DNA from: Aliiroseovarius marinus
Lineage (GTDB): Bacteria; Pseudomonadota; Alphaproteobacteria; Rhodobacterales; Rhodobacteraceae
DNA: 64,000 nt
Direction of reading: 5' to 3'
NCBI RefSeq assembly: GCF_004360145.1
Contig: NZ_ML178712.1
Location: forward strand, 476,179-540,178
The position numbers and the translations under genes are program-made. How positions within the stretch are numbered: position 1 is the first letter of the stretch; each line of letters begins with the position of its first letter. The notes under the pieces were generated by a model. That model had not been told where the DNA came from, did no database searches, and worked only from the letters and a program-made list of their open reading frames with translations. Of this stretch, positions 1-64,000 are shown one piece after another.

Positions 1-12
1 ATCACCGGACGA

Positions 13-1398
13 TCAGTAACGATAGTGTTCCGGCTTGAACGGACCTTCGGTCGACACGCCGATATAGTCCGCCTGTTCCTTGTTCAGCGACGACAGTTTC
101 ACACCGATGCGGTCCAGATGCAGACGGGCGACTTTTTCGTCCAGATGCTTAGGCAGGATGTAAACTTCGTTGTTGTATTCATCGCCTTTGGTCCACAGCT
201 CGATCTGAGCCAGAACCTGGTTGGTGAACGAGGCCGACATCACGAAAGACGGGTGGCCGGTGGCGTTGCCGAGGTTCAGCAGGCGACCTTCCGACAGCAG
301 GATGATGCGGTTGCCCGAGGGCATCTCGATCATGTCCACCTGGTCCTTGATGTTGGTCCATTTGTGGTTCTTCAGGTTCGCCACCTGAATTTCGTTGTCG
401 AAGTGACCGATGTTGCCAACAATCGCCATGTCCTTCATCTCGCGCATATGCTCGATGCGGATGACGTCTTTGTTGCCGGTGGTGGTGATGAAGATGTCGG
501 CGTCCGCGACGGCATCTTCCAGCGTCAGCACCTCGAACCCGTCCATCGCAGCTTGCAGCGCGCAGATCGGATCGATCTCGGTCACTTTCACGCGGGCACC
601 AGCACCGCGCAGCGACGCGGCCGAGCCTTTGCCCACATCGCCATAGCCACAGACAACGGCAACCTTACCGGCCATCATGGTGTCGGTGGCGCGGCGGATG
701 CCGTCAACCAGCGATTCCTTACAGCCGTATTTGTTGTCGAATTTCGACTTGGTGACCGAGTCGTTCACGTTGATCGCCGGGAATGGCAGTTGGCCGTTCT
801 TCACCAGATCATACAGGCGGTGCACGCCGGTGGTGGTCTCTTCCGAGACACCCTTGATCTGGTCGCGCATCTTGGTGAACCAACCGGGGCTGGCTTCCAT
901 GCGCTTCTTGATCTGTGCGTGGATGACGGTTTCCTCTTCCGACCCGGGAACACCCAGATCTTCACCAGCTTCGGCGCGCGCCCCCAGCAGGATGTACAGC
1001 GTCGCGTCGCCGCCATCGTCCAGGATCAGGTTCGGACCTTCCGGGAATTGGAAGGACAGGTCCAGATAGTCCCAGTGCTCTTCCAGCGACTGGCCTTTGA
1101 TCGCGAAGACCGGAACGCCTGCCTGCGCAATTGCAGCAGCCGCGTGGTCTTGGGTCGAGAAGATGTTGCACGACGCCCAGCGCACATCGGCGCCCAGCGC
1201 GACCAGCGTTTCGATCAGAACCGCGGTCTGAATGGTCATGTGCAGCGAGCCGACGATCCGTGCGCCTGCCAGCGGTTTCGTTTCGCCGTATTCCTCGCGC
1301 AAGGCCATCAGGCCCGGCATTTCGGTTTCAGCGATGTCCAGCTCTTTACGGCCGAATTCGGCCAGAGCGATGTCTTTGACGATATAATCCTGGGTCAC
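13..1398 (-). CDS. ahcY: Adenosylhomocysteinase (S-adenosyl-L-homocysteine hydrolase)
   Basis: This enzyme reversibly hydrolyses S-adenosylhomocysteine to adenosine and homocysteine in the cytosol, which clears the inhibitory product of methyltransferases in the activated methyl cycle. The 461-residue product has the family's usual length. The NAD-binding motif [10 protein letters not shown] is at about residues 251-260, [11 protein letters not shown] at 212-222, and the conserved C-terminal end KPEHYRY is present. The open frame continues upstream to 2103, but a GTG at 1398 preceded by GGAGA at a good distance starts the conserved [15 protein letters not shown]. The gene is divergent from the HD hydrolase gene. 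No SAH-riboswitch-like element was recognised in the 135-bp gap. ahcY beside reg genes is known from Rhodobacter. Confidence 0.97.
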
Positions 1399-1533
1399 GG
1401 TGTTTCTCCGATCCTGATCCCGTTTCTGTTGCGCGTGCCGTAGCATTGTAACCACGAACACGCAATGAAGGCCAATTGACTTGCCCGTGAAAAAGGCGAA
1501 ATTGCGAGGGGAAATTCGCAGGAAGGATCGAAA

Positions 1534-2130
1534 ATGCCCGCTCAACCCCGCGCATGGCAACGGATGCTCTCTGGTCGGCGGCTGGATCTGCTGGATCCGA
1601 CCCCCGTCGACATTGAAATCGAGGACATCGCCCACGGTCTTGCCTTCGTTGCGCGCTGGAATGGGCAGACCTTTGGCGACTTCCCCTATTCCGTCGCCGA
1701 ACATTCGCTGTTGGTCGAGGCGCTGTACACGCGGATGAACCCCAAAGCCCCGGTCAAATGGCAACTGGCCGCCCTTCTGCATGACGCGCCAGAATATGTG
1801 ATTGGCGACATGATCTCGCCGGTGAAAGCCTCGGTCGGTGCGGGGTACGGAGAGCTGGACGACCGCCTGACCGCCGCCATCCACATCCGCTTTGGCCTGC
1901 CCGCGAAGATCCCTGTGGCGGTGAAGAAGGCCATTAAGCGCGCGGACAGGATCTCGGCCTTTTTGGAAGCCACGCAGATCGCCGGGTTCAGTGTCGAAGA
2001 GGCCGGAAAGTTCTTTGGCGTGCCCGATCCCACCATCACCAAGGGGCTGGACATCACCCTGCGTCCCCCCGCCGAGGTCCGTGCCGATTTCACCGCGCGC
2101 CACAATCGCCTGCTGGAGCAGATGGGATGA
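1534..2130 (+). CDS. HD-domain phosphohydrolase, YfbR-like
   Basis: Metal-dependent phosphohydrolase of the HD superfamily (198 aa). The metal-binding signature is visible as His57 in AEHSLLV and His83-Asp84 in [12 protein letters not shown]. The overall look is that of YfbR-like proteins, some of which are 5'-deoxynucleotidases, but the substrate here cannot be told from sequence. The ATG at 1534 follows AGGAAGG at normal spacing. The stop overlaps the start of the next gene by 4 bp (ATGA), so the two are probably translationally coupled. It is divergent from ahcY. Confidence 0.85.
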
Positions 2131-2624
2131 TCACAGCACGCAGCGCCCGCCCCGAAGATGCCCCCGCCATGTGCGCCCTTCTGAACCCGATCATCGAAGA
2201 GGGCTCGACCACTGCCTATCGCACGCCCTTTGATACAACGCATATGGTGGCGCACTACATCGAGAACCCCGTCGTCTTGTCCTGCGTCGTCGCCGAAGAG
2301 GCGGGCGAGATCCTTGGGTTTCAAGGGATCTTCCTGACCCAGCCCGCCCGCGACGGGTCCTCTGCCCGCTGGGCCGAGATCGGAAGCTTTGTCAGCGCGC
2401 AAGCGCAGGGCAAGGGCGTGGGGCAGATCATGTGGGCCGAGACCAAGGCCCGCTCGATCGCCGCCGACGTTGATACGATCGGGGCCACCATTCGAACCGA
2501 CAACGTGCCGGGGCTGGCCTATTACAGCGGGCTTGGCTTCACGGATTATGGTGCGGTGCTGACCGACACCCTGTCCGACGGCACGCAGGTTCAGAAGGCC
2601 TGCAAACGGTTTGACTTAACCTAG
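2127..2624 (+). CDS. GNAT-family N-acetyltransferase
   Basis: A 165-residue GCN5-related acetyltransferase that transfers acetyl from acetyl-CoA to an amine. The acetyl-CoA pyrophosphate loop is visible as QAQGKGVG at about residues 93-100. The arrangement ([15 protein letters not shown], later [10 protein letters not shown]) resembles the phosphinothricin/L-amino-acid acetyltransferase subgroup, but the substrate is unknown. It begins in the ATGA overlap with the HD hydrolase gene. Its 3' end overlaps the convergent small lipoprotein gene by 4 bp. Confidence 0.85.
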
Positions 2625-2962
2625 GCGCAGACGCGGCCGCGCTGGTCTGCTCCACGCTTCCACCCCACGAACCGCTCGGCCGTGAAGCTGAGTTCCAGAT
2701 CTGCCCAGCGCAGGCGTTGTGTAATGCCTGTAGGGCAGCCGGTCAGCGGTAAGGTGGTTGGGCGACCAAGCTCTCGGGTCAGCGCTGGAATCACACCTTT
2801 AGGCGAACGCCCGAAGTCGACGCGCTGATTGCTGGGCAGAACGGCCAGCCCCTGCGCGTCGGGCGCAAAACTAACGGCTTGGCGCGGCGCAGGTGTTGGC
2901 GCGCTGGGCTGGACGCAGGCAGACAGCAGCACAAGGCCCATCACGCCCGCGGACAGCCTCAT
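2621..2962 (-). CDS. Small predicted lipoprotein, unknown function
   Basis: A 113-residue protein with a short hydrophobic signal and a lipobox (LLSAC, Cys16), so probably a membrane-anchored lipoprotein in the periplasm. The mature part is Pro/Ala-rich at first, with two Cys near the C-terminus (in GCPTG and the final VCA) that could form a disulfide. I do not recognise the family. The start overlaps the regA stop by 4 bp (ATGA), so it should be co-transcribed and co-translated with regA. In Rhodobacter the gene downstream of regA is hvrA; this product does not look like HvrA. Confidence 0.7.
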   Translation of the reverse strand: MRLSAGVMGLVLLSACVQPSAPTPAPRQAVSFAPDAQGLAVLPSNQRVDFGRSPKGVIPALTRELGRPTTLPLTGCPTGITQRLRWADLELSFTAERFVGWKRGADQRGRVCA

Positions 2963-3513
2963 TTCGGGCTGCGTTTGGCCAGAATACGCTGAAGCGTGCG
3001 GCGGTGCATGTTCAGGCGGCGCGCAGTTTCCGAGACGTTGCGGTCACAGAGTTCATATACGCGCTGGATATGCTCCCACCGTACGCGGTCGGCAGACATG
3101 GGGTTTTCTGGCGGCGGCGGCAGCTCGTCCGGCATCGCCAGCAGGGCGGCTGTGATGTCGTTGGCATCTGCGGGCTTAGACAGGTAATCCGCCGCGCCCA
3201 GTTTGACCGCTGCAACTGCGGTGGCAATCGCGCCATACCCTGTCAGAACCACGATGCGGGCGTCGGGGCGCTTGTCGCGGATGGTCTCAACCACATCCAG
3301 CCCGTTGCCATCCTCAAGCCGCAGATCGACCACGGCATAGGCTGGCGGACGCGCGGTGGCGATGGCCTTACCCGCAGCAACAGATCCTGCAGTTTCGACA
3401 GAGAAGCCACGCTTTTCCATCGCACGCCCCAAGCGGCGCAGGAACGGTTCGTCGTCGTCTACCAAAAGAAGGGACGCGTCTTCGCCAATCGGCTTGAGTT
3501 CCTCAGTGGTCAT
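2959..3513 (-). CDS. regA: Redox response regulator RegA (PrrA/ActR family)
   Basis: Response regulator of the RegB/RegA global redox system, which in Rhodobacter controls photosynthesis, respiration, nitrogen and carbon fixation genes. The 184-aa product has an N-terminal receiver with Asp63 as the phosphoacceptor (VVDLRLEDG, the same residue number as in R. capsulatus RegA), a Pro-rich linker, and a C-terminal Fis-like helix-turn-helix (NVSETARRLNMHRRTLQRIL). The ATG at 3513 is preceded by CCGGAGG. It lies 82 bp downstream of senC on the same strand and overlaps the lipoprotein gene. A 9-bp inverted repeat includes the start codon (see 3511-3591). Confidence 0.95.
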   Translation of the reverse strand: MTTEELKPIGEDASLLLVDDDEPFLRRLGRAMEKRGFSVETAGSVAAGKAIATARPPAYAVVDLRLEDGNGLDVVETIRDKRPDARIVVLTGYGAIATAVAAVKLGAADYLSKPADANDITAALLAMPDELPPPPENPMSADRVRWEHIQRVYELCDRNVSETARRLNMHRRTLQRILAKRSPK

Positions 3514-3591
3514 CGTAGCAACCTCCGGTTTGCGTTTGCCTCATGATAGGTAGGTATTAATGACCGTAAGGTCAATTTTGACGCTACGATG
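3511..3591 (-). promoter_or_regulatory. Possible RNA structure closing over the regA start codon
   Basis: The 9-mer CATCGTAGC at 3511-3519 (complement of the regA ATG and the bases just before it) has a perfect inverted copy, GCTACGATG, at 3583-3591. In the senC-regA transcript these could pair and sequester the start codon, closing a 63-nt loop that contains the Shine-Dalgarno sequence. Inside the loop is a further palindrome, TGACC-GTAA-GGTCA, at 3561-3574, which could be an RNA hairpin or a DNA operator. Seen in sequence; the function is inference. Confidence 0.4.
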
Positions 3592-3595
3592 CCTG

Positions 3596-4222
3596 CTATG
3601 CGCCTGCGTCAATGAAGCAGCTGACCCGCTTGGCCATCGACTCGGGCGTCTCGTCCCGCTTGAAGAAATCTGCAAACCCGGTTTCCGGGAACATCAGATA
3701 GGTAAAGGTCGAGTGATCAATCAGATAATACTCTTCCTGCCCCTCTTCCGGCTCTTGCTTGCGGTAATAGGTCTTGTAGGCCTGGCTGGCCGCTTTGACC
3801 TGCTCGGGCGTACCGGTCAAACCGATCATGTTGTCATGCATATAGCTGGTGAAATCCGCCAGATGCTCGGGTGTGTCGCGCTCTGGATCGACCGAGATAA
3901 AAGCCGCCTGTACGTCATAACCCTGACCATCCAGAATGCGCATCGCTTCGGCGTTGCGGGCGTTGTCCAACGGGCAAACATCCGGGCAGAACGTATAGCC
4001 GAAATAGACCAGCGTCGGCTTGGTGATCACGTCTTTCTCGGTCACCAGCGCGCCGGTTTCATCGGTCAGCTCAAACGGCCCCCCGATCGACGCAACGCCG
4101 GTTCCGATGGCGCCAGCGCGACATTCGGCAAAGGCATCCTCTTCCCCGCTGGTGACAAACCACGTCACCCCGACAAGTGCCACAATCGCCGTTGCGGCCG
4201 TCACAGCATAGATGCGTTGCAT
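3596..4222 (-). CDS. senC: SCO1/SenC family copper chaperone / thiol protein
   Basis: Membrane-anchored SCO1/SenC (PrrC) protein involved in CuA/CuB assembly of cytochrome oxidase and, in Rhodobacter, in redox signalling linked to RegB. The 208-aa product has an N-terminal membrane anchor (about residues 5-24), the CPDVCP copper/thiol motif (Cys79, Cys83) and the conserved His170 in IDHSTF. An in-frame start lies further upstream at 4252, but the ATG at 4222 follows GGAGA at good spacing and starts directly before the anchor. It is divergent from regB (104-bp gap) and upstream of regA, the classical regB / senC-regA layout. Confidence 0.93.
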   Translation of the reverse strand: MQRIYAVTAATAIVALVGVTWFVTSGEEDAFAECRAGAIGTGVASIGGPFELTDETGALVTEKDVITKPTLVYFGYTFCPDVCPLDNARNAEAMRILDGQGYDVQAAFISVDPERDTPEHLADFTSYMHDNMIGLTGTPEQVKAASQAYKTYYRKQEPEEGQEEYYLIDHSTFTYLMFPETGFADFFKRDETPESMAKRVSCFIDAGA

Positions 4223-4326
4223 AGAAATTCTCCGGTTTGTTCGCGCAGGCATTGATCCTGCCTTTCGTCACGACTAGCAAGAGAACACATTGACGCAACC
4301 GAAAAAGCAATTCGCCCTGATCACAA

Positions 4327-5742
4327 ATGACGGAACAGCAAACAGACCCGGCCACTGACGCCGCCGTTGGCAGCCAGCACCGCAGCTGGGTGCGACTACG
4401 TACGCTGATCCTGCTGCGCTGGGCAGCGATTGCGGGTCAGATTGTGGCAATTGCCGTTGCGGTTCAGTTCTTTACGGTCCAAATCCCGTTCGGGCTGGTG
4501 TCCGCCACCATCGGCATTGCAGTGATCGCCAACCTTGTGTCCAGCACGCTGTTCCCGCGCAACACGCGCCTGAATGAACGTCAGGCGACCGGCATTCTGG
4601 TCTTTGACACGCTGCAATTGGGTCTGATGATGTTGCTGACCGGCGGCATCCACAACCCGTTCATGGTGCTGATCCTTGCCCCGGTAACCGTTGCCGCGAC
4701 CGCGTTGTCGACTCGCTCGACCATTATGGTGGGGGCTGTGGCCATCGCGGCCACCAGTCTGGTCACGTGGGTCAATATTCCGCTTCAGACTGCGACGGGC
4801 GTTCTGCAGATGCCGGACCTGTTCGTTTTTGGCCTGTGGGTCTCGGTCACGATCTCGGTCGGCTTTATTGGTCTCTATACCCGCCGAATTTCGTCCGAGA
4901 TGCGCTCGATGTCCGAGGCGCTTCTGGCCACCCAAATGGCCCTGTCGCGCGAGCAGAACCTGACCGATTTGGGCGGCGTGGTCGCTGCTGCTGCACACGA
5001 ACTGGGCACCCCGCTGGCGACGATCAAGCTGGTCTCGTCCGAGCTGGTCGAGGAACTGGACGGCGATGACGAGCTGCGTGACGACGCCCGCCTAATCGGC
5101 GAGCAGGCCGACCGCTGCCGGGACATTTTGCAATCCATGGGCCGCGCCGGCAAAGACGACATGCTGGTCAAACACGCCCCCCTGATCGCCCTGATCGAAG
5201 AGGCCGCCGAACCCCACCGCGAACGCGGCAAGGCGCTGGAAATCGAGATCACCTGCACCGAGGCCGATCCCTTGGATCAGCCCATCCTGATGCGCCGGCC
5301 CGAGATCATCCACGGGCTACGCAACCTAATCCAGAACGCGGTGGATTTCGCCTCGACCAAGGTCTGGATCGAGCTGTGCTGGAATGACGAGCGCATCACC
5401 ATCCGCATTCTAGACGACGGCAAAGGGTATTCCCCGCAGGTTCTGGGCTGGATCGGAGACCCCTTCATCCGCCGCCGCAAATCGCAGGCCGAGCATGGCC
5501 AACGGCAGGCGTACAAAGGCATGGGGCTGGGCCTGTTCATCGCCAAGACATTGCTGGAACGCACCGGTGCCACGCTGCATTTCGCCAATGCCTCGTCGCC
5601 TTATACTGGCCGCCCCCACCCGCGCGAAAAATCGGGTGCCATTGCACAGGTGGAATGGCGGCGCGACACACGTGGGCTCGAGGCCAAGAACACCAGCGGC
5701 GCGCTGGGCGAGAACATTCACTTCACCCACGACGCAGGCTGA
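4327..5742 (+). CDS. regB: Redox sensor histidine kinase RegB (PrrB/ActS)
   Basis: Sensor kinase partner of RegA. The 471-aa product has six likely membrane segments in the first 185 residues, including the quinone-sensing heptapeptide GGIHNPF at 106-112. The H-box HELGTPLATIKL has phosphorylated His224, and the redox-active cysteine is at Cys264 in QADRCRDIL (R. capsulatus Cys265). The N-box is GLRNLIQNAVDFA and the ATP-lid glycine boxes are DDGKGYSP and GMGLGLFIAK. All residues needed for redox sensing and catalysis are present. Followed after 113 bp by the DivL-like gene. Confidence 0.96.
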   Translation: MTEQQTDPATDAAVGSQHRSWVRLRTLILLRWAAIAGQIVAIAVAVQFFTVQIPFGLVSATIGIAVIANLVSSTLFPRNTRLNERQATGILVFDTLQLGLMMLLTGGIHNPFMVLILAPVTVAATALSTRSTIMVGAVAIAATSLVTWVNIPLQTATGVLQMPDLFVFGLWVSVTISVGFIGLYTRRISSEMRSMSEALLATQMALSREQNLTDLGGVVAAAAHELGTPLATIKLVSSELVEELDGDDELRDDARLIGEQADRCRDILQSMGRAGKDDMLVKHAPLIALIEEAAEPHRERGKALEIEITCTEADPLDQPILMRRPEIIHGLRNLIQNAVDFASTKVWIELCWNDERITIRILDDGKGYSPQVLGWIGDPFIRRRKSQAEHGQRQAYKGMGLGLFIAKTLLERTGATLHFANASSPYTGRPHPREKSGAIAQVEWRRDTRGLEAKNTSGALGENIHFTHDAG

Positions 5743-5773
5743 AAACCCCTTGAAAACAAGACGTTCAGCCCGA

Positions 5774-5788
5774 TTAAACCTTCATTAA
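5774..5788. promoter_or_regulatory. Predicted CtrA-binding box (TTAA-N7-TTAA)
   Basis: TTAA at 5774-5777 and TTAA at 5785-5788 are separated by exactly 7 bp, which fits the full CtrA site known from Caulobacter and Rhodobacterales. The right half continues as TTAACC. Two closely spaced extra half sites follow at 5799-5810. The box lies about 68 bp before the start of the DivL-like gene, between regB and that gene, where a promoter is expected. CtrA binding is inferred. Confidence 0.6.
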
Positions 5789-5855
5789 CCACACCGGCTT
5801 AAGGTTAACCCGTTGATAACGCGGGTGGCAGACCGCCGAAACGACAGGTGTGGAC

Positions 5856-7439
5856 ATGATGAATACTCTTTACGCGGTGGGGCTGGTGCTGACGGCCCTG
5901 ACGATCTCGATCGCAGCGCTTTACATCCTTTCCGTGCTGGACCCGGCGCGGGATCGCAAGCTGCGCAAGCGGACTTCGCAGGAAAAAGACAGCGTCGTGT
6001 TTCTGTTCGACGATCAGATGCTAACCGACGTGACCCCGGCGGGGCGTCAGATTCTGGATGCGCTTCCGCGGCACAACTCCGGCTCTGACTGGCAGCATCT
6101 ATCGCAAATCCTGGAAGCGCGCTTTCCCAACCTGTCCGACCAAATCGGCGAACTGGCCGAGCTTGGCACGCTCTCGATCCCCTCGACTGACGGGGCGCAT
6201 CGCATTGACGCGGAATGGCGCGACGGGCTGGCGCGGATCCACTTGGTAACCGCTGGCACCGAGGGCGCCGATCCGATTGTCGACCGGGTCAGCTTTGACG
6301 CCATGCGGGACGAACTGGACGGGCTGCGAGCCATTGCGCATCACGCGCCCGTCATGATGTGGCGCGAAGACGCGAACGGCAAAATCACATGGGCCAACAA
6401 GACTTATCTGGATCAGGCCGCCGACCCCGACACCTCGGACGAGGTCGCCAGCTGGCCCCCACAAAAGCTGTTTGACCGGCCCCGGCTTGAAGATGCCAAA
6501 AATCTGGAAACCCCGCGCCGCGTGGCCGTCCAGCTGCCCACCGATGGTGAACGCCACTGGTTCGAGCTGCACGACGCCCCCTTGGGGACCGAGATCCTGC
6601 TGACCGCCATCCCCGTGGATCGCGTGGTGAATGCCGAGAAATCACGGACTGAATTCGTCTCGACCCTGACCAAAACCTTCGCGCATCTTCCCATCGGGCT
6701 GGCCATTTTCGACCGCAAACGGCAATTGACCCTGTTCAACCCGGCCCTGACCGACATTCTGGCGCTGGATGCCTCGTTTCTTGTTGGCAAACCCACGCTG
6801 TTTACCTTCCTCGACCGCCTGCGCGAGAAGCGGATGATGCCGGAACCCAAGGACTATGTCTCGTGGCGGCAACAGATGGCGGATCTGGAAAGTGCCGCCG
6901 TGAATGGCACCTACGAGGAAACGTGGTCCCTGCCCACAGGCCAGACCTATCGCATCACCGGGCGCCCACACCCGGATGGCGCTGTGGCCTTCCTGTTTGA
7001 AGACATCACCTCGGAAATCTCGCTCACCCGCCGCTTCCGCCGCGAGCTTGAGATGGGCCAATCCGCGCTGGACTGTATCGAGGACGCGATTGCCATCTTC
7101 TCGCCCGGTGGGGTGCTGTCCATGTCGAACGCGGCCTATACCAAGCTGTGGGGCAATGATCCGTCCACCACGCTTGAGGATATCAATCTGGGCGACGCGA
7201 TCCGCACTTGGCGCGGCACCGCTGGCGACACGCCGGTCTGGCGCATGCTGAAAGAATTCGTGGCCGCCCATGGCGAACGTCAAATGTGGTCCGACCATAT
7301 CGCCCTTCTAGATGGACGGCAGGTCGACTGCCATTTCGTCCCCTTGGTGCGCGGCGCCACAATGGCCCGCTTCCACGTCCGCCCCGCCCAGCGCGAGTTT
7401 CAGCCTGCGCCGAATTCCGCCATGCATTTGACCCCCTGA
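5856..7439 (+). CDS. DivL-like membrane PAS-domain protein without kinase domain
   Basis: A 527-residue protein with one N-terminal membrane segment (about residues 3-24) and several PAS-like modules (about 155-245, 275-385 and 390-510). The C-terminal third ends in a PAS module: no H-box, N-box or ATP-lid motifs follow, so it is not an autokinase. In R. capsulatus the PAS protein DivL, which acts on the CckA-ChpT-CtrA phosphorelay and gene transfer agent production, is also a reduced protein, and I think this is its counterpart. The start is uncertain: GTG 5850, ATG 5856 or ATG 5859; AGGTG best suits 5856. A CtrA box lies upstream. Confidence 0.75.
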   Translation: MMNTLYAVGLVLTALTISIAALYILSVLDPARDRKLRKRTSQEKDSVVFLFDDQMLTDVTPAGRQILDALPRHNSGSDWQHLSQILEARFPNLSDQIGELAELGTLSIPSTDGAHRIDAEWRDGLARIHLVTAGTEGADPIVDRVSFDAMRDELDGLRAIAHHAPVMMWREDANGKITWANKTYLDQAADPDTSDEVASWPPQKLFDRPRLEDAKNLETPRRVAVQLPTDGERHWFELHDAPLGTEILLTAIPVDRVVNAEKSRTEFVSTLTKTFAHLPIGLAIFDRKRQLTLFNPALTDILALDASFLVGKPTLFTFLDRLREKRMMPEPKDYVSWRQQMADLESAAVNGTYEETWSLPTGQTYRITGRPHPDGAVAFLFEDITSEISLTRRFRRELEMGQSALDCIEDAIAIFSPGGVLSMSNAAYTKLWGNDPSTTLEDINLGDAIRTWRGTAGDTPVWRMLKEFVAAHGERQMWSDHIALLDGRQVDCHFVPLVRGATMARFHVRPAQREFQPAPNSAMHLTP

Positions 7440-7496
7440 CACAAGGTGAGGTGATCTACCCTTGCACCGACGCGCAGGGCGTCTAAAACTCGTGCC

Positions 7497-7991
7497 ATGA
7501 CGCACGCCTTTCATCATGATCTTGCATTTTCCACCCCGGATCAGACCACCGCTTTTGCCGCCGAACTGGCGCACCAACTGGTGCCGGGCGATGTGATCCT
7601 GCTGTCTGGCGGAATCGGCGCGGGAAAGACGCATTTTGCCCGCGCGGTGATCCAATCCCGCCTTGCCGCGCAAGGGCTGGCCGAGGACGTGCCCTCGCCC
7701 ACCTTCACGCTGGTGCAGACCTATGACGACACGTTGTGCGAGATCTGGCACTCCGATCTCTACCGCCTGACACACCCGGACGAAGTCGAAGAGCTGGGCC
7801 TGATCGACGCGTTCGAGACCGCGATCTGCCTTGTCGAATGGCCCGACCGCCTCGGCGATCTGCTGCCGCAGAACGCGCTGTCGCTGGAGTTCTCGACAGG
7901 TGACGCGTCCGATGACCCCGATGTGCGACACGCCCGGATTTCGGGCCCCGCCGAGCACTGGGAAGCCCGCATCCAAAAGGCGCTGCTATGA
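7497..7991 (+). CDS. tsaE: tRNA threonylcarbamoyladenosine biosynthesis ATPase TsaE
   Basis: ATPase that works with TsaB and TsaD to transfer threonylcarbamoyl to A37 of ANN-decoding tRNAs. The 164-aa length is normal. The Walker A loop is GGIGAGKTHFAR at about residues 38-49, with the family motifs SPTFTLVQTYD and WHSDLYRL following. The stop overlaps the amgK start by 4 bp, heading a chain of overlapping genes tsaE-amgK-murU-addB-addA. The tsaE-amgK-murU order is common in alphaproteobacteria. Confidence 0.95.
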   Translation: MTHAFHHDLAFSTPDQTTAFAAELAHQLVPGDVILLSGGIGAGKTHFARAVIQSRLAAQGLAEDVPSPTFTLVQTYDDTLCEIWHSDLYRLTHPDEVEELGLIDAFETAICLVEWPDRLGDLLPQNALSLEFSTGDASDDPDVRHARISGPAEHWEARIQKALL

Positions 7992-8980
7992 GCGATGATC
8001 GCGCGCAGGATCGCCGCCAGTTCTTGAACTCGACCGACTGGGCCGACGCGCCCTTCCTACCCCTGACCGGGGATGCTTCTTCCCGCCGTTATTTCCGCGC
8101 GCAAGGCACCCACCCCGCAATCCTGATGGACGCCCCACCGTCGACCTGCGGGTCGATGCAATCCTTTGTCGACGTGGCGCAGTATCTTGCGGCGCTTGGC
8201 CTGTCTGCGCCGGCGATCTATGCGGCGGATCTTCACGGCGGCTTCCTGCTGCTTGAGGATTTCGGAGACGACGATTTCGCCTCGCTGATCCACGCCGATC
8301 CCTCGCTTGAGAACAGTCTCTATTCCAGCGCAATTGATGCCATTCACACCACTTTGGACGCCACCCCCGCGCCGGTCGCCAGCTATGGCATCAGCGAAAT
8401 GGCGCAAGCCTGCGATCTGGCTTTCTTGCACTATGCGCCGCAGCCAGATGCCGTGATGTGCGATGCGCTGGGTGCCATCGAAGAGGCGCTCACCCCCTTC
8501 GACACCACCCTGTGCACATCCCTGCGCGACTTCCACGCACAGAACCTGCATTGGCTGCCAGAACGGACTGGCACTGCTCGCGTCGGGCTTCTTGACTTTC
8601 AGGACGCGGTGAACACCTTGCCCAGCTATGATCTTGTCTCGCTTCTGCGCGATGTGCGGCGCGATGTGTCTGACGATCTGGCCATATCGGCGCGAAAGGC
8701 CTTCGCACAACGGCGCGGGCTTGATCAGACCGCCTTTCAAGACGAATTCCACCTTGTCGCCGTACAGCGCAACCTGCGCATTCTTGGTATTTTCGCACGA
8801 CTGTCGCAACAGATGCGCAAACCGCACTATATTGACCTGATCCCGCGCGTCTGGACCCTGCTACAGGACGACCTTCGCCACCCGCCGCTTGCAAAACTAC
8901 GCGATCAGCTGAACGCGATCCTCCCCGAACCCAGCCCTAGCCATCTTGAAAGGCTCAGACAGCCATGCCCGACACAGTGA
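7988..8980 (+). CDS. amgK: N-acetylmuramate/N-acetylglucosamine kinase AmgK (aminoglycoside-phosphotransferase fold)
   Basis: Anomeric sugar kinase of the cell-wall recycling route that phosphorylates MurNAc (and GlcNAc) at C1. The 330-aa product has the phosphotransferase catalytic loop LRDFHAQNLHW and the metal-binding LLDFQDA, which are typical of the APH fold. The assignment to AmgK rests mainly on the adjacent murU gene, whose enzyme acts on the product. It overlaps tsaE by 4 bp and murU by 16 bp. The AmgK-MurU pair lets UDP-MurNAc be remade without MurA, which in Pseudomonas gives intrinsic fosfomycin tolerance. Confidence 0.87.
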   Translation: MSDDRAQDRRQFLNSTDWADAPFLPLTGDASSRRYFRAQGTHPAILMDAPPSTCGSMQSFVDVAQYLAALGLSAPAIYAADLHGGFLLLEDFGDDDFASLIHADPSLENSLYSSAIDAIHTTLDATPAPVASYGISEMAQACDLAFLHYAPQPDAVMCDALGAIEEALTPFDTTLCTSLRDFHAQNLHWLPERTGTARVGLLDFQDAVNTLPSYDLVSLLRDVRRDVSDDLAISARKAFAQRRGLDQTAFQDEFHLVAVQRNLRILGIFARLSQQMRKPHYIDLIPRVWTLLQDDLRHPPLAKLRDQLNAILPEPSPSHLERLRQPCPTQ

Positions 8981-9648
8981 TGATCTTTGCCGCTGGGCGC
9001 GGCACCCGCATGGGCGCTTTGACGGAAACGCAGCCGAAGCCGATGATCCCGGTCGCCGGGAAGCCCCTTCTGGACCACGCGCTGAAGATCGTGGACGAGG
9101 CGGACGGTGTCTCGCAGATCATCGTAAACACGCATTATCTGGCAGATCAGATCCACGCCCATCTGGCGGATCGCGACATCCTTTTTTCGCACGAAGACAC
9201 ACTGCTTGAAACGGGCGGAGGCCTAAAACAGGCTCTAACACTGCATAAAACCGCGTCTCTTTTCACCCTCAACGCTGATGCGGTCTGGTCCGGTCCCAAT
9301 CCGATGCAAATGCTTCTGCAGGCCTGGGACCCCGACCGGATGGACGCCCTGATGCTGCTGGTTCCGCCGGAAAACGCCATTGGTCACCTAGGGCAAGGCG
9401 ACTTTACAATCGCCCCTGACGGGCAACTGACGCGCGGGCCGGGGCTGGTTTACACCGGGTGTCAGATCATCAAGACGCATCCTGTGGCGCAGGTGGATGA
9501 GGACGTCTTCTCGCTAAACGTCGCGTGGGATGCCATTCGCCAATCCAACCGCCTGTTCGGCATGCCCTATCAAGGCGCATGGTGTGATGTCGGGCATCCG
9601 GACGGCATCACATTGGCAGAGAAAATGTTGGAGGGTGCCGATGTTTGA
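8965..9648 (+). CDS. murU: N-acetylmuramate-1-phosphate uridylyltransferase MurU
   Basis: Nucleotidyltransferase that makes UDP-MurNAc from MurNAc-1-phosphate and UTP in peptidoglycan recycling. The 227-aa product begins with the signature FAAGRGTRMGALTETQPKP followed by GKPLLDHAL, which is typical of sugar-1-phosphate nucleotidyltransferases. Residues NADAVW and GAWCDVGHPDG carry the metal and sugar contacts. The start lies inside the amgK 3' end and the stop lies inside the addB start (8-bp overlap). Substrate by context with amgK. Confidence 0.88.
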   Translation: MPDTVMIFAAGRGTRMGALTETQPKPMIPVAGKPLLDHALKIVDEADGVSQIIVNTHYLADQIHAHLADRDILFSHEDTLLETGGGLKQALTLHKTASLFTLNADAVWSGPNPMQMLLQAWDPDRMDALMLLVPPENAIGHLGQGDFTIAPDGQLTRGPGLVYTGCQIIKTHPVAQVDEDVFSLNVAWDAIRQSNRLFGMPYQGAWCDVGHPDGITLAEKMLEGADV

Positions 9649-12586
9649 GCCCGCGTCCAAATCGCGCGTCTTCGGTGTCCCGCTCGGCGTCGACTTCCCC
9701 AAGGCGTTGGTCGACGGGCTGCGCCGCCGCATGGAAGGCCGTCCTCCGCACGAAATGGCGCGGGTCGAGCTGTTCGTGAACTCCCGCCGCATGCTGAACC
9801 GCGTGCAAAGCCTGTTTGACGATCAGCCCGGTTTCGTCCCGCGTCTGCGACTGATCACCGACCTCGCGCAGATGCCGCTGGACAGCTCGACCCCCAGCGC
9901 CGTCGCCCCCCTGCGCCGCCAGCTAGAGCTGCACCAGCTGATCCTCGCCCTGCTGGACCAAGAACCCGACCTTGCCCCGAAAAGTGCGGCTTTTGATCTG
10001 GCCGATAGCGTGGCAAAGCTGATGGACGAAATGCACGGCGAAGGCGTGAATCCCGCTGCGTTAGAGACACTTGACGTCCAAGATATGTCCGAACACTGGG
10101 CCCGCAGCCTGCGCTTTCTGTCGCTGATCAATCCGTTCTTCGATCCTAGCGCCGGACACGCTCCAGACGCGGAAACGCGTCAGCGGATGGTGGTGACGAT
10201 GATCACCGAGGGCTGGCAGAAATCGCCCCCCGATCACCCGATCATCATCGCCGGCTCAACCGGATCGCGCGGCACCACTGCGCTGTTGATGCGGGCTGTC
10301 GCGCAGCTTCCGCAGGGCGCATTGGTCCTGCCGGGGTTCGACACGGACCTGCCAGACCACACATGGAGCGCCCTGGAAGATGCTCTGTCGGCCGAAGATC
10401 ACCCGCAATACCGCTTCGCCGCGCTTTTGAAGCAGTTGAATTTGCCCCGAAGCGATGTGCAGAACTGGACAGGACTGCCGCCCGTCGCGCCAGAACGCAA
10501 CAAACTGATTTCGCTGGCGTTGCGGCCTGCCCCTGTGACGGACCAATGGCAGATCGAAGGGCGCCAGTTTCAGAACGTCACGAAAGCCACTGAGGGATTA
10601 ACCCTGATCGAGGCGCAGAGACCGCGAGACGAGGCGCAGGCGATTGCCGCGCTGCTCCGCCGCTCGGTCGAAGACAGGGTTAGCGTGGCTTTGATCACGC
10701 CGGATCGAAATCTGACCCGTCAGGTCACCGCCGCATTGGACCGCTGGAACATCGAACCTGACGATAGTGCGGGTCGCCCGCTGGCGTTGTCCGCACCCGG
10801 GCGCTTTTTGCGCCAGATCACCCTTATGATGTGCGAGGCCCCCGCGGCTGATCGGCTGCTAACGCTGCTCAAACATCCGCTGACCAACGCCGGCGGAGAT
10901 GCCCGCGGGGATCATCTGCGCTGGACCCGCGATCTTGAGCTTCAGGTGCTGCGTGGCTCGGCCGCGATCCCCGACCGTCAGGTGCTTCTGGATTGGGCGC
11001 AGACGTTCGAGGAAGAACCGGAACGCGCAATCTGGGCCGAGTGGGTGGCCACGATTTGCCTTGCTCCGCCGCTTGAAGGTGAGCTGCCTCTGCCGGATCT
11101 TCTGACCCACCATCTTGATCTGGCGCGTGAGATCGCGCGCGGCCCGAACGGCGAGGGAACGGGCGAACTTTGGAACCGCGCTGCGGGGCAGATGTGCCAA
11201 GAAATTGTCTCTAACCTTGCAAAAAATGCTCAACACGGCGGCGATCTTTCCCCGCTCGCCTATCGCGATCTATTCCGCTCTATCCTGTCAAAAGGCGAGG
11301 TCCGCGATCCGAACACCCCCCATCCCGGCGTGATGTTCTGGGGCACGCTCGAAGCGCGCGTGCAAGGGGCTGACCGTGTTATTCTCGCCGGGTTGAACGA
11401 TGGCATCTGGCCCGAACTACCCGGCCCAGATCCGTGGCTGAACCGCCAGATGCGGATGCAAGTGGGTCTTCCCCTGCCCGAACGCCGCGTGGGTCTGTCC
11501 GCGCATGATTTCCAGCAAGCCATCGCCACGAAAGAGGTGATCCTGACCCGGTCGGTCAAGGACGAGGACAGCGAAACCATCCCGTCGCGCTGGCTAAACC
11601 GCATCTGCAACTTGATGGCCGGGATGTCAGATGACGGTGCGCAGGCCTTACAGGAAATGCGCGCGCGGGGAACCCAATGGCTTGAGTTCGCACGGCAGAT
11701 TGATCAGCCGAACGAGACTACTCCGCCTGAAAAGCGCCCCTCACCGTCCCCGCCCCTGTCGACCCGCCCCCGACAGTTGTCGGCAACCGGCGTAACCAAG
11801 CTGATCCGCGATCCTTTTGCGATCTACGCAGACAAAGTGCTGCATCTGCGTGCGCTGGATCCGCTGCTGCGCGGATCGGACGCCTTGATGCGCGGGACCG
11901 TGCTGCATGATGTTTTCGAAAACTACGTCTCGTCGCTGCCCGACGCCCCGGACCCGGCACTCGAACAGGATCGCTTGCGCCAGATTGCAGACGACATTCT
12001 GGCCGAACATGTCCCTAATCTGGCGACCCGTATCCTGTGGAAAGCGCGGATTGATCGGATCGCGCCGTGGTTCGTTCAACAAGAGCTGTCGCGCGGTGCG
12101 TTCTCGTCCAATCTGGCGAACGAAACCTGGGGACGCGCACGGTTCGACGACCCAGATTTCGAGCTGGTGGCCAAGGCCGACCGGATCGACCGTCATCAGG
12201 ACGGATCGCTGCTGATCTACGACTATAAAACCGGCGCGCCTCCGAACGAGAAACAGCAAAAGCACTTCGATAAACAGCTGTTGTTGGAAGCTGTCATTGC
12301 GCAGGTCGGCGGGTTCGAAAACATCGATGCAGCACCCGTATCCCTGGTCAGCTATATCGGCCTGACGCCACAGAAAGAGGTCCAGACGGTTCTGGTACCC
12401 GCCGACATCGAAACCATCAGAACCGAACTTTTAGGCCTGATTAGAGCCTATAATGACGCCGCGCAGGGCTATACGTCGCGCCGCGCCATGCATATGCAGC
12501 GCTTTGCGGGCGACTATGATCATCTGGCGCGTTACGGCGAATGGGATGACAGCGACACCCCTGTGATCACGGAGGTCGGGCGATGA
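9641..12586 (+). CDS. addB: Double-strand break repair nuclease subunit AddB (alphaproteobacterial type)
   Basis: Subunit of the AddAB helicase-nuclease that resects double-strand breaks for RecA. The open frame begins at 9530, but the ATG at 9641 starts the conserved MFEPASKSRVFGVPLG and overlaps murU by only 8 bp, giving 981 aa. The C-terminal RecB-type nuclease shows DYKTGAPP (about residue 865) and the QLLLEAVI helix. The N-terminal helicase-like part lacks a recognisable Walker A, as is usual for this branch. The stop overlaps addA by 4 bp. Leu141 lies in the rare-codon 12-mer described in the findings. Confidence 0.94.
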   Translation: MFEPASKSRVFGVPLGVDFPKALVDGLRRRMEGRPPHEMARVELFVNSRRMLNRVQSLFDDQPGFVPRLRLITDLAQMPLDSSTPSAVAPLRRQLELHQLILALLDQEPDLAPKSAAFDLADSVAKLMDEMHGEGVNPAALETLDVQDMSEHWARSLRFLSLINPFFDPSAGHAPDAETRQRMVVTMITEGWQKSPPDHPIIIAGSTGSRGTTALLMRAVAQLPQGALVLPGFDTDLPDHTWSALEDALSAEDHPQYRFAALLKQLNLPRSDVQNWTGLPPVAPERNKLISLALRPAPVTDQWQIEGRQFQNVTKATEGLTLIEAQRPRDEAQAIAALLRRSVEDRVSVALITPDRNLTRQVTAALDRWNIEPDDSAGRPLALSAPGRFLRQITLMMCEAPAADRLLTLLKHPLTNAGGDARGDHLRWTRDLELQVLRGSAAIPDRQVLLDWAQTFEEEPERAIWAEWVATICLAPPLEGELPLPDLLTHHLDLAREIARGPNGEGTGELWNRAAGQMCQEIVSNLAKNAQHGGDLSPLAYRDLFRSILSKGEVRDPNTPHPGVMFWGTLEARVQGADRVILAGLNDGIWPELPGPDPWLNRQMRMQVGLPLPERRVGLSAHDFQQAIATKEVILTRSVKDEDSETIPSRWLNRICNLMAGMSDDGAQALQEMRARGTQWLEFARQIDQPNETTPPEKRPSPSPPLSTRPRQLSATGVTKLIRDPFAIYADKVLHLRALDPLLRGSDALMRGTVLHDVFENYVSSLPDAPDPALEQDRLRQIADDILAEHVPNLATRILWKARIDRIAPWFVQQELSRGAFSSNLANETWGRARFDDPDFELVAKADRIDRHQDGSLLIYDYKTGAPPNEKQQKHFDKQLLLEAVIAQVGGFENIDAAPVSLVSYIGLTPQKEVQTVLVPADIETIRTELLGLIRAYNDAAQGYTSRRAMHMQRFAGDYDHLARYGEWDDSDTPVITEVGR

Positions 12587-15500
12587 ATTTTGACGACGCA
12601 ACCCGCGCCCAAATCCGCGCGGCGGATCCCTCGGCCTCGACCTGGCTGTCGGCCAATGCGGGATCGGGGAAAACCCGTGTTCTAACCGACCGCGTGGCGC
12701 GCTTGCTGCTGGACGGCGTGTCCCCGCAGAACATCCTGTGCCTGACCTACACCAAAGCCGCCGCGAGCGAGATGCAGAACCGCCTGTTCAAGCGGTTGGG
12801 CGAATGGGCGATGAAGGATGACGCCAGCCTGACGCAGGCGTTGGTCGAGCTGGGCGTCGAGGGCGCACGCGACCTGTCGCTGGCTCGTCAACTGTTCGCC
12901 CGCGCGATCGAGACGCCCGGCGGGCTGAAAATCCAGACGATCCACGCTTATTGCGCCTCGCTTTTGCGCCGTTTCCCGACCGAAGCGGGCGTGTCCCCCC
13001 AGTTTACCGAGATGGACGATCGCGCCGCCAACGATCTGCGTGCCACGATTCTGGAACAAATGAGCGACGGGCCGCACAAGGGTGTGGTGCAGGATCTAGC
13101 GCAGTTGTTCACCGGCGAAGACCTGATGCGGCTGACGGCAGGCATCACCTCGGCCCGGATGCTGTTCGCGGACGACAAGGACACGGCACAAATCAGTGGC
13201 TGGTTTGGGGTGGCCGCGGGCGACAGCTTGGACGATATGTTGGACGCATGTTTTGCACCGGGTGATCTGGATGTGCTGGCGACGTTCCGAGCGGGATCGG
13301 CTACGGGCAGCGCGCAGGATCAGAAACGCGCTGAGGTGCTGCAGGGGGCGGATCTTTCCCAGCCAAATCTGGATCTTCTTCAGCGGCTCGAGAAGATCCT
13401 TCTGAAGCAATCTGCTCCGTTTTCCGCCAAGATAGGGTCGGTACCGACCAAAGCACTCCAGTCCGGAGCCTGCGCGCCGATCATGGATCAGCTGAATGAT
13501 CTGATGGCACGGGTCGAGGATGCGCGGCACAAGCGATTGGCCCTTCACAACGCACGGCGCACGCAGGTTCTGTACCGTTTCGCGCACGCTTTCGTGCAGG
13601 AATATGAGGCCGCAAAACTGGCGCGGGGCTGGCTGGATTTTGACGACCTGATCTTGAAGGCGGGCGGGCTTTTGACCGATCCGTCGGTCGCGGCATGGGT
13701 ACTGTTCAAGCTGGATGGCGGCATTGACCACATTCTGGTGGACGAGGCACAAGACACCAGTCCCGTGCAATGGCGCGTGATCGACAGCCTTGCGCGTGAA
13801 TTCACCACCGGGTCGGGCGCCCGCGACGATGTGGAGCGCACAATTTTCGTGGTGGGCGATCCGAAACAGTCGATTTATTCGTTCCAAGGCGCGGAACCGG
13901 CTGAGTTTCAACGGATGCAGCACAGTTTTGCGGATCGCTTGCAGCAGGTTGGGCGGGCGCTGGCTGTACAACCGCTGGAATATTCGTTCCGATCCTCGCC
14001 CGCCGTGCTGGGCTTCGTTGATATGGCGCTTGAGGGGCGATCCGGCCTTGGCGGCGGCTTCAAACACCGCGCGTTTTTTGGCGACAAACCGGGGCGCGTG
14101 GATCTGTGGCCGTCGATTGAGCCGGTGAAGCACGAAGAAGACCGGGATTGGAATGATCCAGTTGACCGGCCCTCGCCCCGTGATCACCGGGTGCAACTGG
14201 CGGACCATCTGGCGGATGAAATCCAGCGGATGATCCGCGAGGAACGTTTGCCCGACGACAAAGGCGGTTCACGCCCTGTCGATCCGGGCGACATTCTGGT
14301 GCTGGTCCGGTCGCGCAGCGAGCTGTTTCACGAGCTAATCCGCGCCTGCAAAGCCCGCGATATTCCCATCGCCGGGGCGGATCAGTTGCGCATTGGGGCA
14401 GAGCTTGCGGTGAAAGATCTGACCGCGCTGTTGTCCTTCCTCGCCACGCCCGAGGATGATCTGTCGCTGGCGACCGTCTTGCGCTCGCCCTTGTTCGGAT
14501 GGAGCGAGGATGACCTGTTCCGACTGGCCCATTATCGCGGCAAGAAAACCTTCCTATGGCGGGCGCTCTCGGATCAGTCAGAGCAATATTCCGCTACGTT
14601 AGAGACACTTCATGACCTGCGCGACCGCGCGGATTTCTTGCGTCCTTACGAGTTACTGGAACGTATCCTGACCCGCCATGACGGCCGCAAAAAGCTGCTC
14701 GCGCGGCTGGGGCAAGAGGCCGAGGACGGCATTGACGCGCTGCTACATCAGGCAATGAACTACGAGCGGCTTGAGATCCCCAGCCTGACCGGCTTTATCA
14801 CGTGGCTGGAAACCGGCGACATCACGATCAAGCGGCAGGTGGACAGCAAGGGGCATCTGGTGCGGGTGATGACGATCCACGGCTCGAAAGGGCTGGAAGC
14901 GCCGATTGTTTTACTGCCGGATTTGGCGGCGCGGCGCGCTTCAGAGCCGCCGCAGGTTGGCAAGCTGTCGTCAGATCAGCCCTTTTGGTTCCCCGCCAAG
15001 GCGGACCGGACCGAGGCGATTGAGGACGTGGCCGAGGGCTTGAAAGAAGCCGAGATCGAGGAACGGACGCGCCTTCTGTACGTCGCCATGACCCGTGCCG
15101 AGCAGTGGTTGATCCTTGCCGCCGCCGGGGACCTTGGGAAAGCGGATACTGGCTGGTATCGCGTGGCCGAGGCCGCGATGGAGCGCACGGGTGGCGCCGA
15201 TTGCGCCTTCCCGACGGGTACAGGCAAACGCTATGCCACGGGCGACTGGCCCGAACCGGGGCTAAACGACCCCACCGCGCAGGATACGGCGCGCACCCCG
15301 CTGCCCGAATGGTTGACCACGCAGGCCGCGCCCCCTGTTACGGTGCCAAAACCGCTCTCTCCGTCCGACTTGGGCGGTGCGAAGGCGCTTCCCGGTGAGG
15401 CAGAGTTGGCGGATGGGCAGGATCCGCTGATCCGCGGGCGTCAAATTCACGCGCTGTTGGAGCATCTGCCGAACGTCGCGCCGGAAAGCTGGGCAGGCGT

Positions 15501-15951
15501 TGCGCAGCACCTTTTGTCCAGCGGCCCGGATGCGGCGGAGACCCACGTGATCGACGCGCTGACAAACGAGGTCTCGGCCCTATTGACCGACCCGGCGCTG
15601 GCGCATCTGTTTGACGAACGCAGCATCGCCGAAGCACCCATCACCGGGCACCTGCCGGATGATCCCGCGCGCATCCTGCACGGCTTCATCGACCGGCTGA
15701 TTGTTACCGAGGATCACGTGCTGGCGGTGGACTTCAAATCCAACCGCATCATTCCGGATCACCCCGACCAAACGCCCGAAGGACTTTTACGCCAGTTGGG
15801 CGCCTATCGCTGGATGCTGCGCGCCGTTTATCCGGAGCGCCCCGTGCACACCGCAATCCTGTGGACACAAACGCGCGAGCTGATGGCTTTGGACGACCAA
15901 ACTGTCGATGACGCATTTGGTCGCCTTGACGCTGAGGGTCAGGCTACCTAG
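12583..15951 (+). CDS. addA: Double-strand break repair helicase-nuclease AddA
   Basis: UvrD-type helicase plus nuclease subunit of AddAB (1122 aa). Walker A ANAGSGKT is at residues 24-31. The Walker B/DEAQD motif is in HILVDEAQDTSPVQW, motif III is in VGDPKQSIYSFQGAEP, and late helicase motifs are MTIHGSKGLEAPIV and RLLYVAMTRAEQ. The C-terminal nuclease has AVDFKSNRIIP, the catalytic Asp-Lys region. It is coupled to addB by a 4-bp overlap, and trxA follows after 33 bp. All core motifs look intact. Confidence 0.97.
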   Translation: MNFDDATRAQIRAADPSASTWLSANAGSGKTRVLTDRVARLLLDGVSPQNILCLTYTKAAASEMQNRLFKRLGEWAMKDDASLTQALVELGVEGARDLSLARQLFARAIETPGGLKIQTIHAYCASLLRRFPTEAGVSPQFTEMDDRAANDLRATILEQMSDGPHKGVVQDLAQLFTGEDLMRLTAGITSARMLFADDKDTAQISGWFGVAAGDSLDDMLDACFAPGDLDVLATFRAGSATGSAQDQKRAEVLQGADLSQPNLDLLQRLEKILLKQSAPFSAKIGSVPTKALQSGACAPIMDQLNDLMARVEDARHKRLALHNARRTQVLYRFAHAFVQEYEAAKLARGWLDFDDLILKAGGLLTDPSVAAWVLFKLDGGIDHILVDEAQDTSPVQWRVIDSLAREFTTGSGARDDVERTIFVVGDPKQSIYSFQGAEPAEFQRMQHSFADRLQQVGRALAVQPLEYSFRSSPAVLGFVDMALEGRSGLGGGFKHRAFFGDKPGRVDLWPSIEPVKHEEDRDWNDPVDRPSPRDHRVQLADHLADEIQRMIREERLPDDKGGSRPVDPGDILVLVRSRSELFHELIRACKARDIPIAGADQLRIGAELAVKDLTALLSFLATPEDDLSLATVLRSPLFGWSEDDLFRLAHYRGKKTFLWRALSDQSEQYSATLETLHDLRDRADFLRPYELLERILTRHDGRKKLLARLGQEAEDGIDALLHQAMNYERLEIPSLTGFITWLETGDITIKRQVDSKGHLVRVMTIHGSKGLEAPIVLLPDLAARRASEPPQVGKLSSDQPFWFPAKADRTEAIEDVAEGLKEAEIEERTRLLYVAMTRAEQWLILAAAGDLGKADTGWYRVAEAAMERTGGADCAFPTGTGKRYATGDWPEPGLNDPTAQDTARTPLPEWLTTQAAPPVTVPKPLSPSDLGGAKALPGEAELADGQDPLIRGRQIHALLEHLPNVAPESWAGVAQHLLSSGPDAAETHVIDALTNEVSALLTDPALAHLFDERSIAEAPITGHLPDDPARILHGFIDRLIVTEDHVLAVDFKSNRIIPDHPDQTPEGLLRQLGAYRWMLRAVYPERPVHTAILWTQTRELMALDDQTVDDAFGRLDAEGQAT

Positions 15952-15984
15952 GTTCTGTCCAACCAAATTTTTAGGAGAACACAC

Positions 15985-16305
15985 ATGGCAACCGTCGCTG
16001 TCACCGATGCCACCTTTGACGCAGAAGTCCGCAACTCGGACATTCCCGTCGTCGTCGATTTCTGGGCCGAATGGTGTGGCCCTTGCAAACAGATCGGCCC
16101 GGCTCTGGAAGAGCTGTCGACCGAGTATGAAGGCAAGGTCAAAATCGTGAAGGTAAACGTGGACGAAAACCCGAACTCGCCGGCCCAGATGGGCGTGCGC
16201 GGCATTCCGGCGCTGTTCATGTTCAAAGACGGTCAGGTGATCTCGAACAAAGTGGGCGCTGCGCCGAAAGCTGCCCTGCAGTCGTGGATCGACGAAAGCG
16301 TCTGA
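15985..16305 (+). CDS. trxA: Thioredoxin
   Basis: Cytosolic dithiol-disulfide oxidoreductase of 106 aa with the active site WCGPC (Cys31, Cys34) and the cis-proline region RGIPALF. The ATG follows AGGAGAACACAC, a strong ribosome-binding site. It lies 33 bp after addA and is followed by a strong hairpin terminator. A separate promoter inside the addA 3' end is likely but not identified. Confidence 0.97.
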
Positions 16306-16328
16306 TCCCGGCACACAGCTAAAAGAAA

Positions 16329-16354
16329 AGCCCCGCAACTTGCGGGGCTTTTTT
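16329..16354. terminator. Intrinsic terminator, probably bidirectional (trxA / L,D-transpeptidase)
   Basis: A 9-bp perfect stem AGCCCCGCA/TGCGGGGCT with a 3-nt loop is followed by a T-run on the plus strand. The A-rich bases before it give a T-rich tail on the minus strand, so it can also end the convergent transpeptidase gene. Confidence 0.9.
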
Positions 16355-16374
16355 GTTTCTAAGGTGTGCTGCGA

Positions 16375-16977
16375 TCAGATCAACAGAACCTGTGCCCCGT
16401 TTTTCACCAAGCCGAACAGCTCGGCAATGTGTTCATTATACAGACCAATGCAGCCGTTCGACGACTGACGCCCGATCTTGCGCGTGTCATGCGTGCCGTG
16501 GATCCGGTAGTATTTCCAGCCCAGATACAGCGCATGGGTGCCCAGCGGGTTATCGGGACCGGGGCCAACAAAGGCGGGCCATTCTGGGTTGCGTTTGCGC
16601 ATGGCCGGGGTCGGTGCCCAGGACGGACCTTCCACCTTGCGGATCACGCTGGTGCGGCCACGGCGGGTCAGGTCTTCGCTCAGCGGGACCGAGGTCGGGT
16701 ACAGGCGGTAGATCGACTGATCTTCGGACCAATAGTGCAAACAGCGCGAGCTGATATCCACCAGGATCACACCGTTTCTGGTGTTGCTGAAATAGGGCTG
16801 CCAATCGAGGGTGCGGAAGCTGGAAATATTGCGCTTCACCACCTCGGTCAGATCGCGTTCCACCGCGGTCGAGTTATCAAACTGCGCAAGCGCGGGCGAC
16901 GCCACACCGCCCGCAGCTGCGGCAACACCGGTCAAAAATGTACGACGGCCAATCTTAGTGCTGGGGGTGTCACTCAT
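16375..16977 (-). CDS. L,D-transpeptidase (YkuD domain) with Tat-like signal
   Basis: Periplasmic YkuD-fold enzyme of 200 aa, expected to form 3-3 peptidoglycan crosslinks or attach proteins to the wall. The N-terminus has a twin-arginine-like signal (GRRTFLTG, residues 10-17) with an AlaxAla-type end before residue 33. The catalytic region has His160 (RIHGTHD) and Cys176 in SSNGCIGL, so Asn stands where the common SHGC motif has His. This variant is seen in other alphaproteobacterial YkuD proteins as far as I recall. Divergent from the CAP lipoprotein gene. Confidence 0.9.
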   Translation of the reverse strand: MSDTPSTKIGRRTFLTGVAAAAGGVASPALAQFDNSTAVERDLTEVVKRNISSFRTLDWQPYFSNTRNGVILVDISSRCLHYWSEDQSIYRLYPTSVPLSEDLTRRGRTSVIRKVEGPSWAPTPAMRKRNPEWPAFVGPGPDNPLGTHALYLGWKYYRIHGTHDTRKIGRQSSNGCIGLYNEHIAELFGLVKNGAQVLLI

Positions 16978-17145
16978 ATTGCCACTCCAATGAACTTACT
17001 TTGTTAACGTACCCTATATTGCGCGACCGCATCAGTCGCAAATCAAACCGGCGTGAATCGGCAATATCGCGCACCCGTTATTTGAATTCGTCACATACTG
17101 TCTATAGTGAGGCGCCAGAACAAGATTATTTTGATGAGAGTACCC

Positions 17146-17640
17146 ATGCGCGCGATTTTGTTGGCTTTGGCCACAGCAACGACTCTGGCGGCTTGTACGA
17201 CTGGACCCACCACGACCGGCACCGGCACGAAAGTGTACCGGATTTCGGCCGCACAAACGTCGCGCATTCAGTACCGGATGCTGGATTCCGTGAACGAGCT
17301 GCGTGCTGCTTCGGGCGCCACGCCCTTGCAGCTGAACAGCCAGCTGAACGCGGCTGCAAAAACGCATGCGCAGGACATGTCGGTCCAGAACCGGCCGTGG
17401 CATTTCGGCTCGGACGGGTCGTCGCCGCTGGATCGCGCCACACGTGTCGGCTATCCGGGCACCTATCTGGGTGAGACGATTTCCGAGACCTTCGAAAGCG
17501 AGCTTCAAACCCTGTCCGCATGGATGGCAAATCCGGACACGCGCCGCATCATCATGGATCCGCGGGCGCGCAATCTGGGGTTCTCGTGGCATCAGGAAAC
17601 CAACGGCAAAATCTGGTGGGTGCTCGAGGTCGGCGCCTAA
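17146..17640 (+). CDS. CAP-domain (SCP/PR1-like) lipoprotein
   Basis: A 164-residue CAP-superfamily protein. It has a lipobox (LAAC, Cys17), so it is probably anchored in a periplasmic membrane leaflet, then a CAP domain with NELRAASGATPLQLNSQLN, AAKTHAQDM, RPWHFGSDG and GETISETFES. Bacterial CAP proteins of this type have no agreed role; some bind lipids. Earlier in-frame starts exist at 17107 and 17134, but the ATG at 17146 is spaced 5 bp from GAGAG and begins the signal peptide directly. It lies between two L,D-transpeptidase genes, which hints at an envelope role. Confidence 0.85.
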   Translation: MRAILLALATATTLAACTTGPTTTGTGTKVYRISAAQTSRIQYRMLDSVNELRAASGATPLQLNSQLNAAAKTHAQDMSVQNRPWHFGSDGSSPLDRATRVGYPGTYLGETISETFESELQTLSAWMANPDTRRIIMDPRARNLGFSWHQETNGKIWWVLEVGA

Positions 17641-17663
17641 ACCACTTCAACGATCACAAAAAG

Positions 17664-17690
17664 GCCCGCCACATCTGGCGGGCTTTTTTC
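17664..17690. terminator. Bidirectional intrinsic terminator
   Basis: An 8-bp stem GCCCGCCA/TGGCGGGC with a 4-nt loop is followed by six T on the plus strand and preceded by five A. It sits between the convergent CAP lipoprotein and YafK-type transpeptidase genes. Confidence 0.88.
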
Positions 17691-18185
17691 TTAGGGATTG
17701 ATGTCGATGACCGTTCCGTTCCGCACCATCGCATAAATCTGGCGCATCTCGCGGTTCTTGACCGAGATACAGCCCGCCGTCCAATCCGGTCCTTTCGGAT
17801 CCTTGGGGCGCGGTCCACCGTGGATAAAGATCTCGCCACCGGGGCGTTTCCCCTGCGCACGCGCATATTCCACGTCTTTGCGATTGGGATAGGAAATGCC
17901 GATCGACAGATAGAACGCGCTGTTGGGATTGCGGCGGTCGATCACATAGCGCCCCTCGGGCGTCTTACCATCGCCTTCGAACTGCTTGTGCCCTTCAGGG
18001 GCAAAGCCCAATTCGATGTTATAGCTTTTCAGAACTTCGGTGCCGTGCAGAAGATACATCTTCCGGGCACCCTTGTTCACAACGATCCGCGTCACTTCGG
18101 GCCCGTCATAGGTGATGATCTTGTCTCCGCAGGACGCGGTAAAAAGAAGGGCAAGCATTGCTGCAATTGCGACGACGGTTCTCAT
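17691..18185 (-). CDS. L,D-transpeptidase family lipoprotein (ErfK/YafK-like)
   Basis: A 164-aa YkuD-family protein with a lipobox (FTASC, Cys19). The catalytic segment reads FIHGG then DWTAGCISVKN, so Cys is kept and Ala replaces the usual His of HGC, as in a known subgroup of ErfK/YafK-like enzymes. It probably acts on peptidoglycan cross-links or the Lpp-peptidoglycan bond type; the direction of catalysis cannot be told. It lies 34 bp downstream of the methyltransferase gene on the same strand, so it may be the last gene of the hslO operon. It ends at a terminator. Confidence 0.85.
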   Translation of the reverse strand: MRTVVAIAAMLALLFTASCGDKIITYDGPEVTRIVVNKGARKMYLLHGTEVLKSYNIELGFAPEGHKQFEGDGKTPEGRYVIDRRNPNSAFYLSIGISYPNRKDVEYARAQGKRPGGEIFIHGGPRPKDPKGPDWTAGCISVKNREMRQIYAMVRNGTVIDINP

Positions 18186-18219
18186 GGGTCACCCGTACTT
18201 CTTGTGTGGCAGATCCGGC

Positions 18220-19443
18220 TTATCCGCGCCGGAAACTGGCCACCTGCTCGGTATGTGTGGACCATCGGAACTGATCCACGACTTGTATCCAATCCATTTC
18301 GAACCCTGCATCAAGCAAAATCTTGGCATCTCGCGCAAAACTGATCGCGTTGCACGACACCATTGCCACAACTGACAGGTCCGACGCGGCAATCTGTTCG
18401 ATCTGCGCCTCGGCTCCGGCGCGCGGTGGATCGATGACGGCAGCATCAAACCGGGTCAGATCCTCGGCATAAAGCGGATTTCGGAACAAATCGCGTGTTT
18501 CAGTGGTCACTTTGTGTAGGCCTTTGGCGTGACGCCAGCCCGCATCCAGCGCTTTCAACATGCTGCCCTCGCCCTCGACCGCGTGGACCACGGCGTTTTC
18601 CGCCAAGGGCAGCGCGAAGGTGCCGCAGCCAGCAAACAGGTCCACAATGTGATCCGCGTCGCCAATCGCCTCGCGCACGGCAGCCAAAAGGGCAGCTTCG
18701 CCTTCGCGGGTGGCTTGCAGAAACGCGCCGGGCGGGGGCGTCACGGCGGCAGACCCAAAACTTTGCGTCGGCGGGGTTTCCATCGCGATCACCTCACCGT
18801 CCCACGACAGGCGGGCGAAACCAAAGCGGTGCACGGCCTGCCCCAACTGGGACTCAAGCGCCCGGTCCAGCGGCTTGCCGCCCGTCACCGACACATCCAG
18901 CCCCACGTTTGAGACCGTCGCGTTAATCGACAGCTCGCCCTTGCGCGAGCCACCAATCACAGTCAGCTCGCCCAGTGCGGGCAAGGCTTGCAGGATCTCG
19001 GGGTGGATCAGATGACAGTCCGAAATCTCGGTAATTGTGCCAGACCGACGGCCATGAAAGCCAACAATCGGCGCCTTCTTGCCCCGTTTCGCAGACAGCA
19101 CAGCCCGTCGTCTTGAGCGCGTGGGCGAGGTATGGATGGGCCTGAAATCAGTCTCTATTCCGTGGGAACTTAGCGCTGTTCGGACAATATCGGTCTTCCA
19201 TCCCGCCACGAACTCATCCGAGGCATGCATCAACGAACAACCCCCGCAGGCGTTGTAATGCGGGCAAGCGGGTTTGACCCGATCGGACGAGGGCGTGATG
19301 ATCTTCGGCGTCTCGATCCTGTCGCCCACAACGTCACCGCGCACGACCTCTCCCGGCAAGGTGCGGGCGGCAAAGATAGGTCCGTCGGCAATCCCATCGC
19401 CCAGATGACCCAGACGGGTGATGGTGTGAGTCACGTCACTCAT
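18220..19443 (-). CDS. TrmA/RlmC/RlmD-family (uracil-5) RNA methyltransferase
   Basis: SAM-dependent 5-methyluridine methyltransferase acting on rRNA or tRNA (407 aa). The N-terminal region carries a 4Fe-4S motif C-x5-C-x2-C (CPHYNACGGC) with the fourth Cys in ISDCHLIHP. The SAM loop is DLFAGCGTFALPLA, DPPRAG follows, and the catalytic nucleophile is in MVSCNAISFARD. A general-base Glu lies near the end in STHTEQVASF. The exact uridine modified cannot be assigned. The start overlaps the cca stop by 4 bp. Confidence 0.9.
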   Translation of the reverse strand: MSDVTHTITRLGHLGDGIADGPIFAARTLPGEVVRGDVVGDRIETPKIITPSSDRVKPACPHYNACGGCSLMHASDEFVAGWKTDIVRTALSSHGIETDFRPIHTSPTRSRRRAVLSAKRGKKAPIVGFHGRRSGTITEISDCHLIHPEILQALPALGELTVIGGSRKGELSINATVSNVGLDVSVTGGKPLDRALESQLGQAVHRFGFARLSWDGEVIAMETPPTQSFGSAAVTPPPGAFLQATREGEAALLAAVREAIGDADHIVDLFAGCGTFALPLAENAVVHAVEGEGSMLKALDAGWRHAKGLHKVTTETRDLFRNPLYAEDLTRFDAAVIDPPRAGAEAQIEQIAASDLSVVAMVSCNAISFARDAKILLDAGFEMDWIQVVDQFRWSTHTEQVASFRRG

Positions 19444-20585
19444 CTCAACAACTCCTCGCGCGTCAGGGTAAAACCCGATGCGATCCAGCGGGTTTCAAGA
19501 GCGCGCAGCTTCTCGCCCAGCGCGGGCCCGGAAAGATCGGGCATCAGGTCGACAGGCTTGATGGGAAATTTCGCCGCAGCTCCGGCGTCGATCTGGGCGT
19601 CCAGCCCGTCGGGCAGCGGCGCCTCAAACATCACAGCACGCAGAAGCGCAATGCTGCGCGCTTGATCAGGGCCCAATCGGAAGGCCAACTCGCCAACCGA
19701 AGCGGATGACCCCATCCCATCGCGCAATTCGTCTAGCTGCTTTGCTTGCTTCTTTGACAGGCGGAATGCCTTCGCGACGCCCTGCCCACCCAACAGCGCC
19801 AGACGGCGCAGCGGGTCTGTGGTCAAATCGGCCTCAAGATACACCAGAACCGCCAGTTTCGAGGCATCCGCACCGGGCAAGATCCGCGCCAAAACGCCAG
19901 ACTGCGCCATCGCCGCCATCGCGGGCGCAGGGTCGGGCGCGGACAGAATCTTCAGCATCTCCAACCCGACACGTTCCTTCGAAAGTGTCTCTAACCCTGC
20001 CAAATTCGCCGCACATGCCGCCAATCCGTCTGGATCAATACCCGCCGCTTCATCACCATACCACGCGTGAAACCGGAAGAAGCGGAGCGTACGCAGGTAA
20101 TCCTCGCGGATCCGTTCGCCCGCATCGTCAATGAACCGCACTCGGCGCGCGTTCAGGTCGGGAAGCCCGCCCAGCGGGTCCAAAACCTGCCCGGCTGGAT
20201 CGGCATAGAGCGCGTTCATCGTGAAATCGCGGCGATGTGCGTCATCCTCGACCCGATCCGAGAACGCCACGACCGCACGACGCCCATCCGTGTGGACGTC
20301 TTTGCGATAGGTCGTGATCTCATACGGTTCATGGTCGATAACAATCGTCACCGTGCCGTGGTCAATCCCGGTGGGCAGCGCGCGCAGGCCAGCCGCCTCG
20401 GCCAGCTCCATCACGCGGGCGGGAAGCGCATCCGTGCACATATCCAGATCGGAAATCCCGACCCCCAAAAGGTCATTGCGCACGCACCCGCCGACGAAAT
20501 AGGCCTGATACCCGGCGTCGGACAGCAAGGCGCAGACTCGCTGCGCGCCGGGGTCGTTGATCCAGTCGCCCTGAATACGCGTCAT
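19440..20585 (-). CDS. cca: CCA tRNA nucleotidyltransferase / poly(A) polymerase family
   Basis: Class II nucleotidyltransferase that adds or repairs the CCA end of tRNA (381 aa). The N-terminal catalytic domain shows GGCVRNDLLGVGISDLDMCTDA, with the metal-binding Asp-x-Asp, then RRDFTMNAL and the RIREDYLRTLRFFRFHA signature. The open frame extends to 20690, but the ATG at 20585 overlaps the Nudix stop by 4 bp and starts the conserved part. The stop overlaps the RNA methyltransferase start (ATGA). Residue Leu198 falls in the rare-codon 12-mer. Confidence 0.93.
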   Translation of the reverse strand: MTRIQGDWINDPGAQRVCALLSDAGYQAYFVGGCVRNDLLGVGISDLDMCTDALPARVMELAEAAGLRALPTGIDHGTVTIVIDHEPYEITTYRKDVHTDGRRAVVAFSDRVEDDAHRRDFTMNALYADPAGQVLDPLGGLPDLNARRVRFIDDAGERIREDYLRTLRFFRFHAWYGDEAAGIDPDGLAACAANLAGLETLSKERVGLEMLKILSAPDPAPAMAAMAQSGVLARILPGADASKLAVLVYLEADLTTDPLRRLALLGGQGVAKAFRLSKKQAKQLDELRDGMGSSASVGELAFRLGPDQARSIALLRAVMFEAPLPDGLDAQIDAGAAAKFPIKPVDLMPDLSGPALGEKLRALETRWIASGFTLTREELLR

Positions 20586-21187
20586 TGCGCCAGCCTTTCG
20601 GCCAATGCGCGCAACATCCGCGCGGTGGCGCCCCAGATGTAATAAGGGCCAAGCGGCACGGTTTCGTACCAGCGCATTTGACCCTGCCAATACCGTCCTT
20701 GTCTGCTGAACTTGGCCAGGTCCGCGACGTGGTCGAAAGGCACACGGAAGGCTTCCTCGACCTCGCCGGGTTCGACGATTGGGGTGAACTCGGTGGTGAC
20801 CAAGCCCAAGACCGGGGTCACGGTGAAACCGGTGACGGTTTCGTGTTCAGGAAGCTCGCCCAGAACCTCGACTTTCGTGGGGTGCAGGCCGATTTCCTCG
20901 TGCGCCTCGCGCAGGGCGGTGGCACGAATATCAGTGTCTATTTCGTCCCGTTTGCCGCCCGGAAAGGCAATCTGCCCCGGGTGATGTTTCAAGGCCGAGG
21001 ACCGTTTGGTCAGCACCAATTCCAGCCCGGTTCGGGTTTCGACAAAGGGCATCAACACGCCCGCCGGGCGCAGTTTTCGCCCGGCCAAAGGCTTCACGCC
21101 GGGCGACAGATCAAAATCCGAGCTACCCGTCCCCGGCAGGGACAGGGCCGCCCGAAGGCGCGCGATTTGATCAGGCGCTGTCACCAT
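20582..21187 (-). CDS. Nudix hydrolase, CoA pyrophosphatase-like (NudL/YeaB type)
   Basis: Nudix enzyme of about 201 aa with box GGKRDEIDTDIRATALREAHEEIGL; the catalytic REAHEEIG is complete. The preceding ALKHHPGQIAFPGG is typical of the CoA diphosphatase subgroup, which cleaves CoA to phosphopantetheine and 3',5'-ADP. The start is probably ATG 21187, inside the hslO 3' end (17-bp overlap); the frame opens at 21241. It overlaps cca by 4 bp. Substrate assigned by similarity only. Confidence 0.85.
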   Translation of the reverse strand: MVTAPDQIARLRAALSLPGTGSSDFDLSPGVKPLAGRKLRPAGVLMPFVETRTGLELVLTKRSSALKHHPGQIAFPGGKRDEIDTDIRATALREAHEEIGLHPTKVEVLGELPEHETVTGFTVTPVLGLVTTEFTPIVEPGEVEEAFRVPFDHVADLAKFSRQGRYWQGQMRWYETVPLGPYYIWGATARMLRALAERLAQ

Positions 21188-22172
21188 CCACGCCCTTCGC
21201 ATCCTTGCCCACGGTGGCCGGATCCAGATCGTAATGCGCACCGCAGAACTGGCAATCCGCGGTCACACGACCGTCTTCATTGGTCATGTGACCGATGTCA
21301 CGTTCCGAATAGATCGACAGGCTGTCGCGCACGCGCTGTTCAGAGCAGGGGCAGCCAAAGGTCACCGGCTGCGGATCATAAACGCGCGGGGCTTCTTCGT
21401 GGAACAGGCGGACCAGCAGCTCGGTCGGTTGAACCGAGGGGCCAACGAGTTCGAGCTCTTCCACGGAATCCAACAGGATGTTGGCGCGGCTCCAATTTTC
21501 GCTGTCTTCATCCGTCAGCAAATCAGCGGGCGCCAGTAGCCCACCTTCGCCCGAGCCACCTTCGCCCGTCACATGCGGCGAGGATTTCGGCATGTGTTGA
21601 AGCATCACGCCGCCCGCACGCCAGCCTTCCTGACCGCCGGCCCAGACCGATTTGCCAAAGGTCAGGTGGAAGCGGGTCGGCAACTGCTCGGACTGCGCAA
21701 AATAGGACTGCGCGCAGTCGGACAACGAATTCCCCGCCAGCGGCGTCATGCCCTTATAGGGCTGCTGGCCTTCCTTTTGCTGGATCAGGATCGCGAAAAT
21801 GCCCTTGCCGATCTGCGGAAAGCTGGGTCCGGTGGGGTCCAGACGCTCTTCGTCATAGCTGGCATAGGCGCGGATTTCGGCGGGCTCGCCTGCCACTTTC
21901 GGCGCGTAGTAATCGGTGGCAATCAGGCGTGCGGGGCCATCGCCGCGGATTTGTAGCGACAGTTTCCAGCTTTGCTTGATCGTCTGCCCGATCATCGCGG
22001 TCAGCATGGCGGCTTCGGCCACCAGCGCTTCGATCGCGGGGGGATAGTTGTGTTGGGACAGGATCGTGTCCAGCGCTCCGTCTAGGCGCAGAAGGCGGCC
22101 ACGGATGTCGCTGTTGTCCAGTTGGAATGGCAGAATGGTGTCATCCCAGGCGATTTGAGATCCAAGGGTCAT
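21171..22172 (-). CDS. hslO: Redox-regulated chaperone Hsp33
   Basis: Holdase chaperone activated when oxidation releases zinc from its C-terminal cysteines (333 aa). The switch is visible as GCPC, then 30 residues, then CQFC, matching CxC-x27-32-CxxC. The N-terminal chaperone body is typical (AMIGQTIKQSWKLSLQI). It heads an overlapping minus-strand run hslO-Nudix-cca-RNA methyltransferase. The 70-bp gap to the divergent Nudix gene must hold both promoters. Confidence 0.95.
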   Translation of the reverse strand: MTLGSQIAWDDTILPFQLDNSDIRGRLLRLDGALDTILSQHNYPPAIEALVAEAAMLTAMIGQTIKQSWKLSLQIRGDGPARLIATDYYAPKVAGEPAEIRAYASYDEERLDPTGPSFPQIGKGIFAILIQQKEGQQPYKGMTPLAGNSLSDCAQSYFAQSEQLPTRFHLTFGKSVWAGGQEGWRAGGVMLQHMPKSSPHVTGEGGSGEGGLLAPADLLTDEDSENWSRANILLDSVEELELVGPSVQPTELLVRLFHEEAPRVYDPQPVTFGCPCSEQRVRDSLSIYSERDIGHMTNEDGRVTADCQFCGAHYDLDPATVGKDAKGVDGDSA

Positions 22173-22242
22173 GGGGCTTTCCTAACGGCGTTCAGCTTGG
22201 CATACCGCGTCTATATGGTGGCAGCAACCGGATGGAAAAGGG

Positions 22243-22686
22243 ATGATCCGTAGATTTGGCGCTCCGAAGCAAAGAAATCAGGCCTACACTCCGCGTCCGG
22301 GGGCCTATGCGATCCTTGTACACGGGCAAGATCTGCTGCTGACCCATCAGGGTGGTGCGTTCGACGAATACCAGCTTCCGGGCGGCGGCATTGATGCTGG
22401 GGAAAGCCCGATTGCCGCCCTGCATCGTGAAGTGATGGAGGAAACCGGCTGGACCATCCGCAATCCGGTGCGGTTGGGCGCCTATCGTCGGTTCACCTTC
22501 ATGCCGGAATACGACCTGTGGGCCGAAAAGATCTGCCACATTTTTCTGGCAGTCCCCGTTCGGCAGATCGGTGCACCAATTGAACCGGACCATACCCCGA
22601 TCTGGAGTACCGCCCCCATCGCCGCAAAGATCCTGCACAGCGCGGGCGACCGGCATTTCGTCCAGACCTATGTCGGGGACTTGTAA
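22243..22686 (+). CDS. Nudix hydrolase, substrate unknown
   Basis: A small Nudix protein (147 aa) with a complete box: GGGIDAGESPIAALHREVMEETGW at about residues 46-69. It lacks other domains; it may cleave (deoxy)nucleoside triphosphates or similar diphosphate compounds, but no subgroup motif fixes this. Divergent from hslO, and its last 19 bp overlap the convergent PP2C phosphatase gene. Confidence 0.85.
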   Translation: MIRRFGAPKQRNQAYTPRPGAYAILVHGQDLLLTHQGGAFDEYQLPGGGIDAGESPIAALHREVMEETGWTIRNPVRLGAYRRFTFMPEYDLWAEKICHIFLAVPVRQIGAPIEPDHTPIWSTAPIAAKILHSAGDRHFVQTYVGDL

Positions 22687-23963
22687 GTCACCATCACACA
22701 GGACAGATCATCGCCGAATTCTTCCCCGCCGGTATAGCGATCCAGATCCCAGACCATCGCGTCAAACAGCATCTCGTTTGTCAGGCCGCTGTTTTGCTCG
22801 AGGATCTCGCCAAACCCTTGTTCTTCAATCTGTTCTTTCTGTGTGTTTTCGCATTCCGTGAAGCCGTCTGAATAAAAGATCAGCCGCTCTCCGGGATACA
22901 AATTCAGGGTTTGGCGTTCGAACTCTGCCGCCGAAATTAGGCCGATCGGCATTCCGCCATCCCCGATGAATTGCGCCCGGCCGGATCGGTTCAGGATCAC
23001 AGCATTTGGGTGCCCGCATTGGGTAAACTCCACGTGGCCCGTGGACATGTTCAGATAGCCAAACAACATGGTAAAATAGTGCTCGGACAGCATGTCCTTG
23101 GTCAGAAGCGTGTTCAGCTGGGCCGCGACCATTTCCGGAGGTTGGCGGCGGTGGTCGCCATCTTCACGCTCGATCAAGGCAATGTTGTGCGTGGGCGACC
23201 CTTCGGACAGGTAGGACGCAAGCCGCGCAGTCAACAGCGCCGAGGCGATCCCATGCCCGGACACATCAATGGAATAGAACGCGATGTGGTCTTTTCCGGC
23301 GTCAAAGAACCCCACCAGATCGCCGCCCACATGGCCGCAGGGCTTCAACAGCACGGACACTTCCGCCCGGCCCCAGTCGCGGAACGATTCCCGCACCAAG
23401 GACTGCTGCATCTTCCGCGCCTCGACCAAGTCACGATCCAGCGAATCATAGAGCGTTTTCAGCTCTGCCAGCGCCGAGGACACCAGCCGGTTGGTTTCCT
23501 GAAGCTCCCGCTCCATCGACAGAATGCGCCCACCCGCCGCGATCCGCGCACGCAGTTCATCCGGATTGAAGGGTTTGGCCAGGAAATCGTCCGCCCCCAC
23601 ATCCAAACCGCGCGCCACCGCGTCTTTGTCGGATTTCGACGTCAGCAGGATGAAATAGACATAGCCCTTCGCATTGTACGCCCGAATAGCCTTACACAGC
23701 TCCAGCCCGTCCATACCGGGCATCATCCAGTCGCTCAGAACCAGATCGAAATCATGCGCCGAGAATAACTTGATCGCCTCCAGCCCCGACCCGGCCTCGG
23801 TCACCTGATAGCCTTGTTTTGCCAGTGATCGCGACATCAGGCTGCGTTGGGCGCGGCTGTCGTCAACGACCAGGATGCGCTGAATCGAATCAGGCCGCAC
23901 CGCGTTGTTTTGCGCGGTATTTGTGCGGATTGCCTCAGTGTTATGTGGTTTTGCTACGCCCAA
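22668..23963 (-). CDS. Receiver-PP2C (RsbU-type) serine phosphatase, RbaY-like
   Basis: A 431-aa response regulator. The receiver at about 28-145 has phosphoacceptor Asp78 (LSDWMMPGMDG) and Lys in AKPFNPDE. A coiled-coil linker at about 150-195 leads to a C-terminal PP2C/SpoIIE phosphatase with GGDLVGFF, DVSGHGIASALL, SDGFTECEN and GDDLSCVM. Such proteins dephosphorylate an anti-sigma antagonist in a partner switch. R. capsulatus RbaY, which acts in the RbaVW pathway controlling gene transfer agent genes, has this architecture, so orthology is likely but inferred. The best start is TTG 23963 behind GGGG; a later GTG is at 23900. Divergent from an Hpt gene across a CtrA box. Confidence 0.85.
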   Translation of the reverse strand: MGVAKPHNTEAIRTNTAQNNAVRPDSIQRILVVDDSRAQRSLMSRSLAKQGYQVTEAGSGLEAIKLFSAHDFDLVLSDWMMPGMDGLELCKAIRAYNAKGYVYFILLTSKSDKDAVARGLDVGADDFLAKPFNPDELRARIAAGGRILSMERELQETNRLVSSALAELKTLYDSLDRDLVEARKMQQSLVRESFRDWGRAEVSVLLKPCGHVGGDLVGFFDAGKDHIAFYSIDVSGHGIASALLTARLASYLSEGSPTHNIALIEREDGDHRRQPPEMVAAQLNTLLTKDMLSEHYFTMLFGYLNMSTGHVEFTQCGHPNAVILNRSGRAQFIGDGGMPIGLISAAEFERQTLNLYPGERLIFYSDGFTECENTQKEQIEEQGFGEILEQNSGLTNEMLFDAMVWDLDRYTGGEEFGDDLSCVMVTYKSPT

Positions 23964-24021
23964 GATTGCCCCAAGAACTCTTCAAAATACGACTTTCCGG
24001 ATCATCTTTAGGGCGCTCGAT

Positions 24022-24036
24022 TTAACAGGTCTTTAA
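24022..24036. promoter_or_regulatory. Predicted CtrA-binding box (TTAA-N7-TTAA)
   Basis: TTAA at 24022-24025 and TTAA at 24033-24036 are separated by exactly 7 bp. A further half site, TTAA, lies at 24039-24042, and a TTAACC lies close to the Hpt gene. The box is in the 157-bp divergent gap between the receiver-PP2C gene and the Hpt gene, about 59 bp and 85 bp from their starts. CtrA binding is inferred from the consensus. Confidence 0.6.
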
Positions 24037-24120
24037 AGTTAAAATTCGACCTTATCTGTAATTATAACAGTATGTTAACCTGCATCGCGCATGATCACCG
24101 CGGACAGATAGGAGCCGCTC

Positions 24121-24435
24121 ATGATCGACTGGGGCCGCGTGAATGAACTGAAAGATGAAATCGGGGAAGAAGATTTCGGCGAGGTGGCCGAGATTTTCCT
24201 GGAAGAAGTGGATGAGGTCATTGCCCGTCTGAAATCCAGCCCAGACCCCGCGCAGTTCGAACAGGATATGCACTTTCTGAAGGGCTCGGCCCTGAATTTG
24301 GGGTTTCGGGATCTGTCTGTGATCTGCGGGCAGAATGAACAGGCCGCGGCAAACGGTCAGGCCCACCAGATCCAGCTCGACCCGGTTTTCACCACCTATG
24401 ATCAGTCCAAGGCCGAGTTTCTGGCGACGTGCTAG
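24121..24435 (+). CDS. Histidine phosphotransfer (Hpt) domain protein
   Basis: A single-domain phosphotransfer protein of 104 aa, all helical by look, with the Hpt signature around His51 (MHFLKGSALNLGF). It can carry phosphate between a hybrid kinase and a receiver. The obvious candidate receiver is the divergent receiver-PP2C protein. Preceded by TAGGAGCCGCTC, a good ribosome-binding site. Its last 4 bp overlap the convergent ilvA. It is not ChpT-like (too short, monodomain). Confidence 0.88.
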   Translation: MIDWGRVNELKDEIGEEDFGEVAEIFLEEVDEVIARLKSSPDPAQFEQDMHFLKGSALNLGFRDLSVICGQNEQAAANGQAHQIQLDPVFTTYDQSKAEFLATC

Positions 24436-25679
24436 ACCACGAACTCGGCGATGGTTTCATCATCCGTGATGTCCGAGAACGCAAAGCCGTGCTCTTCCAA
24501 CCGCTGCTCGAGCAGGTCGAAGTTTTCGGGCTTGCTGGTCTCGATCCCCAACAGGACGGATCCGAAATTGCGCGCACTTTTCTTCATGTACTCGAACCGG
24601 GCGATGTTGTCGTCCGGACCAAGGATCTGAAGGAAATCTTTCAGCGCACCGGGGCGTTGCGGCAGGCGCAGCAGGAAATATTTCTTCAACCCGGCAAAGC
24701 GCTGGGCGCGCTCTTTGACATCGGGCAGGCGCTCGAAGTCGAAATTTCCGCCGGACGTAACACAGACAACCGTCTTTCCCTCGATCTCGTCTTTCAGGTC
24801 TTTCAGCGCATCAATGGACAAGGCACCAGCGGGTTCCAGCACCACGCCTTCGACATTCAGCATGTCCAGTATCGTCAGGCAAATGCGGTCCTCGGGAACG
24901 TCGAGCACATGCCTCGGGTCGATATCCTTCAAAACGTCGAAGGTCAGATCACCGATCCGGGCGACGGCAGCGCCGTCAACGAAATTGTCCACCGCATGCA
25001 TGGTCACGGGCCCGCCCGCATCCAGTGCCGCTTTCAAACTGGCCCCACCCAAAGGCTCGACATAGCGCAAGGCGGTTTCCGGCGCGGTTTCGCGAAGATA
25101 TTTGGTGACACCCGAGGACAGCCCGCCACCGCCAACCGGCAGGATGACCAGATCCGGCGCACGGCCAAGCTGCGACACGATCTCGGCGGCGACGCTGGCC
25201 TGTCCTTCGATCACATCCGCATCGTCAAAGGGCGACAGAAAATGACCGCCCTCGGTGGCGCAATATTCCTGAGCAGCGGCCAAAGTGTCGTCGAAATAGT
25301 CCCCAACCAAGCGGATTTCGATGTTGTCGCCGCCGAAAATACGGGTCTTCTCGATCTTCTGCTGCGGCGTTGTGACAGGCATGAAGATCACACCGCGCAC
25401 GCCAAAATGGCGGCTGGTATAGGCCACGCCCTGTGCGTGGTTGCCTGCCGAGGCGCACACGAACAGATCGCGCGTCGGATCCGCGGCCAAGGCCTTGCCC
25501 ATCGCCGTCAGCGCACCCCGGATCTTGTAGCTGCGCACCGGGCTCAGGTCTTCACGCTTCAGCCAGATATCGGCCCCATACATCGCAGACAGATGGTCAT
25601 TGCGCTGCAAGGGCGTGGCGGGGAACAATGCGCGCATTTGCTGTTCGGCAACGCGGGCTCTTTTCAAAAAATCGCTCAT
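24432..25679 (-). CDS. ilvA: Threonine ammonia-lyase (threonine dehydratase), IlvA
   Basis: PLP enzyme converting threonine to 2-oxobutanoate and ammonia, the first step to isoleucine. The 415-aa product has the PLP lysine Lys52 in RSYKIRGA, the phosphate-binding glycine loop GGGGLSSG, and one C-terminal ACT-like regulatory domain (about 335-415), as in the short Bacillus-type enzyme, which implies allosteric control by a branched-chain amino acid. The start at ATG 25679 gives the conserved MSDFLKRA; ATG 25694 is possible. Convergent with the Hpt gene. Confidence 0.92.
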   Translation of the reverse strand: MSDFLKRARVAEQQMRALFPATPLQRNDHLSAMYGADIWLKREDLSPVRSYKIRGALTAMGKALAADPTRDLFVCASAGNHAQGVAYTSRHFGVRGVIFMPVTTPQQKIEKTRIFGGDNIEIRLVGDYFDDTLAAAQEYCATEGGHFLSPFDDADVIEGQASVAAEIVSQLGRAPDLVILPVGGGGLSSGVTKYLRETAPETALRYVEPLGGASLKAALDAGGPVTMHAVDNFVDGAAVARIGDLTFDVLKDIDPRHVLDVPEDRICLTILDMLNVEGVVLEPAGALSIDALKDLKDEIEGKTVVCVTSGGNFDFERLPDVKERAQRFAGLKKYFLLRLPQRPGALKDFLQILGPDDNIARFEYMKKSARNFGSVLLGIETSKPENFDLLEQRLEEHGFAFSDITDDETIAEFVV

Positions 25680-25889
25680 GCGTGATCTGTCCATCAAGAG
25701 GTGCCGCTTGGCAAGTCAAACCAAAGACTGAGCGCCCGGAAGTTGTGTCGATTTGGAAACAGTCGCCCATAACCCGATAATATTGTATGCATATTTGAAC
25801 AAAATTCTTGTCAGCGTTTTCTGACCGACTAGCGTTCGTCTTCTATTATAGCGAGGCCAACCCACTCTGAACTCACGGAGAGAGCGCAA

Positions 25890-26723
25890 ATGAAAACACT
25901 CACCAAAGCCGTCATGACAGCACTTGTCACCACTCTTGCTGTTCCTGTCGCAAGCACATCAATCATGCTCGTTTCAGCCGAGCCTGCGCTGGCCAAGGGC
26001 AAGGACAAGGAAAAAGGCGGCGGCAAAGAGAAACGCGGCGGGTCCAAATCACAAGGCGGAAGCAAGTCGCAGGGCGGATCGAAGTCGCAAGGCGGCTCCA
26101 AAGCCTCGAACGGAAATGGCTCGACCCGCAGCTCGTTGAAATCGGCAAACGCATCGAATGCCAGCGCCCGCGCCCTGGAAGTTGCCAACGCCAACAGCCG
26201 TGTCGGCAAGGCGGCAGCATATCGTGACGCGACGGTCAATGTCGGCGAAGCGGACGCAAAAGTGGCCGAAACAACCGCAGCGGTTGAGACCCACAAGGAA
26301 AACGATCCCGGCTTCACCGCTGAGGAAACGCAGACCAAAATCGATGGGCTGAACAGCCAGCTGAGCACCCTGAACGACGAGAAAACCGCGCTTCAGACCG
26401 AGTTGGACGCCCTCAACGCCAAAACCGAGCTGACCGATGACGAAGCCGCCCGCGTTGCCGAGCTGGAAGACGAACTGAAAGCCAAGGACGACCAGATCAC
26501 GCAGACCCAGACCGATCTGGCGAGCGCACAGGAAGATCTTGCAACAGCCCAAGCCTATGAGGACGAGCTGGCCCGTCTTGAAGACGAAGCAGCTGCGGCA
26601 GCGGCAGCGGCAGCAACTGCGGCCGAAGACCAGCACGCAGCGCTTCTGGAACTGACCAATGGCCGCGACATTTCCGGTGACGAAGCCGCCATGGAAGAAC
26701 TGCACGGCAACCTTGGGCTCTGA
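25890..26723 (+). CDS. Secreted Lys/Gly/Ser-repeat and coiled-coil protein, unknown
   Basis: A 277-aa protein that I do not recognise. It has a cleavable signal peptide (about 1-35, end ALA-KG), then a very basic Lys/Gly/Ser stretch with tandem GGSKSQ units (residues 50-71), an Asn/Ser/Ala-rich segment, and a long acidic heptad-like coiled coil from about residue 140 to 250 with an Ala run. The C-terminal end, NGRDISGDEAAMEELHGNLG, looks like a short separate motif. Charge is strongly split (basic N-terminal, acidic C-terminal). GGAGAGAG precedes the ATG. It is monocistronic and ends at a hairpin. It may be an envelope or matrix protein; no function is claimed. Confidence 0.75.
   Translation: MKTLTKAVMTALVTTLAVPVASTSIMLVSAEPALAKGKDKEKGGGKEKRGGSKSQGGSKSQGGSKSQGGSKASNGNGSTRSSLKSANASNASARALEVANANSRVGKAAAYRDATVNVGEADAKVAETTAAVETHKENDPGFTAEETQTKIDGLNSQLSTLNDEKTALQTELDALNAKTELTDDEAARVAELEDELKAKDDQITQTQTDLASAQEDLATAQAYEDELARLEDEAAAAAAAAATAAEDQHAALLELTNGRDISGDEAAMEELHGNLGL
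26037..26102 (+). repeat. 18-bp in-frame tandem repeat (about 3.7 copies)
   Basis: Units of 18 bp encode Gly-Gly-Ser-Lys-Ser-Gln inside the secreted protein gene. The units differ at several third codon positions (TCC/AGC/TCG for Ser, CAA/CAG for Gln), so the repeat is not freshly duplicated and the peptide appears to be under selection. Confidence 0.85.
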
Positions 26724-26752
26724 TCCGATCGGCCACTGCGAATAAAATTACG

Positions 26753-26779
26753 AAGGGCGGTCCATTGGGCCGCCCTTTT
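26753..26779 (+). terminator. Intrinsic terminator after the secreted coiled-coil gene
   Basis: Stem AAGGGCGG/CCGCCCTT with a 9-nt loop ending in a T-run, 30 bp after the stop codon. Confidence 0.85.
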
Positions 26780-26863
26780 CCGTGCAGAACACGCCCGCGC
26801 ATCCTTGCTCTTTCCCTTAAAAACATATAATCGCCGCGCGATACGCTCGTGAAAGGGAAACCG

Positions 26864-28111
26864 ATGATTTCGTCCAATACCGCACCGCAAAAGGCGCCTA
26901 AGAAAGTTGTTCTGGCCTATTCCGGTGGCCTTGATACCTCGATCATCCTGAAATGGCTGCAGACCGAGTATGGCTGCGAAGTGATCACCTTCACCGCTGA
27001 CCTTGGTCAGGGCGAAGAACTGGAACCCGCACGCAAGAAGGCCGAGATGCTGGGCATCGCGCCTGAAAACATCCACATCGAAGACCTGCGCGAAGAATTC
27101 GTGCGCGATTATGTCTTCCCGATGTTCCGCGCCAACGCGCAGTATGAAGGCCTGTACCTGCTGGGCACCTCGATCGCACGTCCGCTGATCTCGAAGCGTC
27201 TGGTGGAAATCGCGGAAGAGCACGGCGCAGATGCGGTTAGCCACGGCGCAACCGGCAAAGGCAACGACCAGGTGCGTTTCGAGCTGGCCGCCTACGCGCT
27301 GAACCCCGAGATCGTCGTGATCGCCCCGTGGCGTGAATGGGATCTGGGCTCGCGCACCAAGCTTCTGGACTTCGCCGAGAAGAACCAGATTCCGATCGCC
27401 AAGGACAAACGTGGCGAAGCGCCGTTCTCGGTCGACGCGAACCTGCTGCACACCTCGTCGGAAGGAAAAGTTCTGGAAGACCCGGCCGAGGACGCACCGG
27501 ATTACGTTTATCAGCGCACCGTGCACCCGGAAGACGCGCCTGACACCCCCGAGTTCATCGAGATCGAGTTCGAAAAAGGCGATCCCGTCGGCATCAACGG
27601 CGAAAAGATGTCGCCCGCGACTATTCTGACCGAGCTGAACGAATACGGTCGCAAGCACGGCATTGGCCGTCTGGATCTGGTGGAAGGCCGCTATGTTGGC
27701 ATGAAGTCGCGCGGGATCTACGAGACCCCCGGCGGCACCATCCTGCTGGACGCCCACCGTGGGATCGAGTCGATCACCATGGACCGCGGCGCGATGCACA
27801 TGAAAGACGAACTGATGCCGCGCTATGCCGAGCTGATCTATAACGGCTACTGGTTCTCGCCCGAGCGCGAGATGCTGCAGGCCGCCATCGACCACAGCCA
27901 AGAGCACGTCACCGGCACCGTCCGCATGAAGCTGTACAAAGGTCTGGCCCGCGTGGTTGGCCGCTGGTCGGATCACTCGCTCTACTCGGAAGAGCACGTG
28001 ACCTTTGAAGAGGACATGGGCGCCTACGACCAGACCGACGCCGCCGGCTTCATCCAGCTGAACGCCCTGCGTCTGAAGCTGATCGCGATGCGCAACAAAC
28101 GCGTCAAGTAA
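26864..28111 (+). CDS. argG: Argininosuccinate synthase
   Basis: Condenses citrulline and aspartate with ATP to argininosuccinate in arginine biosynthesis. The product is 415 aa. The N-terminal P-loop-like ATP motif is [27 protein letters not shown] and the [12 protein letters not shown] region are also present. A GTG at 26849 is in frame, but the ATG at 26864 follows AAAGGG at correct spacing and is preferred. The gene stands alone between two hairpin terminators. Confidence 0.97.
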
Positions 28112-28140
28112 GCTCGCGCCACGTCACAGTGGACCAATTC

Positions 28141-28172
28141 AAAACGCCCCCGTATCACGCGGGGGCGTTTTT
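28141..28172 (+). terminator. Strong intrinsic terminator after argG
   Basis: A perfect 12-bp stem (AAAACGCCCCCG and its complement) with a 7-nt loop and a T-tail, 30 bp after the argG stop. Confidence 0.92.
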
Positions 28173-28187
28173 ACTTAAGGACCTCCC

Positions 28188-28475
28188 ATGCCCCTGACCC
28201 CCATCGTCGAAAAGATCGAACGCGGCCTGACGAAAGTGCCGTTCGATGAAAGCCTGAAGCTGGATTGTGGTGAGGACGGCGTGATTGTTCTGCAAGACGG
28301 TGTGGTCTCGCGCGAGGATGCGGATACGGACTGCACCATCGCCATGTCGCATGCCAATTTGCAAAAGCTGATGAAGGGTGATCTGAACCCGATGACGGCC
28401 TTCATGATGGGCAAGATCAAGGTATCCGGCGATATGTCGATCGCAATGCGTTTGGGGCAGCTTCTGAAAGGCTAA
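28188..28475 (+). CDS. SCP2 sterol-carrier-domain protein
   Basis: A 95-residue stand-alone SCP2 domain. The family fold is recognised from the strand pattern and the C-terminal LMKGDLNPMTAFMMGKIKVSGDMSIAMRL. These domains bind lipids or fatty acyl chains; the bacterial stand-alone forms have no settled role. It starts 16 bp after the argG terminator, so a promoter inside or after the hairpin or readthrough must drive it. Convergent with rbsK (6-bp gap). Confidence 0.9.
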   Translation: MPLTPIVEKIERGLTKVPFDESLKLDCGEDGVIVLQDGVVSREDADTDCTIAMSHANLQKLMKGDLNPMTAFMMGKIKVSGDMSIAMRLGQLLKG

Positions 28476-28481
28476 CAGACC

Positions 28482-29354
28482 CTAGTCTTGCAGAAAGCGG
28501 TCAACTTCGTCCCGTGTCGGGATCGCATCTGCGGTGCCAAAGCGGGTGACTTTGATGGCGGATGCCGCCGACCCAAGCCGCATGGCTTCTTCGGGCAACA
28601 TTCCCTGATCCAGACCCGCGGCGACATAGCCGATAAAGCAATCCCCTGCGCCAGTCGTGTCCACAGGCGTCACCGGGAAAGCCGGAACCTGCGCGGTTTC
28701 CACGCCGTTTTCCATCCAGACGGCCCCATCCGCCCCTTTGGTGATCAACACCACGGGCACCTGAAGATCGGCCAACCCAACGCCCAGCGCGTCGGTCAGC
28801 TGTTGCGCCTCGATTTCGTTCAACACCAGCATATCCGTCACAGGCAGCATCGCTTTCGCATCCTCAGCCACAAAGGGCGCGGCGGAATAGATGACGCGCA
28901 GGCCTTTCGACTTGGCCAGCGTGGCCGCCTCGACTGTCAGGGCGGTTTCGTTCTGCAAGATCAGCGTGTCACCCGGCCCTGCATCGGACAAAGCCTCGGA
29001 AACATGATCCCGTGAAAACGTACGGTTTGCGCCGGGATAGAGAATGATTTGGTTCTCGCCTTCGGGATCAATCAGGATATTGGCGTGGCCCGTTGCCACC
29101 TGCGCCCGCGTGATGTGGCGCGTGTCGACTCCGGCTTGTGTCAGCACCTCGACACACCAATCGCCCTCGGGACCAACCGCCCCGATATGGCGCACCTGCG
29201 ATCCAGCCCGCGCGCTTGCGACGGACTGGTTTGCGCCCTTCCCGCCCAATCCGACGGAATGCTCCTCCGCCGCCAGAGTTTCCCCCGGCGCGGGCATATG
29301 CGGCACGCGATAGAAGTTATCGATGTTGATGGATCCGAGATTGAATAGGGTCAC
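28482..29354 (-). CDS. rbsK: Ribokinase (PfkB family)
   Basis: Sugar kinase of 290 aa, probably phosphorylating ribose to ribose-5-phosphate. The PfkB signatures are GLGGKGANQSVA near the N-terminus and DTTGAGDCFIGY near the C-terminus, with catalytic Asp in TGAGD. The GGKGANQ form is typical of ribokinase. No ribose transporter or rbsD is adjacent, so the substrate is by family only. Divergent from the NAD-isocitrate dehydrogenase gene. Confidence 0.85.
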   Translation of the reverse strand: MTLFNLGSINIDNFYRVPHMPAPGETLAAEEHSVGLGGKGANQSVASARAGSQVRHIGAVGPEGDWCVEVLTQAGVDTRHITRAQVATGHANILIDPEGENQIILYPGANRTFSRDHVSEALSDAGPGDTLILQNETALTVEAATLAKSKGLRVIYSAAPFVAEDAKAMLPVTDMLVLNEIEAQQLTDALGVGLADLQVPVVLITKGADGAVWMENGVETAQVPAFPVTPVDTTGAGDCFIGYVAAGLDQGMLPEEAMRLGSAASAIKVTRFGTADAIPTRDEVDRFLQD

Positions 29355-29465
29355 GCGGCGCCTCCTTGCCTGTCCACGTTAGCGCGCTTGCCCGCAGGCG
29401 CAAGTCGCGCGTAGCATGACGGGGAAACGCCTTGTTTTATTCACCTTTCTGAATGTCATTTCGCT

Positions 29466-29485
29466 ATTGTATTCCATTGTATACC
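29466..29485. promoter_or_regulatory. Tandem 10-bp direct repeat upstream of NAD-IDH gene
   Basis: ATTGTATTCC at 29466-29475 is followed at once by ATTGTATACC, one mismatch. A 10-bp period places the two half sites on one face of the helix, as in some operators. It lies 44 bp before the start codon, and parts of it could also serve as promoter elements. No factor is identified. Confidence 0.35.
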
Positions 29486-29528
29486 GTTTATATGAGCCTT
29501 AAACGCGCTCAACAGCATGGAGAAGACC

Positions 29529-30545
29529 ATGACCAAGATCCAAGCCACTTTGATCCCCGGCGACGGGATTGGCCCCGAAATCACCGAAGCCGTTACTGCC
29601 ATCCTCGACAAGATGGGCAGCCCGTTCGAATGGGATGTGCAACAGGCTGGGATGACCGCCTTTGACGCCGTCGGCACCCCCCTGCCCGAAGCGACGCTGG
29701 ACAGCATCCGCAAAACCAAGCTGGCGCTGAAGGGTCCGCTGACCACACCCGTTGGCGGCGGCTTCAAGTCGATCAACCTGCAACTGCGGCAGGCCTTTAA
29801 CCTCTATGCCAACGTCCGCCCGACCAAAACGATCAAACTGGACGGTCGCTATGACAACATCGACATGGTGATCTTCCGCGAGAACCTGGAAGGGTATTAC
29901 ATCTCGGACGAAGGGTATATGGAGCACAATGGTGACCCCGAGGGGAAAGTGTTTTCGACCGGGTACAACACCAAGGAAGGTGCCCAGCGCATCACCCGTG
30001 CCGCGTTCGAATATGCGCTGGCGAACGGGCGCAAGAAGGTCACCATCGTCCACAAGGCGAACATCCTGAAGCTGCTCTCGGGCATGTTTCTGGAAGAAGC
30101 CCGCAAGGTTGCCCAAGAATATGAAGGCCGTGTTGAGTGTGACGAGCGCATTGTCGATGCCTGCGCCATGCAGATGGTGATGTACCCGGATGCGTTTGAC
30201 GTGATTGTCACCACCAACCTGTTTGGCGACATCCTGTCGGATCTGGCCGCCGGTCTGGTGGGTGGTCTGGGTCTGGCCCCGGGCGCCAATATCGGCACGG
30301 ACGCTGCGATCTTTGAAGCCGTCCACGGATCTGCCCCTGACATCGCCGGTCAACAGAAGGCTAACCCCTGTGCGTTCCTGATGGCCGCGGGCCTGATGTT
30401 GGAGCATGTGGGCAAACCGGAAGACGCCCAGCGCCTGAAGAAAGCGGTGATCGACACCGTGCAGGCCAAGGACCGCGTCACCCCCGATCTGGGCGGTACC
30501 GGCAACACAATGTCGATTGCCGAGGCCATCATGGATCGCCTCTGA
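29529..30545 (+). CDS. NAD-type isocitrate dehydrogenase (isocitrate/isopropylmalate dehydrogenase family)
   Basis: A 338-aa beta-decarboxylating dehydrogenase, probably oxidising isocitrate to 2-oxoglutarate with NAD. The N-terminus [12 protein letters not shown], the substrate segment [18 protein letters not shown] (isocitrate-type rather than LeuB-type) and the late motifs [17 protein letters not shown] and [12 protein letters not shown] are clear. ATG 29517 also exists in frame, but ATG 29529 is spaced correctly from GGAG. The next gene is an unrelated monomeric isocitrate dehydrogenase, separated by a terminator. Homoisocitrate activity cannot be excluded. Confidence 0.88.
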
Positions 30546-30554
30546 CCGCATTCG

Positions 30555-30585
30555 AAGGGTCGTAGCTTGGGCTGCGACCCTTTTT
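30555..30585 (+). terminator. Intrinsic terminator between the two isocitrate dehydrogenase genes
   Basis: Stem AAGGGTCGTAGC with its complement (one G-T pair), loop TTGG, followed by TTT. It separates the two genes into different transcription units. Confidence 0.88.
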
Positions 30586-30717
30586 CTTGGAGCTGTTAGC
30601 GCTCTGCCCTTTTTTTCTTCACGGGTTTTGTGTAAGGGAAAGGGGAAATCTCACCTATCGCCGTTCTGGACCGTTGTCCGCAGGCGAACCTTTCCGCGAA
30701 AAAAGAGGTGCCATAAA

Positions 30718-32934
30718 ATGACCGATAAATCGCAAGCAGACATTCTGTATACAATTGTAGACGAAGCGCCCGAGCTGGCCTCGGCCTCGTTCCTGCCGAT
30801 CATCCGCAAGTTCGTTTCCGCCGCGGGAATCACCGTTGGCACGCCGGACATTTCGCTGGCTGGCCGCATCATCGCGACCTTCCCCGAAAACCTGACCGAC
30901 GATCAGCGCCAGTCGGACGATCTGGCCGCCCTGGGCGAGCTGGTGAAAACCCCCGGTGCGAACGTGATCAAGCTGCCGAACATCTCGGCCTCGGTTCCGC
31001 AGCTGGTTGCCGCGATCGAAGAACTGCAAGGTCAGGGTTACAACATCCCGTCCTACCCGGAAGATCCGTCGACTGACGAAGAAAAGGCGATCCGCGCGCG
31101 CTATGATGGCATCAAGGGTTCGGCTGTGAACCCGGTTCTGCGCGAAGGCAACTCGGACCGTCGCTCGGCCCGCGCTGTGAAAAACTTCGCCCAAAACAAC
31201 CCGCACTCGATGGGTGCTTGGGAATCGTCCTCGAAAACCAAAGTGTCGTCCATGCCAGGCAACGACTTCTACGCCAACGAAGTATCGGCCACCATCACCG
31301 CCGCTCAGGCAGGTGACGCGAAGATCGAATTCGTCGGCAAAGACGGCGCAACCACCGTTCTGAAAGACGGCTGGCCGCTGGAAGAAGGCACCATCGCGGA
31401 TGCGACCTTCATGTCGGCGAAAGCTCTGGGTTCCTTCCTGGCCGAGGCCATCGAAGACACCAAGAAAGACGGCACCATGTTCTCGCTTCACATGAAAGCG
31501 ACCATGATGAAAGTGTCGGACCCGATCATCTTTGGCCACGCAGTCAAGGCATGGCTGGGTCCGGTTTGGGACAAGCACGGCGAAGCTATTGCGGCTGCCG
31601 GCGGTTCGCCGAACTCGGGTCTGGGTGCGGTTCTGGACGCCATCAACAGCATGGACAACGCAGACGAGATCAACGCGGAAATCGCCGCCTTGGATCGTCC
31701 GTCGATGTACATGGTCGACAGCGACAAAGGCATCACCAACCTGCACGTGCCTTCGGACGTGATCATCGACGCCTCGATGCCTGCCGTGATCCGCGCAGGC
31801 GGTAAAGGCTGGGACGAGACCGGCGCGAAAGGCGACACCAACTGCGTGATCCCCGACCGCTGCTACGCCACAGTCTATGACGAAACCATCAACTTCTTCA
31901 AAGCCAACGGCGCGCTGGACGTGACCACCGCGGGTTCGGTGGCAAACGTTGGCCTGATGGCACAGAAAGCGGAAGAGTACGGCTCGCACCCGACCACGTT
32001 CGAGGCACCCGCTGACGGCACCATCCGTATCGTGACCGCAAATGGCGACACGCTGCACAGCCACGAGGTTGAAGCCGGTGACATCTGGCGTTCCTGCACC
32101 GTGAAGAAAGCTCCGATCGAAAATTGGATCGAGCTGGCCATGGACCGTCAGCGCCTGACCGGTTCGGAAGCCATCTTCTGGCTGGACGCAAACCGCGCCC
32201 ACGATGCCGAGCTGATCAAATACGTGACGCCCGCTCTGGAAGCTGCCGGCAAAGCCGATCTGTTCCAAATCATGGCCCCGCGCGAAGCCACCGCACAGTC
32301 GCTGAAAACCATCACCGCTGGCAACGATAGCATCGCGATCACCGGCAACGTGCTGCGCGATTATCTGACCGACCTGTTCCCGATCCTTGAACTGGGCACC
32401 TCGGCCAAGATGCTGTCGATCGTGAAGCTGATGAAAGGTGGCGGTCTGTTTGAAACCGGTGCTGGTGGCTCGGCTCCGAAGCACGTTCAGCAGCTGGTTG
32501 AAGAAAACCACCTGCGTTGGGACTCGATGGGCGAGTTCTGTGCGCTGGGTGAAAGCCTGAACTTCCTGGCGGACGTCAAAGGCAACGCCAAAGCCGGTGT
32601 TCTGGGTGCCGCTGCCGAAGCTGCGACCCAAGGCATTCTGGACAACAACAACTCGCCGTCGCGCAAAGTTGGTCAGCCGGATAACCGCGACAGCCACTAC
32701 TGGTTCGCTCGCTACTGGGCCGACGCTTTGGCCGCTCAGTCGGACGACGCTGATCTGGCGGCCGAGTTCGCTCCGGTTGCCAAGGCACTGGCAGACGGTG
32801 AAGAAGCCATCCTGGCCGAGCTGGCCGCAGCTCAGGGTCCGGCAGCCGATATCGGCGGCTACTATCGCCCCTCGGTCGAACTGAAAGCCAAAGTGATGCG
32901 CCCCTCGGCCACGCTGAACGCGATCATCGACTAA
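30718..32934 (+). CDS. icd: Monomeric NADP-dependent isocitrate dehydrogenase (IDH-II type)
   Basis: Large single-subunit isocitrate dehydrogenase of 738 aa (family 735-745) that makes 2-oxoglutarate and NADPH in the TCA cycle. Recognisable stretches are [12 protein letters not shown]-like ([15 protein letters not shown]), [29 protein letters not shown] and SHYWFARYW. The frame runs open from 30517, but the ATG at 30718 follows AAGAGGTG and starts the conserved part. Flanked by terminators on both sides. TGTTAGCGCT lies upstream at 30594. Confidence 0.96.
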
Positions 32935-32954
32935 GTTCGTCTCTAAATCACCTG

Positions 32955-32981
32955 AAAACCCCGTCCTTGTGGCGGGGTTTT
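32955..32981. terminator. Intrinsic terminator, probably bidirectional
   Basis: A perfect 9-bp stem AAAACCCCG/CGGGGTTTT with a 9-nt loop. The A and T runs are built into the stem, so it can stop icd on the plus strand and the convergent ClpP-like gene on the minus strand. Confidence 0.87.
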
Positions 32982-32986
32982 CTGTT

Positions 32987-33850
32987 TCAGGGGGCCTGTG
33001 TCACGACACCCGATTGACGTAAAATCCCATGTTCCGGGAACCAGATATCGCTGGAGGGGGTCTCATACACGCGGGTGATGAAATCAGCCGACACACCCTG
33101 CCCGAGCATGAACGCCCGATCCCGCGCCTGTTCAGCCTCGATATTAAATCCCGGCAGCCGCTGCGCGTCTTCCAGCAGATAGCTGTGAAACCCCAACCGT
33201 GCATCCGGCCCAAGCTGACGCTGCGCCCCGGCGACAAATACCAGCGTACAGGCAGAGCTACATGTGCCGTCCACATAGGTCTGCATCCCATGGGTCGTGA
33301 TCAACTTCGCCAAACCCCGTGCTTCGAACACATTGCCGCCGTCACTGGCTAAGGTGATGCGTGTAGGGATCGGCCCTTGCGCCAGTTCCCGGTCCAGCGC
33401 CTTGGTCACGCCCAACACGATCTGCCCTTGGAAAAACAGGTTTCCGTCAGGTTGTCGCACAATCTGGTATTCAGCCTGCCGTTCTAGCGCCTTGCGTTCG
33501 GCAAAGCTGGGTCCGTCTTCGCCCGGTCGCGTTGCCAAAGCCAAGGCCCACCATTGCGACGCCACAACGAAAACCGCGACGACCAATGCAATCATCCCGC
33601 CCCAAGTGGGCAACATGGATCCTGTATCGCGCACCCGTGCGTCAGCGGCGCGGAAATAGCCGACGCTTTGCCACAGCAGGCACAGTGCATCGGCGCCAAT
33701 CAACGCCACAGCCACAAGAAACGAGATCGGGGCGGCGCTGAGAGCCTGCAAAATAAGGGCATAGAGCACCAGCCGCACGCCGACGCCATTCACCCAAAAG
33801 CTTTGCCACAGCGGATGCCGCCCGCGCAGATGGTTCAGAAGATACCGCAT
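32987..33850 (-). CDS. Membrane protein with ClpP/crotonase-like domain (COG3904-like)
   Basis: A 287-aa protein with three likely membrane helices in the first 105 residues, then a periplasmic or cytosolic domain of ClpP/crotonase fold. The putative nucleophile Ser lies in DGTCSSACTLVFVAG, preceded by the oxyanion-type SDGGNVFEARGLA and followed by GFHSY (possible His). This resembles COG3904 proteins of unknown substrate. Paired Cys flank the Ser. It lies 42 bp downstream of the glutathionyl-hydroquinone reductase gene on the same strand. Activity is not proven. Confidence 0.75.
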   Translation of the reverse strand: MRYLLNHLRGRHPLWQSFWVNGVGVRLVLYALILQALSAAPISFLVAVALIGADALCLLWQSVGYFRAADARVRDTGSMLPTWGGMIALVVAVFVVASQWWALALATRPGEDGPSFAERKALERQAEYQIVRQPDGNLFFQGQIVLGVTKALDRELAQGPIPTRITLASDGGNVFEARGLAKLITTHGMQTYVDGTCSSACTLVFVAGAQRQLGPDARLGFHSYLLEDAQRLPGFNIEAEQARDRAFMLGQGVSADFITRVYETPSSDIWFPEHGILRQSGVVTQAP

Positions 33851-33892
33851 CGGACAAGCCTAGGGCCGCCCTAACGCGCAAGTCAAACTGCG

Positions 33893-34861
33893 TCAGAACC
33901 GATCGCGATCATGGGGGCGGGTGAAATCCAGCGCCGGCCCTTTCGGCACAACCCGCGTCGGGTTGATCGTCTCGTGCGAGTAATAATAGTGCGACTTGAT
34001 GTGCTGCATGTTCACCGTCTCGGCCACGCCGGGATGCTGATAGAGTTCGCGCAGATAGTTCGAGATATTCGGATAATCCTCGATCCGCTTCAGGTTCGTT
34101 TTGAAATGCCCGTGGTAAACCGCGTCGAACCGGATCAGCGTGGTGAAAAGGCGCCAATCAGCCTCGGTCAGTTGATCGCCAACCAGATAGCGGTGTTTGG
34201 ACAAGATGGCCTCCACACGGTCCAGCGCCGCGAACAGCGCTTCAAAAGCCTGCTCATATGCCTCTTGCGTGGTGGCAAATCCGCAGCGATAGACACCATT
34301 ATTGATGTTTCGATAGACGTCATCGTTGATCGCGTCGATCTGATCGCGCAGCGGCTCGGGATAGAAATCCAGCGTGTTTCCCGTCAGCCCGTTAAAGGCC
34401 GTGTTGAACATGCGGATGATTTCCGAGCTTTCATTGCTGGCAATCCGCCCCTGCACCTTGTCCCACAGAACCGGCACCGTCACGCGGCCCGAGTAGTCAG
34501 CCTTATCTGTCGTATAGACCTGATGCATGAAGCTATGCCCGAACAGTGGATCGGGGTCGTCAGGATCGAACTCCCACCCATTCGACAGCATATGAGGATG
34601 CACGGCGGTCACGCCGATCAGGTCCTCAAGCCCTTTCAGCTTGCGAAAGATCAGGGTGCGATGCGCCCAGGGGCAGGCGAGCGAGACGTATAGGTGATAG
34701 CGCCCGGGTTCGGCCTTGAAACCGCCATCGCCCGTCGGGCCCGCAGACCCGTCCGCCGTGACCCAATTGCGAAACCGCGCGTCTTCACGCTTGAATTTGC
34801 CGCCGGTTTTCTTGGTGTCGTACCACACGTCTTGCCAGACGCCATCCACAAGCTGACCCAT
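33893..34861 (-). CDS. Glutathionyl-hydroquinone reductase (YqjG/ECM4, GST omega-like)
   Basis: A 322-aa GST-superfamily enzyme that reduces glutathionyl-hydroquinones. The N-terminal thioredoxin-fold active site is LACPWAHRT (Cys63), and the C-terminal helical domain includes QEAYEQAFEALFAALDRVE and the characteristic NPTRVVPKGP end. It may form a two-gene unit with the ClpP-like membrane gene. No quinone pathway genes are adjacent, so the physiological substrate is unknown. Confidence 0.92.
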   Translation of the reverse strand: MGQLVDGVWQDVWYDTKKTGGKFKREDARFRNWVTADGSAGPTGDGGFKAEPGRYHLYVSLACPWAHRTLIFRKLKGLEDLIGVTAVHPHMLSNGWEFDPDDPDPLFGHSFMHQVYTTDKADYSGRVTVPVLWDKVQGRIASNESSEIIRMFNTAFNGLTGNTLDFYPEPLRDQIDAINDDVYRNINNGVYRCGFATTQEAYEQAFEALFAALDRVEAILSKHRYLVGDQLTEADWRLFTTLIRFDAVYHGHFKTNLKRIEDYPNISNYLRELYQHPGVAETVNMQHIKSHYYYSHETINPTRVVPKGPALDFTRPHDRDRF

Positions 34862-34957
34862 TGGTGCCTCCTATACTCCATAGAAAGATAGCGGCTCCAA
34901 GCCACCAAACAATTCAGCGCGATACGCGTCCTATCTGTTCAAACCTGCACAGAACGA

Positions 34958-34989
34958 AAACGGCCCGCGGGATGTCCCGCGGGCCGTTT
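34958..34989 (-). terminator. Strong intrinsic terminator after maeB
   Basis: A perfect 15-bp inverted repeat beginning AAACGGCCCGCGGGA with a minimal loop. On the minus strand it ends in TTTTC. It lies 20 bp beyond the maeB stop. Confidence 0.88.
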
Positions 34990-35009
34990 CAGTCTCTATT
35001 CCAGCGGAA

Positions 35010-37289
35010 TTAGCGCTTGCCCAAGCGGGTCGCGGCCAGCATCGCCATGTTCAGAATGTCGTTCGAGGTCGAGTTGGTCGAACAGATCTGGATCGGCTGG
35101 TCGATGCCCGACAGGATCGGCCCGATCACCGTGGCCCCTGCCAGTTCCTGCATCATCTTGACCGAGATCGAGGCCGAGTGACGGGCCGGAACCACCAGAA
35201 TGTTGGCCGGACCAGACAGGCGGCAGAACGGATACTGCGCCATCACGTCGGGGTTCAACGCCACATCTGCGGTCATTTCGCCCTCAAACTCAAAGTCCAC
35301 GCCGCGCTTCTCGAGGATCACGGGGGCTTCGTGCAGTTTCGAGGCACGTTCCGACACCGGATAACCGAAGGTCGAGAAGCTGACGAAAGCCACGCGCGGC
35401 TCAAGCCCCAGACCACGTGCCACGGTGGCGGCGCGCTCTGCGATGTTGGCCAGATCCTCGGTTTCGGGCCATTCGTGCACCAGCGTATCGGCCATCAGCA
35501 CGATGCGCCCTTTGTGCAGGACAGCAGTCACGCCCACCGCGCCATCTGCAGCGGTGGCGTCGAACACGTGGTTGATCCGGTCCAGAACATAGGCCGATTT
35601 CCGGGTTGCGCCGGTAACCAGACCATCGCCGTGGCCATGCGCCAGCATCAGCGAGGCAAACACGTGGCGGTCGCGCGCGGCCAAACGGTGAATGTCGTGG
35701 CGGTCGAAACCCTGACGCTGAAGGCGCTGGTACAGGTAGTCTTTGTAGGTATCTAGATGCTCGGTATTTGCGGCGTTCACCACGCGCAACTCGCGCACAG
35801 CATCCCCCAAACCATCGGCGGTCAGCTTGGCCTTTACATCCTCTTCACGGCCGACGACCAGCGCGCGGCCATACCCGTTGCGCTGATACTGAACCGCAGC
35901 GCGCAGTACTTGCGAGTTGTCACCCTCGGCGAAGATCATTGTCGCCTGGCTCTTACGTGCACGCGCAGTGATGCCGCGCAGGATCGAGGCCGTCGGGTCC
36001 ATCCGCGCCTTCAGGCTTTGCTCGTACCCATCCATGTCGATGATCGGACGGCGCGCAACGCCCGTGTCCATCCCGGCCTTAGCAACTGCCGGCGGGATCA
36101 CGTGGATCAGACGCGGGTCGAACGGCGTCGGAATGATATAGTCGCGGCCAAAGGTCAGCTTCTTGCCGTACGCCATGGCAACTTCGTCCGGCACATCTTC
36201 GCGGGCCAGCTCGGCCAGCGCTTGCGCACAGGCGATCTTCATCTCGTCATTGATGGCGCGGGCGTTGATGTCCAGCGCGCCACGGAACAGGTACGGGAAG
36301 CCCAGAACGTTGTTCACCTGGTTCGGATAGTCCGAACGCCCGGTCGCCACGATCGCATCATTGCGCACTTCGTGGGCTTCTTCCGGGGTGATTTCCGGAT
36401 CCGGGTTCGCCATGGCGAAGATGACGGGGTTGTCGGCCATCGAGGCGACCATCTCTTGCGTCACGGCGCCTTTGACCGACACACCAAGGAACACATCTGC
36501 CCCGTCCATCGCCTCTTCCAGCGTGCGGAGTTCGGTGTTGGCGGCGTGGGCCGATTTCCACTGGTTCATACCATCGGTACGGCCTTGATAAATCACGCCC
36601 TTGGTATCGCAGACGATGCAGTTGTCATGCTTCGCGCCCATCGCCTTGATCAGCTCGATACAGGCGATGCCCGCGGCACCGGCGCCGTTCAGAACGATGC
36701 GGCAATCCTCGATCTTCTTGCCCGACAAATGCAGCGCGTTCAAAAGGCCCGCCGCGCAGATCACCGCCGTGCCATGCTGGTCGTCGTGGAAGACGGGGAT
36801 GTCCATTTCTTCCTTCAGACGCTGCTCGATGATGAAGCATTCGGGCGCTTTGATGTCTTCAAGGTTGATGCCGCCAAAAGTCGGACCCATCAGCTTGACC
36901 GCGTTGATGAAGGCTTCGGGATCTTCGGTGTCCAGCTCGATATCGATCGAGTTCACGTCGGCAAAACGCTTGAACAGAACCGCCTTGCCTTCCATCACGG
37001 GTTTCGACGCCAGCGCACCCAGATTGCCCAAGCCAAGAACCGCGGTCCCGTTCGAAATCACCGCCACAAGGTTGCCCTTGTTGGTGTAATCATAAGCCGT
37101 CTGCGAGTTCTCGGCGATTGCCTCACAGGGAACAGCAACACCCGGCGAATAGGCCAGCGACAGGTCGCGCTGCGTGGTCATCGGGACCGACGGCGTAACC
37201 TCGAATTTGCCCGGTGTGGGGTCAATGTGGAAGGCGAGCGCCTCTTCATCTGTGATCTTGGCTTTGGGCATATCGGGGGCCTTTGTCAT
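35010..37289 (-). CDS. maeB: NADP-dependent malic enzyme with phosphotransacetylase-like domain
   Basis: Oxidatively decarboxylates malate to pyruvate with NADPH. The 759-aa two-domain form has a malic enzyme at about 1-420 (SLAYSPGVAVPCEAI, FHDDQHGTAVICAAGLLNAL, LNGAGAAGIACIELI) and a C-terminal phosphate acetyltransferase-like domain at about 430-759, known to be regulatory rather than catalytic in related MaeB proteins. ATG 37289 or ATG 37271 may start it; the latter is better spaced from AAAGG. Divergent from galE over a 214-bp gap containing a GTTAGCGC site. Confidence 0.95.
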   Translation of the reverse strand: MTKAPDMPKAKITDEEALAFHIDPTPGKFEVTPSVPMTTQRDLSLAYSPGVAVPCEAIAENSQTAYDYTNKGNLVAVISNGTAVLGLGNLGALASKPVMEGKAVLFKRFADVNSIDIELDTEDPEAFINAVKLMGPTFGGINLEDIKAPECFIIEQRLKEEMDIPVFHDDQHGTAVICAAGLLNALHLSGKKIEDCRIVLNGAGAAGIACIELIKAMGAKHDNCIVCDTKGVIYQGRTDGMNQWKSAHAANTELRTLEEAMDGADVFLGVSVKGAVTQEMVASMADNPVIFAMANPDPEITPEEAHEVRNDAIVATGRSDYPNQVNNVLGFPYLFRGALDINARAINDEMKIACAQALAELAREDVPDEVAMAYGKKLTFGRDYIIPTPFDPRLIHVIPPAVAKAGMDTGVARRPIIDMDGYEQSLKARMDPTASILRGITARARKSQATMIFAEGDNSQVLRAAVQYQRNGYGRALVVGREEDVKAKLTADGLGDAVRELRVVNAANTEHLDTYKDYLYQRLQRQGFDRHDIHRLAARDRHVFASLMLAHGHGDGLVTGATRKSAYVLDRINHVFDATAADGAVGVTAVLHKGRIVLMADTLVHEWPETEDLANIAERAATVARGLGLEPRVAFVSFSTFGYPVSERASKLHEAPVILEKRGVDFEFEGEMTADVALNPDVMAQYPFCRLSGPANILVVPARHSASISVKMMQELAGATVIGPILSGIDQPIQICSTNSTSNDILNMAMLAATRLGKR

Positions 37290-37404
37290 CTTCTTTCGAA
37301 GTCAAACCCTTACAGGGGGAAAATCCGGGCCTCAACCGGTATTGTGCTATTAATCTGTCTTTTGTCGGGGGTTTTTGGGTAATTGTTGGAAATTATATTC
37401 ATTT

Positions 37405-37412
37405 GTTAGCGC
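37405..37412. promoter_or_regulatory. GTTAGCGC operator-like site between maeB and galE
   Basis: The 8-mer sits in an imperfect palindrome (TTGTT...AATAA around it). The same 8-mer occurs upstream of icd (30595) and between rbsK and the NAD-IDH gene (29378). It resembles a LacI-family half site. Tentative. Confidence 0.25.
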
Positions 37413-37503
37413 AATAAACGCAATTCTGTACTGCCTTGGCTTTCCCACGTGCCTTTCACGCCGATCCATCCTATATCTCGGTCATTAGATTTGGAGGTTT
37501 CAC

Positions 37504-38514
37504 GTGGCACAAAAAGTCCTTTTGACCGGCGGCGCAGGGTTCATTGGCTCGCATACGTTCGTCGAGCTGACCAAAGCCGGGTATCAGGTTGTGATCCTTG
37601 ATAACTTTTCCAACGCGCACCGGGGTGTGCTGGACCGGCTCGAGGTGATCAGCGGTGAAAAAGTCGTCCACGTGGACGGAGACGTTCTGGACCAAGACCT
37701 ACTGACCCGCGTCTTTGCCGAGCACAAATTTGACGCCGTCATCCACTTCGCCGCGCTGAAGGCCGTGGGTGAAAGCACCGAAAAGCCGCTGGATTATCTG
37801 ACCACCAACATCTCGGGCCTGTATACGCTTCTGAACGTGATGAAGGCGGCGGGCGTGTTCCGTCTGGTTTTCTCATCCTCGGCGACCGTCTATGGCCAGC
37901 CCGACCAACTGCCCGTACCGGAAACCGCCCCGCGCAGCTTCAACAACCCTTATGGCTATACCAAGCTGGTCTGTGAACAATCGTTGGAGCAAGTCGCCGC
38001 CGCAGATGACCGCTGGGCCTTTGGCATCCTGCGGTATTTCAACCCCGCCGGCGCTCACGAAACCGGGCTGATCGGTGAGGATCCGAACGACATTCCCAAC
38101 AACCTGATGCCTTATATTGCCAAGGTCGCCACAGGCGAGCTGGAAAAGCTGTCGGTCTTCGGCAACGATTACGACACACCCGACGGCACTGGCGTGCGCG
38201 ACTATATTCACGTGATGGACTTGGCGCGAGGGCATGTGCAATCGGTGGATGCGCTGCTGAAAACTAACGAAAGCCACACGGTAAACCTCGGCACCGGCAC
38301 CGGTTATTCGGTGTTGGACATGCTGCACGCCTATGAAAAGGCCGCCGGGAAAGAGCTGCCCTATCAAATGGCGCCCCGCCGCGCGGGGGATGTGGCCGGC
38401 GTCTATGGCGATCCAACCAAAGCCCGCGACGTGCTGGGGTTCGAGGCCGAGCGTGGTCTGGACGAGATGTGCGAAAGCAGCTGGAACTGGGTCTCGCGCC
38501 GCAAAAATTCCTGA
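37504..38514 (+). CDS. galE: UDP-glucose 4-epimerase
   Basis: Short-chain dehydrogenase of 336 aa that interconverts UDP-glucose and UDP-galactose for polysaccharide or lipopolysaccharide synthesis. The NAD motif is GGAGFIGSH at 9-17, the catalytic Ser region is SSSATVYG, and Tyr-x3-Lys is in NPYGYTKLV (about 149-153). Start is GTG at 37504, behind TTTGGAGG with ideal spacing. 65 bp before mutS, same strand. Confidence 0.95.
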   Translation: MAQKVLLTGGAGFIGSHTFVELTKAGYQVVILDNFSNAHRGVLDRLEVISGEKVVHVDGDVLDQDLLTRVFAEHKFDAVIHFAALKAVGESTEKPLDYLTTNISGLYTLLNVMKAAGVFRLVFSSSATVYGQPDQLPVPETAPRSFNNPYGYTKLVCEQSLEQVAAADDRWAFGILRYFNPAGAHETGLIGEDPNDIPNNLMPYIAKVATGELEKLSVFGNDYDTPDGTGVRDYIHVMDLARGHVQSVDALLKTNESHTVNLGTGTGYSVLDMLHAYEKAAGKELPYQMAPRRAGDVAGVYGDPTKARDVLGFEAERGLDEMCESSWNWVSRRKNS

Positions 38515-38579
38515 CCCCTCTTTCACCCCGACGCCCGACATTCTAGTCTGTCGCAAAGCACAACGCCGGGGGGCAGCAG

Positions 38580-41231
38580 GTGAGCGATAAACCAGCCAAG
38601 ATCACGCCGATGATGGCGCAGTTTCTTGAGATCAAAGAGGGCTATCAAGACGCCCTTTTGTTCTATCGCATGGGCGATTTTTACGAGCTGTTCTTTGACG
38701 ACGCCGTCGCGGCCGCCGCGGCCTTGGACATTGCGCTGACCAAACGCGGCAAGCATCTGGGCGAAGACATCCCCATGTGTGGCGTGCCTGTGCATGCCGC
38801 CGAGGGCTATTTGCTGACGCTGATCCGCAAGGGCTTCCGCGTCGCGGTCTGCGAGCAGATGGAAAACCCCGCCGAGGCGAAGAAGCGTGGCTCGAAATCC
38901 GTCGTGAAACGCGATGTGGTCCGGCTGGTCACGCCCGGCACCTTGACCGAAGAAAGCCTGCTGGACGCGCGACGGCACAACTTCCTCGCCGCCTATAACG
39001 TCGTGCGCGACGAGGCCGCGCTGGCCTGGGTCGACATTTCGACCGGCGCCTTCCGCGTCATGCCCTGCCCGCCCGTCCGCCTTGGCCCAGAACTCGCCCG
39101 CCTTGCCCCGCGCGAGGTCGTACTGTCTGAAGCGGATTATCAGAATTGCGCTGAAATAGTGACTGAATCTGGCGCATCCCCCACCGAACTGGGTCGCGCG
39201 GCCTTTGACAGTACGGGTGCGGAAAAACGGCTGCTGGATCTGTATAAGATCGGGTCGCTCGATGCGTTCGGCAGCTTCTCACGCGCCGAACTTGGGGCGA
39301 TGGGGGCCATCGTCGAATATCTGGACATCACCCAGAAGGGCAAACTGCCTCTGTTGCGTCCGCCCGTGAAGGAACTGGCGCAAGGCACGATGCAGATCGA
39401 CGCCGCCACGCGCCGCAATCTGGAGCTGACCCACAGCCTGTCCGGCGGGCGCGAGGGCTCGCTTCTGTCCGTGATCGACCGCACCGTGACCGCTGGCGGT
39501 GGACGTTTGTTGGAACGGCGCATCTCCAGCCCCTCGCGCACGCTGTCAGAGATCAACGCCCGACTAGATGCGGTACGTTTTCTGGTGGAACAGAGACTAA
39601 CTTGCGAGAATACGCGCGAATTTCTGCGCAACGTCCCTGACATCGACCGCGCCCTGTCGCGCCTTGGTCTGGAACGTGGTGGCCCCCGTGATCTGGGCGC
39701 CATCCGCAACGGGCTTGCTGCCGCGAATGATCTGGCGGATAGCCTGTCTCAGTCAGATCTGCCCGCAAAACTGGCGGAAGCCTCGCAAAACCTGCGCGGC
39801 CATGACGATCTGGTCGATCTTCTGGATCAAGCGCTGGTCGCTGAGCCGCCCCTTCTGGCCCGTGATGGCGGCTTCATCGCCCCCGGCTATGACGAAGACC
39901 TCGACGAAGCGCGCCAGCTGCGGGACGAGGGCCGCGGTGTAATCGCCGCGATGCAGGCGCAATATGCTGAACACACCGGCATCGGTTCGCTGAAGGTAAA
40001 ACACAACAACGTGCTGGGCTATTTCATCGAGACGACGGCTACCCACGCCGAAAAAATGCTAAACCCGCCGCTGTCGGAAACCTATATCCACCGGCAAACT
40101 ACAGCGAACGCGGTGCGCTTCACGACCGTTGCCCTCAGTGATATGGAGACCAAGATCCTGAACGCGGGAAACCGAGCGTTGGAGATCGAGAAGCGGCTCT
40201 ATTCCAGCCTAACAGCGGCAATTTTGGATCAAGTCGCCGCAGTATCCGACACCGCCCGCGCCCTATCGGAAATCGACGTGGCCACCGGTTTTGCCGATCT
40301 GGCACGGTCCGACAATTGGTCCGCCCCCACCGTCGATGACAGCCGCGTGTTTCACGTGGAAGGCGGTCGCCACCCCGTGGTCGAGGCCGCCCTGCGCAAG
40401 ACAGGCGAGGCGTTTGTGGCCAATGATTGCGACCTCGCGGATGGTGCAAAATCTGCCGATGTCTGGCTTCTGACTGGTCCGAACATGGCCGGTAAGTCGA
40501 CCTTCCTGCGCCAAAACGCGCTGATCGCCCTGTTGGCGCAGGCTGGCAGCTTCGTTCCGGCGAAAGCGGCGCATATCGGGTTGGTCTCGCAACTCTTCAG
40601 CCGCGTAGGTGCCTCGGACGATCTGGCGCGGGGACGATCCACCTTCATGGTCGAAATGGTCGAAACAGCCGCCATTCTGAACCAAGCTGACAACCGTGCG
40701 CTGGTCATTCTGGACGAAATCGGGCGCGGAACGGCGACCTATGACGGTTTGTCCATCGCCTGGGCGACGCTTGAACATCTGCACGACGTCAACAAATCCC
40801 GCGCGCTGTTTGCCACCCACTATCACGAGATGACCCAGCTGTCTGACAAGCTGGACGGCGTCGAAAACGCCACGATCGCGGTGAAGGAGTGGGAAGGCGA
40901 GGTGATTTTCCTGCACGAAGTCCGCAAAGGCGCTGCCGATCGGTCCTATGGTGTACAGGTTGCCAAACTAGCGGGTCTTCCCGACAGCGTTGTCGCCCGC
41001 GCGAATGTAGTGCTGGACGCGCTAGAAAAAGGCGAGCGTGAAGGGTCCGGCCAGAAGGCCATCATTGACGATCTTCCGCTGTTTTCCGCCATTGCCGAAC
41101 CGGTTCAACCCGCACCTACAGGCCCGAGCGACCTGGAGCTTGCCTTGAAGGATATCCACCCTGATGACCTGAAACCTATCGAGGCTCTGAACCTGCTGTA
41201 TGAGCTGAAAGAGATCGCGGCAGAAACGTAA
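38580..41231 (+). CDS. mutS: DNA mismatch repair protein MutS
   Basis: Mismatch-recognition ATPase (883 aa). The mismatch-binding domain has the Phe-x-Glu motif in FYRMGDFYELFFDDA, and the Walker A is GPNMAGKST at about 633-641, followed by the SRVGASDDLARGRSTFMVEM and DEIGRGTATYDGLSIAWA signatures. The start is GTG 38580 after a GGGGGCAGCAG stretch. Full length, no defects. A hairpin follows the stop. Confidence 0.97.
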   Translation: MSDKPAKITPMMAQFLEIKEGYQDALLFYRMGDFYELFFDDAVAAAAALDIALTKRGKHLGEDIPMCGVPVHAAEGYLLTLIRKGFRVAVCEQMENPAEAKKRGSKSVVKRDVVRLVTPGTLTEESLLDARRHNFLAAYNVVRDEAALAWVDISTGAFRVMPCPPVRLGPELARLAPREVVLSEADYQNCAEIVTESGASPTELGRAAFDSTGAEKRLLDLYKIGSLDAFGSFSRAELGAMGAIVEYLDITQKGKLPLLRPPVKELAQGTMQIDAATRRNLELTHSLSGGREGSLLSVIDRTVTAGGGRLLERRISSPSRTLSEINARLDAVRFLVEQRLTCENTREFLRNVPDIDRALSRLGLERGGPRDLGAIRNGLAAANDLADSLSQSDLPAKLAEASQNLRGHDDLVDLLDQALVAEPPLLARDGGFIAPGYDEDLDEARQLRDEGRGVIAAMQAQYAEHTGIGSLKVKHNNVLGYFIETTATHAEKMLNPPLSETYIHRQTTANAVRFTTVALSDMETKILNAGNRALEIEKRLYSSLTAAILDQVAAVSDTARALSEIDVATGFADLARSDNWSAPTVDDSRVFHVEGGRHPVVEAALRKTGEAFVANDCDLADGAKSADVWLLTGPNMAGKSTFLRQNALIALLAQAGSFVPAKAAHIGLVSQLFSRVGASDDLARGRSTFMVEMVETAAILNQADNRALVILDEIGRGTATYDGLSIAWATLEHLHDVNKSRALFATHYHEMTQLSDKLDGVENATIAVKEWEGEVIFLHEVRKGAADRSYGVQVAKLAGLPDSVVARANVVLDALEKGEREGSGQKAIIDDLPLFSAIAEPVQPAPTGPSDLELALKDIHPDDLKPIEALNLLYELKEIAAET

Positions 41232-41233
41232 AC

Positions 41234-41258
41234 GCCCCCGGAAATCCGAGGGCATTTT
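41234..41258 (+). terminator. Intrinsic terminator after mutS
   Basis: An 8-pair stem (GCCCCCGG against CCGAGGGC, one mismatch) with loop AAAT and tail ATTTT, directly after the mutS stop and before the convergent grpE end. Confidence 0.7.
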
Positions 41259-41283
41259 AAGAAGTTTGCGGTGAATTAGAGCC

Positions 41284-41844
41284 TTATTTGGGCGTCGACG
41301 ACACGCCAACCTGCGCCGGGCGCAGCAGGCGGTCATGCAGCATGAAGCCCTCGGCCATCACCTGAATGATGTCGCCCGCTTTGGTGCCGGGCACTGGGGC
41401 TTCGAACATGGCTTCGTGCACTTCCGGGTCAAACTTATCGCCAACTTCCGGCGCCAGTAGATGAATGCCGTGCTTGTCAAAGATGCCCAGCAGCGCGCGC
41501 ATGGTCAGTTGAACACCTTCCAGCAGAGCCTTGTCTGCTTCACCGGCTTCATTTGCAGCTTCCAGCGCACGCTTCATGTTGTCGTAAACCGGCAGCATGT
41601 CGCGGGCCAGCTTGGAGCCGCCATAGTTCTCGGCCTCGCGACGGTCACGTTCGCCACGTTTGCGGGCGTTTTCAGCATCCGCCAGCGCACGCATGAAACG
41701 ATCTTTCATCTCGTCACGTTCAGCACGGGCTGCAATCAACTCGTCCTCAAGGCTCACTTCGTCCTCAACGGTCACTTCTTCGGTCATCAGCTTGTCGATG
41801 CCCGGTTCCAGTTCCTCAGCGCGTTCGGTTTTCGCGTCCGTCAT
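41284..41844 (-). CDS. grpE: Nucleotide exchange factor GrpE
   Basis: Cochaperone that releases ADP from DnaK (186 aa). A long acidic N-terminal tail and coiled coil are followed by the GrpE core (RDMLPVYDNMKRALEAA and GDKFDPEVHEAMFEAP). It lies 24 bp after hrcA on the same strand. dnaK and dnaJ are not in the window. Confidence 0.96.
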   Translation of the reverse strand: MTDAKTERAEELEPGIDKLMTEEVTVEDEVSLEDELIAARAERDEMKDRFMRALADAENARKRGERDRREAENYGGSKLARDMLPVYDNMKRALEAANEAGEADKALLEGVQLTMRALLGIFDKHGIHLLAPEVGDKFDPEVHEAMFEAPVPGTKAGDIIQVMAEGFMLHDRLLRPAQVGVSSTPK

Positions 41845-41868
41845 GTTCTTTGCCTCTATCCTCGGCCT

Positions 41869-42930
41869 TTATCCTCGATCCGAGATCATTTTGCCGATCA
41901 GTTGCGCGGTATAGTCCACCACCGGAACAATCCGCCCATAGTTCAGCCGCGTCGGGCCAATTACGCCCACAGCACCAATGATCTTTCGATCAGCGTTCAT
42001 ATAAGGGGAAACCACCAAAGAGGAACCCGAAAGTGAGAAAAGTTTGTTCTCAGAGCCAATAAAAATGCGCACGCCTTCGCCCTGATCAGCCAGATCAAGG
42101 AATTCGGCAATGTCCCGCTTACGCTCAAGGTCGTCAAACAGGGTCCGAATACGCTCCAGATCGACCTCGGGCCCATCATCCGTCAGCAGATTCGAGCGTC
42201 CGCGCACGATTAGGCGCTCATAGGGCTGACCTTCGTTTTCCCAAATCGCGGCACCGCTTTCGATCAAAGCCTGCGCCAACGTGTCGAGCTCTTGCCGGCG
42301 ATTGGCAACTTCAGTCGCAATAATGCGCTGAAGCTCAGAAATCGTGCGGCCCTCGGCCAGGGCATTCAGGAAATTCGCCGCTTCCCGCATCGAGCTTGGG
42401 GTCTGCCCCGCAGGCGGCTCAAACACGCGGTTTTCCACGTGGCCATCTGCGAAGACCAGCACGGCAAGCGCGCGATCGGGGCCAAGCGACACGAACTCGA
42501 TATGTTTGATCGGCGCCTCGTGCTTGGGTGTCAAAACCAGACTGGCGCCAGCGGTAATCCCCGACAATGCCGCGCCTACGCGGTCCATCATCGAGTTGAT
42601 ATTGCTTTCATTTCCGACAGTTGCGTCGATTTTCTGCCGGTCGTCCGTCGTCAGGTCCGACACCTCAAGCAGTCCATCGACAAACATCCGCAAGCCAAGC
42701 TCGGTCGGGATCCGACCGGCCGACACATGCGGGCTGTCCAACAGCCCCATATACTCAAGGTCTTGCATCACGTTGCGAATGGTCGCCGCGCTGACGTTTT
42801 CCGTCAGGCTGCGGGTCAGGCTGCGCGAGCCCACCGGCGCGCCCGTTTCCAGATAGCTTTCAACGATGCAGCGGAAGACCTCGCGCGAGCGGGTGTTCAT
42901 ATCTTCCATCAAATCAGAAGCGTCTGCCAT
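41869..42930 (-). CDS. hrcA: Heat-inducible transcription repressor HrcA
   Basis: Repressor that binds CIRCE operators of chaperone genes (353 aa). The N-terminal winged helix is [10 protein letters not shown]...[13 protein letters not shown], and the conserved middle has [20 protein letters not shown]. hrcA-grpE order is usual in Rhodobacteraceae. I find no CIRCE element upstream of hrcA itself, so its own control is not explained by autoregulation at CIRCE. Confidence 0.96.
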
Positions 42931-43000
42931 CAGCTTAGCCTTGCCTTTTTGCCGGACCCATGGCTATCACGCTTTCAAAGCGGAAACAAAGGAAGAAGCC

Positions 43001-43711
43001 ATGCGTCCCTCTGGTCGAGATTTAGATCAAATGCGCCCGATTTCAATCGAGACCGGGGTAACAAAACACGCCGAGGGGTCCTGTATGATCCGCGTGGGCG
43101 ATACGCATGTGCTGTGCACCGCATCGCTGGAAACCCGCGTTCCCCCGTTTCTGCGCAACTCTGGCAAGGGCTGGGTGACGGCAGAATACGGCATGCTGCC
43201 CCGTTCGACCGGGTCGCGCATGCGTCGCGAGGCTGCTTCCGGTAAGCAAGGCGGTCGCACCGTTGAAATTCAACGCCTGATTGGCCGTTCGCTGCGCGCG
43301 GGCATCGATCTGGTGGCCTTGGGTGAACGTCAGATCACCGTCGACTGTGATGTCATTCAAGCCGATGGCGGCACCCGTTGTGCGGCAATCACTGGCGGTT
43401 GGGTAGCGCTGCGTCTGGCCGTAAACAAGCTGCTGAAGGCAGGCGACATCACCACCGATCCGCTGATGGATCCGGTCGCCGCCGTGTCTTGCGGCATCTA
43501 CGCCGGCCAGCCAGTGCTGGATCTGGACTATCCCGAAGACAGCGAAGCGGGCGTGGATGGCAACTTTGTCATGTGTGGCCCGAAACTGATCGAAGTGCAG
43601 ATGTCGGCCGAAGGGTCGACCTTCACACGTGACCAGATGAACCAGCTGATGGATCTCGCCGACAAGGGCGTGTCCGAGTTGGTCGCTGCGCAGCTTCAGG
43701 CGACAGCATAA
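43001..43711 (+). CDS. rph: Ribonuclease PH
   Basis: Phosphorolytic 3'-5' exoribonuclease that trims tRNA 3' ends (236 aa). Family signatures are [35 protein letters not shown] and [15 protein letters not shown], with [14 protein letters not shown]. The frame is open from 42866, but ATG 43001 follows AAAGGAAGAAGCC and gives the conserved start. It is divergent from hrcA and overlaps the rdgB ATG by one base (TAATG). Confidence 0.97.
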
Positions 43712-44319
43712 TGCGGAAATTTGACGGCGATAAACTGGTCGTTGCGACCCACAATGCGGGCAAATTACGCGAGATTTCCGCCTTGTTAGAGCCTTTTGGC
43801 ATCGCCGTCACCTCGGCTGGCGAACTGGGCTTGGAAGAGCCGGAAGAAACCGAAGATACCTTCGTCGGCAACGCCCGGATCAAAGCTCATTTCGCCGCCA
43901 AAGAAAGCGGATTGCCCGCCCTGTCCGATGACAGCGGCATCATGGTCGACGCGCTGGACGGCGCACCGGGCGTTTACACCGCAGATTGGGCCGAAACGCC
44001 AAGCGGGCGCGATTTTCCCATGGCGATGGAGAAAACCTGGACCCTTCTGGAAGAGAAGAACGCGCCCCTGCCCCGTACCGCACGGTTCTGCTGCACCCTG
44101 TGTCTTGCGTGGCCCGACGGCCATGACGAGGTTTTCGAAGGCAAGGTCGAAGGGTCGCTGACATGGCCCATGCGCGGCGATCAGGGCTTTGGCTATGACC
44201 CGATTTTCGTGCCCGAGGGCTTTGACATCACCTTTGGCGAAATGGACCCCGAAAAGAAGCACCAGATGAGCCACCGCGCCGACGCGTTCGCTAAGCTGGT
44301 GAAGGGCGCTTTTGCTTGA
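43711..44319 (+). CDS. rdgB: Non-canonical purine NTP pyrophosphatase RdgB/HAM1
   Basis: House-cleaning enzyme hydrolysing ITP, dITP and XTP to monophosphates (202 aa). Motifs: [11 protein letters not shown] at the N-terminus, [26 protein letters not shown], and [15 protein letters not shown] near the C-terminus. Coupled to rph by one base and overlapping the hemW TTG start by 8 bp. The rph-rdgB-hemW order is a known alphaproteobacterial neighbourhood. Confidence 0.97.
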
Positions 44320-45469
44320 GAATTGGCAAATCGGCGGCTTTGGGCTGTATGTCCACTGGCCATTTTGCGCCGCCAAATGCCCCTATTGCGATTTCAACAG
44401 CCATGTCTCGGCCTCCATTAACCAAGATGACTGGGCAGCAGCCTATCTGAAGGATCTGGAGCGCTATGGGGCCGAAACTCAGGGTCGCGTCCTGGATTCG
44501 ATCTATTTCGGCGGCGGCACACCCAGCCTGATGGACCCCGCAACGGTCGGCGCGATCATCGACAAGGCGGCGGACCTCTGGACCTTCGCCAATGACATCG
44601 AGATCACACTGGAAGCCAACCCCACCTCGATCGAGGCGCAGAATTTCGCGGGCTATCGCAAGGCTGGCGTCAACCGCGTGTCGATGGGGTTTCAGGCGCT
44701 GAACGATGCGGACCTGCGAAAACTCGGACGCATGCATTCGGTCGACGAAGGCCTGCGCGCGCTCGACATTGCCCGCACCCATTTCAACCGCGTGAGTTTC
44801 GATCTGATCTATGCGCGGCAGGATCAAAGCCTCTCTGACTGGCAAGCCGAGCTTGACCGCGCACTTAGCTTCGCGCCAGATCACCTGTCGCTGTACCAAC
44901 TGACCATCGAACCCGGCACAGTCTTCGGCGCGCGGTTCGAGGCGGGAAAACTGTCCGGCCTGCCCGAGGACGAGCTGGCCGTCGACATGTTCTTCCACAC
45001 GCAATACGCCACCGAAGCCGCCGGCCTGCCCGCCTATGAGGTCTCGAACCACGCACGCCCCGGCGAAGAAAGTCGGCACAATTTGATCTATTGGCGCAGC
45101 GGCGATTGGATCGGGATCGGTCCCGGCGCACATGGACGGCTGTCCATTGGGGGGAACAGGTGGGGAACGGAAACCCCTCTCTCGCCGAGCAAATGGTTGG
45201 AAAACGCACTGGGGGACGCTGACAAGCGCGAGAGAGCGCCTCTCCCTCTCTCTGAACAGGTAACTGAATACCTTTTGATGGGTTTGCGCACCACTGAGGG
45301 CATCGACCTAGAGCGGCTGAAGGCTCAGTTCGACACCCAACTAGATGTGAATAAAATCAAAGACTTAATCGAACTTCACCTGGTTTCCGTCGATCAGAAA
45401 ACACTTAGGGCGACCAAAAATGGCCGCCCCGTTTTGAATGGTATTTTGCGAGAGCTTTTGCCGGACTAA
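44312..45469 (+). CDS. hemW: HemW, radical SAM heme chaperone (CPDH-like)
   Basis: Radical SAM protein of 385 aa, related to oxygen-independent coproporphyrinogen oxidase but belonging to the HemW heme-trafficking group. The cluster motif Cys-x3-Cys-x2-Cys is in [11 protein letters not shown] near residue 18, then FGGGTPSLM. The start is TTG 44312, since no ATG or GTG lies before the conserved [11 protein letters not shown] is spaced correctly. The stop overlaps the convergent parB stop by 3 bp. Confidence 0.92.
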
Positions 45470-46353
45470 ACGGACAGTTTTCCGCAGATATCGTCCAGCT
45501 GATCGAGGTTTTGGTAGCGAATTGTGACCGTCCCGGCCTCGCCCCCGGCTTTGTGGTCGATCTGCACTTTCATGCCCGTCGCCGCCGACAGATCCGCCTC
45601 GAGCGCTTTGGTGTCGGCGTCTTTCTCGGTCTTCGGGCTTGCTGCGCGCGGCTTGCTGTCGCCCGCACCCTTTGCCAGCTTCTCGGCAGCCCGCACCGAC
45701 AAACCCTTGTTGATGATCTCGCGTGCCAGTGCCGAGGGATTGTCCGCCGTAACCAGCGTCCGCGCGTGGCCGGCGGTGAGTTGGCCATCACGCACAAAGG
45801 CCTGAACATCATCGGGCAGGTTCAGAAGACGTAGAAGGTTCGCGATATGCGAACGGCTTTTCCCCAGTGCTTCCGAGACTTTCTCTTGCGTGTGCCCAAA
45901 CCGGTCCATCAGATCACGATAGCCAGCGGCCTCTTCGATCGCGTTCAGATCGGCGCGCTGAATGTTTTCGATAATCGCGACTTCCAGCGCCTCGGTATCG
46001 GAATATTCCCGGACGATTACAGGCAGTTGATGCAGTTTGGCCATCTGCGAGGCGCGCCAGCGGCGTTCACCTGCGACGATCTCGTACTCGCCTTCGCTGC
46101 CGGGGCGCGGACGCACGATCAGGGGCTGAATCACCCCTTTTTCCTTCACCGAAGCCGCCAGATCATCCAGCTGTTCCTGCGTAAAGGTGCGGCGCGGCTG
46201 TTCGGGGTTCGGTTTAATCTTTTCAATCGGAACCATCATGTCCGCGCGGCGCGGTTCGGACGAAGCCCCCTTCGGCGATTCATCGACAACAACATCCGCC
46301 ATCAGGGCCGACAAGCCGCGGCCTAGGCCGCGATTTTTAGTTGGTTTGCTCAT
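45466..46353 (-). CDS. parB: Chromosome partitioning protein ParB
   Basis: CTP-dependent DNA clamp that loads at parS and spreads to help segregate the origin (295 aa). The N-terminal GLGRGLSALM leads to the ParB/Srx CTP-binding domain with GERRWRA, then a helix-turn-helix (TQEKVSEALGKSRSHIANLL) and a C-terminal dimer domain after a Lys/Ala-rich linker. 13 bp downstream of parA. Two perfect parS sites lie 1.4 and 3.3 kb away. Confidence 0.97.
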   Translation of the reverse strand: MSKPTKNRGLGRGLSALMADVVVDESPKGASSEPRRADMMVPIEKIKPNPEQPRRTFTQEQLDDLAASVKEKGVIQPLIVRPRPGSEGEYEIVAGERRWRASQMAKLHQLPVIVREYSDTEALEVAIIENIQRADLNAIEEAAGYRDLMDRFGHTQEKVSEALGKSRSHIANLLRLLNLPDDVQAFVRDGQLTAGHARTLVTADNPSALAREIINKGLSVRAAEKLAKGAGDSKPRAASPKTEKDADTKALEADLSAATGMKVQIDHKAGGEAGTVTIRYQNLDQLDDICGKLSV

Positions 46354-46366
46354 TACTCGCCTCCGA

Positions 46367-47158
46367 TTATCGTTTGATCAGTTCCGCGGCCAGATTGCGA
46401 TAGGCGCGGCTGCCTTTGGACGTCGGATCATACATCAACACCGGCAGCGCGAAAGAGGGCGCCTCGCTCACGCGGACATTGCGCGGAATCATGGTCTTAA
46501 ACACCAGCTCGCCCAGATTTTCGCGCGCATCGGCCTCGACCTGGCGGGACAGGTTGTTGCGGCTGTCATACATGGTCAGCACAACACCTTCGATTCGCAG
46601 ATCGGGATTCGCCGCCGTACGCACCTCGCGCACGGTCAGAAGAAGCTGCGACAGCCCTTCCAGTGCGAAGAATTCACTTTGCAGCGGGATCAGAACGCTG
46701 TCCGCTGCGACCAGCGCGTTGACGGTTAGAAGGTTCAAAGACGGTGGGCAATCGATCAAGATATAGTCGATGTTCAGCTGCGATAACGCTACATCTCGCA
46801 ATGCATCGCGCAGAAGATGGCTGCGCTTTTCGTTCGAGACCAGCTCGATATCCGCCGAAGACAGGTCCGTTGTCGCGGGCGAGATCAGCAGATTGTCGAT
46901 GGTGGTTTTCTGGATGACATCCAGCACTGACGCCTCTTCCAGCAGAAGATCATAGGTGCTCATGTCGCGATCATCGGCGGAAACGCCCAACCCGGTCGAC
47001 GCGTTGCCCTGCGGGTCCAAATCAATCAAAAGCACGCGCTTTCCGGCCTCGGCCAGCCCTGCCCCCAGATTGATCGTTGTTGTCGTCTTTCCAACCCCGC
47101 CTTTCTGGTTGGTGATGGCAATAATCTTCGGCCCGCGTACTTGGAATGGGTCAGACAC
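46367..47158 (-). CDS. parA: Chromosome partitioning ATPase ParA
   Basis: Deviant Walker A ATPase (263 aa) that forms the gradient pulling ParB-parS complexes. The motif KGGVGKTTT begins at residue 19, LLIDLDPQGNAS follows, and switch II is in DYILIDCPPSL. The start is GTG 47158 after AAGGA; it lies inside the rsmG 3' end (8-bp overlap). Part of the run mnmE-mnmG-rsmG-parA-parB reading away from the origin. Confidence 0.97.
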   Translation of the reverse strand: MSDPFQVRGPKIIAITNQKGGVGKTTTTINLGAGLAEAGKRVLLIDLDPQGNASTGLGVSADDRDMSTYDLLLEEASVLDVIQKTTIDNLLISPATTDLSSADIELVSNEKRSHLLRDALRDVALSQLNIDYILIDCPPSLNLLTVNALVAADSVLIPLQSEFFALEGLSQLLLTVREVRTAANPDLRIEGVVLTMYDSRNNLSRQVEADARENLGELVFKTMIPRNVRVSEAPSFALPVLMYDPTSKGSRAYRNLAAELIKR

Positions 47159-47771
47159 GTGAGATTTCCTTAATCTTCAGAACAACGGCGGATGGATGGG
47201 TCTTGCTGGGATATGTATCAAGCTGAAACGACCAGTTTTCAAGCGCTTCGTCGATTTCCTGTCGATAGTTTTCGCCCTTGGGGAAAATGGCAACGCCTTC
47301 GGGCTTCAGGTGCCGCTCGGCAAAGCCACAGAGCGCATTCAACGACGCCAAAGCACGCGCCGACAGGACATCGGCGTTCTGTGGGGCGGCTTTCTCGATT
47401 CGCTCAGAGCGGACGGATAGTTTAAGATCCAGCTCGCGTGCGACGGTCCGCAGAAAGGTCGCCTTGCGCAGATCGCTTTCGATGCACGTCACGGAAAGAT
47501 CCGGGCTAGCGTCCTTCGCCATGATCGCGACGACCAAAGCCGGAAGACCCCCGCCCGACCCCAGATCACACCATATATTGGGATTCTCTGGCGCAAGCCC
47601 ATATATCTGGGCTGAATCAAGAATGTGACGCGTCCAGATTTCAGAGATTGTGCTGGGCGAAACCAGATTAATCGCCGAATTCCACTTCTTCATCAAGGCG
47701 ACGTAAGCCTCGAGTCGCTCGAATGTTTCACGTGAAACATCGACGTGACGCTGGAATTCGGCATGATTCAT
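47151..47771 (-). CDS. rsmG: 16S rRNA (guanine-527 N7) methyltransferase RsmG
   Basis: SAM-dependent methyltransferase (GidB) acting on G527 of 16S rRNA (206 aa). Motifs are [17 protein letters not shown] (SAM loop) and [11 protein letters not shown]. The N-terminal peptide [10 protein letters not shown] is encoded by a perfect parS site (47724-47739), as in many alphaproteobacterial gidB genes. The start overlaps the mnmG stop (ATGA). Confidence 0.95.
47724..47739. other. parS centromere site 1 (inside rsmG)
   Basis: An exact 16-bp match to the bacterial parS consensus TGTTTCACGTGAAACA, a perfect palindrome, inside the 5' part of rsmG. It lies 566 bp upstream of the parA start codon and about 5.1 kb from the origin candidate. 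Confidence 0.95.
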
Positions 47772-49636
47772 GCTGTGCGCTTCCGCTCGAACTGACGAAT
47801 CTTGGACAAAAGCAGCGTCAGGGCGGCTGGGGTCATCCCCTCAACCCTGCTCGCGTGGGCCAAAGTGCGCGGGCGCGCGGCCTGAAGCTTCGACGCGAGC
47901 TCGTTCGACAGTCCGCTGAGCGCGGAATAGTCGAAATCCTCGGGGATCACATGCGCCTCATCCCGCTTTAGCGCCTCAACATCTTTCTGCTGACGCTCGA
48001 TATAGTTTGCGTAAAGCGCATCGCGCGCGACCTGAAGCTTCACTTCGTCGTCAATCTGATCCAATGCGGCGTCCAGTTGAACCAGCTTTTCAAAGCTCAT
48101 ATCGGGGAAGGCCAAAAGCTCGTAGGCGGTACGGCGGGTACCATCTTTACGTACGTTCAGATCGAGACCCACAAGATCTTGTGGGGTGTACGACGTCTGC
48201 GTCAGCTGCTCTTTCGCGTGCACCAAGGCGTCACGCTTTGCTTCAAACGCAGATTTACGCGCATCTTTCACCAAACCAAGCTCGATCCCAAGCGGCGTCA
48301 GACGCTGGTCTGCGTTGTCCGCACGCAGAGACAAGCGATACTCAGCGCGCGATGTAAACATGCGATAGGGCTCGGTCACGCCGCGGGTGATCAGATCATC
48401 GATCATCACCCCGATATAGGAGTTCGAGCGCGAGAAAATCACCGGATCCCTGCCCTGCACCGCCAGAGCAGCGTTGGTGCCAGCCACCAAACCCTGTGCG
48501 GCGGCTTCCTCATATCCTGTGGTGCCGTTGATCTGACCCGCAAGATATAGCCCCGGAACATCCCGCAAAGACAGCGTTTCGGTCAAAGAACGCGGGTCGA
48601 CATAGTCATATTCGATGGCATAGCCGGGCTGCAGGATCTCGACCTGCTCAAGCCCGACGATGGAGCGCACATAGTCCTCCTGCACGTCAACGGGCAGAGA
48701 GGTGCTGATCCCATTCGGATACACCGTGTCATCGTCCAGACCTTCGGGTTCAAGGAACACCTGATGGCTGTCCTTATCCGCAAAGCGCACGATTTTGTCC
48801 TCGATCGAGGGGCAATAGCGCGGTCCGACACCATCGATATGCCCACCATACATGGCCGAGCGATCCAGATTGGCGCGGATAATCTCGTGCGTTTGCGCGT
48901 TTGTATGAGTGATCCCACACGAGATCTGCCGCGCGATAGGCGCCTTGTTCATAAAGGAAAACATCGCGGGATCATCATCGCCCGGCTGTGACGCCAGAAT
49001 GTCCCAGTTAATCGTTTTCCCGTTCAGGCGCGGCGGGGTGCCCGTTTTCAGGCGGCCGAGCGGAAGACCAAAGGAATCAATGCGTTCTGCCAATTTGACC
49101 GAGGGACGATCCCCCATTCGGCCGCCCTGGCTTTGCTTGTCGCCGATATGGATAATCCCGCGCAGGAAGGTGCCTGTGGTCAGCACAACAGCGCCGGCAT
49201 GCAGTTGCGATCCGTCTGCCAGCACGGCGCCGCACACGCGATTCCCGTCCATGATTAGGTCGGTCGTTTCGCCCTCGATCAACGTCAAACCCTCGGTCGA
49301 CAGGATCTCGGCGGACATGGATTTGCGATAGATTGCGCGGTCTGCTTGCGCGCGCGGACCCTGAACAGCGGGGCCTTTGCGACGATTGAGCAGGCGGAAC
49401 TGGATGCCAGCCTGATCCGCGACGCGGCCCATCAACCCGTCCAGCGCATCAATCTCGCGCACCAAATGCCCCTTACCCAAACCACCAATGGCGGGGTTGC
49501 AGGACATCACACCAAGGTCTTCCTTGCGCAACGTGATCAGCGCCGTCTTCGCGCCCATACGTGCAGAAGCATGGGCGGCGTCGGCACCCGCGTGCCCGCC
49601 CCCAACAACAATCACATCGAAATCCAGATGTTTCAC
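47768..49636 (-). CDS. mnmG: tRNA uridine-5-carboxymethylaminomethyl modification enzyme MnmG (GidA)
   Basis: FAD enzyme that with MnmE makes cmnm5U34 in tRNA (about 622 aa). The FAD motif is [19 protein letters not shown], followed by [14 protein letters not shown] and later [21 protein letters not shown]. The start is uncertain: GTGs at 49660, 49645 and 49636 are in frame. GAAGGAG is spaced 8 bp from GTG 49636 (MKHLDFD), but would be adjacent to 49645. A perfect parS site overlaps this start. The stop overlaps rsmG. Confidence 0.93.
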
Positions 49637-49644
49637 GTGAAACA
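49629..49644. other. parS centromere site 2 (at the mnmG start)
   Basis: A second exact TGTTTCACGTGAAACA. It covers the spacer between the mnmG ribosome-binding site and the GTG at 49636, and the first codons. It lies 1.9 kb from parS site 1 and about 3.2 kb from the origin candidate. Confidence 0.95.
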
Positions 49645-49663
49645 CTCCTTCGCTACGCACACG

Positions 49664-50953
49664 CTATTTTCCCAAACAGAAGCTGGAAAAGATTTCATCC
49701 AGCAGATGCTCTACATCGACATGGCCGACAAGACTATCAAGAGCCCGGATGGCAGTTCTGATTTCTTCTGCGGCAAATTCGGCGCGTTCGGGGCCGTGTT
49801 GTACCTCGATTCGCGCATCTTCCAAAGAGAACAGCGCACGCTCCATCGCGATGCGATGCCGTTCACGCGTAGCGATCCCGGCGCCCTGAACGCGGGTCTC
49901 CAAAACGGACGAGATCTTTTGGACCAACTGATCCATCCCCTGCCCGGTTTTCCCCGAGACAACCAGATCGCCAGAGGCGCCCAGATCAGCCTTCCCGTGC
50001 ACTACAAGGTCGTCGTTCAGCGGATCCATCGCGGGCTGATCGTCGGCGCCTTCCAGCAGGAAAACCCGCAGGTCCGCCGCCTTCGCACGCTCCAACGCAC
50101 GGGCAACGCCAATGGCTTCCACCTGATCTTCGGTGTCGCGCACCCCGGCGGTATCCAGCACCGTCACAGGAAGCCCTGCGAGCTCCATATGCACCTCGAT
50201 CACGTCACGGGTGGTGCCCGCAATATCCGAGGTGATCGCCGCCTCACGCCCGGCCAGAGCGTTCAGAAGCGTGGACTTCCCAGCATTCGGACGGCCCACG
50301 ATGGCGACCTCGAATCCTTCGCGGATGCGTTCGGCAATTCGGGTACCAGCGGTCTCGCGCTCAAGGCTGTCCAGCGTGGTATCCAAGAGCGCATTCACCT
50401 CGGGCGAGACGTCGACGGGTACATCTTCATCGGCAAAATCAATCGTGGCTTCCAGCAGAGCGGCGGCGCGGATCAGGTCCGTGCGCCACGCCCCTGCAAG
50501 GTCGCCCAGAGCGCCAGAGAGGACGCCCACGGCCTGCTTGCGCTGAGCCTCGGTCTCGGCGTCCAGAAGGTCCGCCAAACCCTCTACCTGCGCCAGATCG
50601 AGACATTCGTTTTCAAGCGCACGGCGGGTGAATTCCCCGGGCTCTGCTGGGCGTGCACCCTCTTGCTTTGACAGCTCAGCCAGCACCGCGCGGACGACGG
50701 CGGTGGACCCGTGCAACTGAAGCTCGACCACGTCCTCGCCCGTGAAACTGGAACCTGCTTCGAACAGCAGCACCAAAGCCTCGTCCAACAGCGCCCCATC
50801 CGCGCTTGTCAGGCGGCGCAATCCGGCACGGCGCGGCGCAGGCAAGTCGCCGGCCAACGCACGGGCCGCCGAAAACGCATGTGGCCCGGAAATCCGGACC
50901 ACCGCGACACCCGCTTTCCCGCGGGCACTGGCAAGAGCATAGATCGTGCCCAT
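49664..50953 (-). CDS. mnmE: tRNA modification GTPase MnmE (TrmE)
   Basis: GTPase partner of MnmG (429 aa). The N-terminal folate-binding domain is followed by helical parts and an inserted G domain with G1 GRPNAGKST at 220-228, DIAGTTRD and DTAG. The C-terminal Cys motif CLGK is the last four residues, the variant of CIGK that binds at the active site. 27 bp before mnmG, 28 bp after rho. Confidence 0.96.
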
Positions 50954-50981
50954 TGAACTAACCTATTGTTTTTGTTACATA

Positions 50982-52253
50982 TTAGGCATTCATAGAGTCG
51001 AAGAACTCGGAATTCGACTTGGTCTGTTTCAGCTTGGAAATCAGGAATTCGATCGCGTCCGTAGTGCCCATCGGGTTCAAAATGCGGCGCAGGACATAGG
51101 TTTTCTGCAGGTCTTTCGGATTAACCAACAGGTCCTCTTTCCGTGTGCCCGATTTCAGAATGTCGATGGCCGGGAACACGCGCTTGTCGGCGATCTTGCG
51201 ATCCAGCACGATCTCGCTGTTGCCGGTGCCTTTGAACTCTTCGAAGATCACTTCGTCCATACGCGATCCGGTATCGATCAGCGCGGTCGCGATGATGGTC
51301 AGCGAGCCGCCCTCTTCGATGTTCCGGGCAGCACCAAAGAAACGCTTCGGACGCTGCAGCGCGTTGGCATCCACACCACCGGTCAGAACCTTACCCGAGG
51401 ACGGGACGGTCGTGTTGAACGCACGGCCCAGACGGGTGATCGAGTCCAGCAGGATCACAACGTCGCGCTTGTGTTCAACCAGACGCTTGGCTTTCTCGAT
51501 CACCATCTCGGACACGGCCACGTGGCGGGTCGCAGGTTCGTCAAAGGTCGAGGACACAACCTCGCCTTTCACGGACCGCTGCATGTCCGTCACCTCTTCC
51601 GGGCGTTCGTCGATCAGAAGAACGATCAGATAGCATTCCGGGTGGTTCTTCTCGATCGAGTGGGCGATGTTTTGCAGGATCACCGTTTTACCGGTACGCG
51701 GCGGCGCCACGATCAGCGAACGCTGGCCTTTCCCGATCGGGGCAACCAAATCGATCACGCGGGCTGAGCGATCTTTGATGGTGGGATCTTCGATCTCCAT
51801 CTTCAGGCGCTCGTCCGGGTAAAGCGGCGTCAGGTTATCAAAGGCCACCTTGTGCTTGGCATCTTCCGGATCCGAGAAGTTGATCTTCTCGACCTTGGTG
51901 ATGGCAAAGTAATTCTCATTCTCGCCGGGGGCGGAAATGACACCTTCCACCGTGTCACCGGTGCGTAGCGAATACTGGCGGATCATGTCGGGCGAGACGT
52001 AGATATCATCGGGACCCGGCAGATAGTTTGCCTCGGGCGAGCGCAAGAAGCCAAAGCCGTCTTGCAGCACTTCCAGCACGCCGTCGCCGCCGATGATCCA
52101 TTCATCATCCGCCCGCTCGCGCAGGATCGAGAACATGATGTCCCCTTTGCGCATGGTCGAGGCATTTTCGATCTCGAGCTCTTCAGCCATGTTGACCAGC
52201 TCTTTCGGGCTTTTGGCTTTCAGATCGGATAGGTTCAGACGGTTTTCAGACAT
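50982..52253 (-). CDS. rho: Transcription termination factor Rho
   Basis: Hexameric RNA helicase for factor-dependent termination (423 aa). The N-terminal Rho and cold-shock-like RNA-binding domain ([22 protein letters not shown]) is followed by Walker A APPRTGKT at 183-190 and the Q/R loops ([21 protein letters not shown]). Full length. The 125-bp gap to hemJ shows no clear structure; rho is often autoregulated, but I see no specific element. Confidence 0.97.
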
Positions 52254-52378
52254 GGAATATCTCGGAAATAGATCACGACGGCGCTTCTGCGCTGTCTATG
52301 TCGAGTTGGGAAAAACACATGGCCGGACGGCCTGCTTAGAGGCTCAGATACGCGCTGACACCGGTCGAGTCAACAAAA

Positions 52379-52828
52379 TCAGTATTTGAACACGACCGAG
52401 AAGACGATGACGATCATCAGAACCGTCGGCAATTCGTTCATCATGCGATAGCGCCGACCGGTCAGCGTATTGGTGCCCGACATGAAGTCTTTGCGTCGCG
52501 CGGCCAGCCACATGTGAAACCATGTCATGCCGATGATCGAGATCCCCTTGGTCCAGGGCCAGACCAGCGACCAATCAACGACACCAGGCGTTACCACAAG
52601 GCACAGACCGAAAATCCACGAGCTGATCATGGCTGGGTTCATGATCGCTTTCAGAAGCCGGCGCTCCATCGTTTGGAACAGGTCATCCGTTTCATTGCCC
52701 GATCCCACGACCTCGACATGATAGACGAACAGGCGCGGCAAATAGAACAGGCCCGCCATCCATGCGATCACCGATACGATGTGCAGCGATTTCGTCCAGA
52801 AATACGCGTCTGACAGAAAGTCACCCAT
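52379..52828 (-). CDS. hemJ: Protoporphyrinogen IX oxidase HemJ
   Basis: Membrane protoporphyrinogen oxidase of the HemJ family (149 aa), penultimate step in heme (and chlorophyll) synthesis. Four hydrophobic helices are visible. Conserved residues include His in KSLHIVSVIAWMAGLFYLPRLFVYH and the Arg/Asn of RRYRMMNELPT. It lies between rho and the origin candidate, matching other Rhodobacterales. hemW and hemH are elsewhere in the window. Confidence 0.92.
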   Translation of the reverse strand: MGDFLSDAYFWTKSLHIVSVIAWMAGLFYLPRLFVYHVEVVGSGNETDDLFQTMERRLLKAIMNPAMISSWIFGLCLVVTPGVVDWSLVWPWTKGISIIGMTWFHMWLAARRKDFMSGTNTLTGRRYRMMNELPTVLMIVIVFSVVFKY

Positions 52829-52909
52829 TCTAAGCCTCTTATATGCGATGCCGCTTCGATCTTCATAAATAATATAAAGAAGAAGAAAAGATGTAGTTGA
52901 TGTTAGGCC

Positions 52910-52918
52910 TGTGGATAA
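52910..52918 (-). promoter_or_regulatory. DnaA box (perfect)
   Basis: TGTGGATAA on the plus strand, which is TTATCCACA on the minus strand, an exact strong DnaA box. It lies 20 bp from the AT-rich stretch. Confidence 0.85.
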
Positions 52919-52943
52919 CGGGGATTATTGATCTGTCCCATGA

Positions 52944-52963
52944 CTTGTTCACAGGTGGACAAG
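52944..52963. promoter_or_regulatory. Inverted pair of DnaA-like boxes
   Basis: CTTGTTCAC and GTGGACAAG face each other across 2 bp with a single mismatch, forming a near-palindrome of two DnaA-like 9-mers (TTGTTCACA and TTGTCCACC). Confidence 0.6.
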
Positions 52964-53029
52964 TGAGGACCGAGATTCTGGACGGAATCTTTTTGCCTTT
53001 GTTTCACGGGCCCCGGCGCATTTACCATC

Positions 53030-53038
53030 TGGGGATAA
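53030..53038 (-). promoter_or_regulatory. DnaA box variant
   Basis: TGGGGATAA, which is TTATCCCCA on the minus strand, one mismatch from TTATCCACA. A similar TGGGGATTC follows at 53061. Confidence 0.6.
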
Positions 53039-53139
53039 GTGCAGGGATGAAATCGCGCGCTGGGGATTCGCCCACGGGGTGCGATGGGCAAAAACCAACA
53101 GTGGAAGAACTGTGAAAATCGCCTTAGTAAAGGTGGGAC

Positions 53140-53148
53140 TTATCCAGC
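53140..53148 (+). promoter_or_regulatory. DnaA-like box, weak
   Basis: TTATCCAGC matches the DnaA box TTATCCACA at 7 of 9 positions. Confidence 0.4.
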
Positions 53149-53202
53149 TGTTCTGGCGGGGGCCGAGTTATCTGCTGATTCCAGAACAGGATTACACAGA
53201 GT

Positions 53203-53211
53203 TTTTCCACA
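53203..53211 (+). promoter_or_regulatory. DnaA box variant next to maf
   Basis: TTTTCCACA, one mismatch from the consensus, 11 bp before the maf start codon, so DnaA or initiation complexes here could affect maf translation or transcription starts. Confidence 0.55.
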
Positions 53212-53221
53212 GGGTTATCAC

Positions 53222-53821
53222 ATGACCGCTTCCCTGATTTTGGCGTCTGCCTCGCAAATCCGCGCTGATCTGTTGCGCAACGCAGGCATCGACTTCGACA
53301 TCATCCCCGCCCGCATTGATGAAGAGATGATCCGCGCATCATTAGAGGCCGAGGGTGCGAGCCCGCGCGATCTGGCCGATGCGCTGGCCGAGTTCAAAGC
53401 GCGCAAAATCAGCGAGAAACATTTTGGGTCTTTGGTTCTGGGCTGTGATCAGGTGGCCGAGCTGGAGCAGAAGGTTCTGTCGAAACCTAAGGACAAAGAA
53501 GAGGCGCGCGCCCAGTTGACCGCGATGTCCGGCAAAGTGCATCGGCTGCTCTCTGCCGCTGTTCTTTATGAGGACGGCAAGCCGATTTGGCGGCATGTGG
53601 GTTTGGTGCGCCTTAAGATGCGAGAGCTTTCGCCGGAATATATCGCCGATTATGTCGACCGGAACTGGGACAGCATCCGCCATTCCGTCGGCGCCTATAA
53701 GCTGGAAGAAGAAGGCGTGCGCCTATTTGCCAAAGTGGACGGCGACTATTTCAACGTGTTGGGTTTGCCCCTGACCGAGCTTCTGTCATATCTGATCGTG
53801 CGAGGAGATCTGAAGATATGA
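53222..53821 (+). CDS. maf: Maf-family nucleotide pyrophosphatase
   Basis: Septum-formation/house-cleaning pyrophosphatase for modified or canonical NTPs (199 aa). The family N-terminus reads ILASASQIRADLLRNAGIDF, with LGCDQVAELE and the YxxxxGDSIRHSVGAYKLEE-like region. The frame is open from 53084, but the ATG at 53222 behind CAGGG gives the conserved start and leaves the origin gap free. Overlaps aroE by 4 bp. Its position beside the origin is conserved in Rhodobacterales. Confidence 0.93.
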   Translation: MTASLILASASQIRADLLRNAGIDFDIIPARIDEEMIRASLEAEGASPRDLADALAEFKARKISEKHFGSLVLGCDQVAELEQKVLSKPKDKEEARAQLTAMSGKVHRLLSAAVLYEDGKPIWRHVGLVRLKMRELSPEYIADYVDRNWDSIRHSVGAYKLEEEGVRLFAKVDGDYFNVLGLPLTELLSYLIVRGDLKI

Positions 53822-54654
53822 GCGACACACGAATTCCCCTGGCGGGCGTCATTGGAAACCCCATCGAACACTCTTTGTCCCCCCGGTTGCACGGCCATTG
53901 GTTGCGCACGATGGGGCTGGCCGGGCATTACATCCCGATGCGGGTCGAAGCGGACGATCTGGAAACCGTCATTCGGACGCTGCCAAAAGCCGGGTTTGTC
54001 GGTCTGAACGTCACGATCCCCCATAAAGAAGCCGTGCTGAAGCTGGCCGACATCGTCACAGACCGCGCCGCGCTGATCGGGGCGGCGAACACGCTGATTT
54101 TCCGTGACGATGGCAAAATCCACGCGGACAACACCGACGGCTATGGATTTACGCAAAACCTGCGCCAATCCGCACCGGATTGGGCCCCAGAAACTGGGCC
54201 TGCCGCTGTATTTGGGGCCGGTGGCGCCGCGCGTGCCATTTTGGCCTCGCTCATCGAGCTTGGCGTGCCTGAAATTCGCTTGTCCAACCGCACCCGCGCC
54301 CGTGCGGACGCTTTACGTGCGGAGTTTGGTGCGCGGATCGTAGTGTATGACTGGGTTCAGGCGGGTAATATGTTGGATGATGCGGTGACCGTGGTGAACA
54401 CCTCGTCCCTTGGCATGACCGGCAAGCCCGAGTTCCGCGTGCCGTTGGATGGGCTGATGCCCGGCGCGGTTGTGAATGATTTGGTCTATTCGCCGCTGAA
54501 AACCGATTTCCTGCAACAGGCCGAAGATGCGGGCTGTCAGGTGGTCGACGGGTTGGGCATGTTGTTGCATCAAGCCGTTCCCGGGTTTGAGCGCTGGTTC
54601 GGCACGCGCCCCGTCGTCGATGACGCGCTGCGCCATGCGGTTCTGGGCGTATGA
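53818..54654 (+). CDS. aroE: Shikimate dehydrogenase
   Basis: NADPH-dependent reduction of 3-dehydroshikimate to shikimate in aromatic amino acid synthesis (278 aa). Motifs: GNPIEHSLSPRLH, NVTIPHKEAVL with the catalytic Lys, ADNTDGYGF with Asp, and the NADP loop GAGGAARAIL. Overlaps maf and coaE by 4 bp each, so the maf-aroE-coaE-dnaQ run is probably one operon. Confidence 0.96.
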   Translation: MSDTRIPLAGVIGNPIEHSLSPRLHGHWLRTMGLAGHYIPMRVEADDLETVIRTLPKAGFVGLNVTIPHKEAVLKLADIVTDRAALIGAANTLIFRDDGKIHADNTDGYGFTQNLRQSAPDWAPETGPAAVFGAGGAARAILASLIELGVPEIRLSNRTRARADALRAEFGARIVVYDWVQAGNMLDDAVTVVNTSSLGMTGKPEFRVPLDGLMPGAVVNDLVYSPLKTDFLQQAEDAGCQVVDGLGMLLHQAVPGFERWFGTRPVVDDALRHAVLGV

Positions 54655-55247
54655 GCGGGCCGTTTATCATCGGGCTGACCGGCTCGATCGGGATGGGGAA
54701 ATCCACCACCGCGAAAATGTTTGCCGATGCGGGCGTTCCGATCTGGGACGCGGATGCGGCGGTGCATCGCATCTATGATGTGGGCGGCGCGGCGGTCGAA
54801 CCGATCCGCGCGGTCTGTCCTGATGCAATCATCGACGGCGCCGTCAGCCGCGATGCGCTGAAAGACTGGATGTCGAAAGATGCAGGCGCCCTGAAAAAAC
54901 TGGAAGAGATCGTGCACCCTCTGGTCGGACAGGACCGGGCGGAGTTTTTGACCAACAGCACCTCGCCCATCGTTCTTCTGGACATGCCGCTTTTGTTTGA
55001 AATCGGTGCGCACGAACATGTGGATCTGGTCGTCGTCGTCTCGGCCCCTGCTGAATTGCAGCGTGAACGCGTGCTTGCACGCGGCACCATGACGGAAGCA
55101 CAATTCGAGACTATTCTGGCCAAACAGGTCCCAGATGCGGACAAACGCGCCCGCGCGGATGTAATCATTCCGACCGAAACTCTGGATGGCGCGCGCGCCG
55201 CAGTGGATGAAGTCATCGCCCATGTGAAAGGGAAGTTGGATGCGTGA
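54651..55247 (+). CDS. coaE: Dephospho-CoA kinase
   Basis: Last step of coenzyme A synthesis, phosphorylating the 3'-OH of dephospho-CoA (198 aa). P-loop [12 protein letters not shown] at 8-19; then [12 protein letters not shown] and the lid region [20 protein letters not shown]. Overlaps aroE by 4 bp and dnaQ by 8 bp. Confidence 0.96.
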
Positions 55248-55971
55248 GATCGTACTCGATACAGAAACCACCGGCTTTGACCCTCAAAGCGGTGACCGGA
55301 TTGTGGAAATCGGGTGCCTTGAGCTGATGAACCACATGCCGACCGGGCGGACCTATCACCAGTATATCAACCCAGAACGCGGCATGCCGGACGAGGCATT
55401 TGGTGTGCACGGCATTGGCCCTGACCTGCTGGCCTCGCCCCGCCCTGCTGAACCGGGCGAAGTCCTTCTGAAAGACAAGCCGATCTTCAAAGAGGTTGGG
55501 CAGGCGTTCCTTGATTTCATCGGAGACGCCAAGCTGGTCATCCACAACGCCAGCTTTGACATGAAATTCCTGAATGCCGAGCTGCAATGGATGGGCCTGC
55601 CGCAAATCCCATGGGAACGCGCGCTGGACACTCTGGCGATGGCGCGCAGCAAATTTCCCGGCGCGCCCGCGTCTTTGGATGCGCTGTGCCGTCGTTATGC
55701 GATCGACAACTCGTCGCGGACACTACACGGCGCGCTTTTGGACAGTGAAATTCTGGCCGAAGTCTATCTGGAGCTCATTGGAGGTCGTCAGCCCGACCTT
55801 GTTTTGTCGGGCAATCAGGCGACCTCGGGTTCTGGTGGTGCGAACGACGATTGGCGTCCGCGCCCGCGTCCAGAACCCCTGCCGTCCCGGATCCACGAAA
55901 AAGAAACCGCCGCCCATGATGCTTTCGTAGAAAAGCTGGGCGACGGCGCAATTTGGAAGAAGTTTCAGTAA
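55240..55971 (+). CDS. dnaQ: DNA polymerase III epsilon subunit (proofreading exonuclease)
   Basis: 3'-5' exonuclease of the replicative polymerase (243 aa). ExoI DTETTGFD (Asp7, Glu9), Exo[13 protein letters not shown], and ExoIII region [14 protein letters not shown] are all present. The C-terminal tail of about 60 residues should contact the alpha subunit and clamp. Start overlaps coaE by 8 bp. Its place beside the origin is conserved in alphaproteobacteria. Convergent with secB. Confidence 0.96.
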
Positions 55972-55983
55972 CTTCTGGGCAAA

Positions 55984-56475
55984 TTAGCTCACAGGAGCGT
56001 TCGCCTGTTCGGCCGCAGCGCGGCGCTCGATTTCCTGACGGTACAGGGCCAAGAAGTCGACGGTATCCAGGTTCAGCGGCGGGAAGCCACCGTCACGGGT
56101 CACGTCCGACACGATGCGACGCACGAACGGGAACAACATGCGAGGGCATTCGATCATCAGGAACGGGTGCAGCTGCTCTTCCGGCACGTTTTCCACGTGG
56201 AAGATGCCCGAGTATTCCAGCTCCATCAGGAACAGCTGTTCGCCGTTGCCTTTGTTTTTCGAGCCGATGGTGTATTTCGTGATCACTTCAAACTGGTGAT
56301 CGGTCGGGCGTTTTTTTGCGTCCAGCGCAACTTCGACGCTGATATCGGGCTGTACTTCGCCCTGAATGCCTTTTTGCGCCAGAATGTTTTCAAACGACAT
56401 ATCGCGAATGAACTGACCCAGAACCTGCATTTTTGGTTGGGCGGGGGGAGTCTGTGGGGTGGCTTCGTCGGCCAT
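55984..56475 (-). CDS. secB: Protein-export chaperone SecB
   Basis: Cytosolic tetrameric chaperone that hands unfolded preproteins to SecA (163 aa). Family motifs: QFIRDMSFENILAQKG, ISVEVALDAKK, and CPRMLFPFVRRIVSDVTRDGGFPPLNLDTVDF. Preceded by AAGGAGACACCC. The dnaQ/secB convergent pair is typical of the alphaproteobacterial origin region. Confidence 0.97.
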   Translation of the reverse strand: MADEATPQTPPAQPKMQVLGQFIRDMSFENILAQKGIQGEVQPDISVEVALDAKKRPTDHQFEVITKYTIGSKNKGNGEQLFLMELEYSGIFHVENVPEEQLHPFLMIECPRMLFPFVRRIVSDVTRDGGFPPLNLDTVDFLALYRQEIERRAAAEQANAPVS

Positions 56476-56579
56476 GGGTGTCTCCTTCAGGAAAATCTGT
56501 CGGAAATGTCCTTATCAGGTTGGGAAGGGACCCTCAACTAAGGGTTTCGTCAGAGCGGATTTGACGCTATCAGCGCGTC

Positions 56580-57101
56580 ATGACGACGATGATCCCCACT
56601 TGGGTGGACGGCACCCTGACCCCGGTCGAAAAGCTTGAAGCGCATGTGAAAGGGCTTCGGCACAAAGCCGTGTCCGTGTTCCTGATCTGCGATGGTCACG
56701 TGCTGATCCAGCAACGCGCGGCGGGGAAATATCATACGCCGAACCTGTGGGCGAACACCTGCTGCACGCATCCGTATTGGGGGGAAGACCCGCGGTTTTG
56801 CGCGATCCGTCGGTTGGAGGAAGAGCTGGGGATCAAAGGTGTCGATCCGGTCTGGGTCGAGAACTTGGAATATCGCGCCGATGTGGGTGGAGGCCTGATC
56901 GAACACGAGGTCGTCGATCTGTTCGTCATTCACTGCGACACGCGCCCCGATATGGACCTGAACCCGGACGAGGTTCAGGCCGTGGATTGGCTGGATCGCG
57001 CAGCGTTAGAGACGAAAATCGCCAAAAACCCGGATCAGTTCACCCCGTGGCTGCAGATTTATATGTCGAAGCATTCGGCCTCAGTGTTTGGTCCAACCTG
57101 A
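56580..57101 (+). CDS. idi: Isopentenyl-diphosphate delta-isomerase, type I
   Basis: Interconverts isopentenyl and dimethylallyl diphosphate for isoprenoids such as quinone tails and carotenoids (173 aa). Nudix-like fold with the active-site Cys in ANTCCTHPYWGE and Glu in RRLEEELGI. Start ATG 56580 has no good Shine-Dalgarno; ATG 56589 is an alternative. It sits between secB and fxsA and overlaps fxsA by 21 bp at the 3' ends. In phototrophic relatives idi is usually with photosynthesis genes; none are seen here. Confidence 0.93.
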   Translation: MTTMIPTWVDGTLTPVEKLEAHVKGLRHKAVSVFLICDGHVLIQQRAAGKYHTPNLWANTCCTHPYWGEDPRFCAIRRLEEELGIKGVDPVWVENLEYRADVGGGLIEHEVVDLFVIHCDTRPDMDLNPDEVQAVDWLDRAALETKIAKNPDQFTPWLQIYMSKHSASVFGPT

Positions 57102-57584
57102 CGGACCTTCAACGCCGGGATGGGTTGGGCGTTTTTCGGGCGTTACGTCTGTGAAATCGCCATCGATCACGTCGTCCTCGGAACGCGGGCGGCGGCGCAT
57201 CTCTTCCTCAGCCATACCGCCCATTGTGAAGGTCTGAACCTTTACCCGCGACCGCGCCCAGCTGAACACGGCGCTGCGCACCGCGGGAATCAACAAGGCA
57301 AAGCCTACGAAATCGGTGAAAAAGCCGGGGGTCAGCAGAAGCGCGCCGGAAAAGAGGATCATTGCGCCATGGGCCAGCGGCTCGGTCGGGTCATTCAACT
57401 GCCCAAAGCTGTCCCGCAGTTGCGACAACGCAAGCGCCCCCTGCGCGCGCATCAATTGGGTGCCAACGATGGCCGTCAAAACAACGATCCCAAGGGTCCA
57501 CCACAACCCGATCGCACCGCCAACCTGAATGAACAAGGCGATTTCAATCAGCGGAACGGCGATGAACAGTGCAAAAAGCCACAT
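57081..57584 (-). CDS. FxsA family membrane protein
   Basis: A 167-aa inner-membrane protein of the FxsA family. Hydrophobic segments at about 1-45 and 68-100, with the family signature LIEIALFIQVGGAIGLWWTL and GALLLTPGFFTDFVGFALLIP, then a charged cytosolic tail. E. coli FxsA relieves F exclusion of phage T7; the normal role is unknown. The ATG at 57584 behind AGGAG is preferred over the frame opening at 57635. Divergent from the Tim44-like gene (105 bp). Confidence 0.88.
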   Translation of the reverse strand: MWLFALFIAVPLIEIALFIQVGGAIGLWWTLGIVVLTAIVGTQLMRAQGALALSQLRDSFGQLNDPTEPLAHGAMILFSGALLLTPGFFTDFVGFALLIPAVRSAVFSWARSRVKVQTFTMGGMAEEEMRRRPRSEDDVIDGDFTDVTPEKRPTHPGVEGPSGWTKH

Positions 57585-57689
57585 GGCAAGTGATCTCCTT
57601 TTCGTGTGACCGGTGGACTTGGCCCGGTACTGCACCTACATATGACTTCAATGATCGCGTTTCCATATGGCGCTTGAAAAGAGGTATCC

Positions 57690-58349
57690 ATGAGCTCTTC
57701 CCTGATCCAGCTTCTTGTACTGGCCGGTATTGCCCTGTTTTTGATTTTGCGCCTGCGCGATGTGCTTGGCACGCGCGAGGGGTTCGAGAAACCCGTTGTG
57801 CCGCGTCAGGACAACCGACGCTTGGATCGCAGCAACCTTGAAGTGATCGAAGGTGGCCCGGATCGGGACATTCTGGATCACGCGGAAGAGGGCAGCCCCA
57901 GCGCGCTGGCCTTGGCGGCGATGAAAACCAACGAACCCGGCTTTAATGTTGGCGAGTTTCTGGGTGGCGCGCGTGGTGCGTATGAAATGATCCTGATGGG
58001 GTTCGAGGCGGGCGAGATGTCCAAGATCCAACCCTTCCTGTCGGAAGAAGTGTACGAAACCTTCGCCAGCGTCGTTGAGGCGCGCGAAGCTCAAGGCCTG
58101 TCGGTCGAAGCGAACTTTGTTGGCGTGCGCGAACTGAAGCTGGAAGAAGCCGCGTTCGACACCGCGACCCGCGAAGGCGAAATCACCGTGAAATTTGTGG
58201 GCGAGCTGACTTCGGTCGTGCGTGACAAGGGCGGCGACATCATCGAGGGCAACCCGAACGAGGTCAAACGTCAGAAAGACGTCTGGACCTTCGCCCGCAT
58301 CATGGGCTCGGACAACCCCAACTGGCAACTTGTCGCCACGGGTGGCTGA
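57690..58349 (+). CDS. Tim44/TimA-domain membrane-anchored protein
   Basis: A 219-aa protein with one N-terminal membrane segment (about 5-23) and a C-terminal Tim44-like domain (FQPF-like QPFLSEEVYETFASVVEAREAQG through the final NWQLVATGG). This family is related to the mitochondrial inner-membrane import factor Tim44; the bacterial role (TimA) is not settled. Its stop overlaps the mltA start (TGATG), so the two should be translated together. Position beside mltA and fxsA is conserved in alphaproteobacteria. Confidence 0.87.
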   Translation: MSSSLIQLLVLAGIALFLILRLRDVLGTREGFEKPVVPRQDNRRLDRSNLEVIEGGPDRDILDHAEEGSPSALALAAMKTNEPGFNVGEFLGGARGAYEMILMGFEAGEMSKIQPFLSEEVYETFASVVEAREAQGLSVEANFVGVRELKLEEAAFDTATREGEITVKFVGELTSVVRDKGGDIIEGNPNEVKRQKDVWTFARIMGSDNPNWQLVATGG

Positions 58350-59377
58350 TGCTTCGGGGGCTGGCATGTGCGCTGGCCCTTTTGGGCATGCCTGCCTATG
58401 CGGGTCTGGATGACGCGCGCGTAACCCTTGTTCCGTTTGAAGAGCTTGATGGTTGGAACGATGACGACCATCAAGACGCGCTGCGCGTGTTTCTGGACAC
58501 CTGCCGCGATCTGGACGACCCGCAATGGCGCCCGATCTGCGCTTTGGCGCAGACGCAGGATGACGGAAAAACCTTTTTCGAGCTGTTTTTCCGCCCTCTT
58601 CTGATCGAAGACGGCAACGCACCGCTGTTCACCGCCTATTTCGAACCCGAGCTGAAAGGCTCGCGGGTTCAGACCTCGGTCTATCGTTATCCGGTGTACG
58701 CCAAACCGCGCGAGGCTTCGGGTCAGGTTTGGCTTCCCCGTCGGACCATCGAAGAAGGTGACATTATGAAGGGTCGCGGGCTGGAAATCGCGTGGGTTGC
58801 GGACCCCGTGGATCTTCAATTCCTGCAAATTCAAGGCTCGGGCCGCATTCGACTGCCGGATGGTGGCAGTATTCGTCTGGGCTATGGCGGGTCGAATGGA
58901 CATACGTTCGTGTCGCTGGGGAAAGAGCTGGTCCGGCGCGGGATTTATAACGAACATCAGGTCTCGCAGGCAGTGATCAAGAACTGGGTGCGCCGCAATC
59001 CGGAAGCCGGGCATGATCTGCTGATGTCCAACCCGTCCTATGTGTTTTTCCGCAAGATCGGAGACGTCTCGGCCAGCAAAGGCCCGCTTGGGGCGATGAA
59101 CCGGTCGATCACGGCGCATCGGTCGCTGGCGGTCGATCCGAAATACACCCCTTTGGGCGCGCCGATCTGGCTGGAAAAAGACGGGGCCGAGCCGTTTCGC
59201 CGCCTGATGGTCGCGCAGGATACCGGCTCGCGGGTCAAGGGCGCGCAGCGGGCGGATATTTTCTGGGGCACTGGCGATCAGGCCGGAAAGCTGGCGGGCA
59301 AGATCAAAGATGACGGGCGCATGTATGTGCTGCTTCCGATCCAGCGCGCCTATGCGCTGCTGCCCGAGGATCAGTGA
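58349..59377 (+). CDS. mltA: Membrane-bound lytic transglycosylase A
   Basis: Cleaves the MurNAc-GlcNAc bond of peptidoglycan to give anhydro ends (342 aa). Signal peptide at about 1-18 (AYA end, no lipobox Cys, so probably periplasmic rather than a lipoprotein). The MltA domain includes TAYFEPELKGSR and the C-terminal 3D domain with catalytic Asp in VAQDTGSRVKGAQRADIFWG. Coupled to the upstream Tim44-like gene by one base; the Smr gene follows with a 1-bp gap. Its anhydro products could feed AmgK-MurU recycling. Confidence 0.93.
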   Translation: MLRGLACALALLGMPAYAGLDDARVTLVPFEELDGWNDDDHQDALRVFLDTCRDLDDPQWRPICALAQTQDDGKTFFELFFRPLLIEDGNAPLFTAYFEPELKGSRVQTSVYRYPVYAKPREASGQVWLPRRTIEEGDIMKGRGLEIAWVADPVDLQFLQIQGSGRIRLPDGGSIRLGYGGSNGHTFVSLGKELVRRGIYNEHQVSQAVIKNWVRRNPEAGHDLLMSNPSYVFFRKIGDVSASKGPLGAMNRSITAHRSLAVDPKYTPLGAPIWLEKDGAEPFRRLMVAQDTGSRVKGAQRADIFWGTGDQAGKLAGKIKDDGRMYVLLPIQRAYALLPEDQ

Positions 59378-59378
59378 C

Positions 59379-59981
59379 ATGGCGAAGCGACCCAAGACAC
59401 TGACCGAAGACGACAAGGTGTTGTGGAAGAAAGTGGCGGACAGCACGATCCGGCTGCGCCCACCCAAGCCTTCGCGTGAAAAAACAGAGACTATTCCACC
59501 TGAACCCATTCAGCCTCCGCCCAAACCGGTCAAGGTCACGCACCCCCGGTTCCGCGTGGGCGAGCGGGCGAAGAAGCCCGGAAATCCGAACGATCTGGCG
59601 CCATCCATGCGCGATCATATCGCGTCCAGCCCGGTGGCGATGGACCGCAAAACCTTTGGCAAGATGAAGAAGGGTCGCCTGTCGCCCGAGGCCAAGATCG
59701 ACCTGCACGGCATGACCATCGCGCAGGCCCACCCGATGCTGACGCGGTTTATCTTGAACGCGATCGATGCGGATCGACGTCTGGTTTTGGTGATTACCGG
59801 CAAGGGCAAACACAAGGATGAGGGCGGGCCGATCCCGGTGCGTCACGGCGTGCTACGTCATCAGGTGCCGCATTGGCTGAACACCGCCCCCCTGCGCCAA
59901 CACGTCCTGCAAATCACCGAGGCCCATCTGAAGCATGGCGGCCAAGGTGCCTATTACGTCTATCTGCGCAGACAACGTTAA
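59379..59981 (+). CDS. Smr (MutS2-like) domain protein
   Basis: A 200-aa protein with a basic, Pro-rich N-terminal half (PPEPIQPPPKP) and a C-terminal Smr domain: IDLHGMTIAQA then LVITGKGKH and HHL-like HGVLRHQVPHWL, GAYYVYLRR at the end. Smr domains act as nucleic-acid endonucleases; no MutS part is present. Start ATG 59379 follows the mltA stop by 1 bp. The 3' end overlaps the convergent lipoprotein hydrolase gene by 4 bp. Confidence 0.9.
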   Translation: MAKRPKTLTEDDKVLWKKVADSTIRLRPPKPSREKTETIPPEPIQPPPKPVKVTHPRFRVGERAKKPGNPNDLAPSMRDHIASSPVAMDRKTFGKMKKGRLSPEAKIDLHGMTIAQAHPMLTRFILNAIDADRRLVLVITGKGKHKDEGGPIPVRHGVLRHQVPHWLNTAPLRQHVLQITEAHLKHGGQGAYYVYLRRQR

Positions 59982-61069
59982 GGCGCGTTGTTCGGGATCA
60001 CCAATCGGGTGGCGTTCTGCACCACCAAGATCGTTCCCGGCAACAGGCCCGGCTGGACCGTCGGGCTGTCGCTGATCGCTGCGGACAGGTTCGGAATACT
60101 GTTGATCAGGCGCAAGAATGCGGGCGAGGCGAAGGCCACGTTGTGATCAACCTCGCCATCCGTAAACGCAGACAGGTCCACAAGGGTCACGTCCAGCTCG
60201 GCCAATTCGGCGACATCGGTGTTGTTGCCAAGCCGCGTGGTTTGGCCGGTCAAGCGCGCCGACAGCTTCAGCGCGCGGTCGCGGGAGGACGTGAAAATAA
60301 AGAATGGCTGCGGCAGCTTTCCGATGCGCTTGGCCTGTTGGCGGAACAGGTCCAGATCAATATCGGGCGAGATCAGAACAACCCCTCCGATCTTGGCCAG
60401 CCCCTGTTGGCCGTCGGCGATTGCCATCTGGCGCAAGGCCTCCATCGACAACAGCGCGCCCATCGAGTGGCCGACCAGCAAAACCTCGTCCACGCCGGAT
60501 TTCGAAACCGACCGCAACGTCGCCTCAAGCCCGTCGCGGGCATAGAGCATCGAGTCACGGTCATACCCGTATCCCAGCGGATGCCCGGCGCTGGGCCAGG
60601 AATAGTGGACCGGCAGGAAAGGCAGATCCAGATCCGCATTCAGCTGCGCAAAACGATACAGCCCTTCGGAAAATCGGTTGTTGAACCCATGGACGAACAC
60701 GGTCGCCGTGCGCTCTTCCCCGCGCCGCCCGCGCAAGGCGCGCGCCATCGCGGCCTCGAACGCGCGGTGCGTGTCGTACTTCTCGTAATTGTCGACAAGG
60801 AAGTGTTTGGCGGGATCCGGGGTTGCGCGGTGGGGCCAGTTGACCTCGCCCGGTTCGCGGTCGTCGGGGATCGAAACCCCAACATGCCCGAACAACAACT
60901 CCCCACCCCGGTTGCTGGTCGGGGCGCCGTCTTCGTCAAGTTCGCGGGTTGAGGCAACAAAGATGCTTTGCAGATCACCGACTTGTCCGGCGCCCGGGAA
61001 ATAGGTGATCGTGCCGCGCGGGGCACAGGCGGAAAGCGCCAAAACAACAGAAAAAACCAGAAAGCGCAC
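59978..61069 (-). CDS. Alpha/beta-hydrolase lipoprotein (DUF900-like)
   Basis: A 363-aa predicted lipoprotein (lipobox LSAC, Cys15) with an alpha/beta-hydrolase fold. The nucleophile Ser is in GHSMGA, preceded by VFVHGFNNRFSEGLYRFAQ and followed by a likely Asp (PDIDLD) and His (VDHNVAF). This matches the DUF900 group of esterase-like proteins of unknown substrate. Single gene; hslU ends 58 bp upstream of its start on the same strand. Confidence 0.85.
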   Translation of the reverse strand: MRFLVFSVVLALSACAPRGTITYFPGAGQVGDLQSIFVASTRELDEDGAPTSNRGGELLFGHVGVSIPDDREPGEVNWPHRATPDPAKHFLVDNYEKYDTHRAFEAAMARALRGRRGEERTATVFVHGFNNRFSEGLYRFAQLNADLDLPFLPVHYSWPSAGHPLGYGYDRDSMLYARDGLEATLRSVSKSGVDEVLLVGHSMGALLSMEALRQMAIADGQQGLAKIGGVVLISPDIDLDLFRQQAKRIGKLPQPFFIFTSSRDRALKLSARLTGQTTRLGNNTDVAELAELDVTLVDLSAFTDGEVDHNVAFASPAFLRLINSIPNLSAAISDSPTVQPGLLPGTILVVQNATRLVIPNNAP

Positions 61070-61126
61070 GGGGCAGGCTCCTTAAATACAGCTACTGAAT
61101 AGCTGACGAACCCGCCCCTGCCTAGA

Positions 61127-62434
61127 TCAAAGCACGTAACGGCTGACGTCGGTCGAGGTCATGAGCGCACCCAGATGTTTGTCGACGAACGCCTTGTCCA
61201 CGACCACCTCTTCGCCGCCACGATCCGGGGCCGAGAAGCTGAGTTCCTCGAACACACGTTCCAGCACGGTATAAAGCCGCCGCGCACCGATGTTTTCCAC
61301 GCTCTGGTTCACTTCGGCGGCGATCTTGGCCAAGGCCGCGATGCCGTCATCGGTGAAGCTGACGGTTACGTCTTCGGTGCCCATCAGGGCGGTGTACTGA
61401 CGGGTCAGCGCGTTGTCGGTTTCGGTCAGGATGCGCACGAAATCTTCTTCCGTAAGCGCACGCAGCTCGACACGGATTGGCAGGCGACCCTGAAGTTCCG
61501 GCAGCAGGTCCGAAGGCTTGGCCACGTGGAACGCGCCCGAGGCGATGAACAGGATATGATCCGTTTTCACCGCGCCATGTTTGGTCGAGACCGTGGTGCC
61601 TTCGATCAGCGGAAGCAGGTCGCGCTGCACGCCTTCGCGGCTGACATCGCCGCCGCGATTTTCGGTGCGTGCGCAGACCTTGTCGATCTCGTCCAAGAAA
61701 ACGATGCCGTTCTGCTCAACCGCTTCTAGCGCTGATTTAGTGACTGTTTCGTCGTCCAAAAGCTTGTCGGCCTCGTCGGAAATCAGCACATCATAGCTGT
61801 CGCGCACGGTCATCTTCTTGCGCACTGTCCGCTGGCCAAATGCCTTGCCGAACATGTCGCCCAGATTGAGCATCCCCATACCCTGCCCCGGTTGCCCCGG
61901 CACATCGAGCATCTGCATCGGGTTTGAGGTATCGGCGACGTCGAGTTCAATCTCGTGATCGTCCAATTCGCCGCTGCGTAGCTTCTTGCGGAACATCTCG
62001 CGGGTGGCGTCACGGGCGTCAGAGCCGGCGATGGCCTCGATCACGCGATCTTCGGCGGCTTCCTCGGCGCGGGCCTTCACGTCTTCGCGCATATGCTCGC
62101 GGGTCTGGATGATCGCGGCGTCCACCAGATCGCGCACGATCTGTTCTACGTCGCGACCGACATAGCCGACCTCGGTAAATTTGGTGGCTTCGACCTTCAG
62201 AAACGGCGCGCGGGCGAGTTTTGCCAGGCGGCGGCTGATTTCAGTTTTGCCGACACCGGTGGGTCCGATCATCAGGATATTCTTCGGGTAAACTTCGTCA
62301 CGCAGGTCATCCGACAGCTGCTTGCGACGCCAGCGATTGCGCAGTGCCACAGCAACGGCGCGCTTGGCGTCGTTCTGGCCGATGATGAAACGGTCAAGTT
62401 CCGAGACAATCTCGCGCGGGGTAAGATCGGTCAT
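61127..62434 (-). CDS. hslU: ATP-dependent protease ATPase subunit HslU
   Basis: AAA+ unfoldase of the HslVU protease (435 aa). Walker A GPTGVGKT at 57-64; [19 protein letters not shown] pore region; Walker B with [11 protein letters not shown]; sensor region [22 protein letters not shown]-terminal end TDVSRYVL, which docks into HslV. It overlaps the upstream acetyltransferase gene by 4 bp (ATGA), and AAAGGAA precedes the start. Confidence 0.97.
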
Positions 62435-62967
62435 AGGGTGTTTCCTTTCTTTAGGCGCATCAACAGGCAGTCTGCCGTGCGGCCTTCAAATTCTGGGATT
62501 GCGGCAAATCCGGCCTTTTCATAGGCGCGAACAGCGCGGGTATTCGCTGGATCGGGATCGATGATGATATCGTCATGCCCAATACCGCGCAGATACGTGG
62601 TGAAATCCTTCAGGATGCGTGACCCAAGCCCCTGAGAGGTCAGGTTGTCCGGGCCGATCGATAGATCGACACCCACAGTTTCGGGGGAAAACCACGTTAG
62701 CCATGGGTGCTTTATGCACAGCTCTTTGGTCTGGTTGTCGCCGATAATCCAGTACTGGATATAACCGACAGGCGTTTCATTCAGAAAGAACAGAAATGGA
62801 CGCGTCGAGTCGCGCCCTTCAAGCATATCGACGATCAATTCCAATTCTTCTTCGGGGTCGTCGCCCCACCACTCCCGCCAATGCGGCAGATACATCCACT
62901 TGCGCAGCAAGGGCATATCTTCAGGCGTCATTGGCCGAAATGTCAGATCAGCCTGCAATCGTCTCAA
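62431..62967 (-). CDS. GNAT acetyltransferase between hslV and hslU (AAC(6')-like)
   Basis: A 172-178 residue acetyltransferase of the aminoglycoside 6'-N-acetyltransferase / siderophore-type branch: [17 protein letters not shown] near the N-terminus, [22 protein letters not shown] with the acetyl-CoA loop QGLGS, and [13 protein letters not shown]. Only TTG starts are available before the conserved part (62967 or 62958). It overlaps hslV by 11-20 bp and hslU by 4 bp, so it is translated within the hslVU operon. The substrate is unknown; a resistance role should not be assumed. Confidence 0.85.
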
Positions 62968-63505
62968 CCGTCAGGTTTCCGTTGGTATAGACACAAATAT
63001 CGGCGGCAATCGCCATGGCTTTGCGGGCGATACCCTCTGCATCCAGATCGCTTTCCATCAGGCCCCGCGCGGCGGCCAGCGCGAAGTTGCCACCCGATCC
63101 GATCGCGGTCACATCGTGTTCGGGCTCCAGCACGTCGCCCGCGCCGGTGATCACGAACAGATCCTTGCCGTCGGTGACGATCAGCATCGCTTCCAGCTTT
63201 TGCAGATATTTGTCGGTGCGCCAGTCCTTGGCCAGCTCGACCGAGGCACGGGCCAGTTGGCCGGGCGTGGCCTCCAACTTGGTTTCCAGACGTTCCAGCA
63301 GGGTGAAGGCATCGGCGGTCGATCCGGCAAAGCCAGCCACAACATCAAACCCGCCGGGGGACAGTCTGCGCACTTTGCGCGCGGTACCCTTGATCACGGT
63401 CTGACCCAGGCTGACTTGCCCATCGCCTGCAATCACAACCTTGCCACCTTTGCGCACGCCAATGATCGTCGTGCCATGCCAGCCGGGAAATTCCGTATCC
63501 GCCAT
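62948..63505 (-). CDS. hslV: ATP-dependent protease peptidase subunit HslV
   Basis: Proteasome-like threonine peptidase (185 aa). The catalytic Thr is exposed after cleavage before TTIIGVRKG (about residue 12); [14 protein letters not shown] and the [13 protein letters not shown] region are typical. Start ATG 63505 follows GGAGG. It heads hslV-GNAT-hslU on the minus strand, with hemH upstream (99-bp gap). Confidence 0.97.
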
Positions 63506-63604
63506 ATCGCCTCCAAATTCGGTTTCATCCTATATGGACACGAGTTTTGCGACGCACAAGCATTGGCCAGTGCGAAGCAGCGGTTCTTGCGGATTTAAGG
63601 CGGT

Positions 63605-64000
63605 TTAACTTAACCAGCCGCCCAGATTGCGTTCGGCCACGCCAATCAGCGCGTCGATATGGGCGTCGTCGTCATTCAGGCAGGGAATATAGGTGAAGCT
63701 TTCGCCTCCGGCCTCGACAAAGGCCTCTTGGATCTCTTCCTGAATTTCTTCCAGCGTCTCGATGCAATCGGCCGAGAACGCGGGCGCGATGACCGCGATG
63801 TTCTTTTTGCCGGTTTCAGCCAGACGCGCGACTTCTTCGACCGTGTAGGGTTTCAGCCATTCTTCGGGGCCAAACACCGACTGGAAGGTCGTGGTGATCG
63901 CATCGTCATCCCAACCCAGACGCTCTTTCAACAGGCGAGTGCTTTTCTGGCATTGGCAGTGATAGGGGTCGCCCTGCATCAAGTATCGCTTCGGCATCCC
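63605..64000 (-). CDS. hemH: Ferrochelatase, C-terminal part (cut by window end)
   Basis: The last 131 residues of ferrochelatase, which inserts Fe2+ into protoporphyrin IX. Recognised by PKRYLMQGDPYHCQCQKSTRLL, the Trp-rich FQSVFGPEEWLKPYTVEEV, the active-site-side IAVIAPAFSADCIETLEEI and the ending NDDDAHIDALIGVA. The gene continues beyond base 64000; the first Met in the window is internal. It follows the same strand as hslVU. Confidence 0.93.
   Translation of the reverse strand, partial: GMPKRYLMQGDPYHCQCQKSTRLLKERLGWDDDAITTTFQSVFGPEEWLKPYTVEEVARLAETGKKNIAVIAPAFSADCIETLEEIQEEIQEAFVEAGGESFTYIPCLNDDDAHIDALIGVAERNLGGWLS

Follow-up and report, generated by a model that had tools for sequence, protein, structure and literature searches.

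The window, the 64-kb stretch of DNA that was analysed as a whole, carries on its forward strand the gene for the redox sensor kinase RegB (regB, 4327–5742; 689 bits against NF045988, cut-off 570) and, as its downstream neighbour, divL (5856–7439), which encodes a PAS-domain protein without a kinase domain. The listed divL open reading frame opens at GTG 5850; ATG 5856 corresponds to residue 3 of the query, and many DivL proteins of relatives have an ATG start at the matching position. Searches against Pfam and NCBIfam return PAS families alone up to an E-value of 0.001, with no histidine kinase domain. The short DivL of Rhodobacterales is likewise described with PAS domains (PMC9430884), and the prediction of Brilli 2010 (PMC2877005) also concerns a DivL lacking the kinase domain. 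Among the best 80 of 120 stretches, the closest named locus is L012, whose DivL-like protein shares 99% identity with that of the window; the source is accordingly an Aliiroseovarius-like genome of the Rhodobacteraceae. In an R. capsulatus genome (locus L077), the gene adjoining regB encodes a protein 46% identical to the window DivL over residues 47–511. Four published R. capsulatus divL primers (PMC9143464) map to the regB-divL gap and the gene at L077 with zero or one mismatch and in the right orientations, and since these primers were made for rcc00042, we regard rcc00042, the divL gene studied in R. capsulatus, as orthologous to the window gene. The genome also encodes CtrA (432.4 bits against NF045991, cut-off 350) and a ChpT-family protein.

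The gap between regB and divL contains an exact match to the CtrA box TTAA-N7-TTAA, TTAAACCTTCATTAA, at 5774–5788 on the forward strand, followed by CC. The box begins after a gap of 31 bases from the regB stop codon and is separated by 67 bases from the divL ATG. The sequence-only reading had reported this box together with TTAA half sites within 5799–5808, and all are present, the latter at 5799–5802 and 5805–5808. It had also counted at least two such boxes in the window, more than expected: exactly two are found (5774 and 24022), and the expected number, which it put at 0.16, is 0.06 per window by dinucleotide shuffling, with two sites reached in 0 of 100 shuffles. Across the 3.13-Mb genome there are 11 TTAA-N7-TTAA sites; the nine perfect boxes outside the window (L001, L004–L011) adjoin open reading frames.

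Conservation of the box was assessed in two sets of relatives, which overlap partly and are not independent. The named set comprises 79 loci, namely the best 80 of 120 stretches less L044, which has no upstream DNA. In all 79 loci regB lies directly upstream of divL, with gaps of 40–130 bases. A perfect box is present in the gap in 77 of the 79, R. capsulatus L077 included, and the remaining two have one mismatch; elsewhere in the same 79 loci (898 kb) there is no perfect box. The genus set takes one genome per genus. DivL was matched in 160 of 179 genomes (1e-40), and of the 159 matching genomes besides that of the window the 149 listed were used, with regB detected upstream in 143 of the 149. 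A scan that opens 20 bases ahead of the regB stop codon and extends 230 bases beyond it finds a perfect box in 128 of these 143 genera and a box with at most one mismatch in 141. When the spacer is set to other lengths from 2 to 13, the same 143 stretches give 0–4 perfect matches and 8–44 with at most one mismatch; averaged over mononucleotide shuffles of the stretches, the counts are 0.31 perfect matches (never above 2) and 6.4 when one mismatch is allowed. Where the sequence-only reading had proposed comparing orthologous promoters, with lack of conservation as a refutation, the box thus proves to be conserved at both the locus and the genus level.

Five further divL genes of the genus set have 2.7 kb of upstream DNA in which regB is undetected, and all five retain a perfect box, so that the box seems to go with divL rather than with regB. 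Inspection adds seven perfect boxes in total to the 128, giving 135 of 149 genera: these five, one in G071, which has only 184 upstream bases at a contig end, and one in G056, tallied as a one-mismatch box among the 143 owing to a misplaced regB end. In G142 and G041 no box is found at divL even with one mismatch allowed, though ctrA is present in both with a CtrA-like promoter site. Among the 179 genomes, 13 have no CtrA match (1e-70), 19 have no divL match (1e-40) and 11 have neither, while eight have a CtrA match and no divL match at these thresholds; because these are threshold calls on related genomes, the shared absence of ctrA and divL is not an independent test. The two genomes with divL and no CtrA match, G026 and G183, both nevertheless carry a perfect box. 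G026 contains a CtrA-like fragment (106 positions, 208 bits); in G183 (L236), which is 99% complete, nothing convincing as CtrA is found, the best full match having an E-value of 4e-45.

When the upstream sequences are aligned on the box, the flanks are near random except for partly kept spacer bases, an extension of the repeat to TTAACC(A/T)T and a downstream pair consisting of an A and, four bases on, a T. The pair lies at offsets 27/31 or 28/32 from the box start in 107 of 134 genera, a count that leaves aside G071, whose stretch is too short, and in 73 of 77 named loci; begun at offsets other than 26–28, the same test finds a pair in 4–16 of 134 genera. We read the pair as positions −11 and −7 of a −10 element, in which case the box would start at about −38/−39. 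In the window, the predicted −10 element is TAAGGT at 5800–5805 (+), with the A at box start +27 and the T at +31, and the position of this element points to a transcription start at 5812 (+), with the first base of the box at −38. A simple sigma-70 scan of 5650–5900 returned no promoter, but shuffled sequences average just 0.1 on the same scan, so that this negative carries no weight in either direction.

This geometry also bears on the extra TTAA half sites. The predicted −10 element occupies 5800–5805 and overlaps the first of them, and it explains the TTAA at 5799–5802. Specifically, TTAA is retained in L013 and lost in the other three of the four closest relatives, where the counterpart reads CTAAGGT (L012), TTAGAGT (L014) and CTAGGGT (L015), and the position behaves as a −10 element; we therefore reject 5799–5802 as a further CtrA site, contrary to the sequence-only reading. 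The TTAA at 5805–5808 opens a one-mismatch repeat, TTAA-N7-ATAA, at 5805–5819 (+), which has a counterpart in L012–L015 and may be a weak second box.

A link between CtrA and divL is known. For Rhodobacterales without DivJ-PleC-DivK, both cckA and divL were predicted to be CtrA targets by Brilli 2010 (PMC2877005). Wang 2014 predicted a site in the promoter of the Dinoroseobacter shibae divL (Dshi_3433) and found divL to be down in ctrA, cckA and chpT mutants (PMC4046655); this is another genus, and the sequence and position of its divL site are not given in the text section. In R. capsulatus, Fogg 2019 found divL to be significantly lower in ctrA knockouts (PMC6363796); the passages concerned mention no CtrA site for this gene, whereas the orthologous locus L077 has the perfect box noted above. 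A co-expression study of R. capsulatus assigns rcc00042 to a module that is lowered in ctrA mutants and not in cckA mutants (PMC4158056), and another paper, in the passages considered, names CtrA sites at ctrA and cckA and not at divL (PMC6473078). A literature search for "divL promoter" combined with CtrA returned no paper. The genus-level conservation and the −10 geometry are absent from the cited passages. In particular, Brilli 2010, in the part considered, scores binding sites in representative genomes, whereas the present comparison samples each genus by a single genome, is controlled by other spacers and by shuffles, and adds a predicted −10 position.

The proposal of the sequence-only reading, that CtrA governs a protein which modulates CtrA phosphorylation, gains support from the conserved box, its activator-like spacing and the fall of divL in ctrA mutants of relatives. 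Counting against it are G142 and G041, with ctrA and no divL box, G183, with the box and no convincing CtrA, the eight genomes that match CtrA and not divL, and the omission of divL from the CtrA sites named in the passages considered of PMC6473078. The box is very probably a CtrA site that activates divL, and the short DivL would in turn promote CtrA phosphorylation through CckA and ChpT, giving positive feedback. Specifically, CtrA would sit across the −35 region of the divL promoter and activate transcription from the promoter with the −10 element TAAGGT. The PAS-only DivL would then raise CckA kinase activity, as orthologues are reported to do (DivL enhances CckA kinase activity in R. capsulatus; PMC9143464, citing Westbye 2018), and higher CckA activity would raise CtrA phosphorylation through ChpT. 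The net sign of the resulting CtrA–DivL–CckA–ChpT–CtrA loop would thus be positive. The present analysis shows that the box exists, that it is conserved with a strict spacer, that a −10-like element lies at a fixed distance from it, and that the genome encodes CtrA and a ChpT-family protein; the lower divL expression in ctrA mutants and the effect of DivL on CckA come from papers on orthologues.

The sign of the effect would follow from where the box lies in the promoter. In Caulobacter, where transcription starts were mapped (the divL start here is a prediction), promoters with a full TTAA-N7-TTAA motif whose first base lies near −35 are activated, as the divL promoter would be; a full motif at −39 is activating and one at −14 repressing, and CtrA sites near the start or the −10 element accompany repression (Zhou 2015, PMC4287350). 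CtrA could in principle bind the divL box and repress the gene in this second manner. However, by the −10 geometry the box starts at about −38/−39, an activator position, and divL falls, rather than rises, in ctrA mutants of two relatives, so that repression is very unlikely.

We give equally little credence to use of the box by a different protein, such as Fnr/Dnr or CenR, that recognises TTAA-like or direct-repeat sequences. A Dnr/Fnr site in D. shibae has a TTAAC half-site in common with that of CtrA, and binding of FnrL adjoining divL has been suggested in R. capsulatus (PMC7232146), but the element conserved upstream of divL repeats its half-site across a strict 7-base spacer and is not TTAAC-N4-GTCAA. 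Furthermore, the same type of repeat occurs at ctrA promoters, where binding of phosphomimetic CtrA is reported for R. capsulatus (PMC6363796). CenR was rejected as a reader of the repeat, its published motif being TGA-N8-TGA (PMC9275681). An origin of the box by chance or AT-richness, or as part of the regB 3′ end just 31 bases upstream, is scarcely credible given conservation far above that of shuffles and other spacers and the persistence of the box at all five divL genes without a detected regB.

Besides the favoured reading of the divL box as an activating CtrA site, other CtrA-like promoters were compared. The second exact match in the window (24022–24036, +) lies between a REC-SpoIIE gene (22668–23963, −) and an Hpt gene (from 24121, +); for D. 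shibae, a predicted CtrA site is listed at the Hpt gene Dshi_3484 (PMC6473078). Of 30 loci drawn from 46 matching genomes, the window's own included, 29 have a box with at most one mismatch ahead of the REC-SpoIIE gene, three of them perfect (again with the own locus included), and 23 of the 30 show TTCA-N7-TTAA in the direction of that gene. At ctrA, the promoter in this genome (L261, 1433–1449) has GTAA-N7-TTAACC, the same arrangement as the GTAAC-N6-TTAAC of the R. capsulatus ctrA promoter (PMC6363796). Among 40 of the 165 other matching genomes (the 39 best listed plus G142, picked for having no divL box), GTAA-N7-TTAA is found in 39, at 63–86 bases before the ctrA ATG, and the same 40 genera have a perfect TTAA-N7-TTAA at divL in 34 cases. 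The gafA promoter of R. capsulatus has TTAAC-N6-GTAAC (PMC6363796).

The promoters of chpT-family genes (L263, L334–L362) had been chosen to serve as a negative control; 39 of 41 genomes gave a match, and 30 of the loci were scanned. One of the 30 carries a perfect box and 17 carry a perfect or one-mismatch box, versus no perfect box and 0–6 of 30 with at most one mismatch for other spacers, and chpT promoters were therefore rejected as a clean negative control. Many of the CtrA-like repeats upstream of chpT lie at about 170–250 bases.

A possible new point is that each CtrA promoter appears to retain its own left half-site, TTAA at divL, GTAA at ctrA and TTCA at REC-SpoIIE/Hpt. Because the half-site differs by promoter yet is kept across genera, tuned affinities are suggested. 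On this basis we raise, tentatively and with more doubt than confidence, the idea that CtrA promoters carry a promoter-specific, Rhodobacteraceae-wide left half-site code that sets a fixed order of affinity, in which divL would respond first and prime CckA before ctrA activates itself. If half-site variants do set affinity, sequence would predict the switch-on order of CtrA targets, and, if the code holds, divL, with its perfect repeat, would respond to the least active CtrA.

Published work connects the CckA-ChpT-CtrA relay of Rhodobacteraceae with motility, with gene transfer agents and with quorum sensing. The conservation of the divL box would mean that a feedback edge into this relay is conserved in most of the sampled genera and is not peculiar to two model species.
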